From Domibacillus indicus (GTDB lineage Bacteria > Bacillota > Bacilli > Bacillales > Domibacillaceae): a DNA stretch of 50,952 nucleotides. Where the stretch lies: positions 1 to 50,952 of the forward strand of contig NZ_LAJB01000013.1 in NCBI RefSeq assembly GCF_000970685.1, written 5' to 3'. A model generated the notes under the pieces. The model saw only the letters and a list, made by a program, of their open reading frames with translations, did not search any database and was not told the origin of the DNA. A program made the translations under genes and the position numbers. Each line of letters opens with the position of its first letter. Positions within the stretch are counted from its first letter, which is position 1. This document shows positions 1-50,952 of this stretch, piece by piece.

Positions 1-10
1 AGGCTTTGCT

Positions 11-775
11 TTATAGGAATGAATCTTTCATTTTCTTTCGGTTTTCTATGATCCGCTTCCATACACGCGGGTCAGACTGCATAAAGCCTCCGATGCCCGG
101 TGTAACATTTACTTCGAAAATAAAAGGCTTTAAGTGTTTATCCAGTCCAAGATCAACGCCGGCTTCCCGGGATGGATGCCGGGTCTTTACGATCCTGGCA
201 GCTGCAATTGAAACCTCCTCCAGCTCGGCTATCAAGCCTTGCTGTCTTTCTTTTTCTATATGAAGATAATGGGATAGCAGCTGCTGGGCGGGCACGGCAA
301 AAGCCCCGCGGCGTGTATTGGATATGCCGTTTTTTTCGCGGGCAATTGAACCGTAAATGCCTACTGCTGCTGTTTTGTCAATAAAGTGCTGAACATGGAC
401 CCGGATATTAACGGGCTCGCCGGAAACGGAAATACTGCCGATGCCCTCTTGAATAATATAGGGCCAGATACGCCCAAACCGTTCAAAAGGCTGAAGAAAT
501 TTATGAATTTCCGGCATATCCATTACATGGTCAATTTTTTTTCCTTGAAGTGTGTATCCTTTCAAAGAATAATGGCAGTCATCCCTTTTCTCCATTTTAT
601 ATACGCCTCTTCCCTGCCCGGAGGTATCATGCTTAACAAACACAACCGGATGGCGGCTGGTGAAGTCGGAGAGCTTTTCTTTTGTGTAGGGAGCTGTTTC
701 CGGAAGATGCTGCCGGACAAAGGGATCGCTTTGGAGAAGGTGGTATTGCGCAAGCTTTCCTAAAGCTTTGTTCAC
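11..775 (-). CDS. YheC/YheD family ATP-grasp protein (short form, downstream copy)
   Basis: The protein is a 254-residue ATP-grasp ligase-like protein of the YheC/YheD family, whose Bacillus members are described as spore-coat associated. Seen: a lysine in VVFVKHDTSGQGRGVYK near residue 45-60 (nucleotide-binding strand and glycine-rich loop), and near the C-terminus DLGLD followed by FEVNVTPG at about residue 220, the metal-binding E-x-N of ATP-grasp enzymes. I chose the GTG at 775 over the ATG at 793: AAAGGAAGTG lies just before it, and it aligns with the start of the paralogue upstream. The ATG version would put the ribosome binding site inside the gene. It lies 62 bp downstream of its paralogue on the same strand, probably in one operon. 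It is shorter than B. subtilis YheC/YheD because the usual N-terminal domain is missing. The substrate is unknown. Confidence 0.85.
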   Translation of the reverse strand: MNKALGKLAQYHLLQSDPFVRQHLPETAPYTKEKLSDFTSRHPVVFVKHDTSGQGRGVYKMEKRDDCHYSLKGYTLQGKKIDHVMDMPEIHKFLQPFERFGRIWPYIIQEGIGSISVSGEPVNIRVHVQHFIDKTAAVGIYGSIAREKNGISNTRRGAFAVPAQQLLSHYLHIEKERQQGLIAELEEVSIAAARIVKTRHPSREAGVDLGLDKHLKPFIFEVNVTPGIGGFMQSDPRVWKRIIENRKKMKDSFL

Positions 776-837
776 TTTTTCACTTCCTTTCATGCAGAGA
801 TTTTGAAGCTGGAAGCCTGCAGGCGTCAGCTGCAGAA

Positions 838-1695
838 TTAACGTAAATGAAAAAATTTCAAAAAAGAAGAAAGAGTACGCGGCTGAAAAAAAGGTGATTC
901 TTTTTTTGTTTCGCCGGCTGAAGCGGACGGATGCCTGGTCGATTCACCTATTTTTTTTCGGTTTTCGATAATTTGCTTCCACATCTGCTTGTCAATGCGT
1001 GCAAAATCTTCAATGCCTGGCGTAATATTCACTTCGAAAATATAAGGCTTCATATTTTCATCTAATCCAAGGTCAACACCGCATTCCCGGCACGGATAAT
1101 GGCTGGCGATGATTTCAGCGGCGGCGGCTGAGACTTCCATCAGTTTATTCAATATAGCAGGCTGGTCTTCTTTTTTTACTTTGAGGAAAATAAAAAATAA
1201 GTTTCGCATTGGCATCGCGTAAGCTCCGCGGCAGATGTTTGTAATGCCGTTTTCCTCGTAGGCGATCGAACCATAAATGCCCCCTACAACCGGTTTGCCT
1301 TCTACATGCTGGACATGGACACGGATATTCACATGCTGCCCCCGTGCACTGATACTGTTGATGCCCTGCTGGACGATGTAAGGCTGCGTCCGGCCAAATC
1401 GTTCAAAAGGCTGCAGCAGCTTATGAATGCTGTGAATGTCGAGTGTCTGGTCTACTTCTTTGCCCTGAAGGGAATAGCCTTTTAGAGAGTACAAATCAGC
1501 GGAAGTTTTTGTGAGTTTATAAACGCCTCTTCCTTGTCCGGATGTATTATGTTTTATAAACACCACCGGATAGCGGCCTGCAAAGTCAATTAGACTTTCT
1601 TTTGTATAAGGAGCTGTATCAGGAAGATGTTTAGAAACAAGAGGGTGATTTTGAAGCAGAAGGTGCTGCTCAAGCTTTCCAAGATTGATTCTCAT
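838..1695 (-). CDS. YheC/YheD family ATP-grasp protein (short form, upstream copy)
   Basis: A 285-residue paralogue of the next gene downstream; over half of aligned positions look identical by eye, so this is a tandem duplication. It carries the same landmarks: VVFIKHNTSGQGRGVYK, IRVHVQH, YGSIA, DLGLDENMKPYIFEVN near residue 220. The C-terminal 40 residues are extra relative to the paralogue and basic/aromatic. The start is the ATG at 1695 with AAGGAGGTGAA in front; an in-frame GTG at 1704 overlaps that ribosome binding site and is less likely. A SigK-like promoter at 1725-1754 would make this gene, and probably the following copy, a late mother-cell gene. Family knowledge suggests a coat-associated amide ligase; no substrate is established. 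Confidence 0.87.
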   Translation of the reverse strand: MRINLGKLEQHLLLQNHPLVSKHLPDTAPYTKESLIDFAGRYPVVFIKHNTSGQGRGVYKLTKTSADLYSLKGYSLQGKEVDQTLDIHSIHKLLQPFERFGRTQPYIVQQGINSISARGQHVNIRVHVQHVEGKPVVGGIYGSIAYEENGITNICRGAYAMPMRNLFFIFLKVKKEDQPAILNKLMEVSAAAAEIIASHYPCRECGVDLGLDENMKPYIFEVNITPGIEDFARIDKQMWKQIIENRKKIGESTRHPSASAGETKKESPFFQPRTLSSFLKFFHLR

Positions 1696-1724
1696 AGGGT
1701 TCACCTCCTTTTCTAGTTTACTGT

Positions 1725-1754
1725 TAGATTATGCTTTTTCAGCTTAATCGTGTG
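1725..1754 (-). promoter_or_regulatory. SigK-like sporulation promoter
   Basis: Read on the minus strand: CACA, a 16-nt spacer, then GCATAATCTA. This fits the B. subtilis SigK consensus (mACm, 16 nt, gCATAnnnTA) at every specified position. The start codon of the YheC-like gene lies 29 bp downstream, leaving room for a transcription start and the AGGAGG site. The match is seen; control by SigK is inferred. Confidence 0.65.
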
Positions 1755-1818
1755 GGTTAACTGGCAAGCAGAACATAGAAGAGCTAGATTTTATGCACAA
1801 ACAACCGCCCGCAGTGCT

Positions 1819-1828
1819 TCATATAATA
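1819..1828 (+). promoter_or_regulatory. Possible SigE/SigK -10 element before the MurF-like gene
   Basis: TCATATAATA fits CATAnnnTA of SigK and is close to the SigE -10 (CATACAnT). An AACA element lies 15 nt upstream, one base short of the preferred SigK spacing. It is about 20 bp from the ATG at 1849, so the transcript would have a very short leader. Weak evidence by itself, but it agrees with the sporulation theme of the neighbours. Confidence 0.35.
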
Positions 1829-1848
1829 AATGAGAAAGGAGGGGAACA

Positions 1849-3234
1849 ATGGAACCAATTCTGTTAAGTGATATTCGTGCTGTACTAGAAGGAGAGCTAA
1901 TTTCCGGTAAAGAAGATTGGTATGTGAAAAATGCCATCGTATACAATCGCCATGAATTGAACAAAACGCATACACTGATTTTTTTAAACAGAAAAGATTC
2001 TATTCACCGGGGCCATTTGGCGTCTGTGAAGCCCTGTACTGTTGTAACGGATAAACCGGTGGAGGAAGTGCGGCACCTGCTCGGCGAAACGGCAGTCATT
2101 CGTGTAAAAAGCGTTATTCAGTCTTATTGGACGTTTATCGACTATTACCGGTCGCTTTTTCATATTCCAGTTACAGCTGTTACCGGAACCTGCGGAAAAA
2201 CAACAGTTAAAGAAATGATTAAGCATATATTAAGTGCTTCCTACAATGTACAGGCGTCAGAAAGCAGCAAAAACGAACCGAGAAGGTCTTTTCACTACCT
2301 GCTGGGGATTGACCGCCAGACCGATATGGCTGTGTTTGAAACGGGGCTTGGGAATATAGGGAATATTAAGCACCAATGTCTTATTTATCAGCCCACTATA
2401 GGCATTATCACAATGATAGGTGCTCATCATTTAGACGGCTGTAAAACATTGGAAGGGTATATTCAAGCGAAAGGGGAAATTATTGAAGGAATAAAAGAAG
2501 GCGGCACGCTTATTTTAAATGCCGATGATGAAAATACTAAAAAGCTGTCGTTAACTTCATTTAAGGGCTGTCTGATTTATTTTGGATTAACTCATCAGGC
2601 CGAATTTCAGGCAGCGGATATCTTCTATACAAAAAATGGCATGGCTTTTACTCTTAAGCACCATAAACAAAAGCATCCTGTTTTTATTCCAGGGTACGGA
2701 GAGCACCAGGTATACAATGCATTGGCGGCCATTGCTGCTGTTCATCAAATGGGAATGAGCATCACTGAAGCGTCAGAAAGATTGGCATCATTCCGAAATA
2801 TGGAACGTCATCTTGAGGTGACAGGCGGAATAAACGGGAGTACCATCATTGACGATACATGGACGATCAATCCCGCTTCTGTAGAGGCAGCATTAAAAGT
2901 AGTAGATGAACTTGGAAAAAGCAAAAAAACCATTGTACTGCTGGGGGATATTAACCGTCTTGGCGATTACGAAAAGGAGTACCATCAAAAAGTAGGAAGC
3001 ATGGTAGCCGAAAGAAAATACAACACACTGGTAACAATTGGGGAAAAAGCAAAGGAAATCAGCCGCCAGGCAAAAAAAGACGGATTTACAGGAGATATTT
3101 ATCAATTTCAAACAGTAGAAGGTGTACTGGAAATGTTAAAAGAAAAAGTAGATAAACAGACACTGCTGCTTATTAAAGGGCCAATGAAAAGCCGTTCAAT
3201 GATCGAATTGGCAAAGCAGTTAAAAGAGCTTTAG
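1849..3234 (+). CDS. Stand-alone MurF-like Mur ligase
   Basis: A 461-residue Mur ligase superfamily protein, ATP-dependent amide-bond forming. Seen: the P-loop TGTCGKTTVKEM near residue 110-122, ETGLGNIGNI (acidic residue near the Mg/ATP site), HLDGCKTLEGYIQAKGEI, the NADDEN motif, GEHQVYNALAAIAA (as in MurF) and a C-terminal domain with DDTWTINPASVEAAL, matching the DDTYNANP region of MurF. The N-terminal domain of about 100 residues differs from housekeeping MurF. Its position among ATP-grasp genes, away from any dcw cluster, argues that it is not the cell-wall MurF but a specialised ligase adding an amino acid or peptide to a carboxylate. The ATG has AAAGGAGGGG in front. The acceptor is unknown. 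Confidence 0.85.
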   Translation: MEPILLSDIRAVLEGELISGKEDWYVKNAIVYNRHELNKTHTLIFLNRKDSIHRGHLASVKPCTVVTDKPVEEVRHLLGETAVIRVKSVIQSYWTFIDYYRSLFHIPVTAVTGTCGKTTVKEMIKHILSASYNVQASESSKNEPRRSFHYLLGIDRQTDMAVFETGLGNIGNIKHQCLIYQPTIGIITMIGAHHLDGCKTLEGYIQAKGEIIEGIKEGGTLILNADDENTKKLSLTSFKGCLIYFGLTHQAEFQAADIFYTKNGMAFTLKHHKQKHPVFIPGYGEHQVYNALAAIAAVHQMGMSITEASERLASFRNMERHLEVTGGINGSTIIDDTWTINPASVEAALKVVDELGKSKKTIVLLGDINRLGDYEKEYHQKVGSMVAERKYNTLVTIGEKAKEISRQAKKDGFTGDIYQFQTVEGVLEMLKEKVDKQTLLLIKGPMKSRSMIELAKQLKEL

Positions 3235-3286
3235 TGCCGGGCCTTTTGTTTCAATAAATAATAAAAAAAGAAAATAAATGAAATAC

Positions 3287-3329
3287 ATGGGAAACCCGGA
3301 AACAACTACTAAGGGTTTCCCATTCTTTT
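3287..3329 (+). terminator. Rho-independent terminator after the MurF-like gene
   Basis: Perfect 11-bp stem ATGGGAAACCC / GGGTTTCCCAT with a 15-nt loop, followed by TCTTTT. It separates the Mur ligase from the NlpC/P60 gene, so that gene needs its own promoter. Confidence 0.85.
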
Positions 3330-3382
3330 GGATGTTAGAATAGACATTGTTCATTGAAACAAAACATGTTCAGGAGGCACCA

Positions 3383-4288
3383 ATGAAAAAACAAATTGTT
3401 ACTACAGCTCTTGCATCGATAGTTGCTTTCTCAGGAATGACTGCCGCAGGCATTGACCAGCCGCAGGTACAAGCTGCTGCCGTTACTCAAAACAATCAGG
3501 CGGCTGTTGAAGCCAAAGCAAATCAATTGATCAGCACAGCAAAAGGATTAATGGGAAAAGCGACATACAGCACTGCCGTTTATAAAAAAACAGCACCTTA
3601 TAAATTTTCATGCGCTACGTTCTTAAACTTTATTTTTGAAAAAGAAGGTGTCGATCTTGCCACATATAATGAAAATTATATGATGAAGCAGGGTACAGCC
3701 GTATCAAAAGCAAACTTGCAAAAAGGAGATCTTGTATTTTTCGACAGCAACCGAAACGACAGTGAACCTGCAGACCATGTTGGTATGTACATAGGGGATA
3801 ACAAGATCATTCACATGGCTGATTCCAAACAAAACATTGTGATCTCGGATTTGGACAGCAAAGCGTATTACCGGGATAACTATTTAACGGCAAGACGCGT
3901 ACTGCCTACATTAATGTCAGGCAGCCCGGCAACAAAAGGGGATAAAGTGGTTGCTTCTGCGTACAGCCTGATGAGCAGCTCGCAATCTTCTTCTTTAACA
4001 AATGCCGGCTTTGTGAATCGTGTGTTCCAGAATAACGGCATTCAGCTTGGAACAACTAGTTTAAAAGAACAAATGAAAAAAGGGACCTTTGTTTCAAAAA
4101 GCCAGCTGAAAAAAGGTGATATCGTCTTTTTTAATGGTACGCCAGGATCAAAAACTCCTTCTCTGGCAGCTGTTTATGCCGGTGACCATCGACTCGTTAT
4201 GAAAACATCAGAAGGTGTTGTTTCCCGTGTTATATTCGTTGATTGGTACGAGCAGCACTATCTAACTGCAAGACGTGTAATCAAATAA
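3383..4288 (+). CDS. Secreted tandem NlpC/P60 protein with a degenerate second domain
   Basis: A 301-residue protein with a signal peptide (MKKQIV, then a hydrophobic stretch ending near AAAV). Two NlpC/P60 modules follow. Domain 1 (about residues 50-185) keeps the catalytic set: Cys77 in FSCATF and His132 in DHVGMYIG. Domain 2 (about 195-301) has Asn207 where the cysteine belongs (LTNAGF) and Leu261 where the histidine belongs (SLAAVYAG), so it is probably non-catalytic, perhaps a binding module. Family enzymes cleave D-gamma-glutamyl bonds in peptidoglycan peptides, and some act on poly-gamma-glutamate. Start: ATG at 3383 behind CAGGAGG; an upstream in-frame ATG at 3347 would spoil the signal peptide. 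It has its own transcription unit between two terminators. The neighbouring ligases make its substrate worth testing. Confidence 0.85.
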   Translation: MKKQIVTTALASIVAFSGMTAAGIDQPQVQAAAVTQNNQAAVEAKANQLISTAKGLMGKATYSTAVYKKTAPYKFSCATFLNFIFEKEGVDLATYNENYMMKQGTAVSKANLQKGDLVFFDSNRNDSEPADHVGMYIGDNKIIHMADSKQNIVISDLDSKAYYRDNYLTARRVLPTLMSGSPATKGDKVVASAYSLMSSSQSSSLTNAGFVNRVFQNNGIQLGTTSLKEQMKKGTFVSKSQLKKGDIVFFNGTPGSKTPSLAAVYAGDHRLVMKTSEGVVSRVIFVDWYEQHYLTARRVIK

Positions 4289-4311
4289 CGAAAACTGATG
4301 CCAATCATTTG

Positions 4312-4340
4312 AAAAGCAGCATTGTGCTGCTTTTTTTTTT
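4312..4340 (+). terminator. Rho-independent terminator after the NlpC/P60 gene
   Basis: AGCAGCA / TGCTGCT stem with a TTG loop, extended by A-T pairs and followed by ten T residues. Confidence 0.85.
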
Positions 4341-4391
4341 GCTTTAAATAACGGAAGGCAGGTCGAATGACCATGCAAAATTCCAGTGATC

Positions 4392-4401
4392 TCATACCCT
4401 A
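4392..4401 (+). promoter_or_regulatory. Possible SigK/SigE -10 element before the ATP-grasp gene
   Basis: TCATACCCTA fits CATAnnnTA. I found no good mACm -35 at 15-17 nt upstream, so this is only suggestive. It lies about 45 bp before the GTG start at 4445. Confidence 0.25.
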
Positions 4402-4444
4402 TATAGAAACCTGAATGCTGTTTAAAAATAGGGAGGCATGATTC

Positions 4445-5668
4445 GTGAAAACCATAGTGTTTATCGGGTTAAATAAATCAGGTTCCAGCAGAGAAGCGGT
4501 AAAAGCCGCTGAAAAACTGGGGTATTTCACAGTGGTTTTTACAAACAGAGAACGGCAGCTGGAACAGCGGGAGGAATACCCGGATGTGCATCAACTTGTT
4601 TTACTGGACATAGATGATATCGGTGTGTTAAAAACACATATCACTGCACTGCAACACAAAGGACATACGATTTCGGCCGTCACTAGTTTTGTTGACCAGT
4701 ATGTTCATACAGCCTCGCAGCTTGCTGACGAATTTTATGATAACTGTTTATCAACCGATGCTATTTTTATTATGGAAAATAAGGAGGAAACAAGGGAGTT
4801 TCTTTCAAACGAGCCGTATACACCTGCTTTTTTGCTGGTAGACAAAAGCACCCCTGCTTCAGCCATTGCTTTCCCGGATAATCTAACATATCCGGTCATG
4901 GTAAAATGCCCTAAATCAACTGGCTCTAAAGATGTTATTTTTGCGGCAGATAAAGAAGAAGTAAGGAAAAGTACATCAAAATTAAAAGACAAGTACCCTG
5001 ATGAAACGCTCATTATTGAGGAATATATTAGTGGCGAACAATATTTAGTAGAAGTGATTGTATACAAGGGGAAAATTATAACTGCTGCTATTATTGAGCA
5101 GGAAATTACAAGAGGGAAGCGGTTTATTGTAACAGGCTATGGCGTGCTGGCCGATGTTGCGCCGGAGATTGAAGAAAGCATTGGAGAAATTACTCAATCC
5201 ATAGTTACTGCCCTGGATATCGAAAACGGTGCTTTTCATCTGGAATTAAGAAAGACGGAAAACGGGTGGAAGCTGATCGAAATTAACCCGAGAATTTCAG
5301 GCGGCGCCATGAATAAAATGATTGAAGCTGCATTCGGCTACAGTTTAGTAGAAGAGACGCTTAAGATGTTAACCGGGGAAGCTCCTTGTTTAGAAAAGAA
5401 AAAAAGCCGTTTTGTTTTTACACAGCATGTTATTGTCGGGCAAAAAGGAATATTGGAGAGAGTCACCGGGAAAAACAGGGCGTCAAAATCACCGGGAGTA
5501 GAAGAGGTATATGTAAAGCCAAGGAGGGGGACACTGCTTATTCCTCCATTATCAATGGGACACCGCTATGCGTACGTAATTGCAGCAGGGAATACTATGC
5601 AGGAGGCGAAGGAATTCGCCAAAACAGCAGCCCGGGAAATTCAATTTTATTTAAGAACAGAACAATAA
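4445..5668 (+). CDS. ATP-grasp carboxylate-amine ligase-like protein
   Basis: A 407-residue ATP-grasp protein of the carbamoyl-phosphate-synthase-like/L-amino-acid-ligase type. Seen: an N-terminal Rossmann-like segment (TIVFIGLNKSGSS), then an ATP-grasp domain with VMVKCPKSTGSKDV (ATP-binding Lys), LIIEEYISGEQYLVEV, FHLELR and EINPRISGGAMN near residue 280, carrying the metal-binding E-x-N. The C-terminal part (about 310-400) resembles the lid of amino-acid ligases. It is a different ATP-grasp family from the YheC/YheD genes around it. The GTG start has GGGAGG eight bases upstream. Such enzymes join an amino acid to a carboxylate via an acyl-phosphate. The specificity cannot be read from sequence. 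It is followed by a strong terminator. Confidence 0.85.
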   Translation: MKTIVFIGLNKSGSSREAVKAAEKLGYFTVVFTNRERQLEQREEYPDVHQLVLLDIDDIGVLKTHITALQHKGHTISAVTSFVDQYVHTASQLADEFYDNCLSTDAIFIMENKEETREFLSNEPYTPAFLLVDKSTPASAIAFPDNLTYPVMVKCPKSTGSKDVIFAADKEEVRKSTSKLKDKYPDETLIIEEYISGEQYLVEVIVYKGKIITAAIIEQEITRGKRFIVTGYGVLADVAPEIEESIGEITQSIVTALDIENGAFHLELRKTENGWKLIEINPRISGGAMNKMIEAAFGYSLVEETLKMLTGEAPCLEKKKSRFVFTQHVIVGQKGILERVTGKNRASKSPGVEEVYVKPRRGTLLIPPLSMGHRYAYVIAAGNTMQEAKEFAKTAAREIQFYLRTEQ

Positions 5669-5703
5669 CAGCAAGCCCCCCTCTAGTGGCGGGCTTGTTG
5701 TTT
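5669..5703 (+). terminator. Rho-independent terminator after the ATP-grasp gene
   Basis: CAAGCCC / GGGCTTG stem closing over CCCTCTAGTGGC, followed by TTGTTTT. Confidence 0.8.
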
Positions 5704-5712
5704 TATGCTGCC

Positions 5713-5795
5713 GAAAAAGAGCCGTCAAGAAAATACTCCGTTTTTGAACTGAAATTGTTTTCTTCTTATGGGCTATAAATGAGCTGTTTTCTTCT
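5713..5795. repeat. Dispersed intergenic repeat, copy A (with internal 48-bp insert)
   Basis: Contains GAAAAAGAGCCGTCAA at 5713-5728 and, after 48 bp, a 19-nt block (AAATGAGCTGTTTTCTTCT) at 5777-5795. The same two blocks occur adjacent to each other at 19841-19876. Both copies start just past a transcription terminator. No coding potential is evident. Confidence 0.6.
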
Positions 5796-5810
5796 GATTT
5801 CAACAGAATG

Positions 5811-5852
5811 AAAAACGACAAGCCCTCCTCAGGGGGCTTGTCGTTTTTAAAG
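5811..5852. terminator. Bidirectional terminator between convergent genes
   Basis: ACGACAAGCCC / GGGCTTGTCGT stem (11 bp) flanked by A-rich and T-rich runs on both sides. It sits between the plus-strand ATP-grasp gene and the end of the minus-strand fusion gene. Confidence 0.85.
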
Positions 5853-5901
5853 AGTGCGGGGACAATAATTAAAAGATCATTTTGTTTTACATGGGAAGTT
5901 C

Positions 5902-8073
5902 CTATTTTACTCCGTAAGCCGTGTCTAAAAAAGCAACCGTGTCAAACATATTTGTTTTGCTTGCTCCTTTTACAAGAATGGTGTCCTTTTCTTGCAGAAT
6001 TTCCCGCAGATAGTCATGCATTTCTTCTTTGTTCAAAAAGTGTTTAACGGCTTTCTCTGGAAAAGAAGCATTTATTGCCCCTGCTCCAATAGCGTCTGCT
6101 CTATAACCATACGTAATAATCAAATCGATATTTTGCCCGGCGAGGTATTCGCCGACTTTTTTGTACTGTGCATCCCGCAGATCGCCAAGCTCCCTCATCT
6201 GGCCCAGTATCGCAATTTTTCTGGCGGGTGCAATATTTTTCAAAACATCGATTGCCGCCATAACTGCCTGGGGATGAGAATGCACAGTGTCATCGATCAG
6301 TGTCATGTTATCCTTTAAATGATAAATAGTCATCCGGCGGGGCGGCTTCCGGAACAAAAGCCCGGATTTTATTTCAAGCGGCGAGAATCCTAAATAATCA
6401 GCAATCGCCACCGCATTTAATGCATTGTAGACATGATGCTCACCAAAAATCGGAATAAAGAATTGATGATTTTCCCCGCGAATAGTCATTTTAAAATTCA
6501 TTCCGTTTGAAGTGTATGTTACATCATGCGCCTGGTAATCAGCGGGCCTGCGTATACCGGTAGTTATTATTTTTCCGCGAAACTGGCCGGTTTCCAGATA
6601 AGCGGAATTTTCGTCGTCCGCATTTAAAAAAAGGATGCCATCCTGCTTCATTCCGTGAATCAATTCCGACTTCGCATGGGCGATGCCGCGGATATCGCCA
6701 TCAAAATTGCCGATATGTGCCATGCCGATATTTGTGACAACACTTATGTTTGGCTGAATAATTTCGCAGTGTTCGGTAATAACGCCGGGATACGCCATCC
6801 CATATTCAAGAACGACTGCTTCGTGAGCAGAGTCAATTTCCTCCGCATGCTTTTTCGTATGCTCGGTTGTATTCCAGTAATCTTTGGATTCAAACACATT
6901 CATTCTTGTTTTTAATATGGAGGACACAAATGCTTTTGTGGTTGTTTTGCCGGCACTCCCTGTTATCGCGATAATCGGAATTTTATTGATATCCAATTCT
7001 TTTTTCTTTCTTTGCTGAATTTCTTTTTTAATTTGATCCTGGTTTTTTGCCAGATAAAGGGCGTAGTGAATTGTATTTTTTACTACATCCATTTCCAAAT
7101 AAAAAGCAGGCGGGCAGCCGGGACGCCAGTTTACTTCATAGATCCAGATCTTTTGATTCTGGTCGAAGCCAATATCAATTCCGAGTTCATCAATAACTTC
7201 CTGGTATTCACGCATTTGAAGTTCATCAAGATGGCGGGCCAGTGAAAGAGAAAAATGCTCAAGCCTCCGCTTAACGTTAAATGCCTCATCTTTGCTAAAC
7301 TCCTGCTTTAAAAAAGGCTCTAAATAGTTTGTATAGCCGCCGTTGTTAATGTTAGTTACAATGGTTCCTTCAGGGGCGACACGCGGGTAAATCGCTGTAA
7401 TAACCCATTTTCCTTCTCCGTTTTTTTGGACATGAAGCCGGAAATCATAAGCAAGGCCGGCTTTTGTCCGGCTGTTGATATAGGGCTGGATAATAAAAGT
7501 ATTTTCCTTTAAAAGCGGATCAAAGAAAGAAGCCAGCTCCCCCTGGCTGTAATGAACGTCAGCCGAGTCTTTATTTACTACATAACGGCTGCCGTCCAGG
7601 TGGATAAAATAAATGCCCTGTCCTTTTCTTCCATCAATCGGTTTTACAATTACATGATGAAAAGCATTCATAAAGTGAAAAATGTCATTTGAATTTTTTA
7701 CTGTTTTAGTTGGAATTAAATAGCCCGCAAATTCTTTTCCTTCTTTTAGTCTTTCATTTACATTCCACTTGTTCCCAATTGAATGAGTAGTAAAAGGAAT
7801 CATCTCTTTCAGCTTTTGAACGACACTTTTTGCTTTTGCTAACTTTTCAGGACTGCCAGCGTTATAAATCACATCCGGAAACGGTACGGTCTGCTCTTTC
7901 CAGGTGCCGTTTTCATATACCTGCCCCTTGATGCGCTTCGTGACAAAGTTAACACAGCCAGGCGAGAAATAAACAAAGCCGGCGCCTTCTGCTTGAGCGA
8001 CAATGGCATAAGCATAGGACTTGATCACGGTTGTCGGATCTTTTCTATGGTGAAGCATACCAATCAGCGTCAA
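5902..8073 (-). CDS. YheC/YheD ATP-grasp fused to a Mur ligase (cyanophycin-synthetase-like architecture)
   Basis: A 723-residue two-enzyme fusion. Residues 1 to about 345 form a full-length YheC/YheD protein: MLHHRKDP, a YFSPGCVNF segment, ATP-grasp motifs HHVIVKPIDGRKGQGIYF, FRLHVQ, IGFDQNQKIWIYEVNWRPG. Residues from about 360 to 723 form a Mur ligase: P-loop AITGSAGKTTTKAF near 368-378, EYGMAYPG, IGMAHIGNF, NADDEN, FGEHHVYNALNAVA, DDTVHSHPQAV, and a C-terminal MurF-like domain ending with ILVKGASKTN. ATP-grasp followed by Mur ligase is the order of cyanophycin synthetase CphA, but the ATP-grasp half belongs to the spore-coat family. Both active sites look intact. The TTG start has AAGGAGAGGGG before it. 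It is divergent from the CotY/Z-like gene. The product is unknown; an amide-linked peptide or polymer is an inference. Confidence 0.88.
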   Translation of the reverse strand: MTLIGMLHHRKDPTTVIKSYAYAIVAQAEGAGFVYFSPGCVNFVTKRIKGQVYENGTWKEQTVPFPDVIYNAGSPEKLAKAKSVVQKLKEMIPFTTHSIGNKWNVNERLKEGKEFAGYLIPTKTVKNSNDIFHFMNAFHHVIVKPIDGRKGQGIYFIHLDGSRYVVNKDSADVHYSQGELASFFDPLLKENTFIIQPYINSRTKAGLAYDFRLHVQKNGEGKWVITAIYPRVAPEGTIVTNINNGGYTNYLEPFLKQEFSKDEAFNVKRRLEHFSLSLARHLDELQMREYQEVIDELGIDIGFDQNQKIWIYEVNWRPGCPPAFYLEMDVVKNTIHYALYLAKNQDQIKKEIQQRKKKELDINKIPIIAITGSAGKTTTKAFVSSILKTRMNVFESKDYWNTTEHTKKHAEEIDSAHEAVVLEYGMAYPGVITEHCEIIQPNISVVTNIGMAHIGNFDGDIRGIAHAKSELIHGMKQDGILFLNADDENSAYLETGQFRGKIITTGIRRPADYQAHDVTYTSNGMNFKMTIRGENHQFFIPIFGEHHVYNALNAVAIADYLGFSPLEIKSGLLFRKPPRRMTIYHLKDNMTLIDDTVHSHPQAVMAAIDVLKNIAPARKIAILGQMRELGDLRDAQYKKVGEYLAGQNIDLIITYGYRADAIGAGAINASFPEKAVKHFLNKEEMHDYLREILQEKDTILVKGASKTNMFDTVAFLDTAYGVK

Positions 8074-8248
8074 GTGAATTCCCCTCTCCTTAAATAAAAA
8101 CTCTCTCTTAGTAAATGCAACTCAAAGATGTTATGTGAAAAATCAAAGAAAAAGAACAGCTCAGTCCTAAAATGATCAAGTAGGCTTTTTCACCTCTTTC
8201 GGAACGCTGAAATATTCTATAAATAAAAGCAATGCAGGAGGGAAGGCT

Positions 8249-8677
8249 ATGCAGCATCGTCACAGAAGCAGTTTAAAGTATTTCTTACATGCTTTAAAAG
8301 AGCAGCAGGACCAGCTGAAAGGGCTGAAAACGGATATTTGCAGCAGCCTTTTGGCAAAGCTTTTTAATGGAGATACCATCCCCATCATGATTAAGGTGGA
8401 TGGAGAATATTATGAAGCTGCTGTCATGAAAGGCAGCCGTTTGCTTCGCACAAAATATTTCCGTATTGAAACAATTGATGAAGAAAACGATACTGTGACC
8501 CTTTTATTGCTGGAGCCTCTCGATATGGGCAATGGGTTCGCGGCTTCTTTTAACGAGCTTTATCGTTTAGAAAAAACCAGCATGTCTATCACATTGTATA
8601 TAAACCGGATCAGTGCAGTTCAATGCCTCGATATCGAGCTTATGACCAAAAAGATGGTTATTGAGCCAAAATGGTGA
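8249..8677 (+). CDS. CotY/CotZ-like spore coat protein, cysteine-poor
   Basis: A 142-residue protein. The order of segments (LLAKLFNGDTIPIMI, YFRIETIDEENDTVTLLLL, YRLEKTSMSITLYIN, ISAVQCLDIELM) follows that of CotY/CotZ as I recall it (GDTVPF, FFRVERV..TLSLLI, FRLEKTNYCIEVDL, AINCLNPRLI). CotY/CotZ form the cross-linked outer coat/crust and are cysteine-rich; this protein has only two cysteines, so disulfide lattice formation would be limited. The ATG follows GCAGGAGGG. A weak SigK-like arrangement (CACC, 17 nt, ATATTCTATA) lies upstream. It is divergent from the ATP-grasp/Mur fusion, supporting a spore-envelope role for the cluster. The family call rests on pattern recognition without a database search. 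Confidence 0.7.
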   Translation: MQHRHRSSLKYFLHALKEQQDQLKGLKTDICSSLLAKLFNGDTIPIMIKVDGEYYEAAVMKGSRLLRTKYFRIETIDEENDTVTLLLLEPLDMGNGFAASFNELYRLEKTSMSITLYINRISAVQCLDIELMTKKMVIEPKW

Positions 8678-8866
8678 TTTTCTTTATCTAAGCTGAATGG
8701 GCTTTTTACACCGACCTTTACGATCATAAGTCATTTGTTCAGTGCTTAAGGCAGGCAGATTCCTGTATGTAAGCTGAACAGGCCGGGCGAGGCCGCTTCT
8801 TGAAACAGGCGATTTTTTTTAATGTTTGCTACACTGTTTATAACAAGAAGCGGAGGAAGGAATTAT

Positions 8867-10597
8867 ATGAGTCGTGTTTGGTCGCTGTTAATGCCATACC
8901 GGGCCAGAATGGCGTTTGCCTGGGGGCTGATGCTGCTGGAGCTTGCTGTAGAGCTGGCATTGCCGGTGTTAATGGCGAAAATGGTTGATGATGGCATTGT
9001 CGCAGGAGAAATGAAAGCTATTTTGTATTGGGGCAGTATTATGATTGGGCTGTCGCTGTTTTCTTTCACAGCTGGCATTACCAATTCGTTTATTGCCGCC
9101 CGGATCGGCCAGGATTATGGATTTGATATTCGAAAAGAGCTGATTGAAAAAGTACAGTCTTTTTCATTTGGCCAGTACGGCCATTTCGATACATCCACGC
9201 TGATCACCCGGATGACCAACGATGTAACCCAGCTTCAGAATGCGGTTTTTATGAGCCTGCGGATTATGCTGCGTGCTCCTCTTATGATTATTTTTGGTAC
9301 GGCTATGGCGCTGTTTGTCCACTTTAAGCTGTCGCTTGTTTTGCTTGTGACGGTACCGGTTATGACTTTTTTTATGCTGTTTATGATGAGAAAAGGGGCA
9401 GGCATGTTCAGCCTCGTCCAGCTGAAGCTCGATAAAGTAAACAGTGTTATGCGTGAAAACCTGGCTGGTATCCGCTTGATTAAAGCGTTCGTGCGAAGCG
9501 GCCGTGAAATATCACGCTTTGGCCATGCGGGAAAAGATCTTATGAACCAGACGATCCAGGTTATTCGCACATTTGAAAGCATTGTCCCCATTTTGCTGCT
9601 TGTTATGAACGGCGGCCTTATTTTTATTTTGTGGTTCGGTTTTGTTGAAATGCAAAACGGAACAGCTACAACAGGCGAAATTGTAGCCATTATTAATTAT
9701 GCAGCACGCATTATTATTTCCCTGTCCATTTTTACCTTTATCACACTTGCTTTTGCGCGCGGAAAAGCGTCTGCTGCCCGGATTGATGAAGTATTAACGG
9801 TTGAACCGGAAGAGCTGAAGGCCGTAACAGAAGAATATCCAGCAGACGGTGACATTCTCTTTAATGATGTCACCTTTACATACCCGGGCGGAAAGGCGCC
9901 GGTGCTCCAGTCACTGTCGATGAAGGTGAAGCGCGGCAGTATGGCGGCGATTTTAGGGGAGACGGGCTCCGGCAAGTCGGCCTTGCTTTCTCTTATTCCG
10001 CGCTTGTATGAGCCGGACAGCGGATCGATTGCAATCGGCGGGCGTGATATAAGCAGAATGGATGTCCGAAGGCTGCGCCATAAAATCGGCTTCGTGCCGC
10101 AGGAGTCGCATTTGTTTACAGGCTCCATTACGGACAATATCCGCTGGGGGAAAAAAGACGCCACAGAGGAAGAAATTACAGAAGCAGCAAAAAAAGCGCA
10201 AATTCATGAAACCATTGCTGCGCTGCCGGATGGGTACGACACAATAATCGGGCAGAAAGGTGTAACGTTATCAGGAGGACAGAAACAGCGGTTATCCATC
10301 GCACGGGCTCTTATCCGAAAGCCGGATATCCTGCTGCTTGACGACAGCACAAGTGCTCTTGATGTAAAAACGGAAGGAAGGCTTATAGAAGCCATTACAT
10401 CCGAGGAATGCACCATTTTTATCGTGACCCAAAAAATTTCAACCGCAGAACAGGCAGATTGCATTTTTATGATTGAGGAAGGGAAAGCAGCTGTTTCCGG
10501 AACACATCGTGAGCTGGCACGCAAACATGATTTGTATAAACGGCTGATGGAGTCTCAGGGCAGAAAGGGCGGGGCATATGAAGCATCCGGGCAGTAA
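8867..10597 (+). CDS. ABC exporter subunit with degenerate ATPase site (heterodimer partner 1)
   Basis: A 576-residue half-transporter: an N-terminal six-helix exporter membrane domain (about 1-300) and an ATPase domain. Seen: Walker A GETGSGKSA near 364, signature LSGGQKQR, Walker B ILLLDDSTSALD with Asp493 where the catalytic Glu normally is, and Gln522 in place of the switch histidine (VTQKIST). These substitutions mark the non-hydrolysing site of heterodimeric exporters such as BmrCD and TM287/288. The next gene overlaps by 20 bp and supplies the partner. Start: ATG at 8867 behind CGGAGGAAGG; an in-frame ATG at 8822 has no ribosome binding site. Related to B. subtilis YheI/YfiB-type proteins; substrate probably a drug or lipid, not determinable here. 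Confidence 0.9.
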   Translation: MSRVWSLLMPYRARMAFAWGLMLLELAVELALPVLMAKMVDDGIVAGEMKAILYWGSIMIGLSLFSFTAGITNSFIAARIGQDYGFDIRKELIEKVQSFSFGQYGHFDTSTLITRMTNDVTQLQNAVFMSLRIMLRAPLMIIFGTAMALFVHFKLSLVLLVTVPVMTFFMLFMMRKGAGMFSLVQLKLDKVNSVMRENLAGIRLIKAFVRSGREISRFGHAGKDLMNQTIQVIRTFESIVPILLLVMNGGLIFILWFGFVEMQNGTATTGEIVAIINYAARIIISLSIFTFITLAFARGKASAARIDEVLTVEPEELKAVTEEYPADGDILFNDVTFTYPGGKAPVLQSLSMKVKRGSMAAILGETGSGKSALLSLIPRLYEPDSGSIAIGGRDISRMDVRRLRHKIGFVPQESHLFTGSITDNIRWGKKDATEEEITEAAKKAQIHETIAALPDGYDTIIGQKGVTLSGGQKQRLSIARALIRKPDILLLDDSTSALDVKTEGRLIEAITSEECTIFIVTQKISTAEQADCIFMIEEGKAAVSGTHRELARKHDLYKRLMESQGRKGGAYEASGQ

Positions 10598-12302
10598 TCC
10601 AGGCGGCAAAAAGCCGAAAATCAATAATTTGTCCGTTACCTTAAAACGGATTGGCCGTTATTTATTTAAGCGAAAGAGCAAACTGCTTTTAACCATGATG
10701 ATGGTAGCGCTCAGCTCTGCCCTTGCACTGGCAGGTCCGTTTTTAATCGGAGTGGCAATTGATGATTATATTGCATCCGGCGATGAGCGGGGTTTGAGCT
10801 GGCTGCTGGCAGGCCTTGCGCTTGTATACATTGGATATTCACTTGTTTCTTTTTTGCAAAACTACTGGATGGCAGAGGTTGCCCAAAAAACGGTGTATGA
10901 ATTGCGGGATGACCTGTTCCGGCATTTTCATAAGCTGCCGGTTTCATTTTTTGATAAGCGCCGCCACGGTGAATTGATGAGCCGGGTGACAAATGATATT
11001 GATAATATCAGCAGCACACTGAACAGTTCTATTATCCAGGTAGCTTCGGGATTATTAACCCTTCTTGGCTCCATTGCAGTCATGCTTTATTTAAGCCCGG
11101 TCCTGACACTGATCACGCTGCTGATTATTCCTCTTATGTTCGGCGGTATGAAATGGATTACCAATCGGACAGGTCCAAGGTTCAAAGAGCAGCAGCGTCA
11201 TCTTGGTGATTTAAATGGCTTCATTGAAGAAGCCATTTCAAGCCGCCATATCGTCAAAATGTTTTCGCGTGAGGACGAAATGATCGGTGAGTTTATGGAA
11301 AAAAATGACCGGCTCCGGGAAGCCGGCTATTTGGCCCAGGCATATTCAGGTTTTATTCCAAAATTAATGAACCTGCTCAATAACACAGGCTTCGCCGTTA
11401 TTGCGCTGGCCGGCGGGATTCTGGCATTGAATGGACAGGCGTCAGTCGGCACCATTGTCATCTTTACAGAGTACGCCCGCCAGTTTACCCGGCCGCTGAA
11501 TGATCTTGCCAACCAGTACAATACGATGCTGTCAGCTGTCGCAGGGGCAGAACGTGTTTTTGATATTATGGACACAAGGGAAGCGGTCGACAGAAAAGAG
11601 AGCAGGCAGCATCAATTGTCCGGCCATGTTGTGTTTAACAATGTTGCATTTTCTTATGAAGAAGGGAAGCCGACTCTTTCCAACGTGTCATTTCAAGCGG
11701 AGGCTGGTGAAACAATTGCGCTAATCGGACCGACCGGATCAGGCAAAACAACAATTATGAATTTGCTCGCCCGGTTTTACGAGCCGGCCGGCGGAGCCAT
11801 TTTATTTGACGGCGTAGACAGCCGGGAAATAGCCGGTTCCGCGCTGCGCCGCCAGATGGGCTTTGTTCTTCAGGATACCGTTTTGTTTGAAGATACAGTG
11901 ATGGAAAATATCCGCTACGGCCGGCTTGATGCGACAGACGATGAAGTGATTGAAGCAGCGAGAAAAGCAAATGCCCACACGTTTATTATGCGGATGCCGG
12001 ATGGATATGCATCAAAGCTGAGCCAGGATGGATCGGGCATCAGCCAGGGGCAGAGGCAGCTTCTTTCCATTGCACGAGCCATTTTAGCTGATCCGGTGAT
12101 ATTGATTTTAGACGAGGCAACAAGCAGCATCGACACGATTACGGAGCTTCATATTCAAGAAGCGCTTGGCCGGCTGATGGAAGGGCGGACCAGTTTCGTT
12201 ATTGCTCACCGTCTGAATACAATCCAGCATGCCGACCAGGTGATCCGCCTGAGAAATGGTGCCATTGAAGCCATTGGCACCTATGAGAATGTAGTCGAAT
12301 AG
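10578..12302 (+). CDS. ABC exporter subunit with canonical ATPase site (heterodimer partner 2)
   Basis: A 574-residue half-transporter: membrane domain about 25-320, then an ATPase domain with Walker A GPTGSGKTT, Walker B ILILDEATSSID (catalytic Glu present) and switch histidine IAHRLNT. Its signature is ISQGQRQ near residue 487 instead of LSGGQ. In the antiparallel dimer this altered signature faces the degenerate Walker site of the first subunit, so both defects fall on the same nucleotide site, as expected for an asymmetric heterodimer. It overlaps the upstream gene by 20 bp, indicating translational coupling. Similar to B. subtilis YfiC/YheH-type partners. Confidence 0.9.
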   Translation: MKHPGSNPGGKKPKINNLSVTLKRIGRYLFKRKSKLLLTMMMVALSSALALAGPFLIGVAIDDYIASGDERGLSWLLAGLALVYIGYSLVSFLQNYWMAEVAQKTVYELRDDLFRHFHKLPVSFFDKRRHGELMSRVTNDIDNISSTLNSSIIQVASGLLTLLGSIAVMLYLSPVLTLITLLIIPLMFGGMKWITNRTGPRFKEQQRHLGDLNGFIEEAISSRHIVKMFSREDEMIGEFMEKNDRLREAGYLAQAYSGFIPKLMNLLNNTGFAVIALAGGILALNGQASVGTIVIFTEYARQFTRPLNDLANQYNTMLSAVAGAERVFDIMDTREAVDRKESRQHQLSGHVVFNNVAFSYEEGKPTLSNVSFQAEAGETIALIGPTGSGKTTIMNLLARFYEPAGGAILFDGVDSREIAGSALRRQMGFVLQDTVLFEDTVMENIRYGRLDATDDEVIEAARKANAHTFIMRMPDGYASKLSQDGSGISQGQRQLLSIARAILADPVILILDEATSSIDTITELHIQEALGRLMEGRTSFVIAHRLNTIQHADQVIRLRNGAIEAIGTYENVVE

Positions 12303-12390
12303 CCGGCTGTGAGCGGCCATAAATCAATTTGAATAAAGCAGCCGCCAGCAAACATATCAGAAAGAGAGAAGTGTGCTGTCAAAACAGATC

Positions 12391-12427
12391 AAAAAAAGCA
12401 TCACAGATGGCTCTGTGATGCTTTTTT
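12391..12427. terminator. Bidirectional terminator
   Basis: GCATCACAGA / TCTGTGATGC stem with TGGC loop, flanked by seven A and six T residues. It ends the ABC operon and the convergent stress-protein gene. Confidence 0.9.
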
Positions 12428-12430
12428 GTA

Positions 12431-12847
12431 TTACAGCTCAAGTGTTTGCGGCGGCTGTCCTTTTTTGTTCATTAAACGGATTTGTTCGGGATCGATTTTT
12501 AAAATAAGCAATTTTGGATCTTCCGGCCCGTCAAACCATGGTTCTAAATGTTCATTCCAAACTTTTTCTTTCATACCTTCATCATCTGATTCGGTCACTT
12601 TTCCTTCGATTTCCACATACGTATCCCCGATACCTTCACCTTCATAGCCAAGCAAAATATGCGTATACGGATTTTGCTCTATATCCTCCGTTTTATGGGT
12701 GTCTTTGCTTGTTGCGGTATAAAGGGTTAAGTTATCGTTGAAAAAGGTCATATAGCGTGAACGCGGCTTGTTATCATGAATCGTCGCCATCGTCCCGACA
12801 TAGTTTTCTTTTAAAATAGATAAAATCTGCTCTTTTACTGAACTCAT
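12431..12847 (-). CDS. General stress protein 26-like flavin-binding protein (YdaG-like)
   Basis: A 138-residue split-barrel protein of the pyridoxamine-5'-phosphate-oxidase-like superfamily. Seen: VGTMATI, KPRSRYMTFF, LYTATSKDTHKTEDI, EGKVTE and a C-terminal segment resembling B. subtilis YdaG, the SigB-controlled general stress protein of similar length (about 140 residues). Such proteins bind FMN or a related cofactor; the reaction is uncertain. AAGGAG precedes the ATG. A SigB-like promoter lies 28 bp upstream of the start, in keeping with a stress role. It is transcribed alone and ends in a shared bidirectional terminator. Confidence 0.85.
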   Translation of the reverse strand: MSSVKEQILSILKENYVGTMATIHDNKPRSRYMTFFNDNLTLYTATSKDTHKTEDIEQNPYTHILLGYEGEGIGDTYVEIEGKVTESDDEGMKEKVWNEHLEPWFDGPEDPKLLILKIDPEQIRLMNKKGQPPQTLEL

Positions 12848-12874
12848 TTTATAATCACTCCTTATACTATGTAC

Positions 12875-12900
12875 TATTCCACTTGTTCCCTTTTTTAAAC
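12875..12900 (-). promoter_or_regulatory. SigB-like promoter of the stress protein gene
   Basis: On the minus strand: GTTTAA, 14-nt spacer, GGAATA. The -35 matches the SigB consensus fully and the -10 matches four of six of GGGTAT. The -35 abuts the T-run of the upstream gene's terminator. Confidence 0.65.
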
Positions 12901-12927
12901 AAAAAAGAACACCCGCTTAGAGTGTTC
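12901..12927 (-). terminator. Terminator of the butanediol dehydrogenase gene
   Basis: On the minus strand GAACACTC / GGGTGTTC stem (one mismatch) followed by TTTTTT. The T-tract runs directly into the SigB-like -35 of the next gene. Confidence 0.75.
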
Positions 12928-12940
12928 CTTTGTCAAAATC

Positions 12941-13999
12941 TTATTCCGGCTGTGATTTAACTAAAATTTTCACCTGGCTTTTTTCTTTCATTAGCGCTTC
13001 AAATCCCTCTGATACAACATCATCAAGATGAATTCGTTTTGTCACCAGTTTTTCCGCCTGAAAATAGCCCTGCTGCATCAGCTTCATTACAGCGGGAAAA
13101 ATATCACGGTAAGCGATAATGCCTTTAACCGTCCGCTCTTGCAAAACAATATTATTTGGCTGCACAGATGCTTCTGATTCCCAGATAGAAACAATAATCG
13201 TTTCACCTTCAAATGAAGTGGAATCAATCGCCTGCGGAAGAACGGCTGGAACACCGGTTACTTCAAACGATACATCAACCCCTCCGCCTGATAGCTCTCG
13301 AAGGCGTTCTACAGCCTGCTCTTCTTTTGGGTTGATTACTTCCCGTGCGCCAAGCTCTTTCGCTTTAGCGGCTCGTTCGGGTGACAGTTCGACAGCGTAG
13401 ATTTCCGATGCGCCAGCTGCCCGAAGAGCTTCGATAACAAGCAGCCCGATCGGTCCTGCTCCAAACACCGCTGCTTTGTCGCCTGGTTTCAGCTTGCTCA
13501 AACGGACTGCATGCAGCGCTACTGCGGCTGGTTCTACGAGTGCTCCCTGCTCATAAGACAGGCCCTCGGGCATTTTATGTACCATATGTTCATCAACCAT
13601 TGTATATTCAGAAAAGCCGCCGCCTCCGCCGGACAATCCGTGGAAGCCGAGGTGCTCACATAAATTGTATTTTCCTTTTTTACAAGCTGGACATTCGCCG
13701 CAGGAAAGAATGGGCTCTACCACAACGGGATCACCTGGCTGCACTTTGGTTACGCCTTCGCCCACTTCCGTCACCTGGCCGGAAAATTCATGGCCCATTA
13801 CAATAGGGGCTTTGTCCTGGCTGACATAGTGAGGTTCTTGGACGGGCACAAAAATCGGTCCTGCCGCATATTCATGCAAATCACTTCCGCAGATGCCGGT
13901 CCATTCCACTTTGATTTTTATTTTACCAGGTGCAATGACCGGTTCATCAATCGTTTCCACCCGAATGTCTTTTGCTTCATACCATCGTGCAGCTTTCAT
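12941..13999 (-). CDS. bdhA: (R,R)-butanediol dehydrogenase-like zinc alcohol dehydrogenase
   Basis: A 352-residue medium-chain zinc dehydrogenase closely resembling B. subtilis BdhA (YdjL), which interconverts acetoin and 2,3-butanediol with NAD(H). Seen: catalytic zinc residues CGSDLHEY and GHEFSG, a structural zinc cluster CGECPACKKGKYNLC, and a Rossmann motif VFGAGPIGLL. Two adjacent ATGs exist; the second (13999) has the better spacing from GGGAGG. It stands alone with its own terminator. An AATAGTAA half-site at about 14016-14023 resembles the palindrome near the TrmB-type regulator, a weak hint of shared control. The related sorbitol and threonine dehydrogenases are less likely. Confidence 0.85.
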   Translation of the reverse strand: MKAARWYEAKDIRVETIDEPVIAPGKIKIKVEWTGICGSDLHEYAAGPIFVPVQEPHYVSQDKAPIVMGHEFSGQVTEVGEGVTKVQPGDPVVVEPILSCGECPACKKGKYNLCEHLGFHGLSGGGGGFSEYTMVDEHMVHKMPEGLSYEQGALVEPAAVALHAVRLSKLKPGDKAAVFGAGPIGLLVIEALRAAGASEIYAVELSPERAAKAKELGAREVINPKEEQAVERLRELSGGGVDVSFEVTGVPAVLPQAIDSTSFEGETIIVSIWESEASVQPNNIVLQERTVKGIIAYRDIFPAVMKLMQQGYFQAEKLVTKRIHLDDVVSEGFEALMKEKSQVKILVKSQPE

Positions 14000-14090
14000 C
14001 ATAAAAACCTCCCGAAATAGTAATCGCTTACGCTATTATTTTATCATGTTAAACAGGGGAGGTCTAAAATTAACTGAATATTTGTATTAA

Positions 14091-14855
14091 TCAAAAGTGT
14101 GATTGATAGAAGTCATAAATGTTTTTTCCGATTAATGATACAGTCACCACGATAAAAAGAAGGCGCACATAAGACGTTCCTTTCAGAATCGCAAATTTTG
14201 ACCCCGCCAGTGCCCCGAGAATCATCGCCCCGCCCATTGCCAGGCCATACGGAATATAAACCATATCCATCATTAAAAAAAGAATAAGGGCAGCAAGGTT
14301 GCTGCTGAAGTTTAACAGCTTGGCATTGCCGGCGGATTGAATAAAATCAAAGCCAAGCAGCAAAAATGCAAATAAAATAAAAGAACCTGTACCGGCACCA
14401 AGAAAACCGTCATAAAAGCCGATCCCAAAGATAGCTGCTGCAAACAGAAGGGCTTTTGCGGGTGTCGGCTTTTTATAAGTGGATGTGCTGCCCCAGTTTT
14501 TCTTAAAGACCGTGTAAATCGCAACAGTAATCAGCAAAACGAGAATTAATGGCTTTAACACATCGGGTGAAACATATCGGACAGTCAGAGCGCCAAACAG
14601 CGAACCAATAAATGTAAGCGGGAACAATCTGCCTGTCAGCCGAAAATCAACTTTGCCGGCCCGAATAAAAGCAATGGTGCTTGTCAGCGCTCCCATGGTG
14701 CTTGCCAGTTTATTTGTAGCAACCGCAGCAGCGGGCGGGATTCCTGCAGCCAGCAGGGCCGGAATGGAAATCAGGCCGCCTCCTCCCACAACCGCATCAA
14801 TAAAAGCAGCTAAAAATCCAAAGAAAAACAGTGTAAGAAGAATGGTTCCATCCAA
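14091..14855 (-). CDS. TSUP (TauE/SafE/YfcA-type) membrane exporter
   Basis: A 254-residue integral membrane protein with about eight hydrophobic helices. It has the family's inverted-repeat signature: AAFIDAVVGGGGLISIPALL near the N-terminus and GFYDGFLGAGTGSFILFAFL in the second half. The family moves small anions such as sulfite, sulfoacetate or other organic acids; the substrate here is not determinable. The TTG start has AAGGAG eight bases upstream; the nearby ATG is out of frame. It is divergent from the TrmB-type regulator with a strong palindrome between them, so the regulator is the likely controller. Confidence 0.85.
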   Translation of the reverse strand: MDGTILLTLFFFGFLAAFIDAVVGGGGLISIPALLAAGIPPAAAVATNKLASTMGALTSTIAFIRAGKVDFRLTGRLFPLTFIGSLFGALTVRYVSPDVLKPLILVLLITVAIYTVFKKNWGSTSTYKKPTPAKALLFAAAIFGIGFYDGFLGAGTGSFILFAFLLLGFDFIQSAGNAKLLNFSSNLAALILFLMMDMVYIPYGLAMGGAMILGALAGSKFAILKGTSYVRLLFIVVTVSLIGKNIYDFYQSHF

Positions 14856-14875
14856 GTTTCATGCTCCTTCTCTAT

Positions 14876-14901
14876 TTAGTTACTATTGAAATAGTAACTA
14901 A
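14876..14901. promoter_or_regulatory. Perfect palindrome, candidate operator of the TrmB-type regulator
   Basis: TTAGTTACTATT, GA, AATAGTAACTAA: two perfect 12-bp arms around a 2-bp centre. It sits between the divergent TSUP exporter and regulator genes, where an autoregulatory operator is expected. Confidence 0.65.
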
Positions 14902-14958
14902 TATTTTTCAGATTGTAAACGTGTTATGATAAAAGGAAGACGCAGTGTGGAGGAAAAA

Positions 14959-15732
14959 ATGGACGAACTTATCCGAAAAATGCAGTCAGTCGGCTTTAAT
15001 CAGTATGAATCCAAAGCTTACATTACACTGGTTAAGCTTGGAACATCGACCGCTTATCAAATCAGTAAGGAATCCGGCATTCCGAGAGCACGTGTATATG
15101 ACGTGCTCAAAAGCCTGTCCGCACAGGGAATGGTGATTCAAGAAGCAATAAACAACAGCATTATGTATTCACCGCTCCCTGTGGATGTTTTTTTATCGTC
15201 GATTCAATCCAGATGGGAGAAAACCTATACTTCGATCCACGAGTCACTAAAGAAGCTTGAAGCTGTGCAGCCGGAGCCGGATAACCGGGTTGCTTCTGTT
15301 CAAGGGCAGGAATCAATTCTTGCTTTTTGTGAAACACTGTTGAAAAGAGCTGAACGAAAAGTCATTGTTTCTTTGTGGAGCGATATGTATAAAATGCTTG
15401 AGCCGGTCTTGAAAGAAACGGCCCATCGTTGTAAGATGAAGGGTATTGTTTTTCAGGTGAATAATCCGGTTGCAGGGCTTGATCAGCACCGGCAGACAAG
15501 CTTTGTGGAAGGGATCGGACAGAATAAGTGGTTTATTTTGTCAATTGACAGCAGGGAAATGCTGTATGGCCCTTCTGTTGAACAGCGGGATACCGCATTT
15601 TACACAGACAATCCCGTGCATATTTATTTGCTGGAAAACTACGTATGGCACGATATATTAGTCAACCGCCTTGTGACGGAAAAAGAAATGGAAAAGTGGA
15701 TTTCCGCCGAGCGGGATGAATTTTTTAAATAA
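14959..15732 (+). CDS. TrmB-family transcriptional regulator
   Basis: A 257-residue regulator. The N-terminal winged helix ([40 protein letters not shown]) is the TrmB type, followed by a coiled region (about 75-105) and a C-terminal effector-binding domain (about 115-250) with [11 protein letters not shown]. TrmB proteins usually respond to sugars, though Bacillus members are diverse. I chose the ATG at 14959 behind GGAGG; an in-frame ATG at 14926 lacks a ribosome binding site. It is divergent from a TSUP exporter with a palindromic operator between, and ends 17 bp before the methyltransferase gene, so the two may be co-transcribed. Confidence 0.85.
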
Positions 15733-15749
15733 GAGAAGGAGATGTAATT

Positions 15750-17123
15750 GTGGCAAAGATTCAAGCTCCGATTAAAAAAGGCGAAGCGGTTCACGTATCG
15801 GTCGCTGATTTAACGCACGAAGGAAAAGGGGTAGCAAAAATTGACGGATATCCGTTATTTATAGAAGGCATGCTGCCGGGTGAAACAGGAGAAGTGGAAG
15901 TAACAAAGCTGAACAAAGGTTATGGCTTTGCGAAGCTTCTCCGGCTTGAGCAGAAATCGCCGGAGCGGGTGAGCCCATCCTGCTCCGTATATGAAGAATG
16001 CGGAGGGTGCCAGCTCCAGCATCTATCGTATGCAGGACAGATGGAAATGAAATACAATCAGGTCCGTAATGTAATGGACCGGATTGCCAAGCTGCCGGAC
16101 GTGCCGGTTCACTCGGTGCTCGGCATGGAGGAGCCCTGGCGTTACCGGAATAAAGCACAGGTGCCGGTCGGGCTGTCGGGCGGCCGTCTTGTCGCCGGTT
16201 TTTACAAAAAACGTTCTCATGAGATTATTGATATGACGGAATGTTTAATTCAGCATGAAGAAAGCGATGTAATGATTCAAAAAGTAAAAGATGTCTGTGC
16301 AGCAAACGGCGTTATGTCCTATGATGAACAGAGCCATAAAGGTGTGCTGCGCCATGTAATGGCGCGCATTGGCTATCAAACGGGCGAGAAGATGGCAGTG
16401 CTTATTACACGCACAAATGAGCTGCCAAATGAGCAGGCCATCATTGCCGGGATACGCAGAGAAGTGCCGGGCATTACATCTATCGTTCAAAACGTGAACC
16501 CTGACAAAACAAATGTGATTTTCGGCAGCAAAACACGGACACTGTTTGGGGAAGACGTTATTTACGATACAATCGGCAGCGTGAAATTCGCGATCTCTGC
16601 CCGCTCTTTTTATCAGGTAAATCCGGTCCAGACGGAGGTGCTTTACAACAAGGCTCTTGAGTATGCAGGTTTAACCGGAGAAGAAACGGTGATCGACGCT
16701 TATTGCGGCATCGGCACCATTTCACTGTTTTTAGCGCAAAAAGCAAAGCAGGTTTATGGGGTTGAAATCGTGCCTCAGGCAATTGAAGACGCCCGGAAAA
16801 ACGCCGAATTAAACGGCATCACAAACGCTTATTTTGAAGCGGGAAAAGCAGAAGAAGTCATTCCTGCCTGGTACAAGCAGGGGATCCGCCCGGATGTTAT
16901 TGTCGTTGACCCGCCGCGCAAAGGCTGCGATGAAGCGCTTTTGGAAACGATCTTAAAAATGAAGCCGAAGCGGGTTGTTTACGTGTCCTGTAATCCCGGC
17001 ACACTGGCACGGGATTTGCGTGTGCTTGAAGACGGGGGCTACCGGACACGTGAAGTGCAGCCTGTGGATATGTTTCCGCAAACGGTGCATGTCGAGGCGG
17101 TAGCAGTGTTAGAGCTGAGATAA
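15750..17123 (+). CDS. rlmCD: 23S rRNA (uracil-5-)-methyltransferase, RlmCD type
   Basis: A 457-residue class I SAM-dependent RNA m5U methyltransferase. Seen: TRAM domain (1-60), a 4Fe-4S cluster set with Cys78, Cys84, Cys87 (CxxxxxCGGC) and Cys165 (TECLIQHEE), SAM motif [30 protein letters not shown], and the catalytic Cys414 in [13 protein letters not shown]. It closely resembles B. subtilis RlmCD (YefA), which makes m5U747 and m5U1939 in 23S rRNA. The paralogue YfjO is an alternative. The GTG start has AGAAGGAGA upstream. Confidence 0.88.
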
Positions 17124-17171
17124 GTTTAACGAAAATAAACACCTCCCAGTATAAACATTTTCTAATGAGAT

Positions 17172-17215
17172 CTGGATTTCGGTAAAATAAACATTTCCGA
17201 TTTCTGGGTCTTTTT
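17172..17215. repeat. Direct repeat upstream of the dihydrouridine synthase gene (copy 1)
   Basis: This 44-nt block is identical to 18504-18547 except for one base (C-T-G versus C-C-G before GGTC). Weaker similarity extends to about 17155. It contains CTGGATTTCGG and ACATTTCCGATTTC, which could fold weakly, and ends in CTTTTT. The two copies bracket the dus gene. Confidence 0.85.
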
Positions 17216-17246
17216 CGTGAGCATCCCTGTCTTTACTCGATTTCGT

Positions 17247-17276
17247 TTGATAAAAAGTGCTTAAGCATGCTATAAG
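17247..17276 (+). promoter_or_regulatory. SigA-type promoter of the dihydrouridine synthase gene
   Basis: TTGATA, 18-nt spacer, TATAAG (five of six matches in each box), about 80 bp before the ATG at 17356. Confidence 0.5.
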
Positions 17277-17355
17277 TGTAAAAGAAGCAGCATTTTTGCT
17301 TTTTAAGTTTAGGATAAAGGTTTGGCCCGGTATCCATAATGAAAGGATTTTTAAT

Positions 17356-18339
17356 ATGATAGATAATTTTTGGCGTGATTTGCCGCGCCCTTTTTTTGTA
17401 CTGGCACCAATGGAAGATGTGACGGATGTTGTTTTTCGCCATGTAGTGAGTGAAGCAGCCAGACCCGATGTATTCTTTACAGAGTTTACAAACTCGGAGA
17501 GCTATTGTCACCCAGAGGGGAGCCACAGCGTGCGTGGCCGTTTAACTTTTACAGAAGATGAACAACCAATGGTCGCTCATATATGGGGAGATAAGGCTGA
17601 AAACTTCCGGCAAATGAGTATTGGTATGGCGAAACTGGGCTTTCGGGGATTGGATATTAATATGGGCTGTCCTGTGCCCAATGTGACACAGAATGGGAAG
17701 GGAAGCGGCCTTATCCGCCGTCCCGAAGTTGCGGCAGATTTAATACAAGCAGCAAAAGCAGGAGGATTGCCCGTAAGTGTGAAGACAAGGCTTGGTTTCA
17801 CGGATGTAGACGAATGGCATGATTGGCTGACACACATATTGAAACAAGATATTGCTAATCTTTCCATTCATCTGCGTACAAGAAAGGAAATGAGCAAGGT
17901 AGATGCTCATTGGGAATTGATTCCGGAGATTAAAAAGCTTCGTGACGAGGTGGCACCAGATACACTTTTGACGATCAATGGGGATATTCCTGACCGTCAA
18001 ACTGGCTTAAAGCTCGCCCATCAATATGGTGTTGATGGGGTTATGATTGGGCGTGGTATTTTTAATAATCCATTTGCTTTTGAAAAAGAGCCGAAAGATC
18101 ACAGCAGCAAGGAATTGCTCGATCTCTTGAGACTGCATCTTGATCTCCATGATAAATATTCAAAATTAGAGCTCCGTTCGTTTAAGGCTCTCCACCGCTT
18201 TTTTAAGATATATGTCAAAGGGTTTCGAGGGGCAGGTGAATTAAGAAATCAATTAATGAGCACAGAGTCAACAGATGAAGTGCGTGCATTGCTCGATAAC
18301 TTTGAGAGAAAGAATCTTATTGGGGCAGAAGAACAGTAA
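17356..18339 (+). CDS. tRNA-dihydrouridine synthase
   Basis: A 327-residue FMN-dependent TIM-barrel enzyme that reduces uridine to dihydrouridine in tRNA. Seen: [11 protein letters not shown] (FMN site), [28 protein letters not shown] with the catalytic cysteine, [24 protein letters not shown] and [14 protein letters not shown]. The C-terminal helical domain starts near residue 240. Start: ATG at 17356 behind GAAAGGA; upstream in-frame codons back to 17257 lack a ribosome binding site. The gene has its own promoter and is bracketed by nearly identical 44-nt direct repeats, and by eye its third positions are more AT-rich than the preceding methyltransferase. Acquisition or duplication is possible. 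Confidence 0.88.
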
Positions 18340-18666
18340 AGGTAAGGCAAAAATGAAGCAGGACGTTAAACTGGCGTGAAAGTGGCATGGACCCGGACTA
18401 TTCCGCCAATATTCGCTTTTATGAATTTACAAACTATCATAATTCTTTATTCTGCTGCGTCTAACTAACATAAACATCCCTGAATAACTTTTTCTAACCA
18501 GGCCTGGATTTCGGTAAAATAAACATTTCCGATTTCCGGGTCTTTTTATACGAAGCCCCGTTTCTGCTTTTTTAAAAAATTTCAACAGGAAATACTGCTG
18601 TTTTTGAAGAAAATGGGCAGAATACTAAAAAAGTAAAGAGAAAAAGACTGTATCCGGATTCAATAT
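18340..18666. other. Gene-free stretch after dus
   Basis: About 330 bp without a convincing gene. It holds direct repeat copy 2 (18504-18547). The rest is AT-rich with stops in all frames and I see no clear terminator hairpin. Confidence 0.5.
18504..18547. repeat. Direct repeat downstream of the dihydrouridine synthase gene (copy 2)
   Basis: Second copy of the 44-nt block at 17172-17215, in the same orientation and with one mismatch. The spacing between copies is about 1.33 kb, just containing dus. Confidence 0.85.
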
Positions 18667-18695
18667 TAGACATATTTTTTTACAAAAACTATAAT
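18667..18695 (+). promoter_or_regulatory. SigA-type promoter of the V4R-STAS gene
   Basis: TAGACA, 17-nt spacer, TATAAT (five and six of six matches). It lies 50 bp before the TTG start at 18745. Confidence 0.65.
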
Positions 18696-18744
18696 GAACC
18701 TATTGTGTATAAAAAGTAATAATAAAAAGGGAGGCAAAAATAGA

Positions 18745-19764
18745 TTGGATAAAAATCCCGAAATTAATATAGGCGGGCTTGATTTTGAATGGAGCCTGGA
18801 AAGCGGCCAATTTTTATTTGAAGGAGAAGATGCCGTTCTTTTCTGGATTTCGTCTGCAATGAAAACATTTTTTGATACAATTGAAGAAATATCAGGAGAA
18901 GAAGCATCAAATCTTGTTTTTGAAACAACCGGTTTCCGCCAGGGCCTGACGGTAGGACAATATTTTGAGAAAATAAAAGATGTCAGCATAGCGGAAGCAG
19001 CAGAGTTAATTACCAATACATATGCCTCAGCGGGCTGGGGCCGGACGACTATTAAAAACCTGGATTTTGAAGCGAAAACACTGACGGCTTATATTAAAGA
19101 CAGCTGGGAATATAAAATTAACCTTGCGCAGGAGAAGGAACAGGGCGGCAATTATCTTCCCGCCCATTACGCGGGAATTTTTACAGGGCTGTTTGGCACA
19201 AACATATGGTATAAAGTCACCCAGCATCAATTGGAAGGACATGAGTGCAGCATTATCGAGTATTTTCCATCGGATGTGACTATTTCAAATAATATCCATG
19301 AATTGGCAAGAAAAAAGGAAGCGGAAGAAATTCTTCGTTTAGAGACACTTGTGGACGAAAAAACAAGAGAACTAAAAGAGCTTGTGAAACAAATTTCTTC
19401 TCCGATTATTCCTGTTCTTGAAGGAATCGCGGTCGTTCCGCTGCTCGGAAAATATGACGAAGAACGTTCAGAAGAGCTGGTTGTAAAAACACTGAATAAT
19501 CTTCCCGCCCACAAGGCAAACTACCTGGTGCTTGATTTAACGGGACTTGATAAAGATATAAGCGAGCATACAGTCAGCCTGATTGAAAAAATCGGCTCCG
19601 CTGCTGCCTTGATCGGAACGAAAACCATTCTTGTTGGCATCTCTGCTGAGCTGAGTATGATTATATCGAAATCAAACATTGATTTATCTGTATTTGATTG
19701 TTTTCAAACGCTTCAGCATGGAATTTATTTTGCTTTAGGGCAGCATGGGCGCAAAATTATTTGA
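18745..19764 (+). CDS. V4R-STAS protein (RsbR-like sensor)
   Basis: A 340-residue two-domain protein. Residues about 1-190 look like a V4R (4-vinyl reductase-type small-molecule binding) domain: GFRQGLTVGQYFEK, HYAGIFTGLFGTNIWYKV and GHECSIIEYFPS. A short coiled linker (about 200-225, KKEAEEILRLETLVDEKTRELKEL in two parts) leads to a STAS domain (about 230-335) with ISSPIIPVLEGIAVVPLLG, like the RsbR co-antagonists of the SigB stressosome. RsbR proteins normally have a globin-like N-terminus, so this is a variant sensor. Threonines of the usual phosphorylation positions are not obvious. Start: the TTG at 18745 fits AGGGAGG; an ATG at 18694 overlaps the promoter. It ends in a strong terminator. 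The signal is unknown. Confidence 0.75.
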   Translation: MDKNPEINIGGLDFEWSLESGQFLFEGEDAVLFWISSAMKTFFDTIEEISGEEASNLVFETTGFRQGLTVGQYFEKIKDVSIAEAAELITNTYASAGWGRTTIKNLDFEAKTLTAYIKDSWEYKINLAQEKEQGGNYLPAHYAGIFTGLFGTNIWYKVTQHQLEGHECSIIEYFPSDVTISNNIHELARKKEAEEILRLETLVDEKTRELKELVKQISSPIIPVLEGIAVVPLLGKYDEERSEELVVKTLNNLPAHKANYLVLDLTGLDKDISEHTVSLIEKIGSAAALIGTKTILVGISAELSMIISKSNIDLSVFDCFQTLQHGIYFALGQHGRKII

Positions 19765-19804
19765 AGATAAACGTAACCAGAAGATTCTTTTAAATAAAGC
19801 ATGA

Positions 19805-19830
19805 GACTGCAGGCAAAGCCTGCAGTCTTT
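19805..19830 (+). terminator. Terminator after the V4R-STAS gene
   Basis: Perfect 10-bp stem GACTGCAGGC / GCCTGCAGTC with an AAA loop, followed by TTTTC. Confidence 0.9.
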
Positions 19831-19840
19831 TCATAGTGCT

Positions 19841-19876
19841 GAAAAAGAGAGCCGTCAAAATGAGCTGTTTTCTTCT
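19841..19876. repeat. Dispersed intergenic repeat, copy B (compact)
   Basis: GAAAAAGAGAGCCGTCAA runs directly into AAATGAGCTGTTTTCTTCT. The same blocks are at 5713-5728 and 5777-5795, where 48 bp separate them. As in copy A, it begins about 10 bp after a terminator. The remaining gap to 20113 shows no gene. Confidence 0.6.
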
Positions 19877-20112
19877 AAAAGCAGAAGCCGGGGCTGCGGG
19901 CGGCCATTGTGTTCTTAAAAAAGCGGGCATGAAAAAGCATGTTTGGTCTTTTCTTTCTCATTTAGAAAAGAAAAACAACCGGATTTTATTGGCTGTTCTT
20001 CCGCGCTTTTTTTAAACGGTATAAAAACAATATGAACGACTTGAAAGGTAAAGCATAAAAGAAACGGGAACGGGCACAATTTGAATAATGATTTAGTTTG
20101 GGGAGGAAGGTC

Positions 20113-21786
20113 ATGTTGAATACTTCAAGTACATTATCGATATTTGCTTTAGGCGGATTGAACGAAGTCGGAAAAAATATGTACGCCGTGCAATATGCAG
20201 ACGATATTATCATTATTGACTCCGGTTCCAAGTTTCCGGACGAAAGTTTATTAGGCATTGATTTAATTATTCCGGATATTACATATTTGCGTGAAAATGA
20301 AGAAAAGATCCGGGCTTTAATTGTTACCCATGGACATGAAGATCATATTGGCGGTATTCCTTACTTGTTAAAGCAGTTAAATGTTCCGATTTATGCAACA
20401 CGGATGACATTAGGATTAATCGAAATAAAACTGAAGGAGCATGGGCTTTTAAGGGAAACACAGCTTACGCCAATTGACTCTGAATCGGTTCTTGAACTTG
20501 GCACCATGCAGCTGTCGTTTTTCAAAACCAATCACAGCATTCCCGACTGCCTTGGAGTGGCTTTTCATACACCGGAAGGTACCGTGGTTCACACCGGTGA
20601 CTTTAAATTCGATTTAACGCCTGTCAATGATCAGTACCCCGATATTCACAAAATGGCCGAACTCGGTAAAAATGGTGTCCTGGCTTTGTTGTCAGAAAGC
20701 ACAAACGCGGAACGCCCCGGCTTTACCCCATCGGAAAAGCTTGTCGGCACCCATCTTCAGGAAGCCTTTAACAAAGCGGAAGGCAGGGTGTTTGTGTCTA
20801 CCTTCGCTTCGAACGTCCACCGCGTTCAGCAGGTGGTTGACGCGGCGGCCAAAACAAACCGAAAGATTGTACTGCTGGGGCGGAGCATGGTGAATGTTGT
20901 GTCAGTGGCCATGGAACTTGGCTATTTAACAATCTCCGAGGATATGCTTATTGATGCAACCGAAATAAATGACTGGGCTCCGGAAAAAATAGCTGTTCTT
21001 TGTACAGGAAGCCAGGGCGAGCCGATGGCAGCCTTGTCCCGTTTATCGGCCGGGAAATACCGGCAGATCGAAATTTACCCGGGCGACACCGTCATTTTAT
21101 CATCATCACCCATACCGGGAAATGAACGCAATGTTGCCCGGATCATTGATAACTTATTTCTGCTGGGCGCTAAAGTAATTTACGGATCGGGCGCCTCGAC
21201 AGGCATGCATGTATCCGGCCACGCCTATCAGGAAGAATTAAAATTAATGCTGACGCTGATGAAGCCAAAATACTTTATACCGATTCACGGTGAATATAGA
21301 ATGCTGCACCAGCACCGTCTGCTCGCTCAATCCGTTGGTGTAAAAGAAGAAAATATTTATGTGATGAGAAACGGAGAAGTACTGGATATCAGCGAATCAG
21401 AAGCACGGCAAACCCGAAATCTCCCGGCGGGGAATATTTTTGTCGATGGACTTGGGATTGGAGATGTCGGAGATATTGTTCTCCGTGACCGAAAACAGCT
21501 TTCAGAGGATGGCATGCTTATTATCGTCATTACCCTGAGCAAATCTGAAAACAAAATTATTTCGGGGCCTGATACTATTTCCCGCGGTTTTGTTTATGCG
21601 CGCCAGTCTGAAATGCTTTTAAATGATGTGAATGACATTGTCACGTCAGCATTTAACAGGCTTCAGCAGTCAAATGTAACGCAATGGAAAGTCATGAAGC
21701 AAACGGTTAAAGAATCGGTCGGAAAATTTTTATATGCCCAGACAAAAAGACGCCCTATGATTGTCCCGATTATCATTGAGGTGTAA
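20113..21786 (+). CDS. Ribonuclease J family protein (J1-like)
   Basis: A 557-residue beta-CASP metallo-beta-lactamase RNase, with 5'-to-3' exonuclease and endonuclease activity in family members. Seen: the metal motif HGHEDHIGG with His73, His75, Asp77 and His78, HSIPDCLG, HTGDFKFDLTP, SESTNAERPGFTPSE, LCTGSQGEPMAALSR, HVSGHAYQEELKLML and the C-terminal tail RRPMIVPIIIEV. The intact HGHEDH motif resembles B. subtilis RNase J1 rather than J2, whose motif is altered. It is not next to the small rpoY/ykzG gene that normally precedes rnjA, so it may be an additional paralogue. ATG at 20113 follows GGGAGGAAGG; an upstream TTG is unlikely. Confidence 0.88.
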   Translation: MLNTSSTLSIFALGGLNEVGKNMYAVQYADDIIIIDSGSKFPDESLLGIDLIIPDITYLRENEEKIRALIVTHGHEDHIGGIPYLLKQLNVPIYATRMTLGLIEIKLKEHGLLRETQLTPIDSESVLELGTMQLSFFKTNHSIPDCLGVAFHTPEGTVVHTGDFKFDLTPVNDQYPDIHKMAELGKNGVLALLSESTNAERPGFTPSEKLVGTHLQEAFNKAEGRVFVSTFASNVHRVQQVVDAAAKTNRKIVLLGRSMVNVVSVAMELGYLTISEDMLIDATEINDWAPEKIAVLCTGSQGEPMAALSRLSAGKYRQIEIYPGDTVILSSSPIPGNERNVARIIDNLFLLGAKVIYGSGASTGMHVSGHAYQEELKLMLTLMKPKYFIPIHGEYRMLHQHRLLAQSVGVKEENIYVMRNGEVLDISESEARQTRNLPAGNIFVDGLGIGDVGDIVLRDRKQLSEDGMLIIVITLSKSENKIISGPDTISRGFVYARQSEMLLNDVNDIVTSAFNRLQQSNVTQWKVMKQTVKESVGKFLYAQTKRRPMIVPIIIEV

Positions 21787-21791
21787 TTATA

Positions 21792-21830
21792 AAAAAGCAA
21801 TCCCGCACTTATGGACCGGGATTGCTTTTT
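21792..21830. terminator. Bidirectional terminator between rnj-like and ykfC-like genes
   Basis: AAAAAGCAATCCCG / CGGGATTGCTTTTT stem with an 11-nt loop. A-run on one side and T-run on the other serve the convergent genes. Confidence 0.9.
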
Positions 21831-21889
21831 AATGTACTCAAAGCATGTTTTTGTAAAATGGGCGGCAGAAGCAGAATTTCTATTGGAAA

Positions 21890-22903
21890 TCAATCAATAT
21901 AGCGTCTCGCCCCGGCATATTCTTGTTTATAGGGAGCTGTATCCATCGGTATAATTTCAACTTTTTTCCCGGCTTTGGGCGAGTGGATCATTTTGCCGTT
22001 TCCGGCATACATGGCAACGTGGTGAACACGGCCTTTTCCATTATTATAAGCAAAAAATAACAAATCACCCGGCTTCAGTGCTGACTTTGTCACAGCTTTT
22101 CCTGCTTTCGCCTGCTCGGATGCATCCCGTGGAATTTGGATTCCGTGGTACCGGTAAACAGATGAGGTAAAGCCTGAACAATCGTAGCCGTAGGCAGACA
22201 CCCCTGACCATAAGTACGGAAGGCCTAAAAACTGCTTTCCGGTTGTCAGCAAGGCCGTTCCGGCCGGTTTAGGAATAACCGTGCCCGAACCAAGGATGCG
22301 GATATCATTTTTTTTCAGCCATTTGGTGCCATTTGACGGTGTCACCACCTGCACCCAGCTTGCTTCTGATTTGATAATGGGCAGCTCTGTGTTAAAGCTC
22401 AATTCCATAAAAGCTGTTTTTTTGTCGTGATACAAAACAGCGGTCTTTGATTTGATGCTTGCCGTCTGGCAGGCCTCGTATGCGGCGGCCCGTGACGTTA
22501 TTTGCGCCTTCGGGAGCCAGCCCGGATATCCTTTGCTGTTTTTAGCAGTGGTTTGGTCTTTGACCGCTACCTGTGCCCAGCTGCCGCTTGTTTTTAAAAT
22601 GGTAACTTCCTGTCCGTACAGCGCCTGAGTTTCGGCTTTTCCTGTAAGCCAGAGACGGTCTTTGACAGCAGACATTTTAGCTGTCCATGCTTTCATGTTG
22701 ACAGGAGTGGAAAGAACATATTGGTCCATTTGCCGTTTTGCGCCTGGTTCTTTCCACAAAGTAGCAACAGAAACATTAATATATGTTTTCTTAACAGCTG
22801 TCTTTGCAGAACAATCGGAAGAAGCTGCATTTGAATAGGAAGGGACGAGTGAAAGTGCCAGTACGAAAAACATGATTGCGATCATCACCTTTTTAAAGGC
22901 CAT
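21890..22903 (-). CDS. YkfC-like gamma-D-glutamyl-L-amino acid peptidase
   Basis: A 337-residue exported protein with a signal peptide (positive start, hydrophobic core, cleavage near SNAA), two SH3b-like domains (about 40-210) and an NlpC/P60 domain (about 220-337). The catalytic set is intact: Cys242 in YDCSGF, His295 in HHVAMYAG, and the later His in MIHSPKAG. It matches the YkfC architecture, enzymes that trim gamma-D-Glu-L-diamino acid dipeptides from released wall peptides. B. subtilis YkfC sits in a peptide-recycling operon; no such partners are visible here. Start: ATG behind GAGGAG. Confidence 0.87.
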   Translation of the reverse strand: MAFKKVMIAIMFFVLALSLVPSYSNAASSDCSAKTAVKKTYINVSVATLWKEPGAKRQMDQYVLSTPVNMKAWTAKMSAVKDRLWLTGKAETQALYGQEVTILKTSGSWAQVAVKDQTTAKNSKGYPGWLPKAQITSRAAAYEACQTASIKSKTAVLYHDKKTAFMELSFNTELPIIKSEASWVQVVTPSNGTKWLKKNDIRILGSGTVIPKPAGTALLTTGKQFLGLPYLWSGVSAYGYDCSGFTSSVYRYHGIQIPRDASEQAKAGKAVTKSALKPGDLLFFAYNNGKGRVHHVAMYAGNGKMIHSPKAGKKVEIIPMDTAPYKQEYAGARRYID

Positions 22904-23151
22904 ATCTATTGGAGCTCCTCTATCTATATGGTAATTTCTTTCATGAATATACCATGATTTGAAAGTATTGTTAATAGATTATTTTACTAAATAGAATAGA
23001 GAGAGAATCCAACAGCTTGAAACAGCCGTTTTTACTGTTTTCTTTCATTTTTTTGTTAACAGTGTATGTAAGGGAGCGGGTGACATTGAATGGAAATTGA
23101 CGGATATAAGACTGCATCATGTATAATAAAAAAAGAAAAGGAGGCGTTTGT

Positions 23152-23550
23152 ATGGGCAGAAAATTACCAGTAAAAGAACAGGTGCTTCTCGCGTATTATG
23201 TACAGTACTATTTGAATAACAAGCCGGAAGTGATGTATGAGCTGCATGAACGGATGAGTGAAAACATGGAACCCGCTGTTTATGAAATTGCCATGAATGA
23301 TTTATTTGATCACGAGCTGATCAACGGCCTGGAAAAAATCCGCCGTTACGATGAAACAGGTGGAAGAGTTATTAAGCCGATGATTACGAACAAAGGAATT
23401 CTTTATATTAATAGTGTATTGAATATTCAACCTTACGCAAGTGATGGGGATAAGCTTCAATATGTGAAAAACAGCCTGGCTACAAGCGGCCTGGAGCTGT
23501 CTGTTCCGGTGATTGCCGAATACGTCAACGAGGCAGCTGAACAAAGATAA
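23152..23550 (+). CDS. Unknown small protein, possible winged-helix
   Basis: A 132-residue soluble protein I cannot assign firmly. The N-terminal pattern (PVKEQVLLAYYVQYYL, EPAVYEIAMNDLFDHELINGL, VIKPMITNKGILYINSVL) looks like a winged-helix fold of the YjcQ/PadR-like kind: helix, helix, then a beta-wing and a final helix. There is no signal peptide or membrane segment. Start: ATG at 23152 behind AAAGGAGG; an in-frame ATG at 23119 precedes that site and is unlikely. A possible TTGACG (23097) and TATAAT (23122) lie upstream, with a long 19-nt spacer. A DNA-binding role is only inferred. Confidence 0.7.
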   Translation: MGRKLPVKEQVLLAYYVQYYLNNKPEVMYELHERMSENMEPAVYEIAMNDLFDHELINGLEKIRRYDETGGRVIKPMITNKGILYINSVLNIQPYASDGDKLQYVKNSLATSGLELSVPVIAEYVNEAAEQR

Positions 23551-23574
23551 AACCTCTGAAAACAGAAGGATGAG

Positions 23575-23690
23575 AGTGAAGACAAAGTTAGAAATCAGGC
23601 TAATCGAAAACGCCTGTCTTTTAAGGGACGCACCCGATGAAAACAGATCTGGCCTTCTGAGGCCATGGGCAATCGAAGCCGGCAGCCTGA
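23575..23690 (+). other. Structured intergenic segment, unclassified
   Basis: Non-coding segment between the small unknown gene and a terminator. It has CAGGC / GCCTG around an 11-nt loop (23597-23617), GGG/CCC around ACGCA, and TGGCC / GGCCA around TTCTGA (23650-23665), with AATCGAA occurring twice. It could be a 3'-UTR structure, a leader of the downstream lipoprotein, or an intergenic repeat. I do not recognise a riboswitch class. Confidence 0.35.
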
Positions 23691-23716
23691 AACCTCTTAA
23701 AATAAAGAGGTTTTTT
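23691..23716 (+). terminator. Rho-independent terminator
   Basis: AACCTCTT / AAGAGGTT stem followed by TTTTTT. It ends 41 bp before the nuclease start, leaving little room for a separate promoter. Confidence 0.8.
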
Positions 23717-23757
23717 CTATTGATACTTTGGATAAGAACAGAAAAGAGGACGTAAAT

Positions 23758-24423
23758 GTGAAAAACTGGCTAAACATCATTTTAGCTGGAGGTGTGGCTG
23801 TTTTATTATCAGCCTGCACATTAGAAGATGTAAATGATGTTCTTGAAGTAACAGAAGAAGTTTTGACAGCAATTGAAAAAGAAGAACAGAATAATAGAAA
23901 TGCCGATAATTCCCGGGATATGGGAGGCGAAGCAGGGAATCTATTAAAGACGAAAGGCGAGATGAACCCCATTCCGGCAGACCTTGTCCGCCCGGTTGAC
24001 GGTGATACGGCGGTATTTTCGTTTGATGCGGATTTTGACGGTGAAAAAGATGAGTTCAGCGCTCGTTTTTTGCTGATTGATACCCCGGAAACACGCCACC
24101 CTCAGCTTGGCAGGCAGCCATTGGGAGAAGAAGCAAAGAAGCGGACAGAGAAGCTGCTGCAAAGCGGAAGCATAACCATTGAATTTGATATCGGCCAGCG
24201 GCTTGATAAGTATGACCGGATTCTCGTATATGTGTATGTAGATGGGGAAAGTGTCCAGGAAAAGCTTTTAGAGGAAGGACTGGCCCGGGTTGCTTATGTG
24301 TATCCGCCAAACACGCGCTATCTGGATGAATTTGAGGAAAAGCAGCAAACAGCCAAAAAGAAAGAAAGAGGAATCTGGTCCATAGACGGCTATGTGACGG
24401 ATCGGGGATTTAATTCAAATTAA
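23758..24423 (+). CDS. Thermonuclease-family (SNase-like) lipoprotein
   Basis: A 221-residue lipoprotein. A signal peptide ends in the lipobox LLSAC, so the mature protein starts at Cys near residue 21 and is membrane-anchored outside. An acidic linker (about 25-75) precedes a staphylococcal-nuclease-like OB domain: VDGDTAVF, FDGEKDEFSARFLLIDTPETR (Arg and Asp/Thr of the active site), YDRILVYVYVDG, and LLEEGLARVAYV. It resembles B. subtilis YncB-type secreted nucleases. Start: GTG at 23758 behind GAGG; a TTG at 23728 lacks a ribosome binding site. Likely function is hydrolysis of external DNA or RNA, calcium dependent in relatives. Confidence 0.85.
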   Translation: MKNWLNIILAGGVAVLLSACTLEDVNDVLEVTEEVLTAIEKEEQNNRNADNSRDMGGEAGNLLKTKGEMNPIPADLVRPVDGDTAVFSFDADFDGEKDEFSARFLLIDTPETRHPQLGRQPLGEEAKKRTEKLLQSGSITIEFDIGQRLDKYDRILVYVYVDGESVQEKLLEEGLARVAYVYPPNTRYLDEFEEKQQTAKKKERGIWSIDGYVTDRGFNSN

Positions 24424-24435
24424 GGAGTGGGAAGC

Positions 24436-25212
24436 ATGATTCAATTATGGGAAAACGAAGCGCCATTTCAATTAGAAGGGGAAGAAGTACCCTATATGAC
24501 AGCTTATCCGGCTGGAACGAAACAGGGGCCGGCCGTTCTGGTCTTTCCTGGCGGCGGTTACCAGAGACGGGCGGATCATGAAGGAGAACCTGTTGCAAAA
24601 TGGCTGAACAGTCTTGGTGTTCATGCTTTTGTGGTTCATTATCGGGTGGCGCCGTATAAACACCCCGTGCCGCTTTTAGATGCATCCCGGGCAATCCGTT
24701 TGGTCCGGCACCGGGCTGGACAGTGGAATATAGATGAGAAGAGAGTCGGTGTGCTCGGCTTTTCGGCAGGGGGGCATCTTGCCTCAACACTTGCGACAAA
24801 ATATGATGATGGCATCAGTGATGCATCCGATCCGGTTGAACAGCAACCCTCCCGCCCGGATTTGCTTATTTTGGGCTATCCGGTTATTACGTTTGGCGAG
24901 TACCGTCATGAGGGGTCAATGGAAAACCTGCTTGGTGCCGGATCATCGGGGGAACAGCGGTTATTTTTGTCGAATGAACGGCATATTACAAAGAATACTC
25001 CGTCGGCCTTTCTCTGGCATACAGCGGATGATGAGCCGGTACCGGTGGAGAACAGCCTCTTGTTTGCCAATGCTTTAAGCAAGGCAGGCGTCCCGTTCGA
25101 TATGCATATTTTTGAACACGGACGGCATGGACTTGGACTTGCAGGTGACCATCCTGAAGCTTCTTTATGGACCGCCGCCTGTGAAAAGTGGCTTCGGAAA
25201 AGAGGTTTTTAA
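24436..25212 (+). CDS. Alpha/beta hydrolase, acetyl-xylan-esterase-like
   Basis: A 258-residue cytosolic alpha/beta hydrolase. Seen: an oxyanion-hole motif FPGGGYQRRADHEGEPVA (as in HGGG esterases), nucleophile elbow GFSAGGHLAS, acid in HTADDEPVPVEN, and the histidine in EHGRHGLGLA. This order matches the BD-FAE/Axe-type esterases that deacetylate sugars or short esters. Start: ATG at 24436 with AAGGAGTGGG before it; an earlier GTG at 24427 overlaps the site. It follows the nuclease by 12 bp and may be co-transcribed. The natural substrate is not known. Confidence 0.85.
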   Translation: MIQLWENEAPFQLEGEEVPYMTAYPAGTKQGPAVLVFPGGGYQRRADHEGEPVAKWLNSLGVHAFVVHYRVAPYKHPVPLLDASRAIRLVRHRAGQWNIDEKRVGVLGFSAGGHLASTLATKYDDGISDASDPVEQQPSRPDLLILGYPVITFGEYRHEGSMENLLGAGSSGEQRLFLSNERHITKNTPSAFLWHTADDEPVPVENSLLFANALSKAGVPFDMHIFEHGRHGLGLAGDHPEASLWTAACEKWLRKRGF

Positions 25213-25248
25213 TGTATCCTCTGCCCCGGCGGCAGGAGACAGGCGCGT

Positions 25249-25629
25249 TTAAAGAAAGGATAAAAACCAGACAGCATGCCGCTGTTCGTCCGCCGATGCC
25301 CGGCTGAACGTCTTTTTCACATAGGGAAGGTGGGAAGAGTCGGCAATTTCCCGGTAGAATTCAGATGTCTCCTGTTCATCCTGGAAAGCAAAAACAATGC
25401 CCTGTTTAAATGCTTTCGGGCAAGATTTATTCATTTTTGGGGAAGGGGCTGAGCTGGTCAGGGCATAATAAAGAGCAGCGAACTCTTCATAATGGCGCAG
25501 CTCCTCGTCACGTATAGCTAAAATCCGCTTTTTTTGAGATGGGACCGGCGCGAGGTTTGCCAGCTGCTCGTAACAATTAACAGCAGTATATTCTCCGTTT
25601 ATAGCTTTGGCCAGCTGCTCAATCAGCAT
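25249..25629 (-). CDS. Ferritin-like domain protein (possible spore-associated)
   Basis: A 126-residue four-helix protein with the ferritin/rubrerythrin iron-ligand pattern: Glu in GEYTAVNCYEQL, RDEELRHYEEF (ExxH), Glu in FQDEQETSEFYREI and SADEQRHAVWF (ExxH). It lacks the rubredoxin domain of true rubrerythrins. It resembles small B. subtilis proteins such as YhjR that are linked to spores. A GCATACGATA element (SigK/SigE -10) with AACA 15 nt upstream lies ahead of the start, supporting mother-cell expression. The ribosome binding site is weak. Role: probably iron or peroxide handling; unproven. Confidence 0.75.
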   Translation of the reverse strand: MLIEQLAKAINGEYTAVNCYEQLANLAPVPSQKKRILAIRDEELRHYEEFAALYYALTSSAPSPKMNKSCPKAFKQGIVFAFQDEQETSEFYREIADSSHLPYVKKTFSRASADEQRHAVWFLSFL

Positions 25630-25666
25630 GTCAGCAACACGTCCTTTTTACAGAATGGTGATGCCA

Positions 25667-25695
25667 TATCGTATGCACGGGAGCGTTTTTTTGTT
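25667..25695 (-). promoter_or_regulatory. SigK/SigE-like promoter of the ferritin-like gene
   Basis: On the minus strand: AACA, 15-nt spacer, GCATACGATA. The -10 matches gCATAnnnTA fully. The spacer is one base shorter than the usual SigK value. Confidence 0.45.
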
Positions 25696-25744
25696 AATTT
25701 GGACGGGTAAAAGGAGGAGAAGTGAAAGACAAAGGGGGAGAAAA

Positions 25745-26752
25745 ATGAAAGCTATTTTGCTGAAAGAAACAGGCGGGCCGGCTGCTGCGGCTTACATAGA
25801 AGTAGAGAAGCCGCAGCCGGAAAACTGTGAAATTGTTGTTAAGCTGAAAAATGCAGCTTTAAACCGGCGGGATGTATTTGTTACATATGGCATGTATCCG
25901 GGCATGAAGCTGCCATCCATTTTAGGGGCAGATGGTGCGGGGATCGTTGAATCAGTAGGAGATGATGTGGAAAGCTTGCAGGCAGGTGACGAAGTAGTCA
26001 TTAACCCCGGTCTTCACTGGGGAGATGACATTCGGTTTAACAGCCCTGACTTTCACATTCTCGGCATGCCGGCTGATGGTACATATGCGGAGTATGTAAA
26101 AATATCATGTGAAAATGTGTATAAAAAGCCGGCCTATTTAACATGGCCAGAAGCAGCTGCTATTCCGCTTTCCGCGTTGACTGCTTACCGTGCATTGATT
26201 ACACGGGGAGAGTTAAGGAAAGGAGATACAGTATTTATCCCGGGCATTGGAGGCGGAGTGTCCCTGTTTGCCCTGCAAATCGCCGTGGCAAAAGGAGCCC
26301 GCGTATTTATTTCATCAGGCAGTGACGAAAAAATTGAAAGGGCAAAAAAAATGGGTGCAGCCGGCGGTATAAATTACCGGACAAAAGGCTGGGCCAAAGC
26401 AGTGAAAAATGAAATGGGCGGCGCTGATATTATTATTGACAGCGTTGGAGGAGAAACATTTAAAGACTTGATCAAGCTTGGGAAGCCAGGCGGGCGGATT
26501 GTAAACTTTGGAGCCACAACAGGACCGGTGCCGGAGCTTGTGCTGCCCCATGTTTTTTTCAAGCATCTTGATATACGCGGTACAACAATGGGCAGTCCGC
26601 AGGAATTCGCTGAGATGCTGACATTTTTTGAACATCATGAAATCAGGCCGGTTATTGACAGGCATTTTCCGCTTAAAGAAGCTGCTTCGGCACTTAAATA
26701 TATGGAAGAGGGCGATTCATTCGGAAAGATTGTCCTCGACATCGAAGAATAG
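25745..26752 (+). CDS. Zinc-independent MDR-family dehydrogenase (quinone oxidoreductase-like), copy 1
   Basis: A 335-residue medium-chain dehydrogenase/reductase. Seen: the GroES-like domain (ALNRRDVFVTYG, ILGADGAGIVESVGD), then a Rossmann domain with FIPGIGGGVSLFALQIA and DSVGGETFKDLIK. The catalytic zinc cysteine is missing, as in quinone oxidoreductase-like proteins such as B. subtilis YogA. It probably uses NADPH. Start: ATG at 25745 with GGGGGAG before it; a long upstream in-frame extension would overlap the ferritin-like gene. A paralogue lies 2.8 kb downstream at 28520. Confidence 0.87.
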   Translation: MKAILLKETGGPAAAAYIEVEKPQPENCEIVVKLKNAALNRRDVFVTYGMYPGMKLPSILGADGAGIVESVGDDVESLQAGDEVVINPGLHWGDDIRFNSPDFHILGMPADGTYAEYVKISCENVYKKPAYLTWPEAAAIPLSALTAYRALITRGELRKGDTVFIPGIGGGVSLFALQIAVAKGARVFISSGSDEKIERAKKMGAAGGINYRTKGWAKAVKNEMGGADIIIDSVGGETFKDLIKLGKPGGRIVNFGATTGPVPELVLPHVFFKHLDIRGTTMGSPQEFAEMLTFFEHHEIRPVIDRHFPLKEAASALKYMEEGDSFGKIVLDIEE

Positions 26753-26781
26753 CTTTGTTCACCCCTGCAAAAGGACGCAAA

Positions 26782-26830
26782 CAACAAAAAGGCGGACAGC
26801 TTCTAATAAGGACTGTCCACTTTTTTGTTG
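26782..26830. terminator. Bidirectional terminator overlapping the DUF3267 gene end
   Basis: CAACAAAAAGGCGGACAG pairs with CTGTCCACTTTTTTGTTG. The minus-strand gene's stop codon (26803) is in the loop, so the 3' end of that gene is part of the hairpin. Confidence 0.8.
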
Positions 26831-27366
26831 AATACATATAAAACGGGCTCGTGAAGATGGTCTAATACGAATGAGCCTTTTTTAGCGCGGCGCAGCTGCC
26901 GGTACATGGAAAAGTCGCCGGCCGCCCCGCCAATTAAAAAAGCCGAAGTAACAATCAAAACAGTACTGTTCAGCCAGATTCCTGCTATAAACGGGAGCAT
27001 GCCGGTTACCCAAAAAGGCAGGAGCAATGCTTTTTTCATTGCCGAAACAGGCAGCACCTTTTTTGTTCCGGCATAAGCAACCCCGAGTTCCCGATTGATT
27101 CCGTAAACAAGATCGTTTTTTTTGCATTTACCCCAGATCATAAAGCCGATTAAATGAAAAGCCTCATGTAAAACAATCAGCAGAATATACAATACCGCCC
27201 ATAAAAGAATTCCCCGTATAGAAAAAGAGAAGCTGCTTTCCTCATGAACAAGGACGGCAGCAAAAATACCAATTACAACAAAAACGAACGTAAGCAAAAT
27301 CGCATAAATATGGATTCTTTTTATATTTAACGTAATAACCTGGTCCGGGTTATGCGGAGGATACAT
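26803..27366 (-). CDS. DUF3267 membrane metalloprotease-like protein
   Basis: A 187-residue membrane protein with four hydrophobic helices. The HEAFH motif (HExxH) lies within the second, in LLIVLHEAFHLIGF, as in intramembrane zinc proteases and the DUF3267 family. A second conserved segment is GINRELGVAYAG, with LLPFWVTGMLPF in the third helix. No PDZ domain or substrate clue is visible. AAGGACGG lies before the ATG. Its peptidase activity is a family inference. Confidence 0.8.
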   Translation of the reverse strand: MYPPHNPDQVITLNIKRIHIYAILLTFVFVVIGIFAAVLVHEESSFSFSIRGILLWAVLYILLIVLHEAFHLIGFMIWGKCKKNDLVYGINRELGVAYAGTKKVLPVSAMKKALLLPFWVTGMLPFIAGIWLNSTVLIVTSAFLIGGAAGDFSMYRQLRRAKKGSFVLDHLHEPVLYVFNKKVDSPY

Positions 27367-27423
27367 AGAATCCGTCCTTCCATTGCAATTTTTATTCGGC
27401 TATTTCCAGAAGTGTATGTTTCT

Positions 27424-28389
27424 TCAGGCCGTTCCTGCTGCATGCTCGCGTTTTGAGCGTTCTTTTACTTTTTTCGTATACCAGCTGTGCAGGATCATTC
27501 CGATGATAATCAGCACGATGCCGCCAGATGCAGCTGGTCCTGGAAATGCCGCCTGGAAAAGAAGAACTTCACCAATAACCGTAAACAAAACCTGTGCGGA
27601 CTGGGTCGCTTCCACAGAAGCAAGCAGGCCGGGATTGTGGCGGGAGCGGTCCGTTGCAATAAAAAAGAGTGTGGTTGCAATGACGCCGGATGATAAGCCG
27701 ACAATAAAGGTCTGCAAAAGCTGGCTTGAAGATGGAGGGCCGGCTGTTGCCCAGCCAAATGCGCTGACTAAAATCCAAAACGGCAGGCTGGCAAGAATCA
27801 TGCCCAGAATACGTGAGAACGTATCAAGGCGGCCGCCGCAAAGCTCCATCATTTTCCGGTTGCCAAGCGGGTAAGCAAATGCCGCAATTAATACCGGAAG
27901 CACGCCTGTCACAAATCCGGACCACGTTAAGCCGTTTGATTTTTCAAATTGCAGCAGCGCAACGCCGGCTAAAATGATACAGGAAATCGCCAGTGCGCCG
28001 AGCGGAATTTTGTGGCGAATGACATGTCCGTTTATTTTTTCTGTAAACAGGGGTGTTAGAAGAACGCCGGCAACAATCGTCAGCTGCCATGTGCCGCCGA
28101 CAAGCCAGCCTGGTCCGGAGGCCGCGGCATATGTAATCGGGGCATAAAACAGGACGAAGCCGAAAAAGCTCCAGACGACCCATGCAGCAGGGTGGCGTTT
28201 CATCTCTTCAAACAGTGGACGCAGCCTGCCGCGCATGGCGACAATCAAAACAAAAAACGGCAGCATAAAGAAAAACCGGAGAGAAGCACTCCACATCCAG
28301 CTTCCGCCTGACAGCTCCATCGAACGGTTTAAAATAAACGTTACGGCAAAAAACACAGAAGCTAAAATGCCAATAGCTATTTCTTTCAT
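27424..28389 (-). CDS. EmrE-homologue DMT-superfamily exporter
   Basis: A 321-residue protein with ten predicted helices, a duplicated five-helix DMT architecture. N-terminal IAIGILASVFFAVTFILNRSMELSGGSW and the WSFFGFVLFYAPITYAA segment match the multidrug-resistance efflux (PF13536-type) family. Substrate unknown. AGAGGTG precedes the ATG. It is convergent in general layout with the flanking dehydrogenases and has a Bacillus-type inverted repeat right upstream. Confidence 0.82.
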   Translation of the reverse strand: MKEIAIGILASVFFAVTFILNRSMELSGGSWMWSASLRFFFMLPFFVLIVAMRGRLRPLFEEMKRHPAAWVVWSFFGFVLFYAPITYAAASGPGWLVGGTWQLTIVAGVLLTPLFTEKINGHVIRHKIPLGALAISCIILAGVALLQFEKSNGLTWSGFVTGVLPVLIAAFAYPLGNRKMMELCGGRLDTFSRILGMILASLPFWILVSAFGWATAGPPSSSQLLQTFIVGLSSGVIATTLFFIATDRSRHNPGLLASVEATQSAQVLFTVIGEVLLFQAAFPGPAASGGIVLIIIGMILHSWYTKKVKERSKREHAAGTA

Positions 28390-28406
28390 AGAAGCACCTC
28401 TTTCCT

Positions 28407-28466
28407 GGTGCCTGTCCGCCTTTTTATTTACTTGCTGTTAATGACAGGCGGTGAAAGACAGGCACC
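28407..28466. repeat. GGTGCCTGTC / GACAGGCACC inverted repeat
   Basis: GGTGCCTGTC at 28407-28416 pairs with GACAGGCACC at 28457-28466, and CCGCC/GGCGG nest inside. This pair of sequences recurs between genes in many Bacillus genomes. It sits between the divergent exporter and dehydrogenase genes, so it may double as a regulatory hairpin. Confidence 0.65.
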
Positions 28467-28519
28467 GCGTTATGTATGTTAAAATCATACCATATTGACA
28501 AATATAAGGGGGAATTTCA

Positions 28520-29512
28520 TTGAAGGCAATTGTACACGAAGGAGCTGCAGGACTTGATGGTGTATCCTGCCGCGATATGCCGGAAGCAGTGCCAAAGCAG
28601 GGAGAGATACGGGTCCGGCTAAAGGCAGCCGGATTGAATCATCGTGATTTGTTTGTCCTGCATCGCCATAAGGAAGCCGAGCCGCCGCTTATTATCGGCT
28701 CGGACGGCGCAGGAATTGTCGACGCAGTCGGCGAAGGAGTCACGTCCGTCACCAAAGGCGATAAGGTAATCATCAATCCAGGGATAGGCTGGCCGGAAAA
28801 CAGCGAGGCGCCGCCTGCCGGGTTTGAAATTGTGGGTCTGCCGTTTCACGGCACGTTTGCTGAATCGATTGTGATTTCCGCGGAAAATGCCGTACCGAAA
28901 CCGGCCCATTTATCATGGGAAGAGGCAGGTGTTTTATCACTTGCGGCTCTGACAGCTTACCGTGCCCTGTTTACGAAAGGAAATATAAAAGCGGGTATGA
29001 CCGTGTTAATCCCGGGTATTGGCGGCGGAGTGGCCACCTTTTTGCTTCAGTTTGCCAAAGCAGCCGGCGCAGCAGTATACGTTACCTCCCGTTCAGAGCA
29101 AAAGCGGCGGGAAGCGCTAAAGCTTGGCGCGGATAAGGCGCTTGACTCTGCTGCTGACTGGGCAGAAGCGCTTGGTGGAGAAAAAGTCGATCTTGTGATT
29201 GAATCAGTGGGTGCAGCCACATTTAACCAGTCACTGGAGCAGCTGAAAAAAGGTGGCACTATTGTCACATTTGGCTCTTCAACCGGAGATGAAGTAACGA
29301 TTAATCTGCGTAATTTCTTTTATGGACAGTTCCATATGCATGGCTCAACATTAGGAAGCGGCGAGGAGCTGAAGGACGCCCTTCAATTTATCGAGAAGCA
29401 CGAGCTTCGTCCTGTCGTGGACCAAACATATAAGTTGAATCAGTTTAAAGAAGCATTTACAAGAATTGAAAACGCCGAGCAAATTGGAAAAATTGCCTTT
29501 GCTATTGAATGA
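28520..29512 (+). CDS. Zinc-independent MDR-family dehydrogenase (quinone oxidoreductase-like), copy 2
   Basis: A 330-residue paralogue of the gene at 25745. Shared segments include GADGAGIV/GSDGAGIV, ALTAYRAL, PGIGGGV and the C-terminal ELRPVVDQ region. The GroES-like domain has GLNHRDLFV without the zinc cysteine, then a Rossmann domain with IPGIGGGVATFLLQFA. NADPH use is a family inference. The TTG start follows AAGGGGGA. Two such enzymes so close together suggest local duplication with divergence. The reaction is unknown. Confidence 0.87.
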   Translation: MKAIVHEGAAGLDGVSCRDMPEAVPKQGEIRVRLKAAGLNHRDLFVLHRHKEAEPPLIIGSDGAGIVDAVGEGVTSVTKGDKVIINPGIGWPENSEAPPAGFEIVGLPFHGTFAESIVISAENAVPKPAHLSWEEAGVLSLAALTAYRALFTKGNIKAGMTVLIPGIGGGVATFLLQFAKAAGAAVYVTSRSEQKRREALKLGADKALDSAADWAEALGGEKVDLVIESVGAATFNQSLEQLKKGGTIVTFGSSTGDEVTINLRNFFYGQFHMHGSTLGSGEELKDALQFIEKHELRPVVDQTYKLNQFKEAFTRIENAEQIGKIAFAIE

Positions 29513-29561
29513 ATTGCTTTAGTGTGATAAAACTAGTAACAAGATCAAATTAAATAGGAAT

Positions 29562-29656
29562 CACCGCTGGGGGTGCCCATAACAGGGCTGAGAGAGGCGA
29601 GCTGCCTTAACCCTTATAACTTGAACCGGTTCGGACCGGCGTAAGGAAGAGGTGTT
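29562..29656 (+). promoter_or_regulatory. TPP riboswitch (THI element)
   Basis: Clear THI-box core: GGGGTGCCC, CTGAGAGAGGC, then ACCCTTATAACTTGAACC, a TTCG-capped hairpin (CCGG/CCGG), and GGCGTAAGGAAGAGG. These are the conserved pyrimidine- and phosphate-sensing parts. A terminator follows before ylmB, so thiamine pyrophosphate should reduce expression of the salvage operon. Confidence 0.95.
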
Positions 29657-29684
29657 TTGACGTGTTTTGCTTATTTGTCATCAC

Positions 29685-29719
29685 AGCCGTTTCTTCCTTG
29701 TGGAGAAATGGCTTTTTTA
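29685..29719 (+). terminator. Expression-platform terminator of the TPP riboswitch
   Basis: AGCCGTTTCT / AGAAATGGCT stem with further CC/GG pairing toward the loop, followed by TTTTTT. It lies 23 bp before the ylmB start, as expected of a transcription-attenuating riboswitch. Confidence 0.8.
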
Positions 29720-29741
29720 TGTTTAAGAGAGGAGTGGAGGA

Positions 29742-31022
29742 ATGGCTGAAATCGCACAAATACATAAACAAATCGATGAGCGGAAAGAGGAACTGGTTGA
29801 TCTTTTAAAAACATTAATCTCGTTTAAAACACCGGCTCCGCCAGCCCGTAACACAGAAGATGCCCAGCAGTTTACAGCTGATTTTTTGGGTGAAAGAGGC
29901 TTTGCGGTTGAAAAGTGGGACGTATATCAGGGCGATCCAAATGTTGTTGGCACATTAAAAGGAACCGAGGCGGACAGCTATAAAAGCCTGATCATTAACG
30001 GCCATATCGATGTGGCGGAAGTGAATGCAGATGAGAAATGGGATACTGATCCATTTACACCGTTTGTCAAAGAGAATGCGGTTGTCGGGCGCGGTGCAGC
30101 CGATATGAAAGGAGGGCTGGCCGGTGCGCTGTTTGCCATTCAGCTTTTCCATGAAGCGGGGATTCAGCTGCCCGGTGATTTGATTTTTCAGTCGGTTATT
30201 GGTGAAGAAGTAGGCGAAGCGGGGACGCTGCAATGCTGTAAAAAAGGGTACAAGGCTGACTTTGCGCTTGTCGTTGACACAAGCGGCCTGCATATTCAAG
30301 GCCAGGGCGGCGTGATTACCGGGTGGATTACATTAAAAAGTGACAAAACATTCCATGATGCCACGCGCCGGCAGATGATTCATGCGGGCGGCGGGCTGAT
30401 GGGGGCAAGCGCGATTGAAAAAATGGCAAAAATCATCCAGGGCCTTCAGGAGCTTGAACGGCATTGGGCAGTTATGAAAAGCTATCCGGGCTTTCCTCCG
30501 GGGACAACAACGATCAATCCCGCGGTAATCGAAGGCGGCCGGCATGCTGCTTTTATCGCGGATGAGTGCCGGCTCTGGATTACGGTTCACTTTTATCCGA
30601 ATGAAACGTACGAGAGTGTGGCAAAGGAAGTCGAAGAATTTATCAGAAACATAGCAAAAGGCGATTTGTGGATGCAGGAAAATCCACCGCAGTTTGAATG
30701 GGGCGGCACCTCTATGATTGAAGACCGGGGAGAAATCTTCCCGTCATTTGAAGTGGACCCGGCTCATTCGGCTGTTCAAGCGTTAATGGAGGCGCACCAT
30801 CATGTCGTAAAGGAAAAGCCCGTGGTGGATGTGTCTCCGTCGGTAACAGACGGCGGCTGGCTGGCTGATGCCGGCATTCCAGCAGCTATTTACGGGCCGG
30901 GCCAGCTTCGTCATGCCCATGCGGTCAATGAGCGGCTTGATATCGAAGAGCTTGTTCGCTATACAAAAGTGATGGCATCGTTTATTTATAATTGGGCGCA
31001 TACAAAGAAAGGGGCAGAATAA
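29742..31022 (+). CDS. ylmB: N-formyl-4-amino-5-aminomethyl-2-methylpyrimidine deformylase
   Basis: A 426-residue M20-family metalloenzyme, the same length as B. subtilis YlmB. In thiamine salvage YlmB removes the formyl group from the imported pyrimidine breakdown product, and TenA then converts the amine to HMP. Seen: metal ligands NGHIDVAEV, GRGAADMKGG, catalytic pair GEEVGEAG and a late histidine in LRHAHAVNE. The ATG has GGAGTGGAGG upstream. It is first in a five-gene operon behind the TPP riboswitch; tenA starts 4 bp after its stop. Confidence 0.92.
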   Translation: MAEIAQIHKQIDERKEELVDLLKTLISFKTPAPPARNTEDAQQFTADFLGERGFAVEKWDVYQGDPNVVGTLKGTEADSYKSLIINGHIDVAEVNADEKWDTDPFTPFVKENAVVGRGAADMKGGLAGALFAIQLFHEAGIQLPGDLIFQSVIGEEVGEAGTLQCCKKGYKADFALVVDTSGLHIQGQGGVITGWITLKSDKTFHDATRRQMIHAGGGLMGASAIEKMAKIIQGLQELERHWAVMKSYPGFPPGTTTINPAVIEGGRHAAFIADECRLWITVHFYPNETYESVAKEVEEFIRNIAKGDLWMQENPPQFEWGGTSMIEDRGEIFPSFEVDPAHSAVQALMEAHHHVVKEKPVVDVSPSVTDGGWLADAGIPAAIYGPGQLRHAHAVNERLDIEELVRYTKVMASFIYNWAHTKKGAE

Positions 31023-31026
31023 TAAA

Positions 31027-31701
31027 ATGAAGTTTAGTGAACAGCTGCGTGAAAAATGCCTGCCAATCTGGCAGCAAAATCACCATCACCCATTTGTCAG
31101 GGGAATGGCTGACGGGTCTCTGAATCCGGAGAAATTCCGTTTTTATATGGTTCAGGATTATTTGTACCTTATCCAGTACGCAAAAGTATTTGCCCTTGGC
31201 GCTGTAAAAGCGGATGATCTTGAGACGATGAGTAAATTCGCGGCGCTTTTGGACGGCACATTAAATGAAGAAATGGCGCTGCACCGGCAGTATGCAGCGC
31301 GCTTTGGCATTACCGAAGAAGAGCTGGAGCAGGCGAAACCGTCACCCATTACACTTGCTTACACTCACTATATGCTGCATGCAGCACAAAACGGAACCAT
31401 TGCCGATGTTGTGGCAGCCGTTCTTCCCTGTGCCTGGAGTTACTGGGAAATCGGCAAAGAACTGAGCCAGCTTCCAGGCGCTGCCGAACACGAGCTGTAC
31501 GGTGAATGGGTCAGCATGTATGCTTCAGAAGAATTCGGACAGCTGGCCCAGTGGTGCATTGATTTAATGGATGAGCATGCTGAAGGCAAATCAGATAGAG
31601 AGCGCGCAAAGCTGGAAGAGATTTTTTTAACTACAACCCGGTTTGAGTACATGTTTTGGGAAATGGCTTATAACGGAGAAATGTGGCCGGGTGATGCGTA
31701 A
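31027..31701 (+). CDS. tenA: Aminopyrimidine aminohydrolase (thiaminase II)
   Basis: A 224-residue helical TenA protein that converts 4-amino-5-aminomethyl-2-methylpyrimidine to HMP. Seen: the catalytic Cys135 in LPCAWSYWEIG, an Asp in MVQDYLYLIQYAK, and the C-terminal RFEYMFWEMAYNGE with the key Glu. It also carries the N-terminal HHPFVRGMADGSL typical of the family. It sits between ylmB and the ThiXYZ transporter and overlaps thiZ by 8 bp, so translation is coupled. Confidence 0.93.
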   Translation: MKFSEQLREKCLPIWQQNHHHPFVRGMADGSLNPEKFRFYMVQDYLYLIQYAKVFALGAVKADDLETMSKFAALLDGTLNEEMALHRQYAARFGITEEELEQAKPSPITLAYTHYMLHAAQNGTIADVVAAVLPCAWSYWEIGKELSQLPGAAEHELYGEWVSMYASEEFGQLAQWCIDLMDEHAEGKSDRERAKLEEIFLTTTRFEYMFWEMAYNGEMWPGDA

Positions 31702-32455
31702 GCCGGTGCTTGAATTTCAAGATGTGTCCTTTTCATACGAAGGAAAAAAACCAATCCTCAATCGCTTTCATTTAACTGTTTATGACCGGGAATTTATTTC
31801 AATCATCGGGGCAAGCGGATCGGGAAAAAGCACGCTTTTCCGCTTGGTTACGGGTCTGGAAAAAGAGGAGCACGGCCAGATCAGGCTGAACGGTGAACAG
31901 CTCGAAAACCGCCATGGCGAGACCGGCTATATGCCGCAGCGGGATTTGTTAATGCCCTGGCGGACGGTGCTTGAGAATGCAGCCGTTCCGCTTGAGCTGG
32001 CGGGAGCGGGGAAGAAAGAAGCGGCAAGCCGGGTACTGCCGCTTTTGAAGGAATTCGGTCTTGACGGTTCAGAATACAAGTATCCATCCGAGCTGTCCGG
32101 CGGCATGAGGCAAAGAGTCTCATTCCTGCGGTCCATCCTAACAGGCTCAAATATTTTGCTGCTGGATGAGCCATTTAGCGCGCTTGATGCCATTACAAGG
32201 CTGTCTATGCAGGAATGGCTGCTTGCCCAGTGGGAGAAGCGTGAAAAAACCATCTTGTTTATCACACACGATGTGGATGAGGCGCTTTTTTTATCTGACC
32301 GTATTTTTGTGTTTCAAGATACGCCGGTACATACGCTTCAAGAAGTAAAAGTGCCGCTCAGCCGCCCCAGAACACTGCGGGATTTAAGTGATCCGGCTGT
32401 AATGGAGTTAAAGAATAAACTGATCGGCCAGCTGCGGGGCGGGGTGGAAAAGTAA
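31694..32455 (+). CDS. thiZ: ABC transporter ATPase for the thiamine pyrimidine precursor
   Basis: A 253-residue ATPase: Walker A GASGSGKSTLFR, Q-loop GYMPQRDLLMPW, signature LSGGMRQR, Walker B ILLLDEPFSALD and switch histidine FITHDVDEAL. Nitrate/taurine-type ABC ATPase, the ThiZ subunit in the Bacillus salvage system. The ATG at 31694 lies inside the end of tenA; a GTG at 31691 is possible. It ends in TAATG, sharing one base with thiX. Confidence 0.9.
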   Translation: MRKPVLEFQDVSFSYEGKKPILNRFHLTVYDREFISIIGASGSGKSTLFRLVTGLEKEEHGQIRLNGEQLENRHGETGYMPQRDLLMPWRTVLENAAVPLELAGAGKKEAASRVLPLLKEFGLDGSEYKYPSELSGGMRQRVSFLRSILTGSNILLLDEPFSALDAITRLSMQEWLLAQWEKREKTILFITHDVDEALFLSDRIFVFQDTPVHTLQEVKVPLSRPRTLRDLSDPAVMELKNKLIGQLRGGVEK

Positions 32456-33201
32456 TGATCAGAAAATATGGGCCAGCTGCGTTAGTTGTTGCTTTCCTGT
32501 TTGGAGTATGGGAGCTGGCAGCACGGCTGAAAAATCTGCCGTTTATTTTCCCGCCTCCATCAGGAGTAGCGGTTCGGTTATGGGAACTGAGAGAAACGCT
32601 CCTGCTTGACCACCTGCCATCTACCCTGGCAATTATTTTAATCGGCCTGGCGATCTCCATCGTGCTGGGTGTGGCGCTTGCCGTCTGGATGGCGGTTAGT
32701 GAAACGGCGGAGCGGGCCTTTTATCCGCTTGTTATTTCGTCACAGATGATACCGACCATCGCACTGGCGCCCATTTTTATTATGTTTTTCGGCTATGGTA
32801 TTTGGAGCAAGGTTATCGTTACAGTACTTATTACGTTTTTTCCCATTACCGTCAATACATTTGACGGACTGAAATCAAGCAGCAAGGAGCTGCGGGAATT
32901 AATCCTGACAATGGGAGGCACGAAAAAAGACATTTTTTTAAAGGTGCAGGTACCGTCGGCGAAGCCGCATTTTTATTCGGGCTTAAAGGTAGCTGTGACG
33001 CTCAGTGTCATCGGTGCGGCAATTGGGGAATGGCTCGGGGCACAGGCCGGGCTGGGCTACTTCAGCCGCCGGATGATGAACCAGTTTGACGGCGCCGCCG
33101 TTTTTGCACCAATTGTTCTGCTGTCGGTTGTGGGCATCGTATTATTTTTAGTTGTAAAAGGGCTTGAAAAGCGGTCACTGAATTGGAGGAATAAAAAATG
33201 A
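32455..33201 (+). CDS. thiX: ABC transporter permease for the thiamine pyrimidine precursor
   Basis: A 248-residue permease with about six helices. It has the BPD-transport EAA region (TFDGLKSSSKELRELILTMGG) and GAAIGEWLGAQAGLGYF, typical of SsuC/TauC/ThiX proteins. Start and stop overlap its neighbours (TAATG with thiZ, ATGA with thiY), so the three transporter genes are tightly coupled. Its assignment to thiamine rests on operon context and the TPP riboswitch. Confidence 0.9.
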   Translation: MIRKYGPAALVVAFLFGVWELAARLKNLPFIFPPPSGVAVRLWELRETLLLDHLPSTLAIILIGLAISIVLGVALAVWMAVSETAERAFYPLVISSQMIPTIALAPIFIMFFGYGIWSKVIVTVLITFFPITVNTFDGLKSSSKELRELILTMGGTKKDIFLKVQVPSAKPHFYSGLKVAVTLSVIGAAIGEWLGAQAGLGYFSRRMMNQFDGAAVFAPIVLLSVVGIVLFLVVKGLEKRSLNWRNKK

Positions 33202-34211
33202 AAAAATGGACAGCGGGTATTCTGGCAGCGATGCTGCTTGCAGGCTGCGGATCAAACGCACAGCAGGAAGAAGGAAAAGAAGAAACAGCGGGAGGGAGCA
33301 AGGAGCTGCAGGATGTCAGCATTATGCTTGACTGGTACCCGAATGCGGTACACAGCTTTTTATATGTTGCGGAGGAAAAAGGATATTTTGAAGACGAAGG
33401 CATTGATCTTGATATCCAGTTTCCGGCAAATGCGACTGACCCGATTGCCATGGCGGCATCTGACCAGGTAACACTTGCAATTACCTACCAGCCGGATGTT
33501 ATTGTGGCGCGGACAGAGCAAAATGTCGGCGTAAAATCAGTCGGCGCAATTGTGCGTGAGCCGTTAAACCGGGTTGTATCACTTGTGGAAAGCAAGATCC
33601 AGTCACCAAAAGACCTCGAAGGAAAAACAGTCGGCTATACAGGCATTCCGCTCAATGAATCGATCGTGAAAACAATGGTGGAGCAGGATGGAGGAGATCC
33701 ATCCAAAGTTGATCTGATTGATGTGGGCTTTGAATTGAACTCAACCTTGATCAACAAAAAAGCCGATGCTGTTGTCGGCGCATATATTAACCACGAAGTG
33801 CCCCTCTTAGAATTTGAAGGGTACAAAACAGCCAATTTTGATTTAACTGAATACGGCGTACCGTCATTTTATGAACTGATTGCCGTAACAAGCGATAAAA
33901 CATGGGACGAAAACCCGGAATTAATTCAGGCCTTCTGGCGTGCTGCTGAAAAAGGATTTGATGATATGAAAGCAAGTCCAGATGAAGCACTGGATATTTT
34001 AATGGAAAACCAGGAAAAAGAAAACTTTCCGCTTGAAGAAGAAGTTGAAAAAGAAAGCATGAGTATTTTGCTGCCGTTAATGGAATCAGAGCAGGGCTTC
34101 GGTTACCAGGAAGAAGACACATGGAAAAAAACAGCTGACTGGATGAAAGAAACCGGCTTAATCCAGAAAGAGCCAAACGTTGATGAGCTGTTTGTAAACA
34201 TGGCTGAATAA
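33198..34211 (+). CDS. thiY: Pyrimidine-precursor-binding lipoprotein
   Basis: A 337-residue substrate-binding lipoprotein. Signal peptide with lipobox LLAGC (Cys near 18), then an NMT1/THI5-like fold: IMLDWYPNAVHSFLYVAEEKGYFEDEG, ITYQPDVIVART, GKTVGYTGIPLNES and VPSFYELIAVTS. ThiY binds the N-formyl pyrimidine breakdown product of thiamine in Bacillus salvage. It is last in the operon, as in B. halodurans, and ends about 95 bp before the operon terminator. Confidence 0.9.
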   Translation: MKKWTAGILAAMLLAGCGSNAQQEEGKEETAGGSKELQDVSIMLDWYPNAVHSFLYVAEEKGYFEDEGIDLDIQFPANATDPIAMAASDQVTLAITYQPDVIVARTEQNVGVKSVGAIVREPLNRVVSLVESKIQSPKDLEGKTVGYTGIPLNESIVKTMVEQDGGDPSKVDLIDVGFELNSTLINKKADAVVGAYINHEVPLLEFEGYKTANFDLTEYGVPSFYELIAVTSDKTWDENPELIQAFWRAAEKGFDDMKASPDEALDILMENQEKENFPLEEEVEKESMSILLPLMESEQGFGYQEEDTWKKTADWMKETGLIQKEPNVDELFVNMAE

Positions 34212-34305
34212 AAGGTTTTAGCTGTGTGATTAATCGTGCGGTTTAAGGCTGGCGACAAACTGTATTGGTTTAGCTGTATAATAAATGAAATTGTCTACAA
34301 GCTAA

Positions 34306-34334
34306 GACTGGCGGCTTTGCCGCCAGTTCTTTTA
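34306..34334 (+). terminator. Terminator of the thiamine salvage operon
   Basis: ACTGGCGGC / GCCGCCAGT perfect 9-bp stem with TTT loop, followed by TCTTTT. Confidence 0.9.
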
Positions 34335-34600
34335 TGTTATTAAAATAAAAGGCTGTCTATATTTTCTCCAGGTTAAATCTAGCTTATTGTGGCTTTTTGG
34401 TATAGGCCGGATGACAGTGCTCTTCTAACTATTAAAAGAAGGCCGCCAGGCGAAGCGGGCTGTCATAAGGAAAGTTTGTACAGGAAATCTTTTGGAGTTT
34501 AGCATATTTTGGGTTCTCGGCAGTATTAGGAGAAGAAAAAAACGGGAATGGATAGGAGGAGAAGCCAAAAAGTTTACAAAAGAACTGCTGGCAAGCAGGG
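34335..34600. other. Gene-free stretch before the hydrolase
   Basis: About 265 bp between the salvage operon terminator and the hydrolase start. In-frame codons from 34492 could extend the hydrolase, but no conserved sequence is visible there. I see no repeat or RNA gene. Confidence 0.4.
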
Positions 34601-34617
34601 ATAAGGAAGTGGATGAT

Positions 34618-35487
34618 TTGAATAATGAACATCAGCCAGCCGGGCTTATAGAGGTAAATGGACTGGAGCTGTATACAGAAGTATGGGGACCTGAAGATGG
34701 AGAGCTTCTTTTTTTATTGCATGGATTTCCCGAGTTTTCTTTTGGATGGAAGAAGCAGGCTCAAATGCTTGCTGATCAAGGATACCGCGTTGCAGTGCCA
34801 AATTTGCGGGGGTATTATAACAGCAGCAAGCCCGAAAAAATCAACGGATACACACTGGAAGAAATAGCAAAGGATCTTATTGCACTAGTTCACTTTTTTC
34901 ATAGAGAGCAGGCAATAATGATTGGACATGACTGGGGAGGGATTGCTGGCTGGTTTTTAGCATCTTCTTATCCGGATTATGTTAAAAAACTGATTATTTT
35001 AAATGTCCCTCATCCAGCTGTTTTTGCCAGGGTGGCGCCGTTTTATCCTCCGCAGTGGCTGAGAAGTTCCTATATTCTTTTTTTTCAATTGCCTATTTTG
35101 CCTGAGATACTCCTAAAACAAAATCATTACCGGTTATTAAAGAAAATGATGAAAACTACCGCCCGCCCTGGAACATTTCCGCCAGAAATTCTGGATGCCT
35201 ACCAGAAGGCCTGGGAAAAAGAAGGTGCCCTGACAGGAATGCTGAATTGGTACAGAGCAATACGCCGCCAGCCGTTTTTTACTGTTCCGGCTCCGGATCC
35301 AGCCGTTCCAGTCCGCATGATCTGGGGGCGGAATGATGCCGCTTTATCACTTAAATTAGCAAAAGAAAGCATGAAGAGCTGCGGGAATGGAGAGCTTGTT
35401 TTAATTGATGAAGCTACACACTGGCTCCATCATGAATACCCGGACATAGTGAATTACTGGCTTGTCCGGTTTATCGAAAAAGAATAA
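34618..35487 (+). CDS. Epoxide-hydrolase-like alpha/beta hydrolase
   Basis: A 290-residue hydrolase. Seen: the HGFPEFSFGW motif (oxyanion hole), nucleophile Asp in IGHDWGGIAGW as in epoxide hydrolases and dehalogenases, acid in IWGRNDAAL, and histidine in EATHWLHHEYPD. Cap-domain segment from PHPAVFARVAPF to LLKKMMKTT. The start is uncertain: I prefer the TTG at 34618 behind AAGGAAGTGG, which gives the usual family length; starting at 34492 would add 42 unmatched basic residues. No operon partner. The substrate is unknown. Confidence 0.82.
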   Translation: MNNEHQPAGLIEVNGLELYTEVWGPEDGELLFLLHGFPEFSFGWKKQAQMLADQGYRVAVPNLRGYYNSSKPEKINGYTLEEIAKDLIALVHFFHREQAIMIGHDWGGIAGWFLASSYPDYVKKLIILNVPHPAVFARVAPFYPPQWLRSSYILFFQLPILPEILLKQNHYRLLKKMMKTTARPGTFPPEILDAYQKAWEKEGALTGMLNWYRAIRRQPFFTVPAPDPAVPVRMIWGRNDAALSLKLAKESMKSCGNGELVLIDEATHWLHHEYPDIVNYWLVRFIEKE

Positions 35488-35578
35488 TAATTTAAAAAAG
35501 ACGGAAAATTCAAGCGCTAAGAACGATTTTCGTGTAAAATGCAGCTAGAAGAGGCTTGCTTCAAAGGAGGAGACAACA

Positions 35579-36472
35579 GTGTTAACGAATGATCTTGATT
35601 TTCGTCTGGAACCAAGACTGAGAGAATTATATGAGGAACATAAAAAACGTTCTGCTAAAATAGACTGGGGCTACCATGAATTTTTGCCGTGGGATAAAGC
35701 GCAGGATTTCCGCCGTGTACCATGGGACCCATCGCAGGTTACCCTGCCGCCAAGTATTGTAACAGCAATTGAAACCGCTCTTTTAACAGAGGTGAACCTG
35801 CCCTGGTTTACGTCACACCTTGCACAGACCTTTAAAGGTTCACTAACGATTATCCAGGATTTTGTCCATACATGGACGGCAGAAGAGGACCAGCACTCTA
35901 ATTTACTGGAAACATACTTGCTTATTACACGCAGTGTTGACCCGAAGCGGCTTCACGAGCTTCATAAAATGACGGTTGAGAACGGCTGGGAGCCGGACTT
36001 CCATACACCATTTGAAACGATGGTCTATACATCGCTGCAGGAGCTTGCGACAATGGTGTTTTATAACAATGTGGCCAAAGAAGCAAACAAGCATGATCCG
36101 GACCTTGGCAAATTGCTAAGACGCCTTGCTAAAGACGAAACACTTCATTATGCCTTTTACAGGGATGTTATTAAATTCCATCTGCAACTGGAGCCCAATT
36201 ACTGCTACCATCTCGGATATGTGATTAAAAACTTCCAGATGCCGGGAGCAGTGATGCCTGATTTCGATGACAGAATGTCGATCATTGCAAAAGAAGCCAA
36301 CTATGGGCCGCTTGAATATTTCGACCAGGTGCTTGACGTTATTATTAAGTACTGGGACATTGAAAATTTGCGTCCGATTGCTCCGGAAGCGGAAAAAGCG
36401 CGGCTTGATCTTTTGAAATACCATGCCCGGATGAAGCGTGTTAAAGAGCGGTTTATGCGTTCAGGCAAGTAG
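35579..36472 (+). CDS. Acyl-ACP desaturase (soluble, di-iron)
   Basis: A 297-residue ferritin-like di-iron protein of the plant-type stearoyl-ACP desaturase family. Seen: EEDQHSNLL (first ExxH), DETLHYAFYRD (second, DExxH), and the conserved WTAEEDQH and YGPLEYFDQVLDVI surroundings. It would insert a double bond into acyl chains on ACP, needing reduced ferredoxin or flavodoxin. Typical Bacillus membrane desaturases (Des) are a different, integral-membrane family, so this soluble type is notable. The GTG start follows AAAGGAGG. A transcription terminator lies about 120 bp downstream. Confidence 0.88.
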   Translation: MLTNDLDFRLEPRLRELYEEHKKRSAKIDWGYHEFLPWDKAQDFRRVPWDPSQVTLPPSIVTAIETALLTEVNLPWFTSHLAQTFKGSLTIIQDFVHTWTAEEDQHSNLLETYLLITRSVDPKRLHELHKMTVENGWEPDFHTPFETMVYTSLQELATMVFYNNVAKEANKHDPDLGKLLRRLAKDETLHYAFYRDVIKFHLQLEPNYCYHLGYVIKNFQMPGAVMPDFDDRMSIIAKEANYGPLEYFDQVLDVIIKYWDIENLRPIAPEAEKARLDLLKYHARMKRVKERFMRSGK

Positions 36473-36528
36473 TTTTTTCGTGAACAATATGAATAAAAAG
36501 AATTAAATGACAACAACCTGTTTCTTGA

Positions 36529-36590
36529 TGGGATGCTGTGTTACGCTAACTGCATCCCCTGATGTGAACGGAAGTGTCTCACATCCCCGG
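36529..36590 (+). promoter_or_regulatory. Two-hairpin structured leader upstream of the AEC transporter
   Basis: Hairpin 1 (36530-36558): GGGATGC / GCATCCC with an inner GTTA-CGC-TAAC helix. Hairpin 2 (36561-36585): GATGTGA / TCACATC with an inner AC-GGAA-GT. The GGGATG strand of hairpin 1 could instead pair with CATCCC at 36582-36587, which would open hairpin 2. A terminator follows and the next gene starts 25 bp later, the layout of a riboswitch or attenuator. I do not recognise the class. Confidence 0.45.
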
Positions 36591-36625
36591 GAAAACGAAG
36601 CGCCGCGCTTCGTTTTCTTTTTTTT
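36591..36625 (+). terminator. Terminator before the AEC transporter
   Basis: Perfect 12-bp stem GAAAACGAAGCG / CGCTTCGTTTTC with CCG loop and eight T residues. It ends the desaturase transcript or acts as the regulated terminator of the downstream gene. Confidence 0.9.
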
Positions 36626-36649
36626 ATAGCAAATGGAGGCGTTTTCAAG

Positions 36650-37579
36650 GTGTCAGTCTTCACGAGTGTAATGATTCAAATTATTTTACCGATGTTTTTG
36701 TTAATTGCGGCCGGGGCTTTTTTACACCGAAAATACGATTTGCATATGCCGACGTTATCAAAGCTTACGATTAATTTCTTTTTGCCTCTGGTTTGTTTCA
36801 TTAACATATATGAAACGGAATTATCAGGCAGGACAGCGGGAATTGTTTTAATTTATCTGCTGCTGTTTAACGGCCTGTTAATTGCAGCGTCAAAAATGAT
36901 TTCCAGGCTGGCTGGATTCGACAAAAAACTGTCATCGAGTTTTCAAAACAGCGGTGTTCTAAGCAATTCCGGAAATTATGGTTTGCCGGTAAGCGGGCTT
37001 GTATTCGCAGCAAATCCCCTCGGCTTATCAGTTCAAATTATTATTTCAATCTTTCAAAATCTGCTCACCTATACGTGGGGGTTTTACAATTCTGTCTCTG
37101 CTTCTGCCGAAGGGGAAAAAGTGCTGAAAAAAATAATAAAGCTTCCTGTGCTTCATGCGCTTGTGCTGGCCGTTTTATTGAAAGCAGCTGGAATAGAGCT
37201 TCCCCGTTTTTTATGGCTGCCAATCGAAAATGCTTCAAATGCTTTTTTGGCAGTGGCTCTGATTACTCTCGGCGCCCAGTGTGCCTATATGAAAATTACT
37301 TCTCTTTCCAGGCCGCTTGTACTGGCCGTGCTGACAAGGCTGTTTCTTTCGCCTGTAATCGGTTTGGCAGTGATTGTGCTTCTGGATGTGCATGGCACTC
37401 TGGCGCAGGCAATGTTTATTGCGAGCGCGTTTCCAACCTCGCGAAACAGTGCGCTTCTGGCGCTTGAATATGATAATTATCCCGAGTTTGCCTCGCAGGC
37501 GGTAATTGTTACAACTGTGCTCAGCAGCATTACCGTTGCTTTGGTTATTTATTGTGCAAAAATCTGGTTCCCTTTGTAA
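36650..37579 (+). CDS. AEC-family (auxin efflux carrier-like) transporter
   Basis: A 309-residue membrane protein with about ten helices in two five-helix halves. Seen: TINFFLPLVCFINIYE, the NSGNYGLPVSGLVF motif of the family, and a C-terminal FIASAFPTSRNSALLALEYD. Members move carboxylates such as malate or auxin-like compounds; the substrate is unknown here. The GTG start has GGAGG ten bases upstream. There is no room for a promoter between the terminator and the start, so expression requires read-through. Confidence 0.85.
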   Translation: MSVFTSVMIQIILPMFLLIAAGAFLHRKYDLHMPTLSKLTINFFLPLVCFINIYETELSGRTAGIVLIYLLLFNGLLIAASKMISRLAGFDKKLSSSFQNSGVLSNSGNYGLPVSGLVFAANPLGLSVQIIISIFQNLLTYTWGFYNSVSASAEGEKVLKKIIKLPVLHALVLAVLLKAAGIELPRFLWLPIENASNAFLAVALITLGAQCAYMKITSLSRPLVLAVLTRLFLSPVIGLAVIVLLDVHGTLAQAMFIASAFPTSRNSALLALEYDNYPEFASQAVIVTTVLSSITVALVIYCAKIWFPL

Positions 37580-37648
37580 GCGCCGTTTTTTTCAAACCGC
37601 GCTCTTTTTTGTTGTGGTAAAATGGAAAAGACGAGGGAGGGGATATGG

Positions 37649-38980
37649 ATGATTGAAAATTGGATGGCGGAGGTGCAGAAAACGCGCCGTGCGCTTCGCT
37701 GCAGCATGCTGGAAACGGTGCTCGATGAATTTGACTCGCGGATTACCGGCCTGAGTCATGATAAACGAAAACATAAGTATCGTCAAATGGCGGAAAATCC
37801 GTTTCGGTTTTTCCGGGGCAGTGCTTATTTATTTTATTATGATGTAACGAAAATCCCTTTTTCATTTCATACACCGGACGATAAGCCTACATGGATTCAA
37901 GGTGATATGCATGTGGAAAACTTTGGGGCGTTTCAAAACAGCGAAGGGGATATTGTATATGACGCCAATGATTTTGATGAAGGGTATATGGGCTCATACG
38001 TATACGATCTGCTTCGTATGACAGTCAGTATTGCCCTTTATTGTGAACAATATGGATTCAGCGGCGCAGAGGACCGGATGCGTGAATTTTTAAGAGCATA
38101 CTATAAGCAGCTGAAAAAGTTTGTGAGAGGCAAAGAGGACCCTGTTACTCTGTTTTATACTGAAAACAATACAAAGGGGCCTCTCCGTAAAGTGCTGAAA
38201 AAGCTTGAAAAACGTGATTCAACACGGCTGCTGGAAAAATGGACGGCCACCGAAGACGGCGCGCGGGCCTTTGGCCTTTCAGAAGAACTCATAGCTGTTA
38301 CCTTGAAGGAACAGGAAAAAATTAAAGCCGTCTGGCAGGATTACATAAACAGCCTGGATGAAACAGACCGGAAAAAGAGCGAATTTTATGAAATAAAGCA
38401 TATTGTACGCAAAAACGGTTCCGGCACGGCTTCAATTGGTCTCGACCGCTACTATATTTTAATAGAAGGAAAACAGGAATGTGCAGAGCAGCTTGACGAC
38501 TTAATTTTAGAAATGAAAGAAGTCCGTGCACCGGTTCCTGCTTACTTTATGCCGTATAATGAAGAATTTTGGCTGAAATACAGCCATCAGGGAGAGCGTG
38601 TTGTCACGACCCAGAAAGCAATGCATCACCATGATGATCCATTTTTAGGATTTGTCACAATAGACAACCGTCATTTTTATGTGCGGGAACGTTCTCCTTA
38701 TAAAAAGCGTGTGAAGCCGGAAGACATTGAAAATGAAAAAGAGTTTGATAAGGTTCTGGAGGTTTTCGGCAGCGTCGCAGCGAAAATACATGCCCGTGCT
38801 GATGTTGACATTGAGCATTCACTGCTGGATTACCACAGTGAAGAAGCCATTTTAAGTGCGATCGGCGAAGAATACGAGGCTTTTGAAACTCAGCTTATTT
38901 TTATGTCGATGGCGTATAAAGAACGCGTAAAGCAGGATTATGTCCTGTTCTGCGGCTGGCTGAATGAAAAGTTCATTTAA
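37649..38980 (+). CDS. DUF2252 protein (kinase-like fold)
   Basis: A 443-residue cytosolic DUF2252 protein. Family landmarks: FRFFRGSAYLFYYD, GDMHVENFGAF and DANDFDEGYMGSYVYDLLRM, which look like the catalytic loop and metal-binding motif of aminoglycoside-phosphotransferase-type kinases, though the order is rearranged. SIGLDRYYILIEG and FYVRERSPYKKRV follow. No activity is established for the family, so a phosphotransferase role is inference. Start: ATG at 37649 with GGGAGGGG; an earlier in-frame ATG at 37622 precedes that site. Directly followed by a palindromic element. Confidence 0.85.
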   Translation: MIENWMAEVQKTRRALRCSMLETVLDEFDSRITGLSHDKRKHKYRQMAENPFRFFRGSAYLFYYDVTKIPFSFHTPDDKPTWIQGDMHVENFGAFQNSEGDIVYDANDFDEGYMGSYVYDLLRMTVSIALYCEQYGFSGAEDRMREFLRAYYKQLKKFVRGKEDPVTLFYTENNTKGPLRKVLKKLEKRDSTRLLEKWTATEDGARAFGLSEELIAVTLKEQEKIKAVWQDYINSLDETDRKKSEFYEIKHIVRKNGSGTASIGLDRYYILIEGKQECAEQLDDLILEMKEVRAPVPAYFMPYNEEFWLKYSHQGERVVTTQKAMHHHDDPFLGFVTIDNRHFYVRERSPYKKRVKPEDIENEKEFDKVLEVFGSVAAKIHARADVDIEHSLLDYHSEEAILSAIGEEYEAFETQLIFMSMAYKERVKQDYVLFCGWLNEKFI

Positions 38981-38982
38981 AA

Positions 38983-39180
38983 AAACTGCCGTATCCGACA
39001 GTTTCTGGCTGTTGACAAACGCTTGCTTTCGGCGTCACTTGCCGGCTGTGAATGCTCATGACCTCCAAAAGGTCACTCCGCTTCCCAGCCGGCGGCGTTT
39101 CTTGAAAGACAAACGTTTTCAATCAGCCAGCGTTCTAACTTTGTCTACATTTTCAAAACTGCCGTACCCGGCAGTTTTTT
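38983..39180. repeat. Large palindromic element flanked by duplicated terminator hairpins
   Basis: Outer: AAACTGCCG-TATC-CGACAGTTT (38983-39004) and AAACTGCCG-TACC-CGGCAGTTT plus T-run (39156-39180), near-identical hairpins in direct orientation. Inner: CTGGCTG-TTGACAAACG... (39005 on) pairs with the segment ending CAGCCAG (39130), with GCCGGCTG/CAGCCGGC and GACCT/AGGTC nested. The segment 39005-39130 thus folds as one long imperfect hairpin. No protein is encoded. It resembles an intergenic palindromic repeat or miniature element inserted in a terminator. Confidence 0.6.
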
Positions 39181-39494
39181 TATGAAACAAGCTTTAAGCC
39201 AACAACAGCTGCAATAATTAAGCAAATAAAGAAAATTCGCTTTGCGTCACGCGGTTCTTTATACACAATCATGCCGACGAGCGCACTGCCGACAGTGCCG
39301 ATGCCTGTCCAAACACTGTAGGCGGTGCCCACAGGCAATGACATCATGGCAATAGATAAAAAAAGAAAGCTAAGCCCAAAGCCGCCGATCAATATTGCCC
39401 AGGAACGAATATTTTTTTGTTCGCTGACCATATTCATGCCCGCCACTCCTACGACTTCCAAAAGCCCCGCTGCAATTAATAAAACCCACGTCAT
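39180..39494 (-). CDS. SMR-family exporter subunit (YvdR-like)
   Basis: A 104-residue four-helix small multidrug resistance protein. Seen: the catalytic Glu in AAGLLEVVGVAGM (first helix), GTAYSVWTGIGTVGSALVGM (helix 3 signature), and the final helix ICLIIAAVVGLKL. It overlaps the partner gene by 4 bp (ATGA), so the two are co-translated. Paired SMR proteins of this kind work as heterodimers in drug or guanidinium-type export. Gene order with TetR matches B. subtilis yvdTSR. Confidence 0.85.
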   Translation of the reverse strand: MTWVLLIAAGLLEVVGVAGMNMVSEQKNIRSWAILIGGFGLSFLFLSIAMMSLPVGTAYSVWTGIGTVGSALVGMIVYKEPRDAKRIFFICLIIAAVVGLKLVS

Positions 39495-39826
39495 GAGGCT
39501 GCCACGTCTTTTTCAGCAGTTACTGATTTTAATCCAATAATGCCGACGAGAAGAACAGCAACAAGAATCACCTTAACCCAGCTGAATGGCTCGCCAAACA
39601 CCGCCATATCGAGCAAAACGGTTCCAGCCGTACCGAGTCCGACAAAGGATGCGTAAACAGTTGCAGCAGGCAGATGGCTGGAACAGTAAATCAACAGGCC
39701 GAAGCTGAGCGCAATCGACAATACGGTCAGGAGCCACTCAAAGAGCGAATCGGCATGCTTTAATCCTGCTGCCCACCCGACTTCAAAAAATCCCGCAATC
39801 AGCACAAGTAACCATTTTGTATTCAT
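39491..39826 (-). CDS. SMR-family exporter subunit (YvdS-like)
   Basis: A 111-residue partner of the next gene: Glu in IAGFFEVGWAAGLKHA, helix 3 VYASFVGLGTAGTVLLDM, helix 4 VAVLLVGIIGLKS. The length and the KHADSL segment match YvdS. The ribosome binding site (AAGGA) lies in the end of the TetR gene. It is the middle gene of the operon. Confidence 0.85.
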   Translation of the reverse strand: MNTKWLLVLIAGFFEVGWAAGLKHADSLFEWLLTVLSIALSFGLLIYCSSHLPAATVYASFVGLGTAGTVLLDMAVFGEPFSWVKVILVAVLLVGIIGLKSVTAEKDVAAS

Positions 39827-39834
39827 TCATTTTT

Positions 39835-40356
39835 CTATCCTTTCATAAAGCTTTGTTTATAAATACGCCAGGCCACTTCAAGCCGTTTTTCCGAACGTTC
39901 ACGAGTTCCGTAGCATAATTCCACAAGCAGGCTGTCCACTATAATTGTGTACATAACCGCAGCGTCTTCAAGGTTTTCAGCAGGCTTTAAAAGCAGCTTT
40001 ACTTTTCTTTCAAGTGCATGAAGATAAGCCTCATACTGCCTTAAAATACGTTCTTTTAAAAAATCCGGCGGGAAAAATGAGCTTGCTAAAAAACAGCGGA
40101 ACAGCGGATCCTCGCTATAAAGAAAAAGATAAGATTCCAGCAGGTTATATAAATGGCCTGCTTGCTCGACGCGATTCATCTCTTCATTGAACGCATCCTG
40201 AAAGACACACTCAAATAACTGCTCCTTGCTTTTATAATGTGCGTAAATAGACGGCTTTTTTATGCCAACCTTTTCACTTATTTGAGCAAGAGACGTACCG
40301 GCATATCCATATTCCGCAAAAAGCGAAGCAGCGGCTTGTTTAATCGTTTCTTTCAT
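39835..40356 (-). CDS. TetR-family regulator (YvdT-like)
   Basis: A 173-residue repressor. N-terminal helix-turn-helix AASLFAEYGYAGTSLAQISEKVGIKKPSIYAHYKSKEQLF (residues about 8-47, quoted in outline) is canonical TetR, followed by a helical ligand domain. It heads the TetR-SMR-SMR operon. A CTAACG-GT-CGTTAG palindrome just upstream is its likely operator. Start: ATG with GGAAGGG upstream. Ligand unknown; probably the exported compound. Confidence 0.87.
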   Translation of the reverse strand: MKETIKQAAASLFAEYGYAGTSLAQISEKVGIKKPSIYAHYKSKEQLFECVFQDAFNEEMNRVEQAGHLYNLLESYLFLYSEDPLFRCFLASSFFPPDFLKERILRQYEAYLHALERKVKLLLKPAENLEDAAVMYTIIVDSLLVELCYGTRERSEKRLEVAWRIYKQSFMKG

Positions 40357-40368
40357 CTTTATCCCTTC

Positions 40369-40382
40369 CTAACGGTCGTTAG
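40369..40382. promoter_or_regulatory. Palindromic operator of the TetR-SMR operon
   Basis: CTAACG-GT-CGTTAG with 6-bp perfect arms, 13 bp before the TetR start codon. Confidence 0.55.
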
Positions 40383-40414
40383 TTAATATAGTACCATTGA
40401 GTCACTTATAAAGC

Positions 40415-40441
40415 AAAAATCCCGCCTGAAAAAGGCAGGAT
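40415..40441 (-). terminator. Terminator of argJ
   Basis: On the minus strand ATCCTGCC / GGCGGGAT (one G-T pair) with a T-rich loop, followed by TTTT. Confidence 0.75.
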
Positions 40442-40446
40442 CAGCA

Positions 40447-41595
40447 TTATGTTGTATACTCACCGTTAATTTTTACGTAATCATACGATAAATCACAGCC
40501 CCAGACGGTGGCCGAGCCTTCTCCATGACCGAGCGAAATATTAATAAGCACTTCATCTGTTTTTAAATAGTCTTCCAATTCTGCCCGTTTGTCTTCGGCA
40601 GGCATGCCATCCTTGAAAACATGCACGTCCGCGAAAGAAACCGAGACAGCCGAGGTATCTACCGGATCTTCTGAATTTCCGATCGTTGACATAATGCGTC
40701 CCCAGTTGGGATCTTCTCCAAAGATTGCGGTTTTAACAAGCGGTGAATTAATGATAGATTTTCCGATTTTTTTAGCGATTTTGTCCGTTTCAGCACCGGA
40801 TACCCGTACTTCAACGAGCTTTGTCGCCCCTTCTCCATCGCGGGCAATTTCCTTTGCCAGCTCAATGCAAAGATCCGTCAGCACAAGCTGGAATTCGTCC
40901 AGGTCTACCTCGCCTGCCAGGCCATTTGCTAAAATAGCCACTGTATCACTTGTGCTTGTATCCCCATCAACCGATACACTGTTAAACGAAACGTCAACTG
41001 CCCTTTTCAGCATTTCTTGCAAATCAGCTGGCTCGATTTTTGCATCCGTTAAAATATAGCTGAGCATGGTGGCCATATTCGGCTCAATCATTCCCGAGCC
41101 TTTAGCCATCGCAGCAACCGTTGCGTTCCCAAGCTTGCGCGTGCGAAATTTTGGATAAGTATCCGTTGTCATAATTGCTTTTGCTGACTGTTCAAGTCCA
41201 TCTGCTCTTAACCGGGCTTTCAGGCCGGGAACGGCAGAAACAATTTTTTCAATCGGAAGCGGCACGCCGATAACGCCGGTCGAGGAAGGAAGAACATCAG
41301 CCGCATCAATACCGAGTTCAGCGGCAACTGCTTCTGTCATTGTCCGGGCATCTTCAAGCCCTTTATCGCCAGTGGCAACATTGGCATTTTTACTGTTAAC
41401 CGCAACCGCCTGCAGGTAGCCGTCTGCTGCATGCTTCTTTCCAATGACAATCGGTGCTCCGCAAAATTGGTTTTTTGTAAACATTGCTGCAGCAGAAGCA
41501 CGAACGTCTGAATAAATAATAGTAAAGTCAAGTGTATCATCTTTTATTCCTGCATTGATTGAGCAGGATGTAAATCCTTTTGGAAAATAAGTCAA
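40447..41595 (-). CDS. argJ: Bifunctional ornithine acetyltransferase / N-acetylglutamate synthase
   Basis: A 382-residue ArgJ homologue (usual length about 400), which transfers the acetyl group from N-acetylornithine to glutamate and, in bifunctional forms, makes N-acetylglutamate from acetyl-CoA. Seen: MATMLSYILTDA with the conserved Thr of autocleavage, AVNSKNANVATGD, SSTGVIGVPLP, GDTSTSDT, NSPLVKTAIFGEDPNWGRI. It stands apart from the argCJBD genes. The TTG start has AGGAGG seven bases upstream. A SigA promoter and an ARG box precede it. Confidence 0.92.
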   Translation of the reverse strand: MTYFPKGFTSCSINAGIKDDTLDFTIIYSDVRASAAAMFTKNQFCGAPIVIGKKHAADGYLQAVAVNSKNANVATGDKGLEDARTMTEAVAAELGIDAADVLPSSTGVIGVPLPIEKIVSAVPGLKARLRADGLEQSAKAIMTTDTYPKFRTRKLGNATVAAMAKGSGMIEPNMATMLSYILTDAKIEPADLQEMLKRAVDVSFNSVSVDGDTSTSDTVAILANGLAGEVDLDEFQLVLTDLCIELAKEIARDGEGATKLVEVRVSGAETDKIAKKIGKSIINSPLVKTAIFGEDPNWGRIMSTIGNSEDPVDTSAVSVSFADVHVFKDGMPAEDKRAELEDYLKTDEVLINISLGHGEGSATVWGCDLSYDYVKINGEYTT

Positions 41596-41629
41596 AGAAA
41601 ATCCTCCTAGTGTTTATTTCGATGCTTTT

Positions 41630-41658
41630 ATTATACAACGAGTGACTGGCAGGGTGAA
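41630..41658 (-). promoter_or_regulatory. SigA-type promoter of argJ
   Basis: TTCACC, 17-nt spacer, TATAAT (minus strand). The -10 is perfect. Confidence 0.65.
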
Positions 41659-41662
41659 GAGT

Positions 41663-41693
41663 ATTTGAATAATTATTCAAATTAAATGAATAA
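41663..41693. promoter_or_regulatory. ARG box (AhrC/ArgR operator) between argJ and the argA-like gene
   Basis: ATTTGAATAATTATTCAAAT (41663-41682) is a perfect 20-bp palindrome fitting the ARG-box core TGAATnnnnATTCA. A second half-site TGAATAA follows at 41687-41693. It lies between the -35 boxes of the two divergent promoters, so one AhrC-bound site can control both genes. Confidence 0.75.
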
Positions 41694-41699
41694 GACATA

Positions 41700-41727
41700 T
41701 TGACATCTAAAAGAAAACAAGTAAGAT
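41700..41727 (+). promoter_or_regulatory. SigA-type promoter of the argA-like gene
   Basis: TTGACA, 16-nt spacer, TAAGAT. The -35 is perfect and the -10 four of six. Confidence 0.55.
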
Positions 41728-41763
41728 AAAAGGATGAGATATAAGCAGAAAGGGTGAGAAATC

Positions 41764-42222
41764 ATGATCGAAGTATGTAAAGCGGTACTGGCTGACGTAG
41801 AGCAAGTATTTGAGCTCGTGAATCATTATGCAAATGAGGGGCTGATGCTGCCCCGAACAAAAGATTCACTCGTTTTAAACTTGCAGTCTATTTTTGTCGC
41901 TAAAGAAAAGGGAGAAATTCTTGGCGTGGCCAGCCTGGCGATACTTGGTCATGATCTTGCTGAAATTCGTTCGCTCGGTGTGAAAGAAACGGCAAAAGGC
42001 CGCGGTGTTGGAAGAATGCTCGTTGAGCGTGTAGTAGAAGAAACAAAGCTAATCGGCATTCCAAAGCTTATTTCGCTTACGTACCAGGTTGAATTTTTTG
42101 AAAAATGCGGCTTTGAAGTAATTCAAAAAACAGAAATGCCGCAAAAGGTTTGGACAGACTGCATTCACTGTCCGAAGTTTCCAAGCTGTGATGAAATCGC
42201 TATGGCAATTCAAACAGCATAA
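41764..42222 (+). CDS. N-acetyltransferase, short ArgA-like N-acetylglutamate synthase
   Basis: A 152-residue GNAT protein. It carries the acetyl-CoA loop KGRGVGRML and the features of short-form N-acetylglutamate synthases: HYANEGLMLPRTKDSL near the N-terminus, IRSLGVKETAKG, and the C-terminal KVWTDCIHCPKFPSCDEIAM with its cysteine set. The CPKF..CDE tail is the best discriminator from ordinary GNAT enzymes. It is divergent from argJ across a shared ARG box, which supports an arginine role: making N-acetylglutamate to prime the cycle. Assigned by pattern and context. Confidence 0.82.
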   Translation: MIEVCKAVLADVEQVFELVNHYANEGLMLPRTKDSLVLNLQSIFVAKEKGEILGVASLAILGHDLAEIRSLGVKETAKGRGVGRMLVERVVEETKLIGIPKLISLTYQVEFFEKCGFEVIQKTEMPQKVWTDCIHCPKFPSCDEIAMAIQTA

Positions 42223-42223
42223 T

Positions 42224-42263
42224 AAAAATCGGCTGTCTTCATTATGCAGCCGATTTTTATTTT
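42224..42263 (+). terminator. Terminator after the argA-like gene
   Basis: AAAAATCGGCTG / CAGCCGATTTTT stem with an 11-nt loop, then ATTTTTT. Confidence 0.88.
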
Positions 42264-42345
42264 TTATCAACCTGATGATTTCTGTCGAAAGTGGGTATAA
42301 AGAGTTTATACAGTTTTTCACAAATAGAAGACAGGAGAGATGAAA

Positions 42346-43827
42346 ATGGAGCGAAATCGTACAATGATGCAGTTTTTCGAGTGGAATTTGCCTGCCGATC
42401 ACAAGCACTGGAGAAGGCTGGAGGAGCGGGCGAAGGAATTAAAGAAGGCAGGCATCGGTTCCGTCTGGGTTCCGCCGGTTACCAAAGGGCAGTCAGCGGA
42501 AGACACTGGTTACGGTGTGTACGATTTATTCGATCTCGGTGAATTTAATCAAAAAGGAACAATACCAACCAAATACGGAACGAAAAAAGAATTGGAAAAT
42601 GCGATAAAAGCATGCCACGAAGCAGGGGTTCATGTTTATGTGGATGTGGTTATGAATCATAAAGCGGGAGCGGATGAAACGGAAACGTTTGCGGTTGTGG
42701 AAGTAGATCAGAACAATCGAAAAAAAGTTATTTCAAAAAAACCATTCGATATTGAAGGATGGACGAAGTTTACGTTTCCGGGGCGAAAAGGTAAATACTC
42801 TGATTTTATATGGACATTCGATCATTTTAACGGCACGGATTTTGATGCCAGGGAAGACCGGACAGGAATTTTCCGGATTGAAGGCGAGCATAAAAACTGG
42901 AATGAAAATGTAGACGATGAATTTGGGAATTACGATTATCTAATGTTTGCCAATATTGACTATCGCCATCCGGCAGTACGTGAAGAAGTGATCAATTGGG
43001 GGAAATGGCTGGCAGACACTCTTAACTGTGACGGATACCGCCTAGATGCTATCAAGCATATCGATCACAAATTTATTGACGAGTTTACAGAACAAGTAAA
43101 AGAAGAACGCGGCGATGATTTCTTTTTCGTTGGAGAACTCTGGGTTTCAGAAATCGAGTCCTATGCCAGTATGATTGAAGAAACAGACGGGCGTATTCAT
43201 TTATTTGATGTGCCGCTTAAATACAATTTATACAGTGCATCGCAAGAAGGAGCGGCATACGATTTATGTAAAATTTTTGAGGGAACAGTCGTTGAGAGCT
43301 TCCCGCAAAACGCAGTTACCTTTGTAGACAATCACGATACGCAGCCGGGCGAATCGCTTGAATCTTTTTTGGCTGATTGGTTTAAGCAAAGTGCTTATGC
43401 GCTGATCCTGCTTCGCCGGGACGGATATCCATGTGTATTTTACGGCGACTACTACGGAATTGGCGGTGAGCATCCCGTAGAAGCGAAAAAAGAAGCAATT
43501 GATCCGCTCCTCTACAGCCGTCTTCATAAAGCGTACGGAAAGCAGGATGACTACTTTGACCATCCGAACACTATCGGCTGGGTGCGCCACGGTTTAAAAG
43601 CTATCGAGCGCTCGGGCTGTGCGGTGGTGATTAATAACAGTGAGGAAGGCGGAGAGAAACGGATGTTTGTTGGGGCGGCACGTGCCGGCGAACACTGGGT
43701 AGATCTGCTGAATAACCGTCAGGAGATCATTACCATTGAAGAAGACGGCTTTGCAACGTTCCCGGTAAATCCGGGAAGTGTATCGGTATGGGCCCTGCCG
43801 GAACAGGATGTAAAGCCAAAAGAATAA
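42346..43827 (+). CDS. Alpha-amylase, GH13, cytosolic
   Basis: A 493-residue glycoside hydrolase family 13 alpha-amylase resembling B. licheniformis AmyL, but with no signal peptide (MERNRTMMQFFEWN), so intracellular. Catalytic residues: Asp234 in GYRLDAIKHI, Glu264 in VGELW, Asp331 in FVDNHDTQPG. Other landmarks: DVVMNHK and a C-terminal beta domain. It hydrolyses alpha-1,4 bonds in maltodextrin or glycogen. Start: second ATG (42346), eight bases after AGGAG. A perfect SigB-like -10 (GGGTAT) lies upstream, without a good -35. No glycogen or maltose gene is adjacent. Confidence 0.9.
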   Translation: MERNRTMMQFFEWNLPADHKHWRRLEERAKELKKAGIGSVWVPPVTKGQSAEDTGYGVYDLFDLGEFNQKGTIPTKYGTKKELENAIKACHEAGVHVYVDVVMNHKAGADETETFAVVEVDQNNRKKVISKKPFDIEGWTKFTFPGRKGKYSDFIWTFDHFNGTDFDAREDRTGIFRIEGEHKNWNENVDDEFGNYDYLMFANIDYRHPAVREEVINWGKWLADTLNCDGYRLDAIKHIDHKFIDEFTEQVKEERGDDFFFVGELWVSEIESYASMIEETDGRIHLFDVPLKYNLYSASQEGAAYDLCKIFEGTVVESFPQNAVTFVDNHDTQPGESLESFLADWFKQSAYALILLRRDGYPCVFYGDYYGIGGEHPVEAKKEAIDPLLYSRLHKAYGKQDDYFDHPNTIGWVRHGLKAIERSGCAVVINNSEEGGEKRMFVGAARAGEHWVDLLNNRQEIITIEEDGFATFPVNPGSVSVWALPEQDVKPKE

Positions 43828-43849
43828 CGGGAGTGAACGCTGACGCCAC

Positions 43850-43887
43850 AAAAAAGCAGCTCTCCTGCAAAAGGAGGCTGCTTTTTT
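43850..43887. terminator. Bidirectional terminator between amylase and glnS
   Basis: AAAAAAGCAGC / GCTGCTTTTTT stem with TCCT/AGGA continuing it. Confidence 0.9.
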
Positions 43888-43889
43888 GA

Positions 43890-45536
43890 TTATAAACGGA
43901 ACGAGCTTTTTAATGAAACAACACGGTTAAAGACCGGCTTGCCAGGCGTTGAATACTTTGGATCAACATTAAAATAGCCGTGGCGGAAAAACTGGAATTT
44001 TTCCTGTGCCTTAACTTCTTGTAAGTTCGGCTCGATAAATCCATTTAGTACTTCAAGTGACTGCTTATTTACATAATCAAGGAATGTTTTTTCCTCCGCT
44101 TCTTCTTCGTTGTCCAGAATCAGCGGTTCATATAAACGGAACTCGGCTGGGACCGCATGCGATGCATCGACCCAGTGAATGGTGCCTTTCACTTTTCGTT
44201 CGTTAAAGTCCGAGCCGCTTTTTGTGCGTGGATCATATGTGCAATGGATCTCCACTACATTTCCATTCTCATCCTTGATAAAGTTTTCGCATTTTACAAA
44301 ATAAGCATGCTTTAAGCGGACTTCATTGCCAGGGAAAAGGCGGAAATATTTCTTTGGCGGCTCTTCCATAAAGTCTTCCTGTTCAATGTAAATTTCACGG
44401 GAAAACGGAATTTTGCGCGTGCCCATTTCCGGATTTTCCGGATTGATTTCTGCATCAAGCCACTCGACCTGGCCTTCTGGATAGTTTGTAATCACAAGCT
44501 TTAATGGACGAAGAACTCCCATTGTACGCGGTGCTTTCAGCTTTAAATCTTCACGGACAAAGTGATCGAGCATCGCTGAATCTACAACACCTGATCCTTT
44601 AGAAACCCCGGTTTCTTTTACAAATTCGCGAATCGCTTCAGGTGTAAACCCGCGGCGGCGCATACCGGAAATAGTCGGAAGACGTGGATCATCCCAGCCA
44701 TCTACATGCTGCTCATCAACCAGCTGCTTTAGCTTTCGTTTACTCATCACAGTATTGGTAAGATTTAAACGGCCAAATTCGATTTGCTGCGGCTGCGCCT
44801 CCATTTCACATTCACGGACAACCCATTCATAAAGCGGACGGTGGTCCTCAAATTCTGTTGTGCACAGAGAGTGCGTGACGCCTTCAATCGCATCTTCAAG
44901 CGGGTGGGCAAAGTCGTACATTGGATAAATGCACCATGCATCACCTGTATTATGATGAGAAGCGTGGGAAACACGATACAAAACCGGATCGCGTAAATTT
45001 AAGTTCGGTGAGGCCATGTCGATTTTCGCACGAAGAACTTTTGTGCCATCTGCAAATTCGCCATTTTTCATTCGCTCAAATAAATCAAGATTTTCCTCAG
45101 CCGGGCGGGTCCGATAAGGGCTTTCTTTACCAGGCTCTGTCAGCGTTCCGCGGTATTCACGAATTTCATCTGCCGACAAATCATCCACGTAAGCAAGGCC
45201 TTTTTTGATAAGCAAAACGGCCCGTGCGTACATTTCGTCAAAATAATTAGATGCATAGTGAAGAGCGTCCCACTCGTATCCGAGCCAGGAAACATCCTCT
45301 TTAATGGAATCAACATATTCCTGATCTTCCTTTAAAGGGTTTGTATCGTCAAAACGCAAATTTGTTTTGCCTCCAAAATCATCGGCAAGCCCGAAGTTGA
45401 TGACAATTGATTTTGCGTGTCCAATATGAAGATAACCATTTGGCTCAGGCGGGAAGCGGGTAATAACATGATCCCGCTTGCCTGTTTCCAGATCCTGTTT
45501 AATAATCGTTCGAATAAAATTGGATGATTGTTCCAA
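43890..45536 (-). CDS. glnS: Glutaminyl-tRNA synthetase
   Basis: A 548-residue class I synthetase of the GlnRS type. Seen: [17 protein letters not shown] (HIGH motif near residue 36), [39 protein letters not shown] (outlined), [17 protein letters not shown] (KMSKS variant) and an anticodon-binding C-terminal half ending [11 protein letters not shown]. It charges tRNA-Gln directly. Most Bacillus species lack GlnRS and use GatCAB on Glu-tRNA-Gln, so this gene is uncommon. The TTG start has only a modest ribosome binding site (AAAGG). Not to be confused with GltX, which has a different motif set. Confidence 0.93.
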
Positions 45537-45614
45537 GGTGATACCAGCCTTTCTCTGTTAAGGTCATGTATGTTTATTATATTTCACTGACCGCGTGAAA
45601 GAAAGGGCTGGACA

Positions 45615-47081
45615 CTATTCTTTCATTTTCGCGGCAAATTCATCGAACCTTTCCGTTGTTATGCCTTCGGTTTTCGTCAGCAGGCTGACAACGACGATGG
45701 CAGCAAGAGAAAGAGCAAAGCCTGGAATTAATTCATATAAAAGATCGGCCAGAGCCGGGATTTTTGACCAGACAATAACAGTCACGGCACCAATAATCAT
45801 TCCAGCCAGTGCCCCCCATTTGGTCATGCGTTTCCAGTAAAGACTCAGCAAAATCGCCGGTCCAAAGGCAGCGCCAAATCCTGCCCATGCATAGCTGACA
45901 AGCTCCAAAATAGTTTCATTTTTCTCCCACGCAAGCGCCAGCCCGATTATGGAAATGATCAGCACCGATAAACGGCCGAGAAAAACAAGTTCTTTGTCAG
46001 AAGCATTGCGGCGGAAAAAGGTTTTATATAAATCTTCAGTAAGCGAGCTTGATGTAACCAGAAGCTGTGATGAAATGGTGCTCATGACAGCAGCCAAGAT
46101 TGCAGAAAGAATAAAGCCGGTAATAATAGGATGGAACAGCACATCACCTAGAGCAATAAAAACGGTCTCCGGATCTTCCAATGTTGAACCGTTCATTGAA
46201 TAGTAAGCAATGCCGAGAAAACCGGTGAACATTGCGCCAATTGTAGAGAAAATCATCCAGCTCATGCCGATCCGGCGCGCTGTTTTCACATCTTTTCTAG
46301 ACGTGATCGCCATGAAACGGACGATGATATGCGGCTGACCGAAGTAGCCGAGTCCCCATGCGAACAATGACACAATGCCAAGCAGGCTTTGTCCTTCAAA
46401 AATATTGAGCATTTTTGGATCAATTGACCGCACTTCTGAAACTGCCGTATTGAGGCCGCCGATTTCTATTAAAACGACAATAGGCACTAAAATCAGCGCG
46501 GTAATCATAATAATCCCCTGTACAAAATCAGTCCAGCTGACAGCAAGAAATCCGCCAAATAATGTGTAAGCAACCACAATTCCTGTAACGACAAATAATC
46601 CAGTCCGATACTCTAATCCGAATGTTGTATTAAATAATACACCGCCGGAAACCATACCGGAAGATACATAAAACGTAAAGAACACGAGAATAACAATACC
46701 AGACACAAGACGCAGCATTTTTGATCGGTCGTCAAAACGGTTTTCTAAAAAGCCTGGAATGGTAATCGAGTCATTCGCTATCTCTGTATATGTGCGCAGT
46801 CTTGGCGCTACATACAGCCAGTTCGCCCATGCACCGAGTGTTAAACCAAACACAATCCAGCTCGAGCTAATCCCGGTTAAATACATGGCACCGGGCAAGC
46901 CCATTAAAAGCCAGCTGCTCATGTCTGACGCGCCGGCGGAAAGAGCCGTTACAGCCGGTCCTAACCCACGGCCTCCAAGCATGTAGTCTGTTAAATTGGA
47001 GGTTTTTTTATACGCGAACCATCCAATAAACAGCATGCCGGCCATGTAAATCACAATCGAAATCAACAATAAATAATCCAT
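45615..47081 (-). CDS. Sodium/proline symporter (PutP/OpuE type)
   Basis: A 488-residue sodium:solute symporter with about 12-13 helices. Seen: GGRGLGPAVTALSAGASDMSSWLLMG-type first motif, GFGAAFGPAILLSLYWKRMTKWGA and STISSQLLVTSSSLTEDLY, all characteristic of PutP/OpuE. Role: proline uptake for nutrition or osmoprotection. Start: ATG at 47081 behind AGAGGA; a GTG at 47084 is too close to the site. It is not in an operon with proline catabolic genes here, which slightly favours OpuE-like osmotic use. Confidence 0.9.
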   Translation of the reverse strand: MDYLLLISIVIYMAGMLFIGWFAYKKTSNLTDYMLGGRGLGPAVTALSAGASDMSSWLLMGLPGAMYLTGISSSWIVFGLTLGAWANWLYVAPRLRTYTEIANDSITIPGFLENRFDDRSKMLRLVSGIVILVFFTFYVSSGMVSGGVLFNTTFGLEYRTGLFVVTGIVVAYTLFGGFLAVSWTDFVQGIIMITALILVPIVVLIEIGGLNTAVSEVRSIDPKMLNIFEGQSLLGIVSLFAWGLGYFGQPHIIVRFMAITSRKDVKTARRIGMSWMIFSTIGAMFTGFLGIAYYSMNGSTLEDPETVFIALGDVLFHPIITGFILSAILAAVMSTISSQLLVTSSSLTEDLYKTFFRRNASDKELVFLGRLSVLIISIIGLALAWEKNETILELVSYAWAGFGAAFGPAILLSLYWKRMTKWGALAGMIIGAVTVIVWSKIPALADLLYELIPGFALSLAAIVVVSLLTKTEGITTERFDEFAAKMKE

Positions 47082-47142
47082 CACGACATCCTCTCTGTTT
47101 TTTGCGTAACGGTACCCATTATAACGAACTTAAAGAAAATGT

Positions 47143-47181
47143 AAAAAAAAATAAGCCCTTCAGCGGAAGGCTGAAAGGCTT
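47143..47181 (-). terminator. Terminator of the DUF948-like gene
   Basis: On the minus strand AAGCCTTTCAG / CTGAAGGGCTT with CCTTCCG loop, followed by ATTTTTTTT. Confidence 0.8.
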
Positions 47182-47196
47182 TTCATTGTTACTATG

Positions 47197-47526
47197 TCAG
47201 GCTTTTGCCATTTTTTTATTTTTTCCTGGATCAACAGCTGTTTTCGCTAAAAACTTTGCATTTTGCGGAAGCTGTTTTGTTTCATTTACGGTTAATGTAA
47301 CAGCTTGTTTTGCATGGTCAACATCTGCCATAATATGCTCCTTGTGAACATTTAATTCATCGGTTTCTCCTTTGATTTTATCCGTTTCTTTTTGAATGCG
47401 CTGCTGCACTGCTTTTAAGTGATCAATTTTTGGCTTCATTGATTTAAATGCTTTGACAGCTGAGATCGCAAGAAAAATCAATGCAGCGACAAAAACTGCA
47501 AGGCTGAGCCAGCCAATCCATTCCAT
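47197..47526 (-). CDS. DUF948-like small membrane protein (possible general stress protein)
   Basis: A 109-residue protein: one N-terminal membrane helix (WLSLAVFVAALIFLAISAV), then an amphipathic coiled-coil-like region (KSMKPKIDHLKAVQQRIQKET...), a pattern like DUF948/YtxG general stress proteins. AGGAGG precedes the ATG. A SigB-like promoter (GTTACT, 14 nt, GGGTAC) lies just upstream, agreeing with a stress role. Function unknown. Confidence 0.72.
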   Translation of the reverse strand: MEWIGWLSLAVFVAALIFLAISAVKAFKSMKPKIDHLKAVQQRIQKETDKIKGETDELNVHKEHIMADVDHAKQAVTLTVNETKQLPQNAKFLAKTAVDPGKNKKMAKA

Positions 47527-47562
47527 AACATAACCTCCTGAAAATTAGTGCTTTTTTCTACT

Positions 47563-47588
47563 GTACCCTGAATGCGCGGAAAAGTAAC
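47563..47588 (-). promoter_or_regulatory. SigB-like promoter of the DUF948-like gene
   Basis: Minus strand: GTTACT, 14-nt spacer, GGGTAC. The -10 matches five of six of the SigB consensus; the -35 only its first three bases. Confidence 0.45.
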
Positions 47589-47642
47589 AGAAAATGTTTT
47601 GGAAAACGGTGAAAACGGAAAAAAGAAAGGAGAGGTGATCGT

Positions 47643-48878
47643 ATGCTGAAAGAGCGAACCAGGCTGGCATTGTCCAGGCACATATGGATTGTCCCGGGTA
47701 TATACAGCATTGTGGCGCTGTTGCTGGCAAGCATTGTTATTTGGATAGATATTTCTCATTATGAAACAGTAAAAAAAGTTGTGCCGGACCGGCTGCTGAC
47801 AAGCACATCGTTAACTGAAACGATTCTTGGCTCGATTGCCGGATCGCTGCTGACTATGACATCGATTACCTTCTCCACATTAATGGTAGTGTTGACCACT
47901 TATTCAGGACAATTTTCACCGCGTATTTTACAGAATTTTATCCATGATAAAGTAACATTACGGGTTCTCGGTGTTTTCATGGGCGGCTTTGTTTATTCTA
48001 TGTTTTCTCTGCTTTTTATTCGCGAAGTCAATAACGATGATCCCGTTATTTCGGCAGCGGTTGGAGTGTGTATTGCCCTTATTTGTCTGGTCTTTTTTGC
48101 TCATTTTCTGCAGCATGTAGCTAACTCCATTCAAGTCACAAAGCTAATTGACAGGCTGGCTGATGAAGCGATGGAACTGATCGGGAAATTAGAGCAGGTT
48201 GGAGACCGGATAGATATTCGTCCCAATTTGACGGATAAAAAACCAGAACGGCTCATTTCTGGAAAAAGGGGGTATATACAATTGTATGAAGTCGAAAAGC
48301 TTCTAGCGTTTGCTGAAAAGCATCAGTGTGTGGTTGAGTTAACAAAGCCAATTGGTGCATTTGTCGTAAAAGATACCCCTATTGCTCAATTGTACTCCAC
48401 GCAGCCAATTGAAAGTGATATCCGTGAGTATATAAAAACAGGAGAAGAAAGAATTCCTGTTCAGGATCTGGAATTTGCCATTCAAAAACTTTCAGAAATT
48501 ACACTTCGGGCACTTGCACCGGGCGCCAATGATCCCAATACAGCTATTGACGGCATTCGGCATATTGGTATGGCTCTTGCTGAAGCAAGCCGGCTGGACG
48601 GAAAATACATTGTCTGTGAACAGAAGGTTATTATACCGCAGCGTCCGTTTGAAGAGATTTTATATGAAACATTTTATGAAATCTGCTACTCGGGACGGGA
48701 TCGTGTTTCTGTACTTTTAGCTGTTTTTGATGCGCTGGAAATGATTTCACACGGGAACAACCCGGCTATCCAAGAAAAAGCCCGCCATTTTGGTGATTAT
48801 GTGCGGGCGAAAGTAGAGGAGGATATTTTAAATGAGACAGACCGGCGAAAAATTACTGAACGGTTCGAGCAGCTATAA
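47643..48878 (+). CDS. DUF2254 membrane protein
   Basis: A 411-residue protein of the DUF2254 family. Four membrane segments lie in the first half (IVPGIYSIVALLLASIVIW, then around 55-85, 105-125 and 135-160). The conserved GSIAGSLLTMTSITFSTLMVVL with QFSPR is the family signature. A soluble C-terminal half (about 200-411) contains ALAPGANDPNTAIDGI. Function unknown; sometimes suggested to be channel-like. The ATG follows AAAGGAGAGG. Its last 47 bp overlap the glycosylase gene. Confidence 0.85.
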   Translation: MLKERTRLALSRHIWIVPGIYSIVALLLASIVIWIDISHYETVKKVVPDRLLTSTSLTETILGSIAGSLLTMTSITFSTLMVVLTTYSGQFSPRILQNFIHDKVTLRVLGVFMGGFVYSMFSLLFIREVNNDDPVISAAVGVCIALICLVFFAHFLQHVANSIQVTKLIDRLADEAMELIGKLEQVGDRIDIRPNLTDKKPERLISGKRGYIQLYEVEKLLAFAEKHQCVVELTKPIGAFVVKDTPIAQLYSTQPIESDIREYIKTGEERIPVQDLEFAIQKLSEITLRALAPGANDPNTAIDGIRHIGMALAEASRLDGKYIVCEQKVIIPQRPFEEILYETFYEICYSGRDRVSVLLAVFDALEMISHGNNPAIQEKARHFGDYVRAKVEEDILNETDRRKITERFEQL

Positions 48879-49452
48879 GCCGGTTGGCGAGGCGTTTTTT
48901 AAATTGCCAACACTCACACTGGCACGAAATCTGCTCGGATGTCTTTTAATTAAGGAAACAGAGGAAGGCACCGCTTCAGGCTATATTGTCGAAACGGAAG
49001 CGTACAGAGGGCCGCTGGACCAGGCAGCACACAGCTACAACAACAGGCGGACGAAGCGTACGGAAATCATGTTCGCAGAAGCAGGGCATGTATATACGTA
49101 TTTAATGCATACGCACTGCCTTGTCAATGTGGTCAGCGGGGAAATAGGGGAACCAGAAGCCGTCCTGATAAGAGCGGTTGAACCGCACGATGGAATTGAG
49201 CTGATGACAGAGCGCCGCGGCGGCACAGCAATGAAAAACTTAACAAGCGGTCCTGGAAAATTAACAAAAGCACTCGGTATTCATATGACTGATTACGGGA
49301 GACGATTTGATAAGCCGCCTATTTATATAGCGCCGGGATTCGCGCCTGAGAAAATTATGACCGGTCCTAGAATCGGGATTCCAAACAGCGGGGAAGCCAA
49401 ACACTATCCATGGCGTTTCTGGGTCGCGGGAAATCCATATGTATCAAGATAA
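48832..49452 (+). CDS. 3-methyladenine DNA glycosylase (AAG/MPG family)
   Basis: A 206-residue glycosylase like B. subtilis YxlJ. Seen: LLGCLLI, the catalytic Glu in IVETEAYRGPLDQAAHSYNNRRT, TYLMHTHCLVNVVSG, VLIRAVEP, LTSGPGKLTKALGI and the C-terminal YPWRFWVAGNPYVSR. It excises alkylated purines in base-excision repair. It starts 47 bp inside the end of the DUF2254 gene behind AGGAGG, showing translational coupling of two unrelated functions. A terminator follows. Confidence 0.92.
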   Translation: MRQTGEKLLNGSSSYKPVGEAFFKLPTLTLARNLLGCLLIKETEEGTASGYIVETEAYRGPLDQAAHSYNNRRTKRTEIMFAEAGHVYTYLMHTHCLVNVVSGEIGEPEAVLIRAVEPHDGIELMTERRGGTAMKNLTSGPGKLTKALGIHMTDYGRRFDKPPIYIAPGFAPEKIMTGPRIGIPNSGEAKHYPWRFWVAGNPYVSR

Positions 49453-49453
49453 A

Positions 49454-49480
49454 AGCAGCGGCTTCTCGGCCGCTGCTTTT
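49454..49480. terminator. Bidirectional terminator
   Basis: AGCAGCGGC / GCCGCTGCT stem with TTCTCG loop, flanked by AAAA and TTTT. It serves the glycosylase and the small minus-strand gene. Confidence 0.88.
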
Positions 49481-49679
49481 AGTCTGGATATTTTTCTTCA
49501 CTTGAGGAAGAATTCTTTGTATCATGTTTATTTTTTTCTTCACGCTGTTCCATTTTTAAATCTTCGAGTGGAACAGTATCTACATTTTGCTCTTCTTCAA
49601 ACTTATCGTATATGCTTTCTTTGTCTGTATTCAAGTTTTCTGGATTGTCCATTTTGCCCCGGTCAAGCTTTTTATCCAT
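49479..49679 (-). CDS. Small acidic hydrophilic protein of unknown function
   Basis: A 66-residue, strongly charged protein (many Glu, Asp, Lys, Asn; no hydrophobic core), probably disordered. TTAGGAGG lies before the ATG and a terminator overlaps its end, supporting a real gene. No family recognised. Small charged proteins of this kind are often spore- or stress-related in Bacillus, but nothing here proves that. Confidence 0.65.
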   Translation of the reverse strand: MDKKLDRGKMDNPENLNTDKESIYDKFEEEQNVDTVPLEDLKMEQREEKNKHDTKNSSSSEEKYPD

Positions 49680-49789
49680 TGAGATTCCTCCTAAGAAATC
49701 ATTTTTTGTCCTTTAACCTTATTTTGTCATTGTTAAACATCTGAAAAAAATGGATAATAGACAAAAATGAAAAAGAAGAAGGAGCTTTT

Positions 49790-50935
49790 ATGTCAACACA
49801 ACCAGCTTTTTTATCATCATTGCAGCCGTTTCTACAAGAATCATGGGAGAAAGCGGGCTTTAAGCAGGCGATGCCGGTTCAGGAAAAAACCATTCCTTTA
49901 TTATTGGACGGGCGTGACGTGATCGCGGAGTCGCCGACAGGAACAGGCAAAACCCTGGCATATGTTTTGCCGATGCTTCAAAAAATCGACCCGAAACGCA
50001 ATCAAGTACAGGCTGTTGTCATGGCATCCTCACGTGAGCTGATTATGCAGATACAGGAAGAAATCCGCACATTCGGCAATGGTGTAATTACCTCTGCCGG
50101 TATGATCGGCGGTGCCAATATTAAACGCCAGACGGACCGCTTGAAAAAGCCGCCGCATATTATTTGCGGTACGCCCGGGCGGCTGCTTGAGCTTATACAG
50201 ATGAAAAAATTGAAAATGCATGAAGTGAAATTCATTGTACTCGACGAGGGAGATGAGTTATTTACAACCGCTCTTTTCGAGCCGGTCCAGTCCATTATTA
50301 AAGCAACCCAAAAAGACCGGCAGCTTGCCCTGTTTTCTGCGACGCTTCCGTCTGCTGCAGAGCAAAAAGCAAAGGAGCTTATGAACGATCCAGAAGTTAT
50401 TCAAATTAAAAAAGAAAGCCTGCCGCAGGAAGGAATAGTGCGCCACCTTTATTTCACATGCACCTGGAAAGAAAAGCAGCAAATGATTGAAAAAGTAATG
50501 CGTGCATTTGAGCCGGAGCGGATGCTGGCATTTGTAAAAGACATCACCGATGTAAATGTCATGTCGGAAAAGCTGTTATTCAAAGGCATGAAAAACGGCG
50601 TACTGCACAGTGAACTCCGCAAAGAAGAGCGGGTAAAGGCTATTCGTGACTTCCGAAGCGGAAAAGCACCGCTTTTGTTTGCGACAGACGTGGCAGCGCG
50701 CGGGCTTGATGTAAAAGGATTAACTCATGTTCTTCATTTTGAAGCCCCGCATAATGTACGGGAGTATACACACCGTTCAGGAAGAACAGGGCGTGCCGGA
50801 GAAGATGGAACGGTTATTACATTAATTACAAGCGAGTTTCAGGAAAAAGAATTAAAAAGAATTGCCCGGCAGGCCGGGGTAGAACTGGAGAAATATGAGT
50901 TTTTCAAAGGAAAAGCCTTCCCGGCGAAAAAATAA
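49790..50935 (+). CDS. DEAD-box-type RNA helicase (YfmL-like) with DEGD motif
   Basis: A 381-residue two-domain helicase core. Seen: Q-motif segment ending MPVQEKTIPLLL, motif I SPTGTGKT near 47-54, motif Ia ASSREL, TPGRLLEL, motif II as D152-E-G-D (not DEAD), SAT, FATDVAARGLDV and HRSGRTGRAG. It resembles B. subtilis YfmL in length and lacks C-terminal extensions of CshA/CshB. Role: RNA unwinding, possibly in ribosome assembly. Ala-to-Gly in motif II is mild and should keep ATPase activity. The ATG follows AAGAAGGAG. Its downstream region runs off the window. Confidence 0.9.
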   Translation: MSTQPAFLSSLQPFLQESWEKAGFKQAMPVQEKTIPLLLDGRDVIAESPTGTGKTLAYVLPMLQKIDPKRNQVQAVVMASSRELIMQIQEEIRTFGNGVITSAGMIGGANIKRQTDRLKKPPHIICGTPGRLLELIQMKKLKMHEVKFIVLDEGDELFTTALFEPVQSIIKATQKDRQLALFSATLPSAAEQKAKELMNDPEVIQIKKESLPQEGIVRHLYFTCTWKEKQQMIEKVMRAFEPERMLAFVKDITDVNVMSEKLLFKGMKNGVLHSELRKEERVKAIRDFRSGKAPLLFATDVAARGLDVKGLTHVLHFEAPHNVREYTHRSGRTGRAGEDGTVITLITSEFQEKELKRIARQAGVELEKYEFFKGKAFPAKK

Positions 50936-50952
50936 AAAACAAAGGCTGCTCT

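Follow-up and report, generated by a model that had tools for sequence, protein, structure and literature searches.

A candidate sporulation-linked cluster of amide ligases with a YheC/D-MurF-like fusion protein in Domibacillus and its relatives

Introduction

A 2009 work by Iyer on amidoligases reportedly predicts spore-wall roles for ATP-grasps of the YheC/D type, and Liu is said to have carried out a study on Clostridium perfringens cyanophycin in 2016. L-amino acid ligases (LAL enzymes) are known for the formation of bacilysin-type dipeptides. YheD of Bacillus subtilis shells the spore, and its function is given as unknown in the excerpted text of PMC7911427; yheC and yheD are sigma-E genes whose expression is raised by SpoIIID, as stated in an excerpt of PMC517825. 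Membership in the sigma-E regulon and a location at the spore surface describe both proteins (PMC517825, PMC7911427).

Amide ligases of a second kind have been brought into connection with spores through the cyanophycin synthetase CphA, for which PMC5532821 cites a possible part in the assembly of C. perfringens spores. A case that we compare with the present cluster by description is the spore former Bacillus horikoshii 20a, with three tandem CphA-annotated genes; the putative CphA of this strain is said to lack the residues for arginine incorporation (PMC5532821). A pangenomic study sets CphA, in which an ATP-grasp is fused to a Mur ligase, apart from the remaining families with Mur domains that it covers (PMC11915815). 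Among the papers listed in our searches of a mostly open-access literature, we found no description of the gene cluster that we report here.

Results

The window, the whole stretch of DNA analysed here, covers 50,952 bases from the start of contig C5 in a Domibacillus genome of 3.6 Mb, and since it begins where the contig does, the left edge of the island is cut. Seven genes, A to G, are all present at 11-8677 in the list of open reading frames, and Pfam backs each one (Table 1). A preliminary description of this DNA had listed four ATP-grasp domains (three YheC/YheD, one LAL), two Mur ligase domains, an NlpC/P60 protein and a coat-like protein; we obtained Pfam matches for all of them, that to CotZ being weak. 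Its statement that the active-site motifs are intact likewise holds, as the ATP-grasp E-x-N, the Mur catalytic residues and the NlpC/P60 Cys and His are kept in relatives, and the proposed amide-ligase chemistry is supported by the Pfam domains together with the kept Mur residues. The three YheC/D domains of the island are the only ones in this genome (PF14398 matches, E 0.001), and two of the genome's eight Mur ligase domains reside in it. Better starts, considered more likely and with a ribosome-binding site recognised by eye, are GTG 775 for A, ATG 1695 for B and ATG 3383 for D. Two overlapping ABC transporter genes adjoin G (window 8822-12302), and their family is found in five loci, namely in the window, in three other Domibacillus loci and in Psychrobacillus (L066).

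Table 1. Genes and promoter-like elements of the island (positions in the window)
Feature	Position	Strand	Basis
A: short YheC/D-type ATP-grasp ligase	11..775	-	PF14398 E 1.3e-39; longest ORF 11-793
B: short YheC/D-type ATP-grasp ligase	838..1695	-	PF14398 E 6.6e-42; longest ORF to 1704
C: stand-alone MurF-like ligase, type M2, UDP-MurNAc TDGH lost	1849..3234	+	Mur_ligase_M, Mur_ligase_C; M2 clade
D: NlpC/P60 protein, second repeat without Cys	3383..4288	+	PF00877; catalytic residues
E: L-amino-acid-ligase-type ATP-grasp (LAL1)	4445..5668	+	PF18603 (LAL_C2), PF13535 (ATP-grasp_4)
F: fusion of a YheC/D ATP-grasp, at about 1-345, to domains 2 and 3 of a MurF-like ligase, at about 360-723	5902..8073	-	PF14398, Mur profiles
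G: diverged CotZ-like spore coat protein	8249..8677	+	PF10612 26.2 bits
Sigma-K-like promoter of B (AC-N16-CATAATCTA)	1725..1751	-	-10 fits CATANNNTA in 4/4 aligned Domibacillus loci
Sigma-K-like promoter of C (AC-N17-CATATAATA)	1801..1828	+	same -10 in 3/4 Domibacillus loci; CATATCCTA in L059
Sigma-E/K-like -10 (CATACCCTA) upstream of E	4393..4401	+	without -35 at usual distance; fits CATANNNTA in 4/4 Domibacillus loci
Sigma-K-like promoter of F (AC-N17-CATTTACTA, one mismatch)	8109..8136	-	-10 = CATYTACTA in 4/4 Domibacillus loci
Sigma-K-like promoter of G (AC-N17-AATATTCTA, one mismatch)	8192..8219	+	-10 = AATANNNTA in 4/4 Domibacillus loci

The YheC/D domains of A, B and F (E 1.8e-64 for ATPgrasp_YheCD in F) exceed the PF14398 cut-off and possess the catalytic E-x-N. 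Its residues E313 and N315 are invariant in the 40 fusions (of 71 fusion ORFs) that we aligned, and E[VIL]NxxP[GA] is matched by 24/24 short YheC/D proteins, A and B included. These island proteins share an ATP-grasp family with B. subtilis YheC and YheD; unlike these, they are either fused to a Mur ligase (F) or consist of the ATP-grasp domain only (A and B), and they are clustered with LAL and MurF-like genes. Weak matches of YheCD proteins to the TTL and RimK models were recorded with both Pfam and NCBIfam. The full-length YheC/D proteins of related clusters look like tandem ATP-grasps with a degenerate first copy (two PF14398 stretches; L068:15747-17063).

Like CphA1 (TIGR02068), F carries in one chain and in the same order an ATP-grasp and then a Mur ligase without the UDP-binding domain. 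Unlike CphA1, its ATP-grasp half is of the YheCD type and has no TIGR02068 match, its Mur half is MurF-like, it is accompanied by separate partner ligases, and its own genome yielded no match to cyanophycinase, a result on which we rejected a cyanophycin cycle. F attains 66.8 bits against TIGR02068, with its Mur part only, and so falls far short of the cut-off of 850 bits. Judged by sequence, F resembles the cyanophycin synthetase family without belonging to it, and it would add a second ATP-grasp/Mur architecture beside CphA. In our fold and profile comparison of F most rows span residues 360-722 only, so that the ATP-grasp half is barely covered alone. A true cyanophycin synthetase was also rejected, because matches above the TIGR02068 cut-off occurred in 0/13 genomes; the strongest partial match (257 bits, G026) covers the ATP-grasp part only and lies on a different contig from the cluster.

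We compared the Mur domains of 66 M1 proteins, 56 M2 proteins (the type of C) and 40 fusions with 15 true MurF proteins of relatives, using the MurF numbering of L005. The features of the Mur ligase superfamily, Walker A, the Mg-binding Glu and His and the carbamylated Lys, are present in all three types: the Walker A Lys (K117), E164, H194, K208, N289 and D335 are kept in 100% of the rows, and H285 in at least 98%. The substrate motifs are changed. Gly and His of the UDP-MurNAc motif TDGH are gaps in 66/66 M1 and 56/56 M2 proteins, and the UDP-MurNAc-binding domain 1 is absent from 40/40 fusions; DSR is changed, with its Arg kept in 95% of M2, and the NYNN stretch is altered, with its second Asn staying in all three types. 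Where MurF has YNASP, M1 mostly shows WSITT, M2 WTNNP and F VHSHP, each position being conserved at 62 to 100%. In a tree built on samples of M1, M2 and fusions, these form three clades apart from MurF, with long-branch warnings on the deeper joins. Because the catalytic residues are kept, the substrate motifs changed and the clades distinct, we read the three types as working catalytic frames, each with a substrate specificity of its own.

Both profile and fold place these proteins nearest to MurF among the Mur families, and C (262.4 bits) and F (262.0 bits) miss the TIGR01143 (MurF) cut-off of 288.6 bits. A canonical MurF identity was ruled out since TDGH is lost and the real MurF of this genome is encoded at another place, next to an ORF named Ddl-like by eye. 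The island nevertheless recalls the MurF/Ddl pair in combining an ATP-grasp dipeptide ligase with a MurF-type ligase and in its Mur catalytic residues, and it differs from that pair in the loss or replacement of TDGH and YNASP and in having a LAL in place of Ddl.

This LAL, E, combines an ATP-grasp (PF13535, 5.5e-18) with LAL_C2 (PF18603, 1.3e-19), the domain composition of L-amino acid ligases. It matches three solved L-amino acid ligases at 2.2e-11 to 8.3e-8 (the two best at 2.2e-11 and 1.1e-10), its best hit overall being a phosphoribosylglycinamide synthetase entry (1.2e-11). E agrees with BacD-like L-amino acid ligases in its domain composition; it is distant from them in sequence and sits in a sporulation-linked cluster.

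D belongs to the NlpC/P60 proteins by its PF00877 match and its catalytic residues, Cys89 being present in 66/67 and His144 in 67/67 relatives in the first domain; its second repeat lacks the Cys because D has no other. Its N-terminus looks, by eye, like a signal peptide. The sporulation -10 motif precedes 3/69 D relatives (shuffled mean 4.7), which is no excess, and a sigma-A-like motif shows none either. The suggestion that D trims a gamma-glutamyl product was not borne out, as nothing points to such a product, and D is syntenic (60/63) without an excess of the sporulation motif. Outside the island (window 21890-22903), a further NlpC/P60-like protein, named by eye, carries a DCSG motif.

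G exceeds the PF10612 cut-off of 24 bits weakly and falls far under that of the NCBIfam model CotZ_rel (23.4 against 90). The CotZ family is matched by 22/24 aligned G members at E 0.01, the window's own included (best E 1.5e-12), and the same genome has a stronger match to CotZ (126.8 bits) at another locus. The C-terminus reads EPKW in 16 of the 24 aligned proteins and otherwise in the remaining eight. In 30/72 loci there is, moreover, a gene for a small conserved Cys protein of about 147 aa with the start MGxxCPCGV (for example L061:15277-15720), whose usual place is between M1 and YheC/D. With 18 members aligned, no convincing database match emerged: Pfam gave nothing below E 0.01, and a single NCBIfam model was hit by one member (0.0011). 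The profile of this protein gave no match in 24 family genomes, in a search run without a positive control. This protein is possibly a structural partner or substrate.

We used F for a single pattern scan of genome_contigs (84,980 species genomes), which finds close relatives only. It matched 82 stretches, 72 of which encode F relatives, in Domibacillus, Neobacillus, Psychrobacillus, Sporosarcina, Lysinibacillus, Lederbergia, Solibacillus, Jeotgalibacillus, Heyndrickxia, Metasolibacillus, Brevibacillus and others named Bacillus. Of these 72 loci, 69 have the fusion in one piece; L128 is cut by a contig end, L120 is fragmented, and Brevibacillus (L129) encodes the halves in two adjacent genes. 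In one relative (L046:6647-10853) the YheC/D-Mur gene is interrupted by an IS21-like two-gene insertion, named by eye.

Synteny was counted on 63 loci, 9/72 being excluded for too little flank or for want of an unbroken fusion. LAL1 is present in 63 of them, NlpC/P60 in 60, M1 in 58, CotZ-like G in 57, M2 in 52, full-length YheC/D in 33, LAL2 in 32, the small Cys protein in 28 and short YheC/D in 14. As these gene classes were set by BLAST thresholds (51% identity for the M1/M2 split, 50% for LAL1/LAL2), a few ligases may be mis-sorted, for instance in Lederbergia. The commonest order is G F LAL1(reverse) M1 M2 N(reverse), found in 18 loci, followed by LAL2 G F LAL1(reverse) M1 Yfull M2 N(reverse) in 15; the window and three other Domibacillus loci have a shorter form, from which M1 and LAL2 are missing and in which G points the other way. 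The neighbourhood comparison that the preliminary description had named as a refutation test thus revealed a conserved gene set, and we rejected a chance neighbourhood on this ground. The conserved core contains no transporter gene; genes for small multidrug-type transporters (16 loci) and betaine-type ABC systems (17 to 21 loci) occur in flanks, mostly in Lysinibacillus. In five loci of the family with an unfused YheC/D, a LAL adjoins it in three (L050, L051, L054) and not in two (L053, L056).

The cluster is patchily distributed, even within the genus: full-length F was found in 4/13 genomes of the genus, 5/24 of the family and 10/398 of the class, to which G273 adds one with the halves side by side. 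Its proposed link to sporulation received support from 151 genomes of the family of Lysinibacillus sphaericus, in which we searched with the first 391 residues of F and called the fusion from an open frame of at least 707 aa. The fusion occurs in 41 genomes and a shorter YheC/D match in a further 17. SpoIVA is present in 116/151 genomes, three of these matches being fragments; it accompanies the fusion in 41/41 genomes and is found in 75/110 others (hypergeometric p 2.5e-6, kinship ignored). None of the 35 genomes without SpoIVA carries the fusion, one of them (G058) having a weak match inside an 833-aa frame. Because 75 genomes with SpoIVA are without the fusion, it is an accessory of sporulation and not required for it.

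Promoter scans relied on sigma consensus forms; gene starts were corrected by homology before counting, those of the 237 control ORFs being left uncorrected. The -10 form CATANNNTA lies upstream of 44/71 M1 genes (shuffled mean 7.1, antisense 12), 24/41 LAL2 (3.1, 7), 23/64 G (3.1, 3), 29/58 M2 (5.3, 8), 22/70 LAL1 (7.3, 32) and 9/24 short YheC/D genes (1.8, 6), as against 10/237 control ORFs; the high antisense count of LAL1 arises because M1 is divergent. Distances of the -10 peak at 30-39 bases for M1 (35/44) and M2 (19/29), at 40-49 for LAL2 (17/24) and at 40-59 for LAL1 (18/22), and are spread for G. The full sigma-K pattern with AC is enriched over the shuffled values before LAL2 (12/41; 0.4), M2 (13/58; 0.6), LAL1 (5/70; 0.9) and short YheC/D (5/24; 0.3), and the sigma-E pattern before G (18/64; 3.1). 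M1 has no excess of the full sigma-K (1/71 against 1.1) or sigma-E pattern (5/71 against 7.1), and neither F (6/71 against 3.9) nor full-length YheC/D (1/38 against 1.4) displays a clear excess of sporulation motifs; operons would explain its lack before the latter two. The earlier notion of a sporulation promoter consequently stands in part: in the window such elements lie before B and C, before E without a -35 at the usual distance, and before F and G with one mismatch each, and the NlpC/P60 gene does not share in this. No clear excess was seen for sigma-A or sigma-G/F motifs. In many loci a conserved ACCAT box (window 4369-4374) lies about 21 bases upstream of the LAL1 -10-like element. This spacing exceeds that of a normal sigma-K -35; the box is perhaps a regulator site.

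Discussion

We lean, if only by a little, towards reading the island as a sporulation-specific mother-cell cluster whose product, a peptide or poly-amino-acid joined by amide bonds without ribosomes, would belong to the spore envelope. The idea of such a pathway derives from the spore data on B. subtilis YheC/YheD and from the possible action of CphA in C. perfringens spore assembly. The LAL-type ligase E would join two amino acids via an acyl-phosphate, as Ddl does for D-Ala-D-Ala, and the MurF-like enzymes (C and F's C-terminal half, joined by M1 in most relatives) would then couple an amino acid or dipeptide to an acceptor carboxylate, not to UDP-MurNAc. The YheC/D domains of A, B and the N-terminal half of F may add further residues; in F the two additions probably alternate on one growing chain, because its two ligases lie in one chain in cyanophycin synthetase order. 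The product would be placed on the forespore surface together with CotZ-like G. The likening of LAL to Ddl and of the MurF-like enzymes to MurF is drawn by analogy, and we infer the substrates, the order of the steps, and the polymeric nature, timing and deposition site of the product.

The envelope pathway is supported by the gene set, the catalytic residues, the lost UDP-MurNAc motif, the synteny, several promoters and the SpoIVA association. Against it speak the patchiness of the cluster, the 75 genomes that have SpoIVA but not the fusion, the want of a clear promoter excess before F and full-length YheC/D and of a full sigma-K or sigma-E pattern before M1, the SpoIVA statistic that ignores kinship, the missing cyanophycinase match in the own genome and the core devoid of a transporter gene. 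The spore-envelope island of the preliminary description was upheld in its gene set, its synteny and, for several genes, its sporulation promoters, with the SpoIVA association in agreement, and the NlpC/P60 trimming found no support. The ATP-grasp-to-Mur fusion in cyanophycin synthetase order and the loss of the UDP-MurNAc motif were absent from that description.

Instead of building a product of their own, the ligases might modify a spore coat protein by adding amino acids to its side chains or C-terminus, as tubulin-tyrosine ligase or RimK do, and the weak matches of YheCD proteins to the TTL and RimK models fit such an activity. CotZ-like G or the small Cys protein (MGxxCPCGV) would be the candidate acceptors, and the occurrence of G in 57/63 loci and the EPKW end of 16/24 G proteins agree with this role; 8/24 G proteins end otherwise, however, and the Cys-protein profile found nothing in the 24 family genomes, again without a positive control. 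Since Mur-type ligases, to our knowledge, act on small carboxylate acceptors, this too counts against a protein target, and we regard coat-protein modification, together with these acceptors, as unlikely. A small soluble peptide made in sporulation, such as a dipeptide antibiotic, an osmolyte or a germination modulator, which would not become part of the envelope, strikes us as still less probable. The bacilysin-type dipeptides of LAL enzymes, the match of E to solved L-amino acid ligases, the presence of nothing polymer-specific in the cluster, and the multidrug-type and betaine-type transporter genes in some flanks would suit a soluble product, but these transporters lie outside the conserved order, the CotZ-like gene is linked in 57/63 loci, and several different ligases exceed what a dipeptide needs.

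Quite improbable, in our view, is a spore-specific variant of the peptidoglycan precursor, in which dipeptides from the LAL would be joined by the MurF-like enzymes to the UDP-MurNAc peptides that go into the cortex. Such a role is suggested by MurF being the closest Mur family by profile and fold, by the NlpC/P60 proteins being a wall-hydrolase family and by the Arg of DSR kept in M2; it is contradicted by the missing TDGH of M1 and M2, the absence of domain 1 from F, the changes in the other substrate motifs and the real MurF elsewhere beside the Ddl-like ORF (named by eye).

As an extension of the envelope pathway, we tentatively propose, while holding it to be rather doubtful, that Bacillaceae, Planococcaceae and Brevibacillus possess a second ATP-grasp/Mur synthetase outside the cyanophycin synthetase family, fused in most and split in Brevibacillus, which builds a structural spore layer from a polyamide, branched or alternating, that has not been described. 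If true, this would give the YheC/YheD coat proteins an enzymatic meaning. The fusion and clustering of YheC/D domains with apparently competent amide ligases, several of them with mother-cell-type promoters, suggests that at least some members of this family act as enzymes and produce something other than protein for the spore envelope. In a related island (L060:19587-21677) a YheC/D ATP-grasp is fused behind a complete UDP-glucose/GDP-mannose dehydrogenase, an arrangement that suggests an amide coupling to a uronic acid there.
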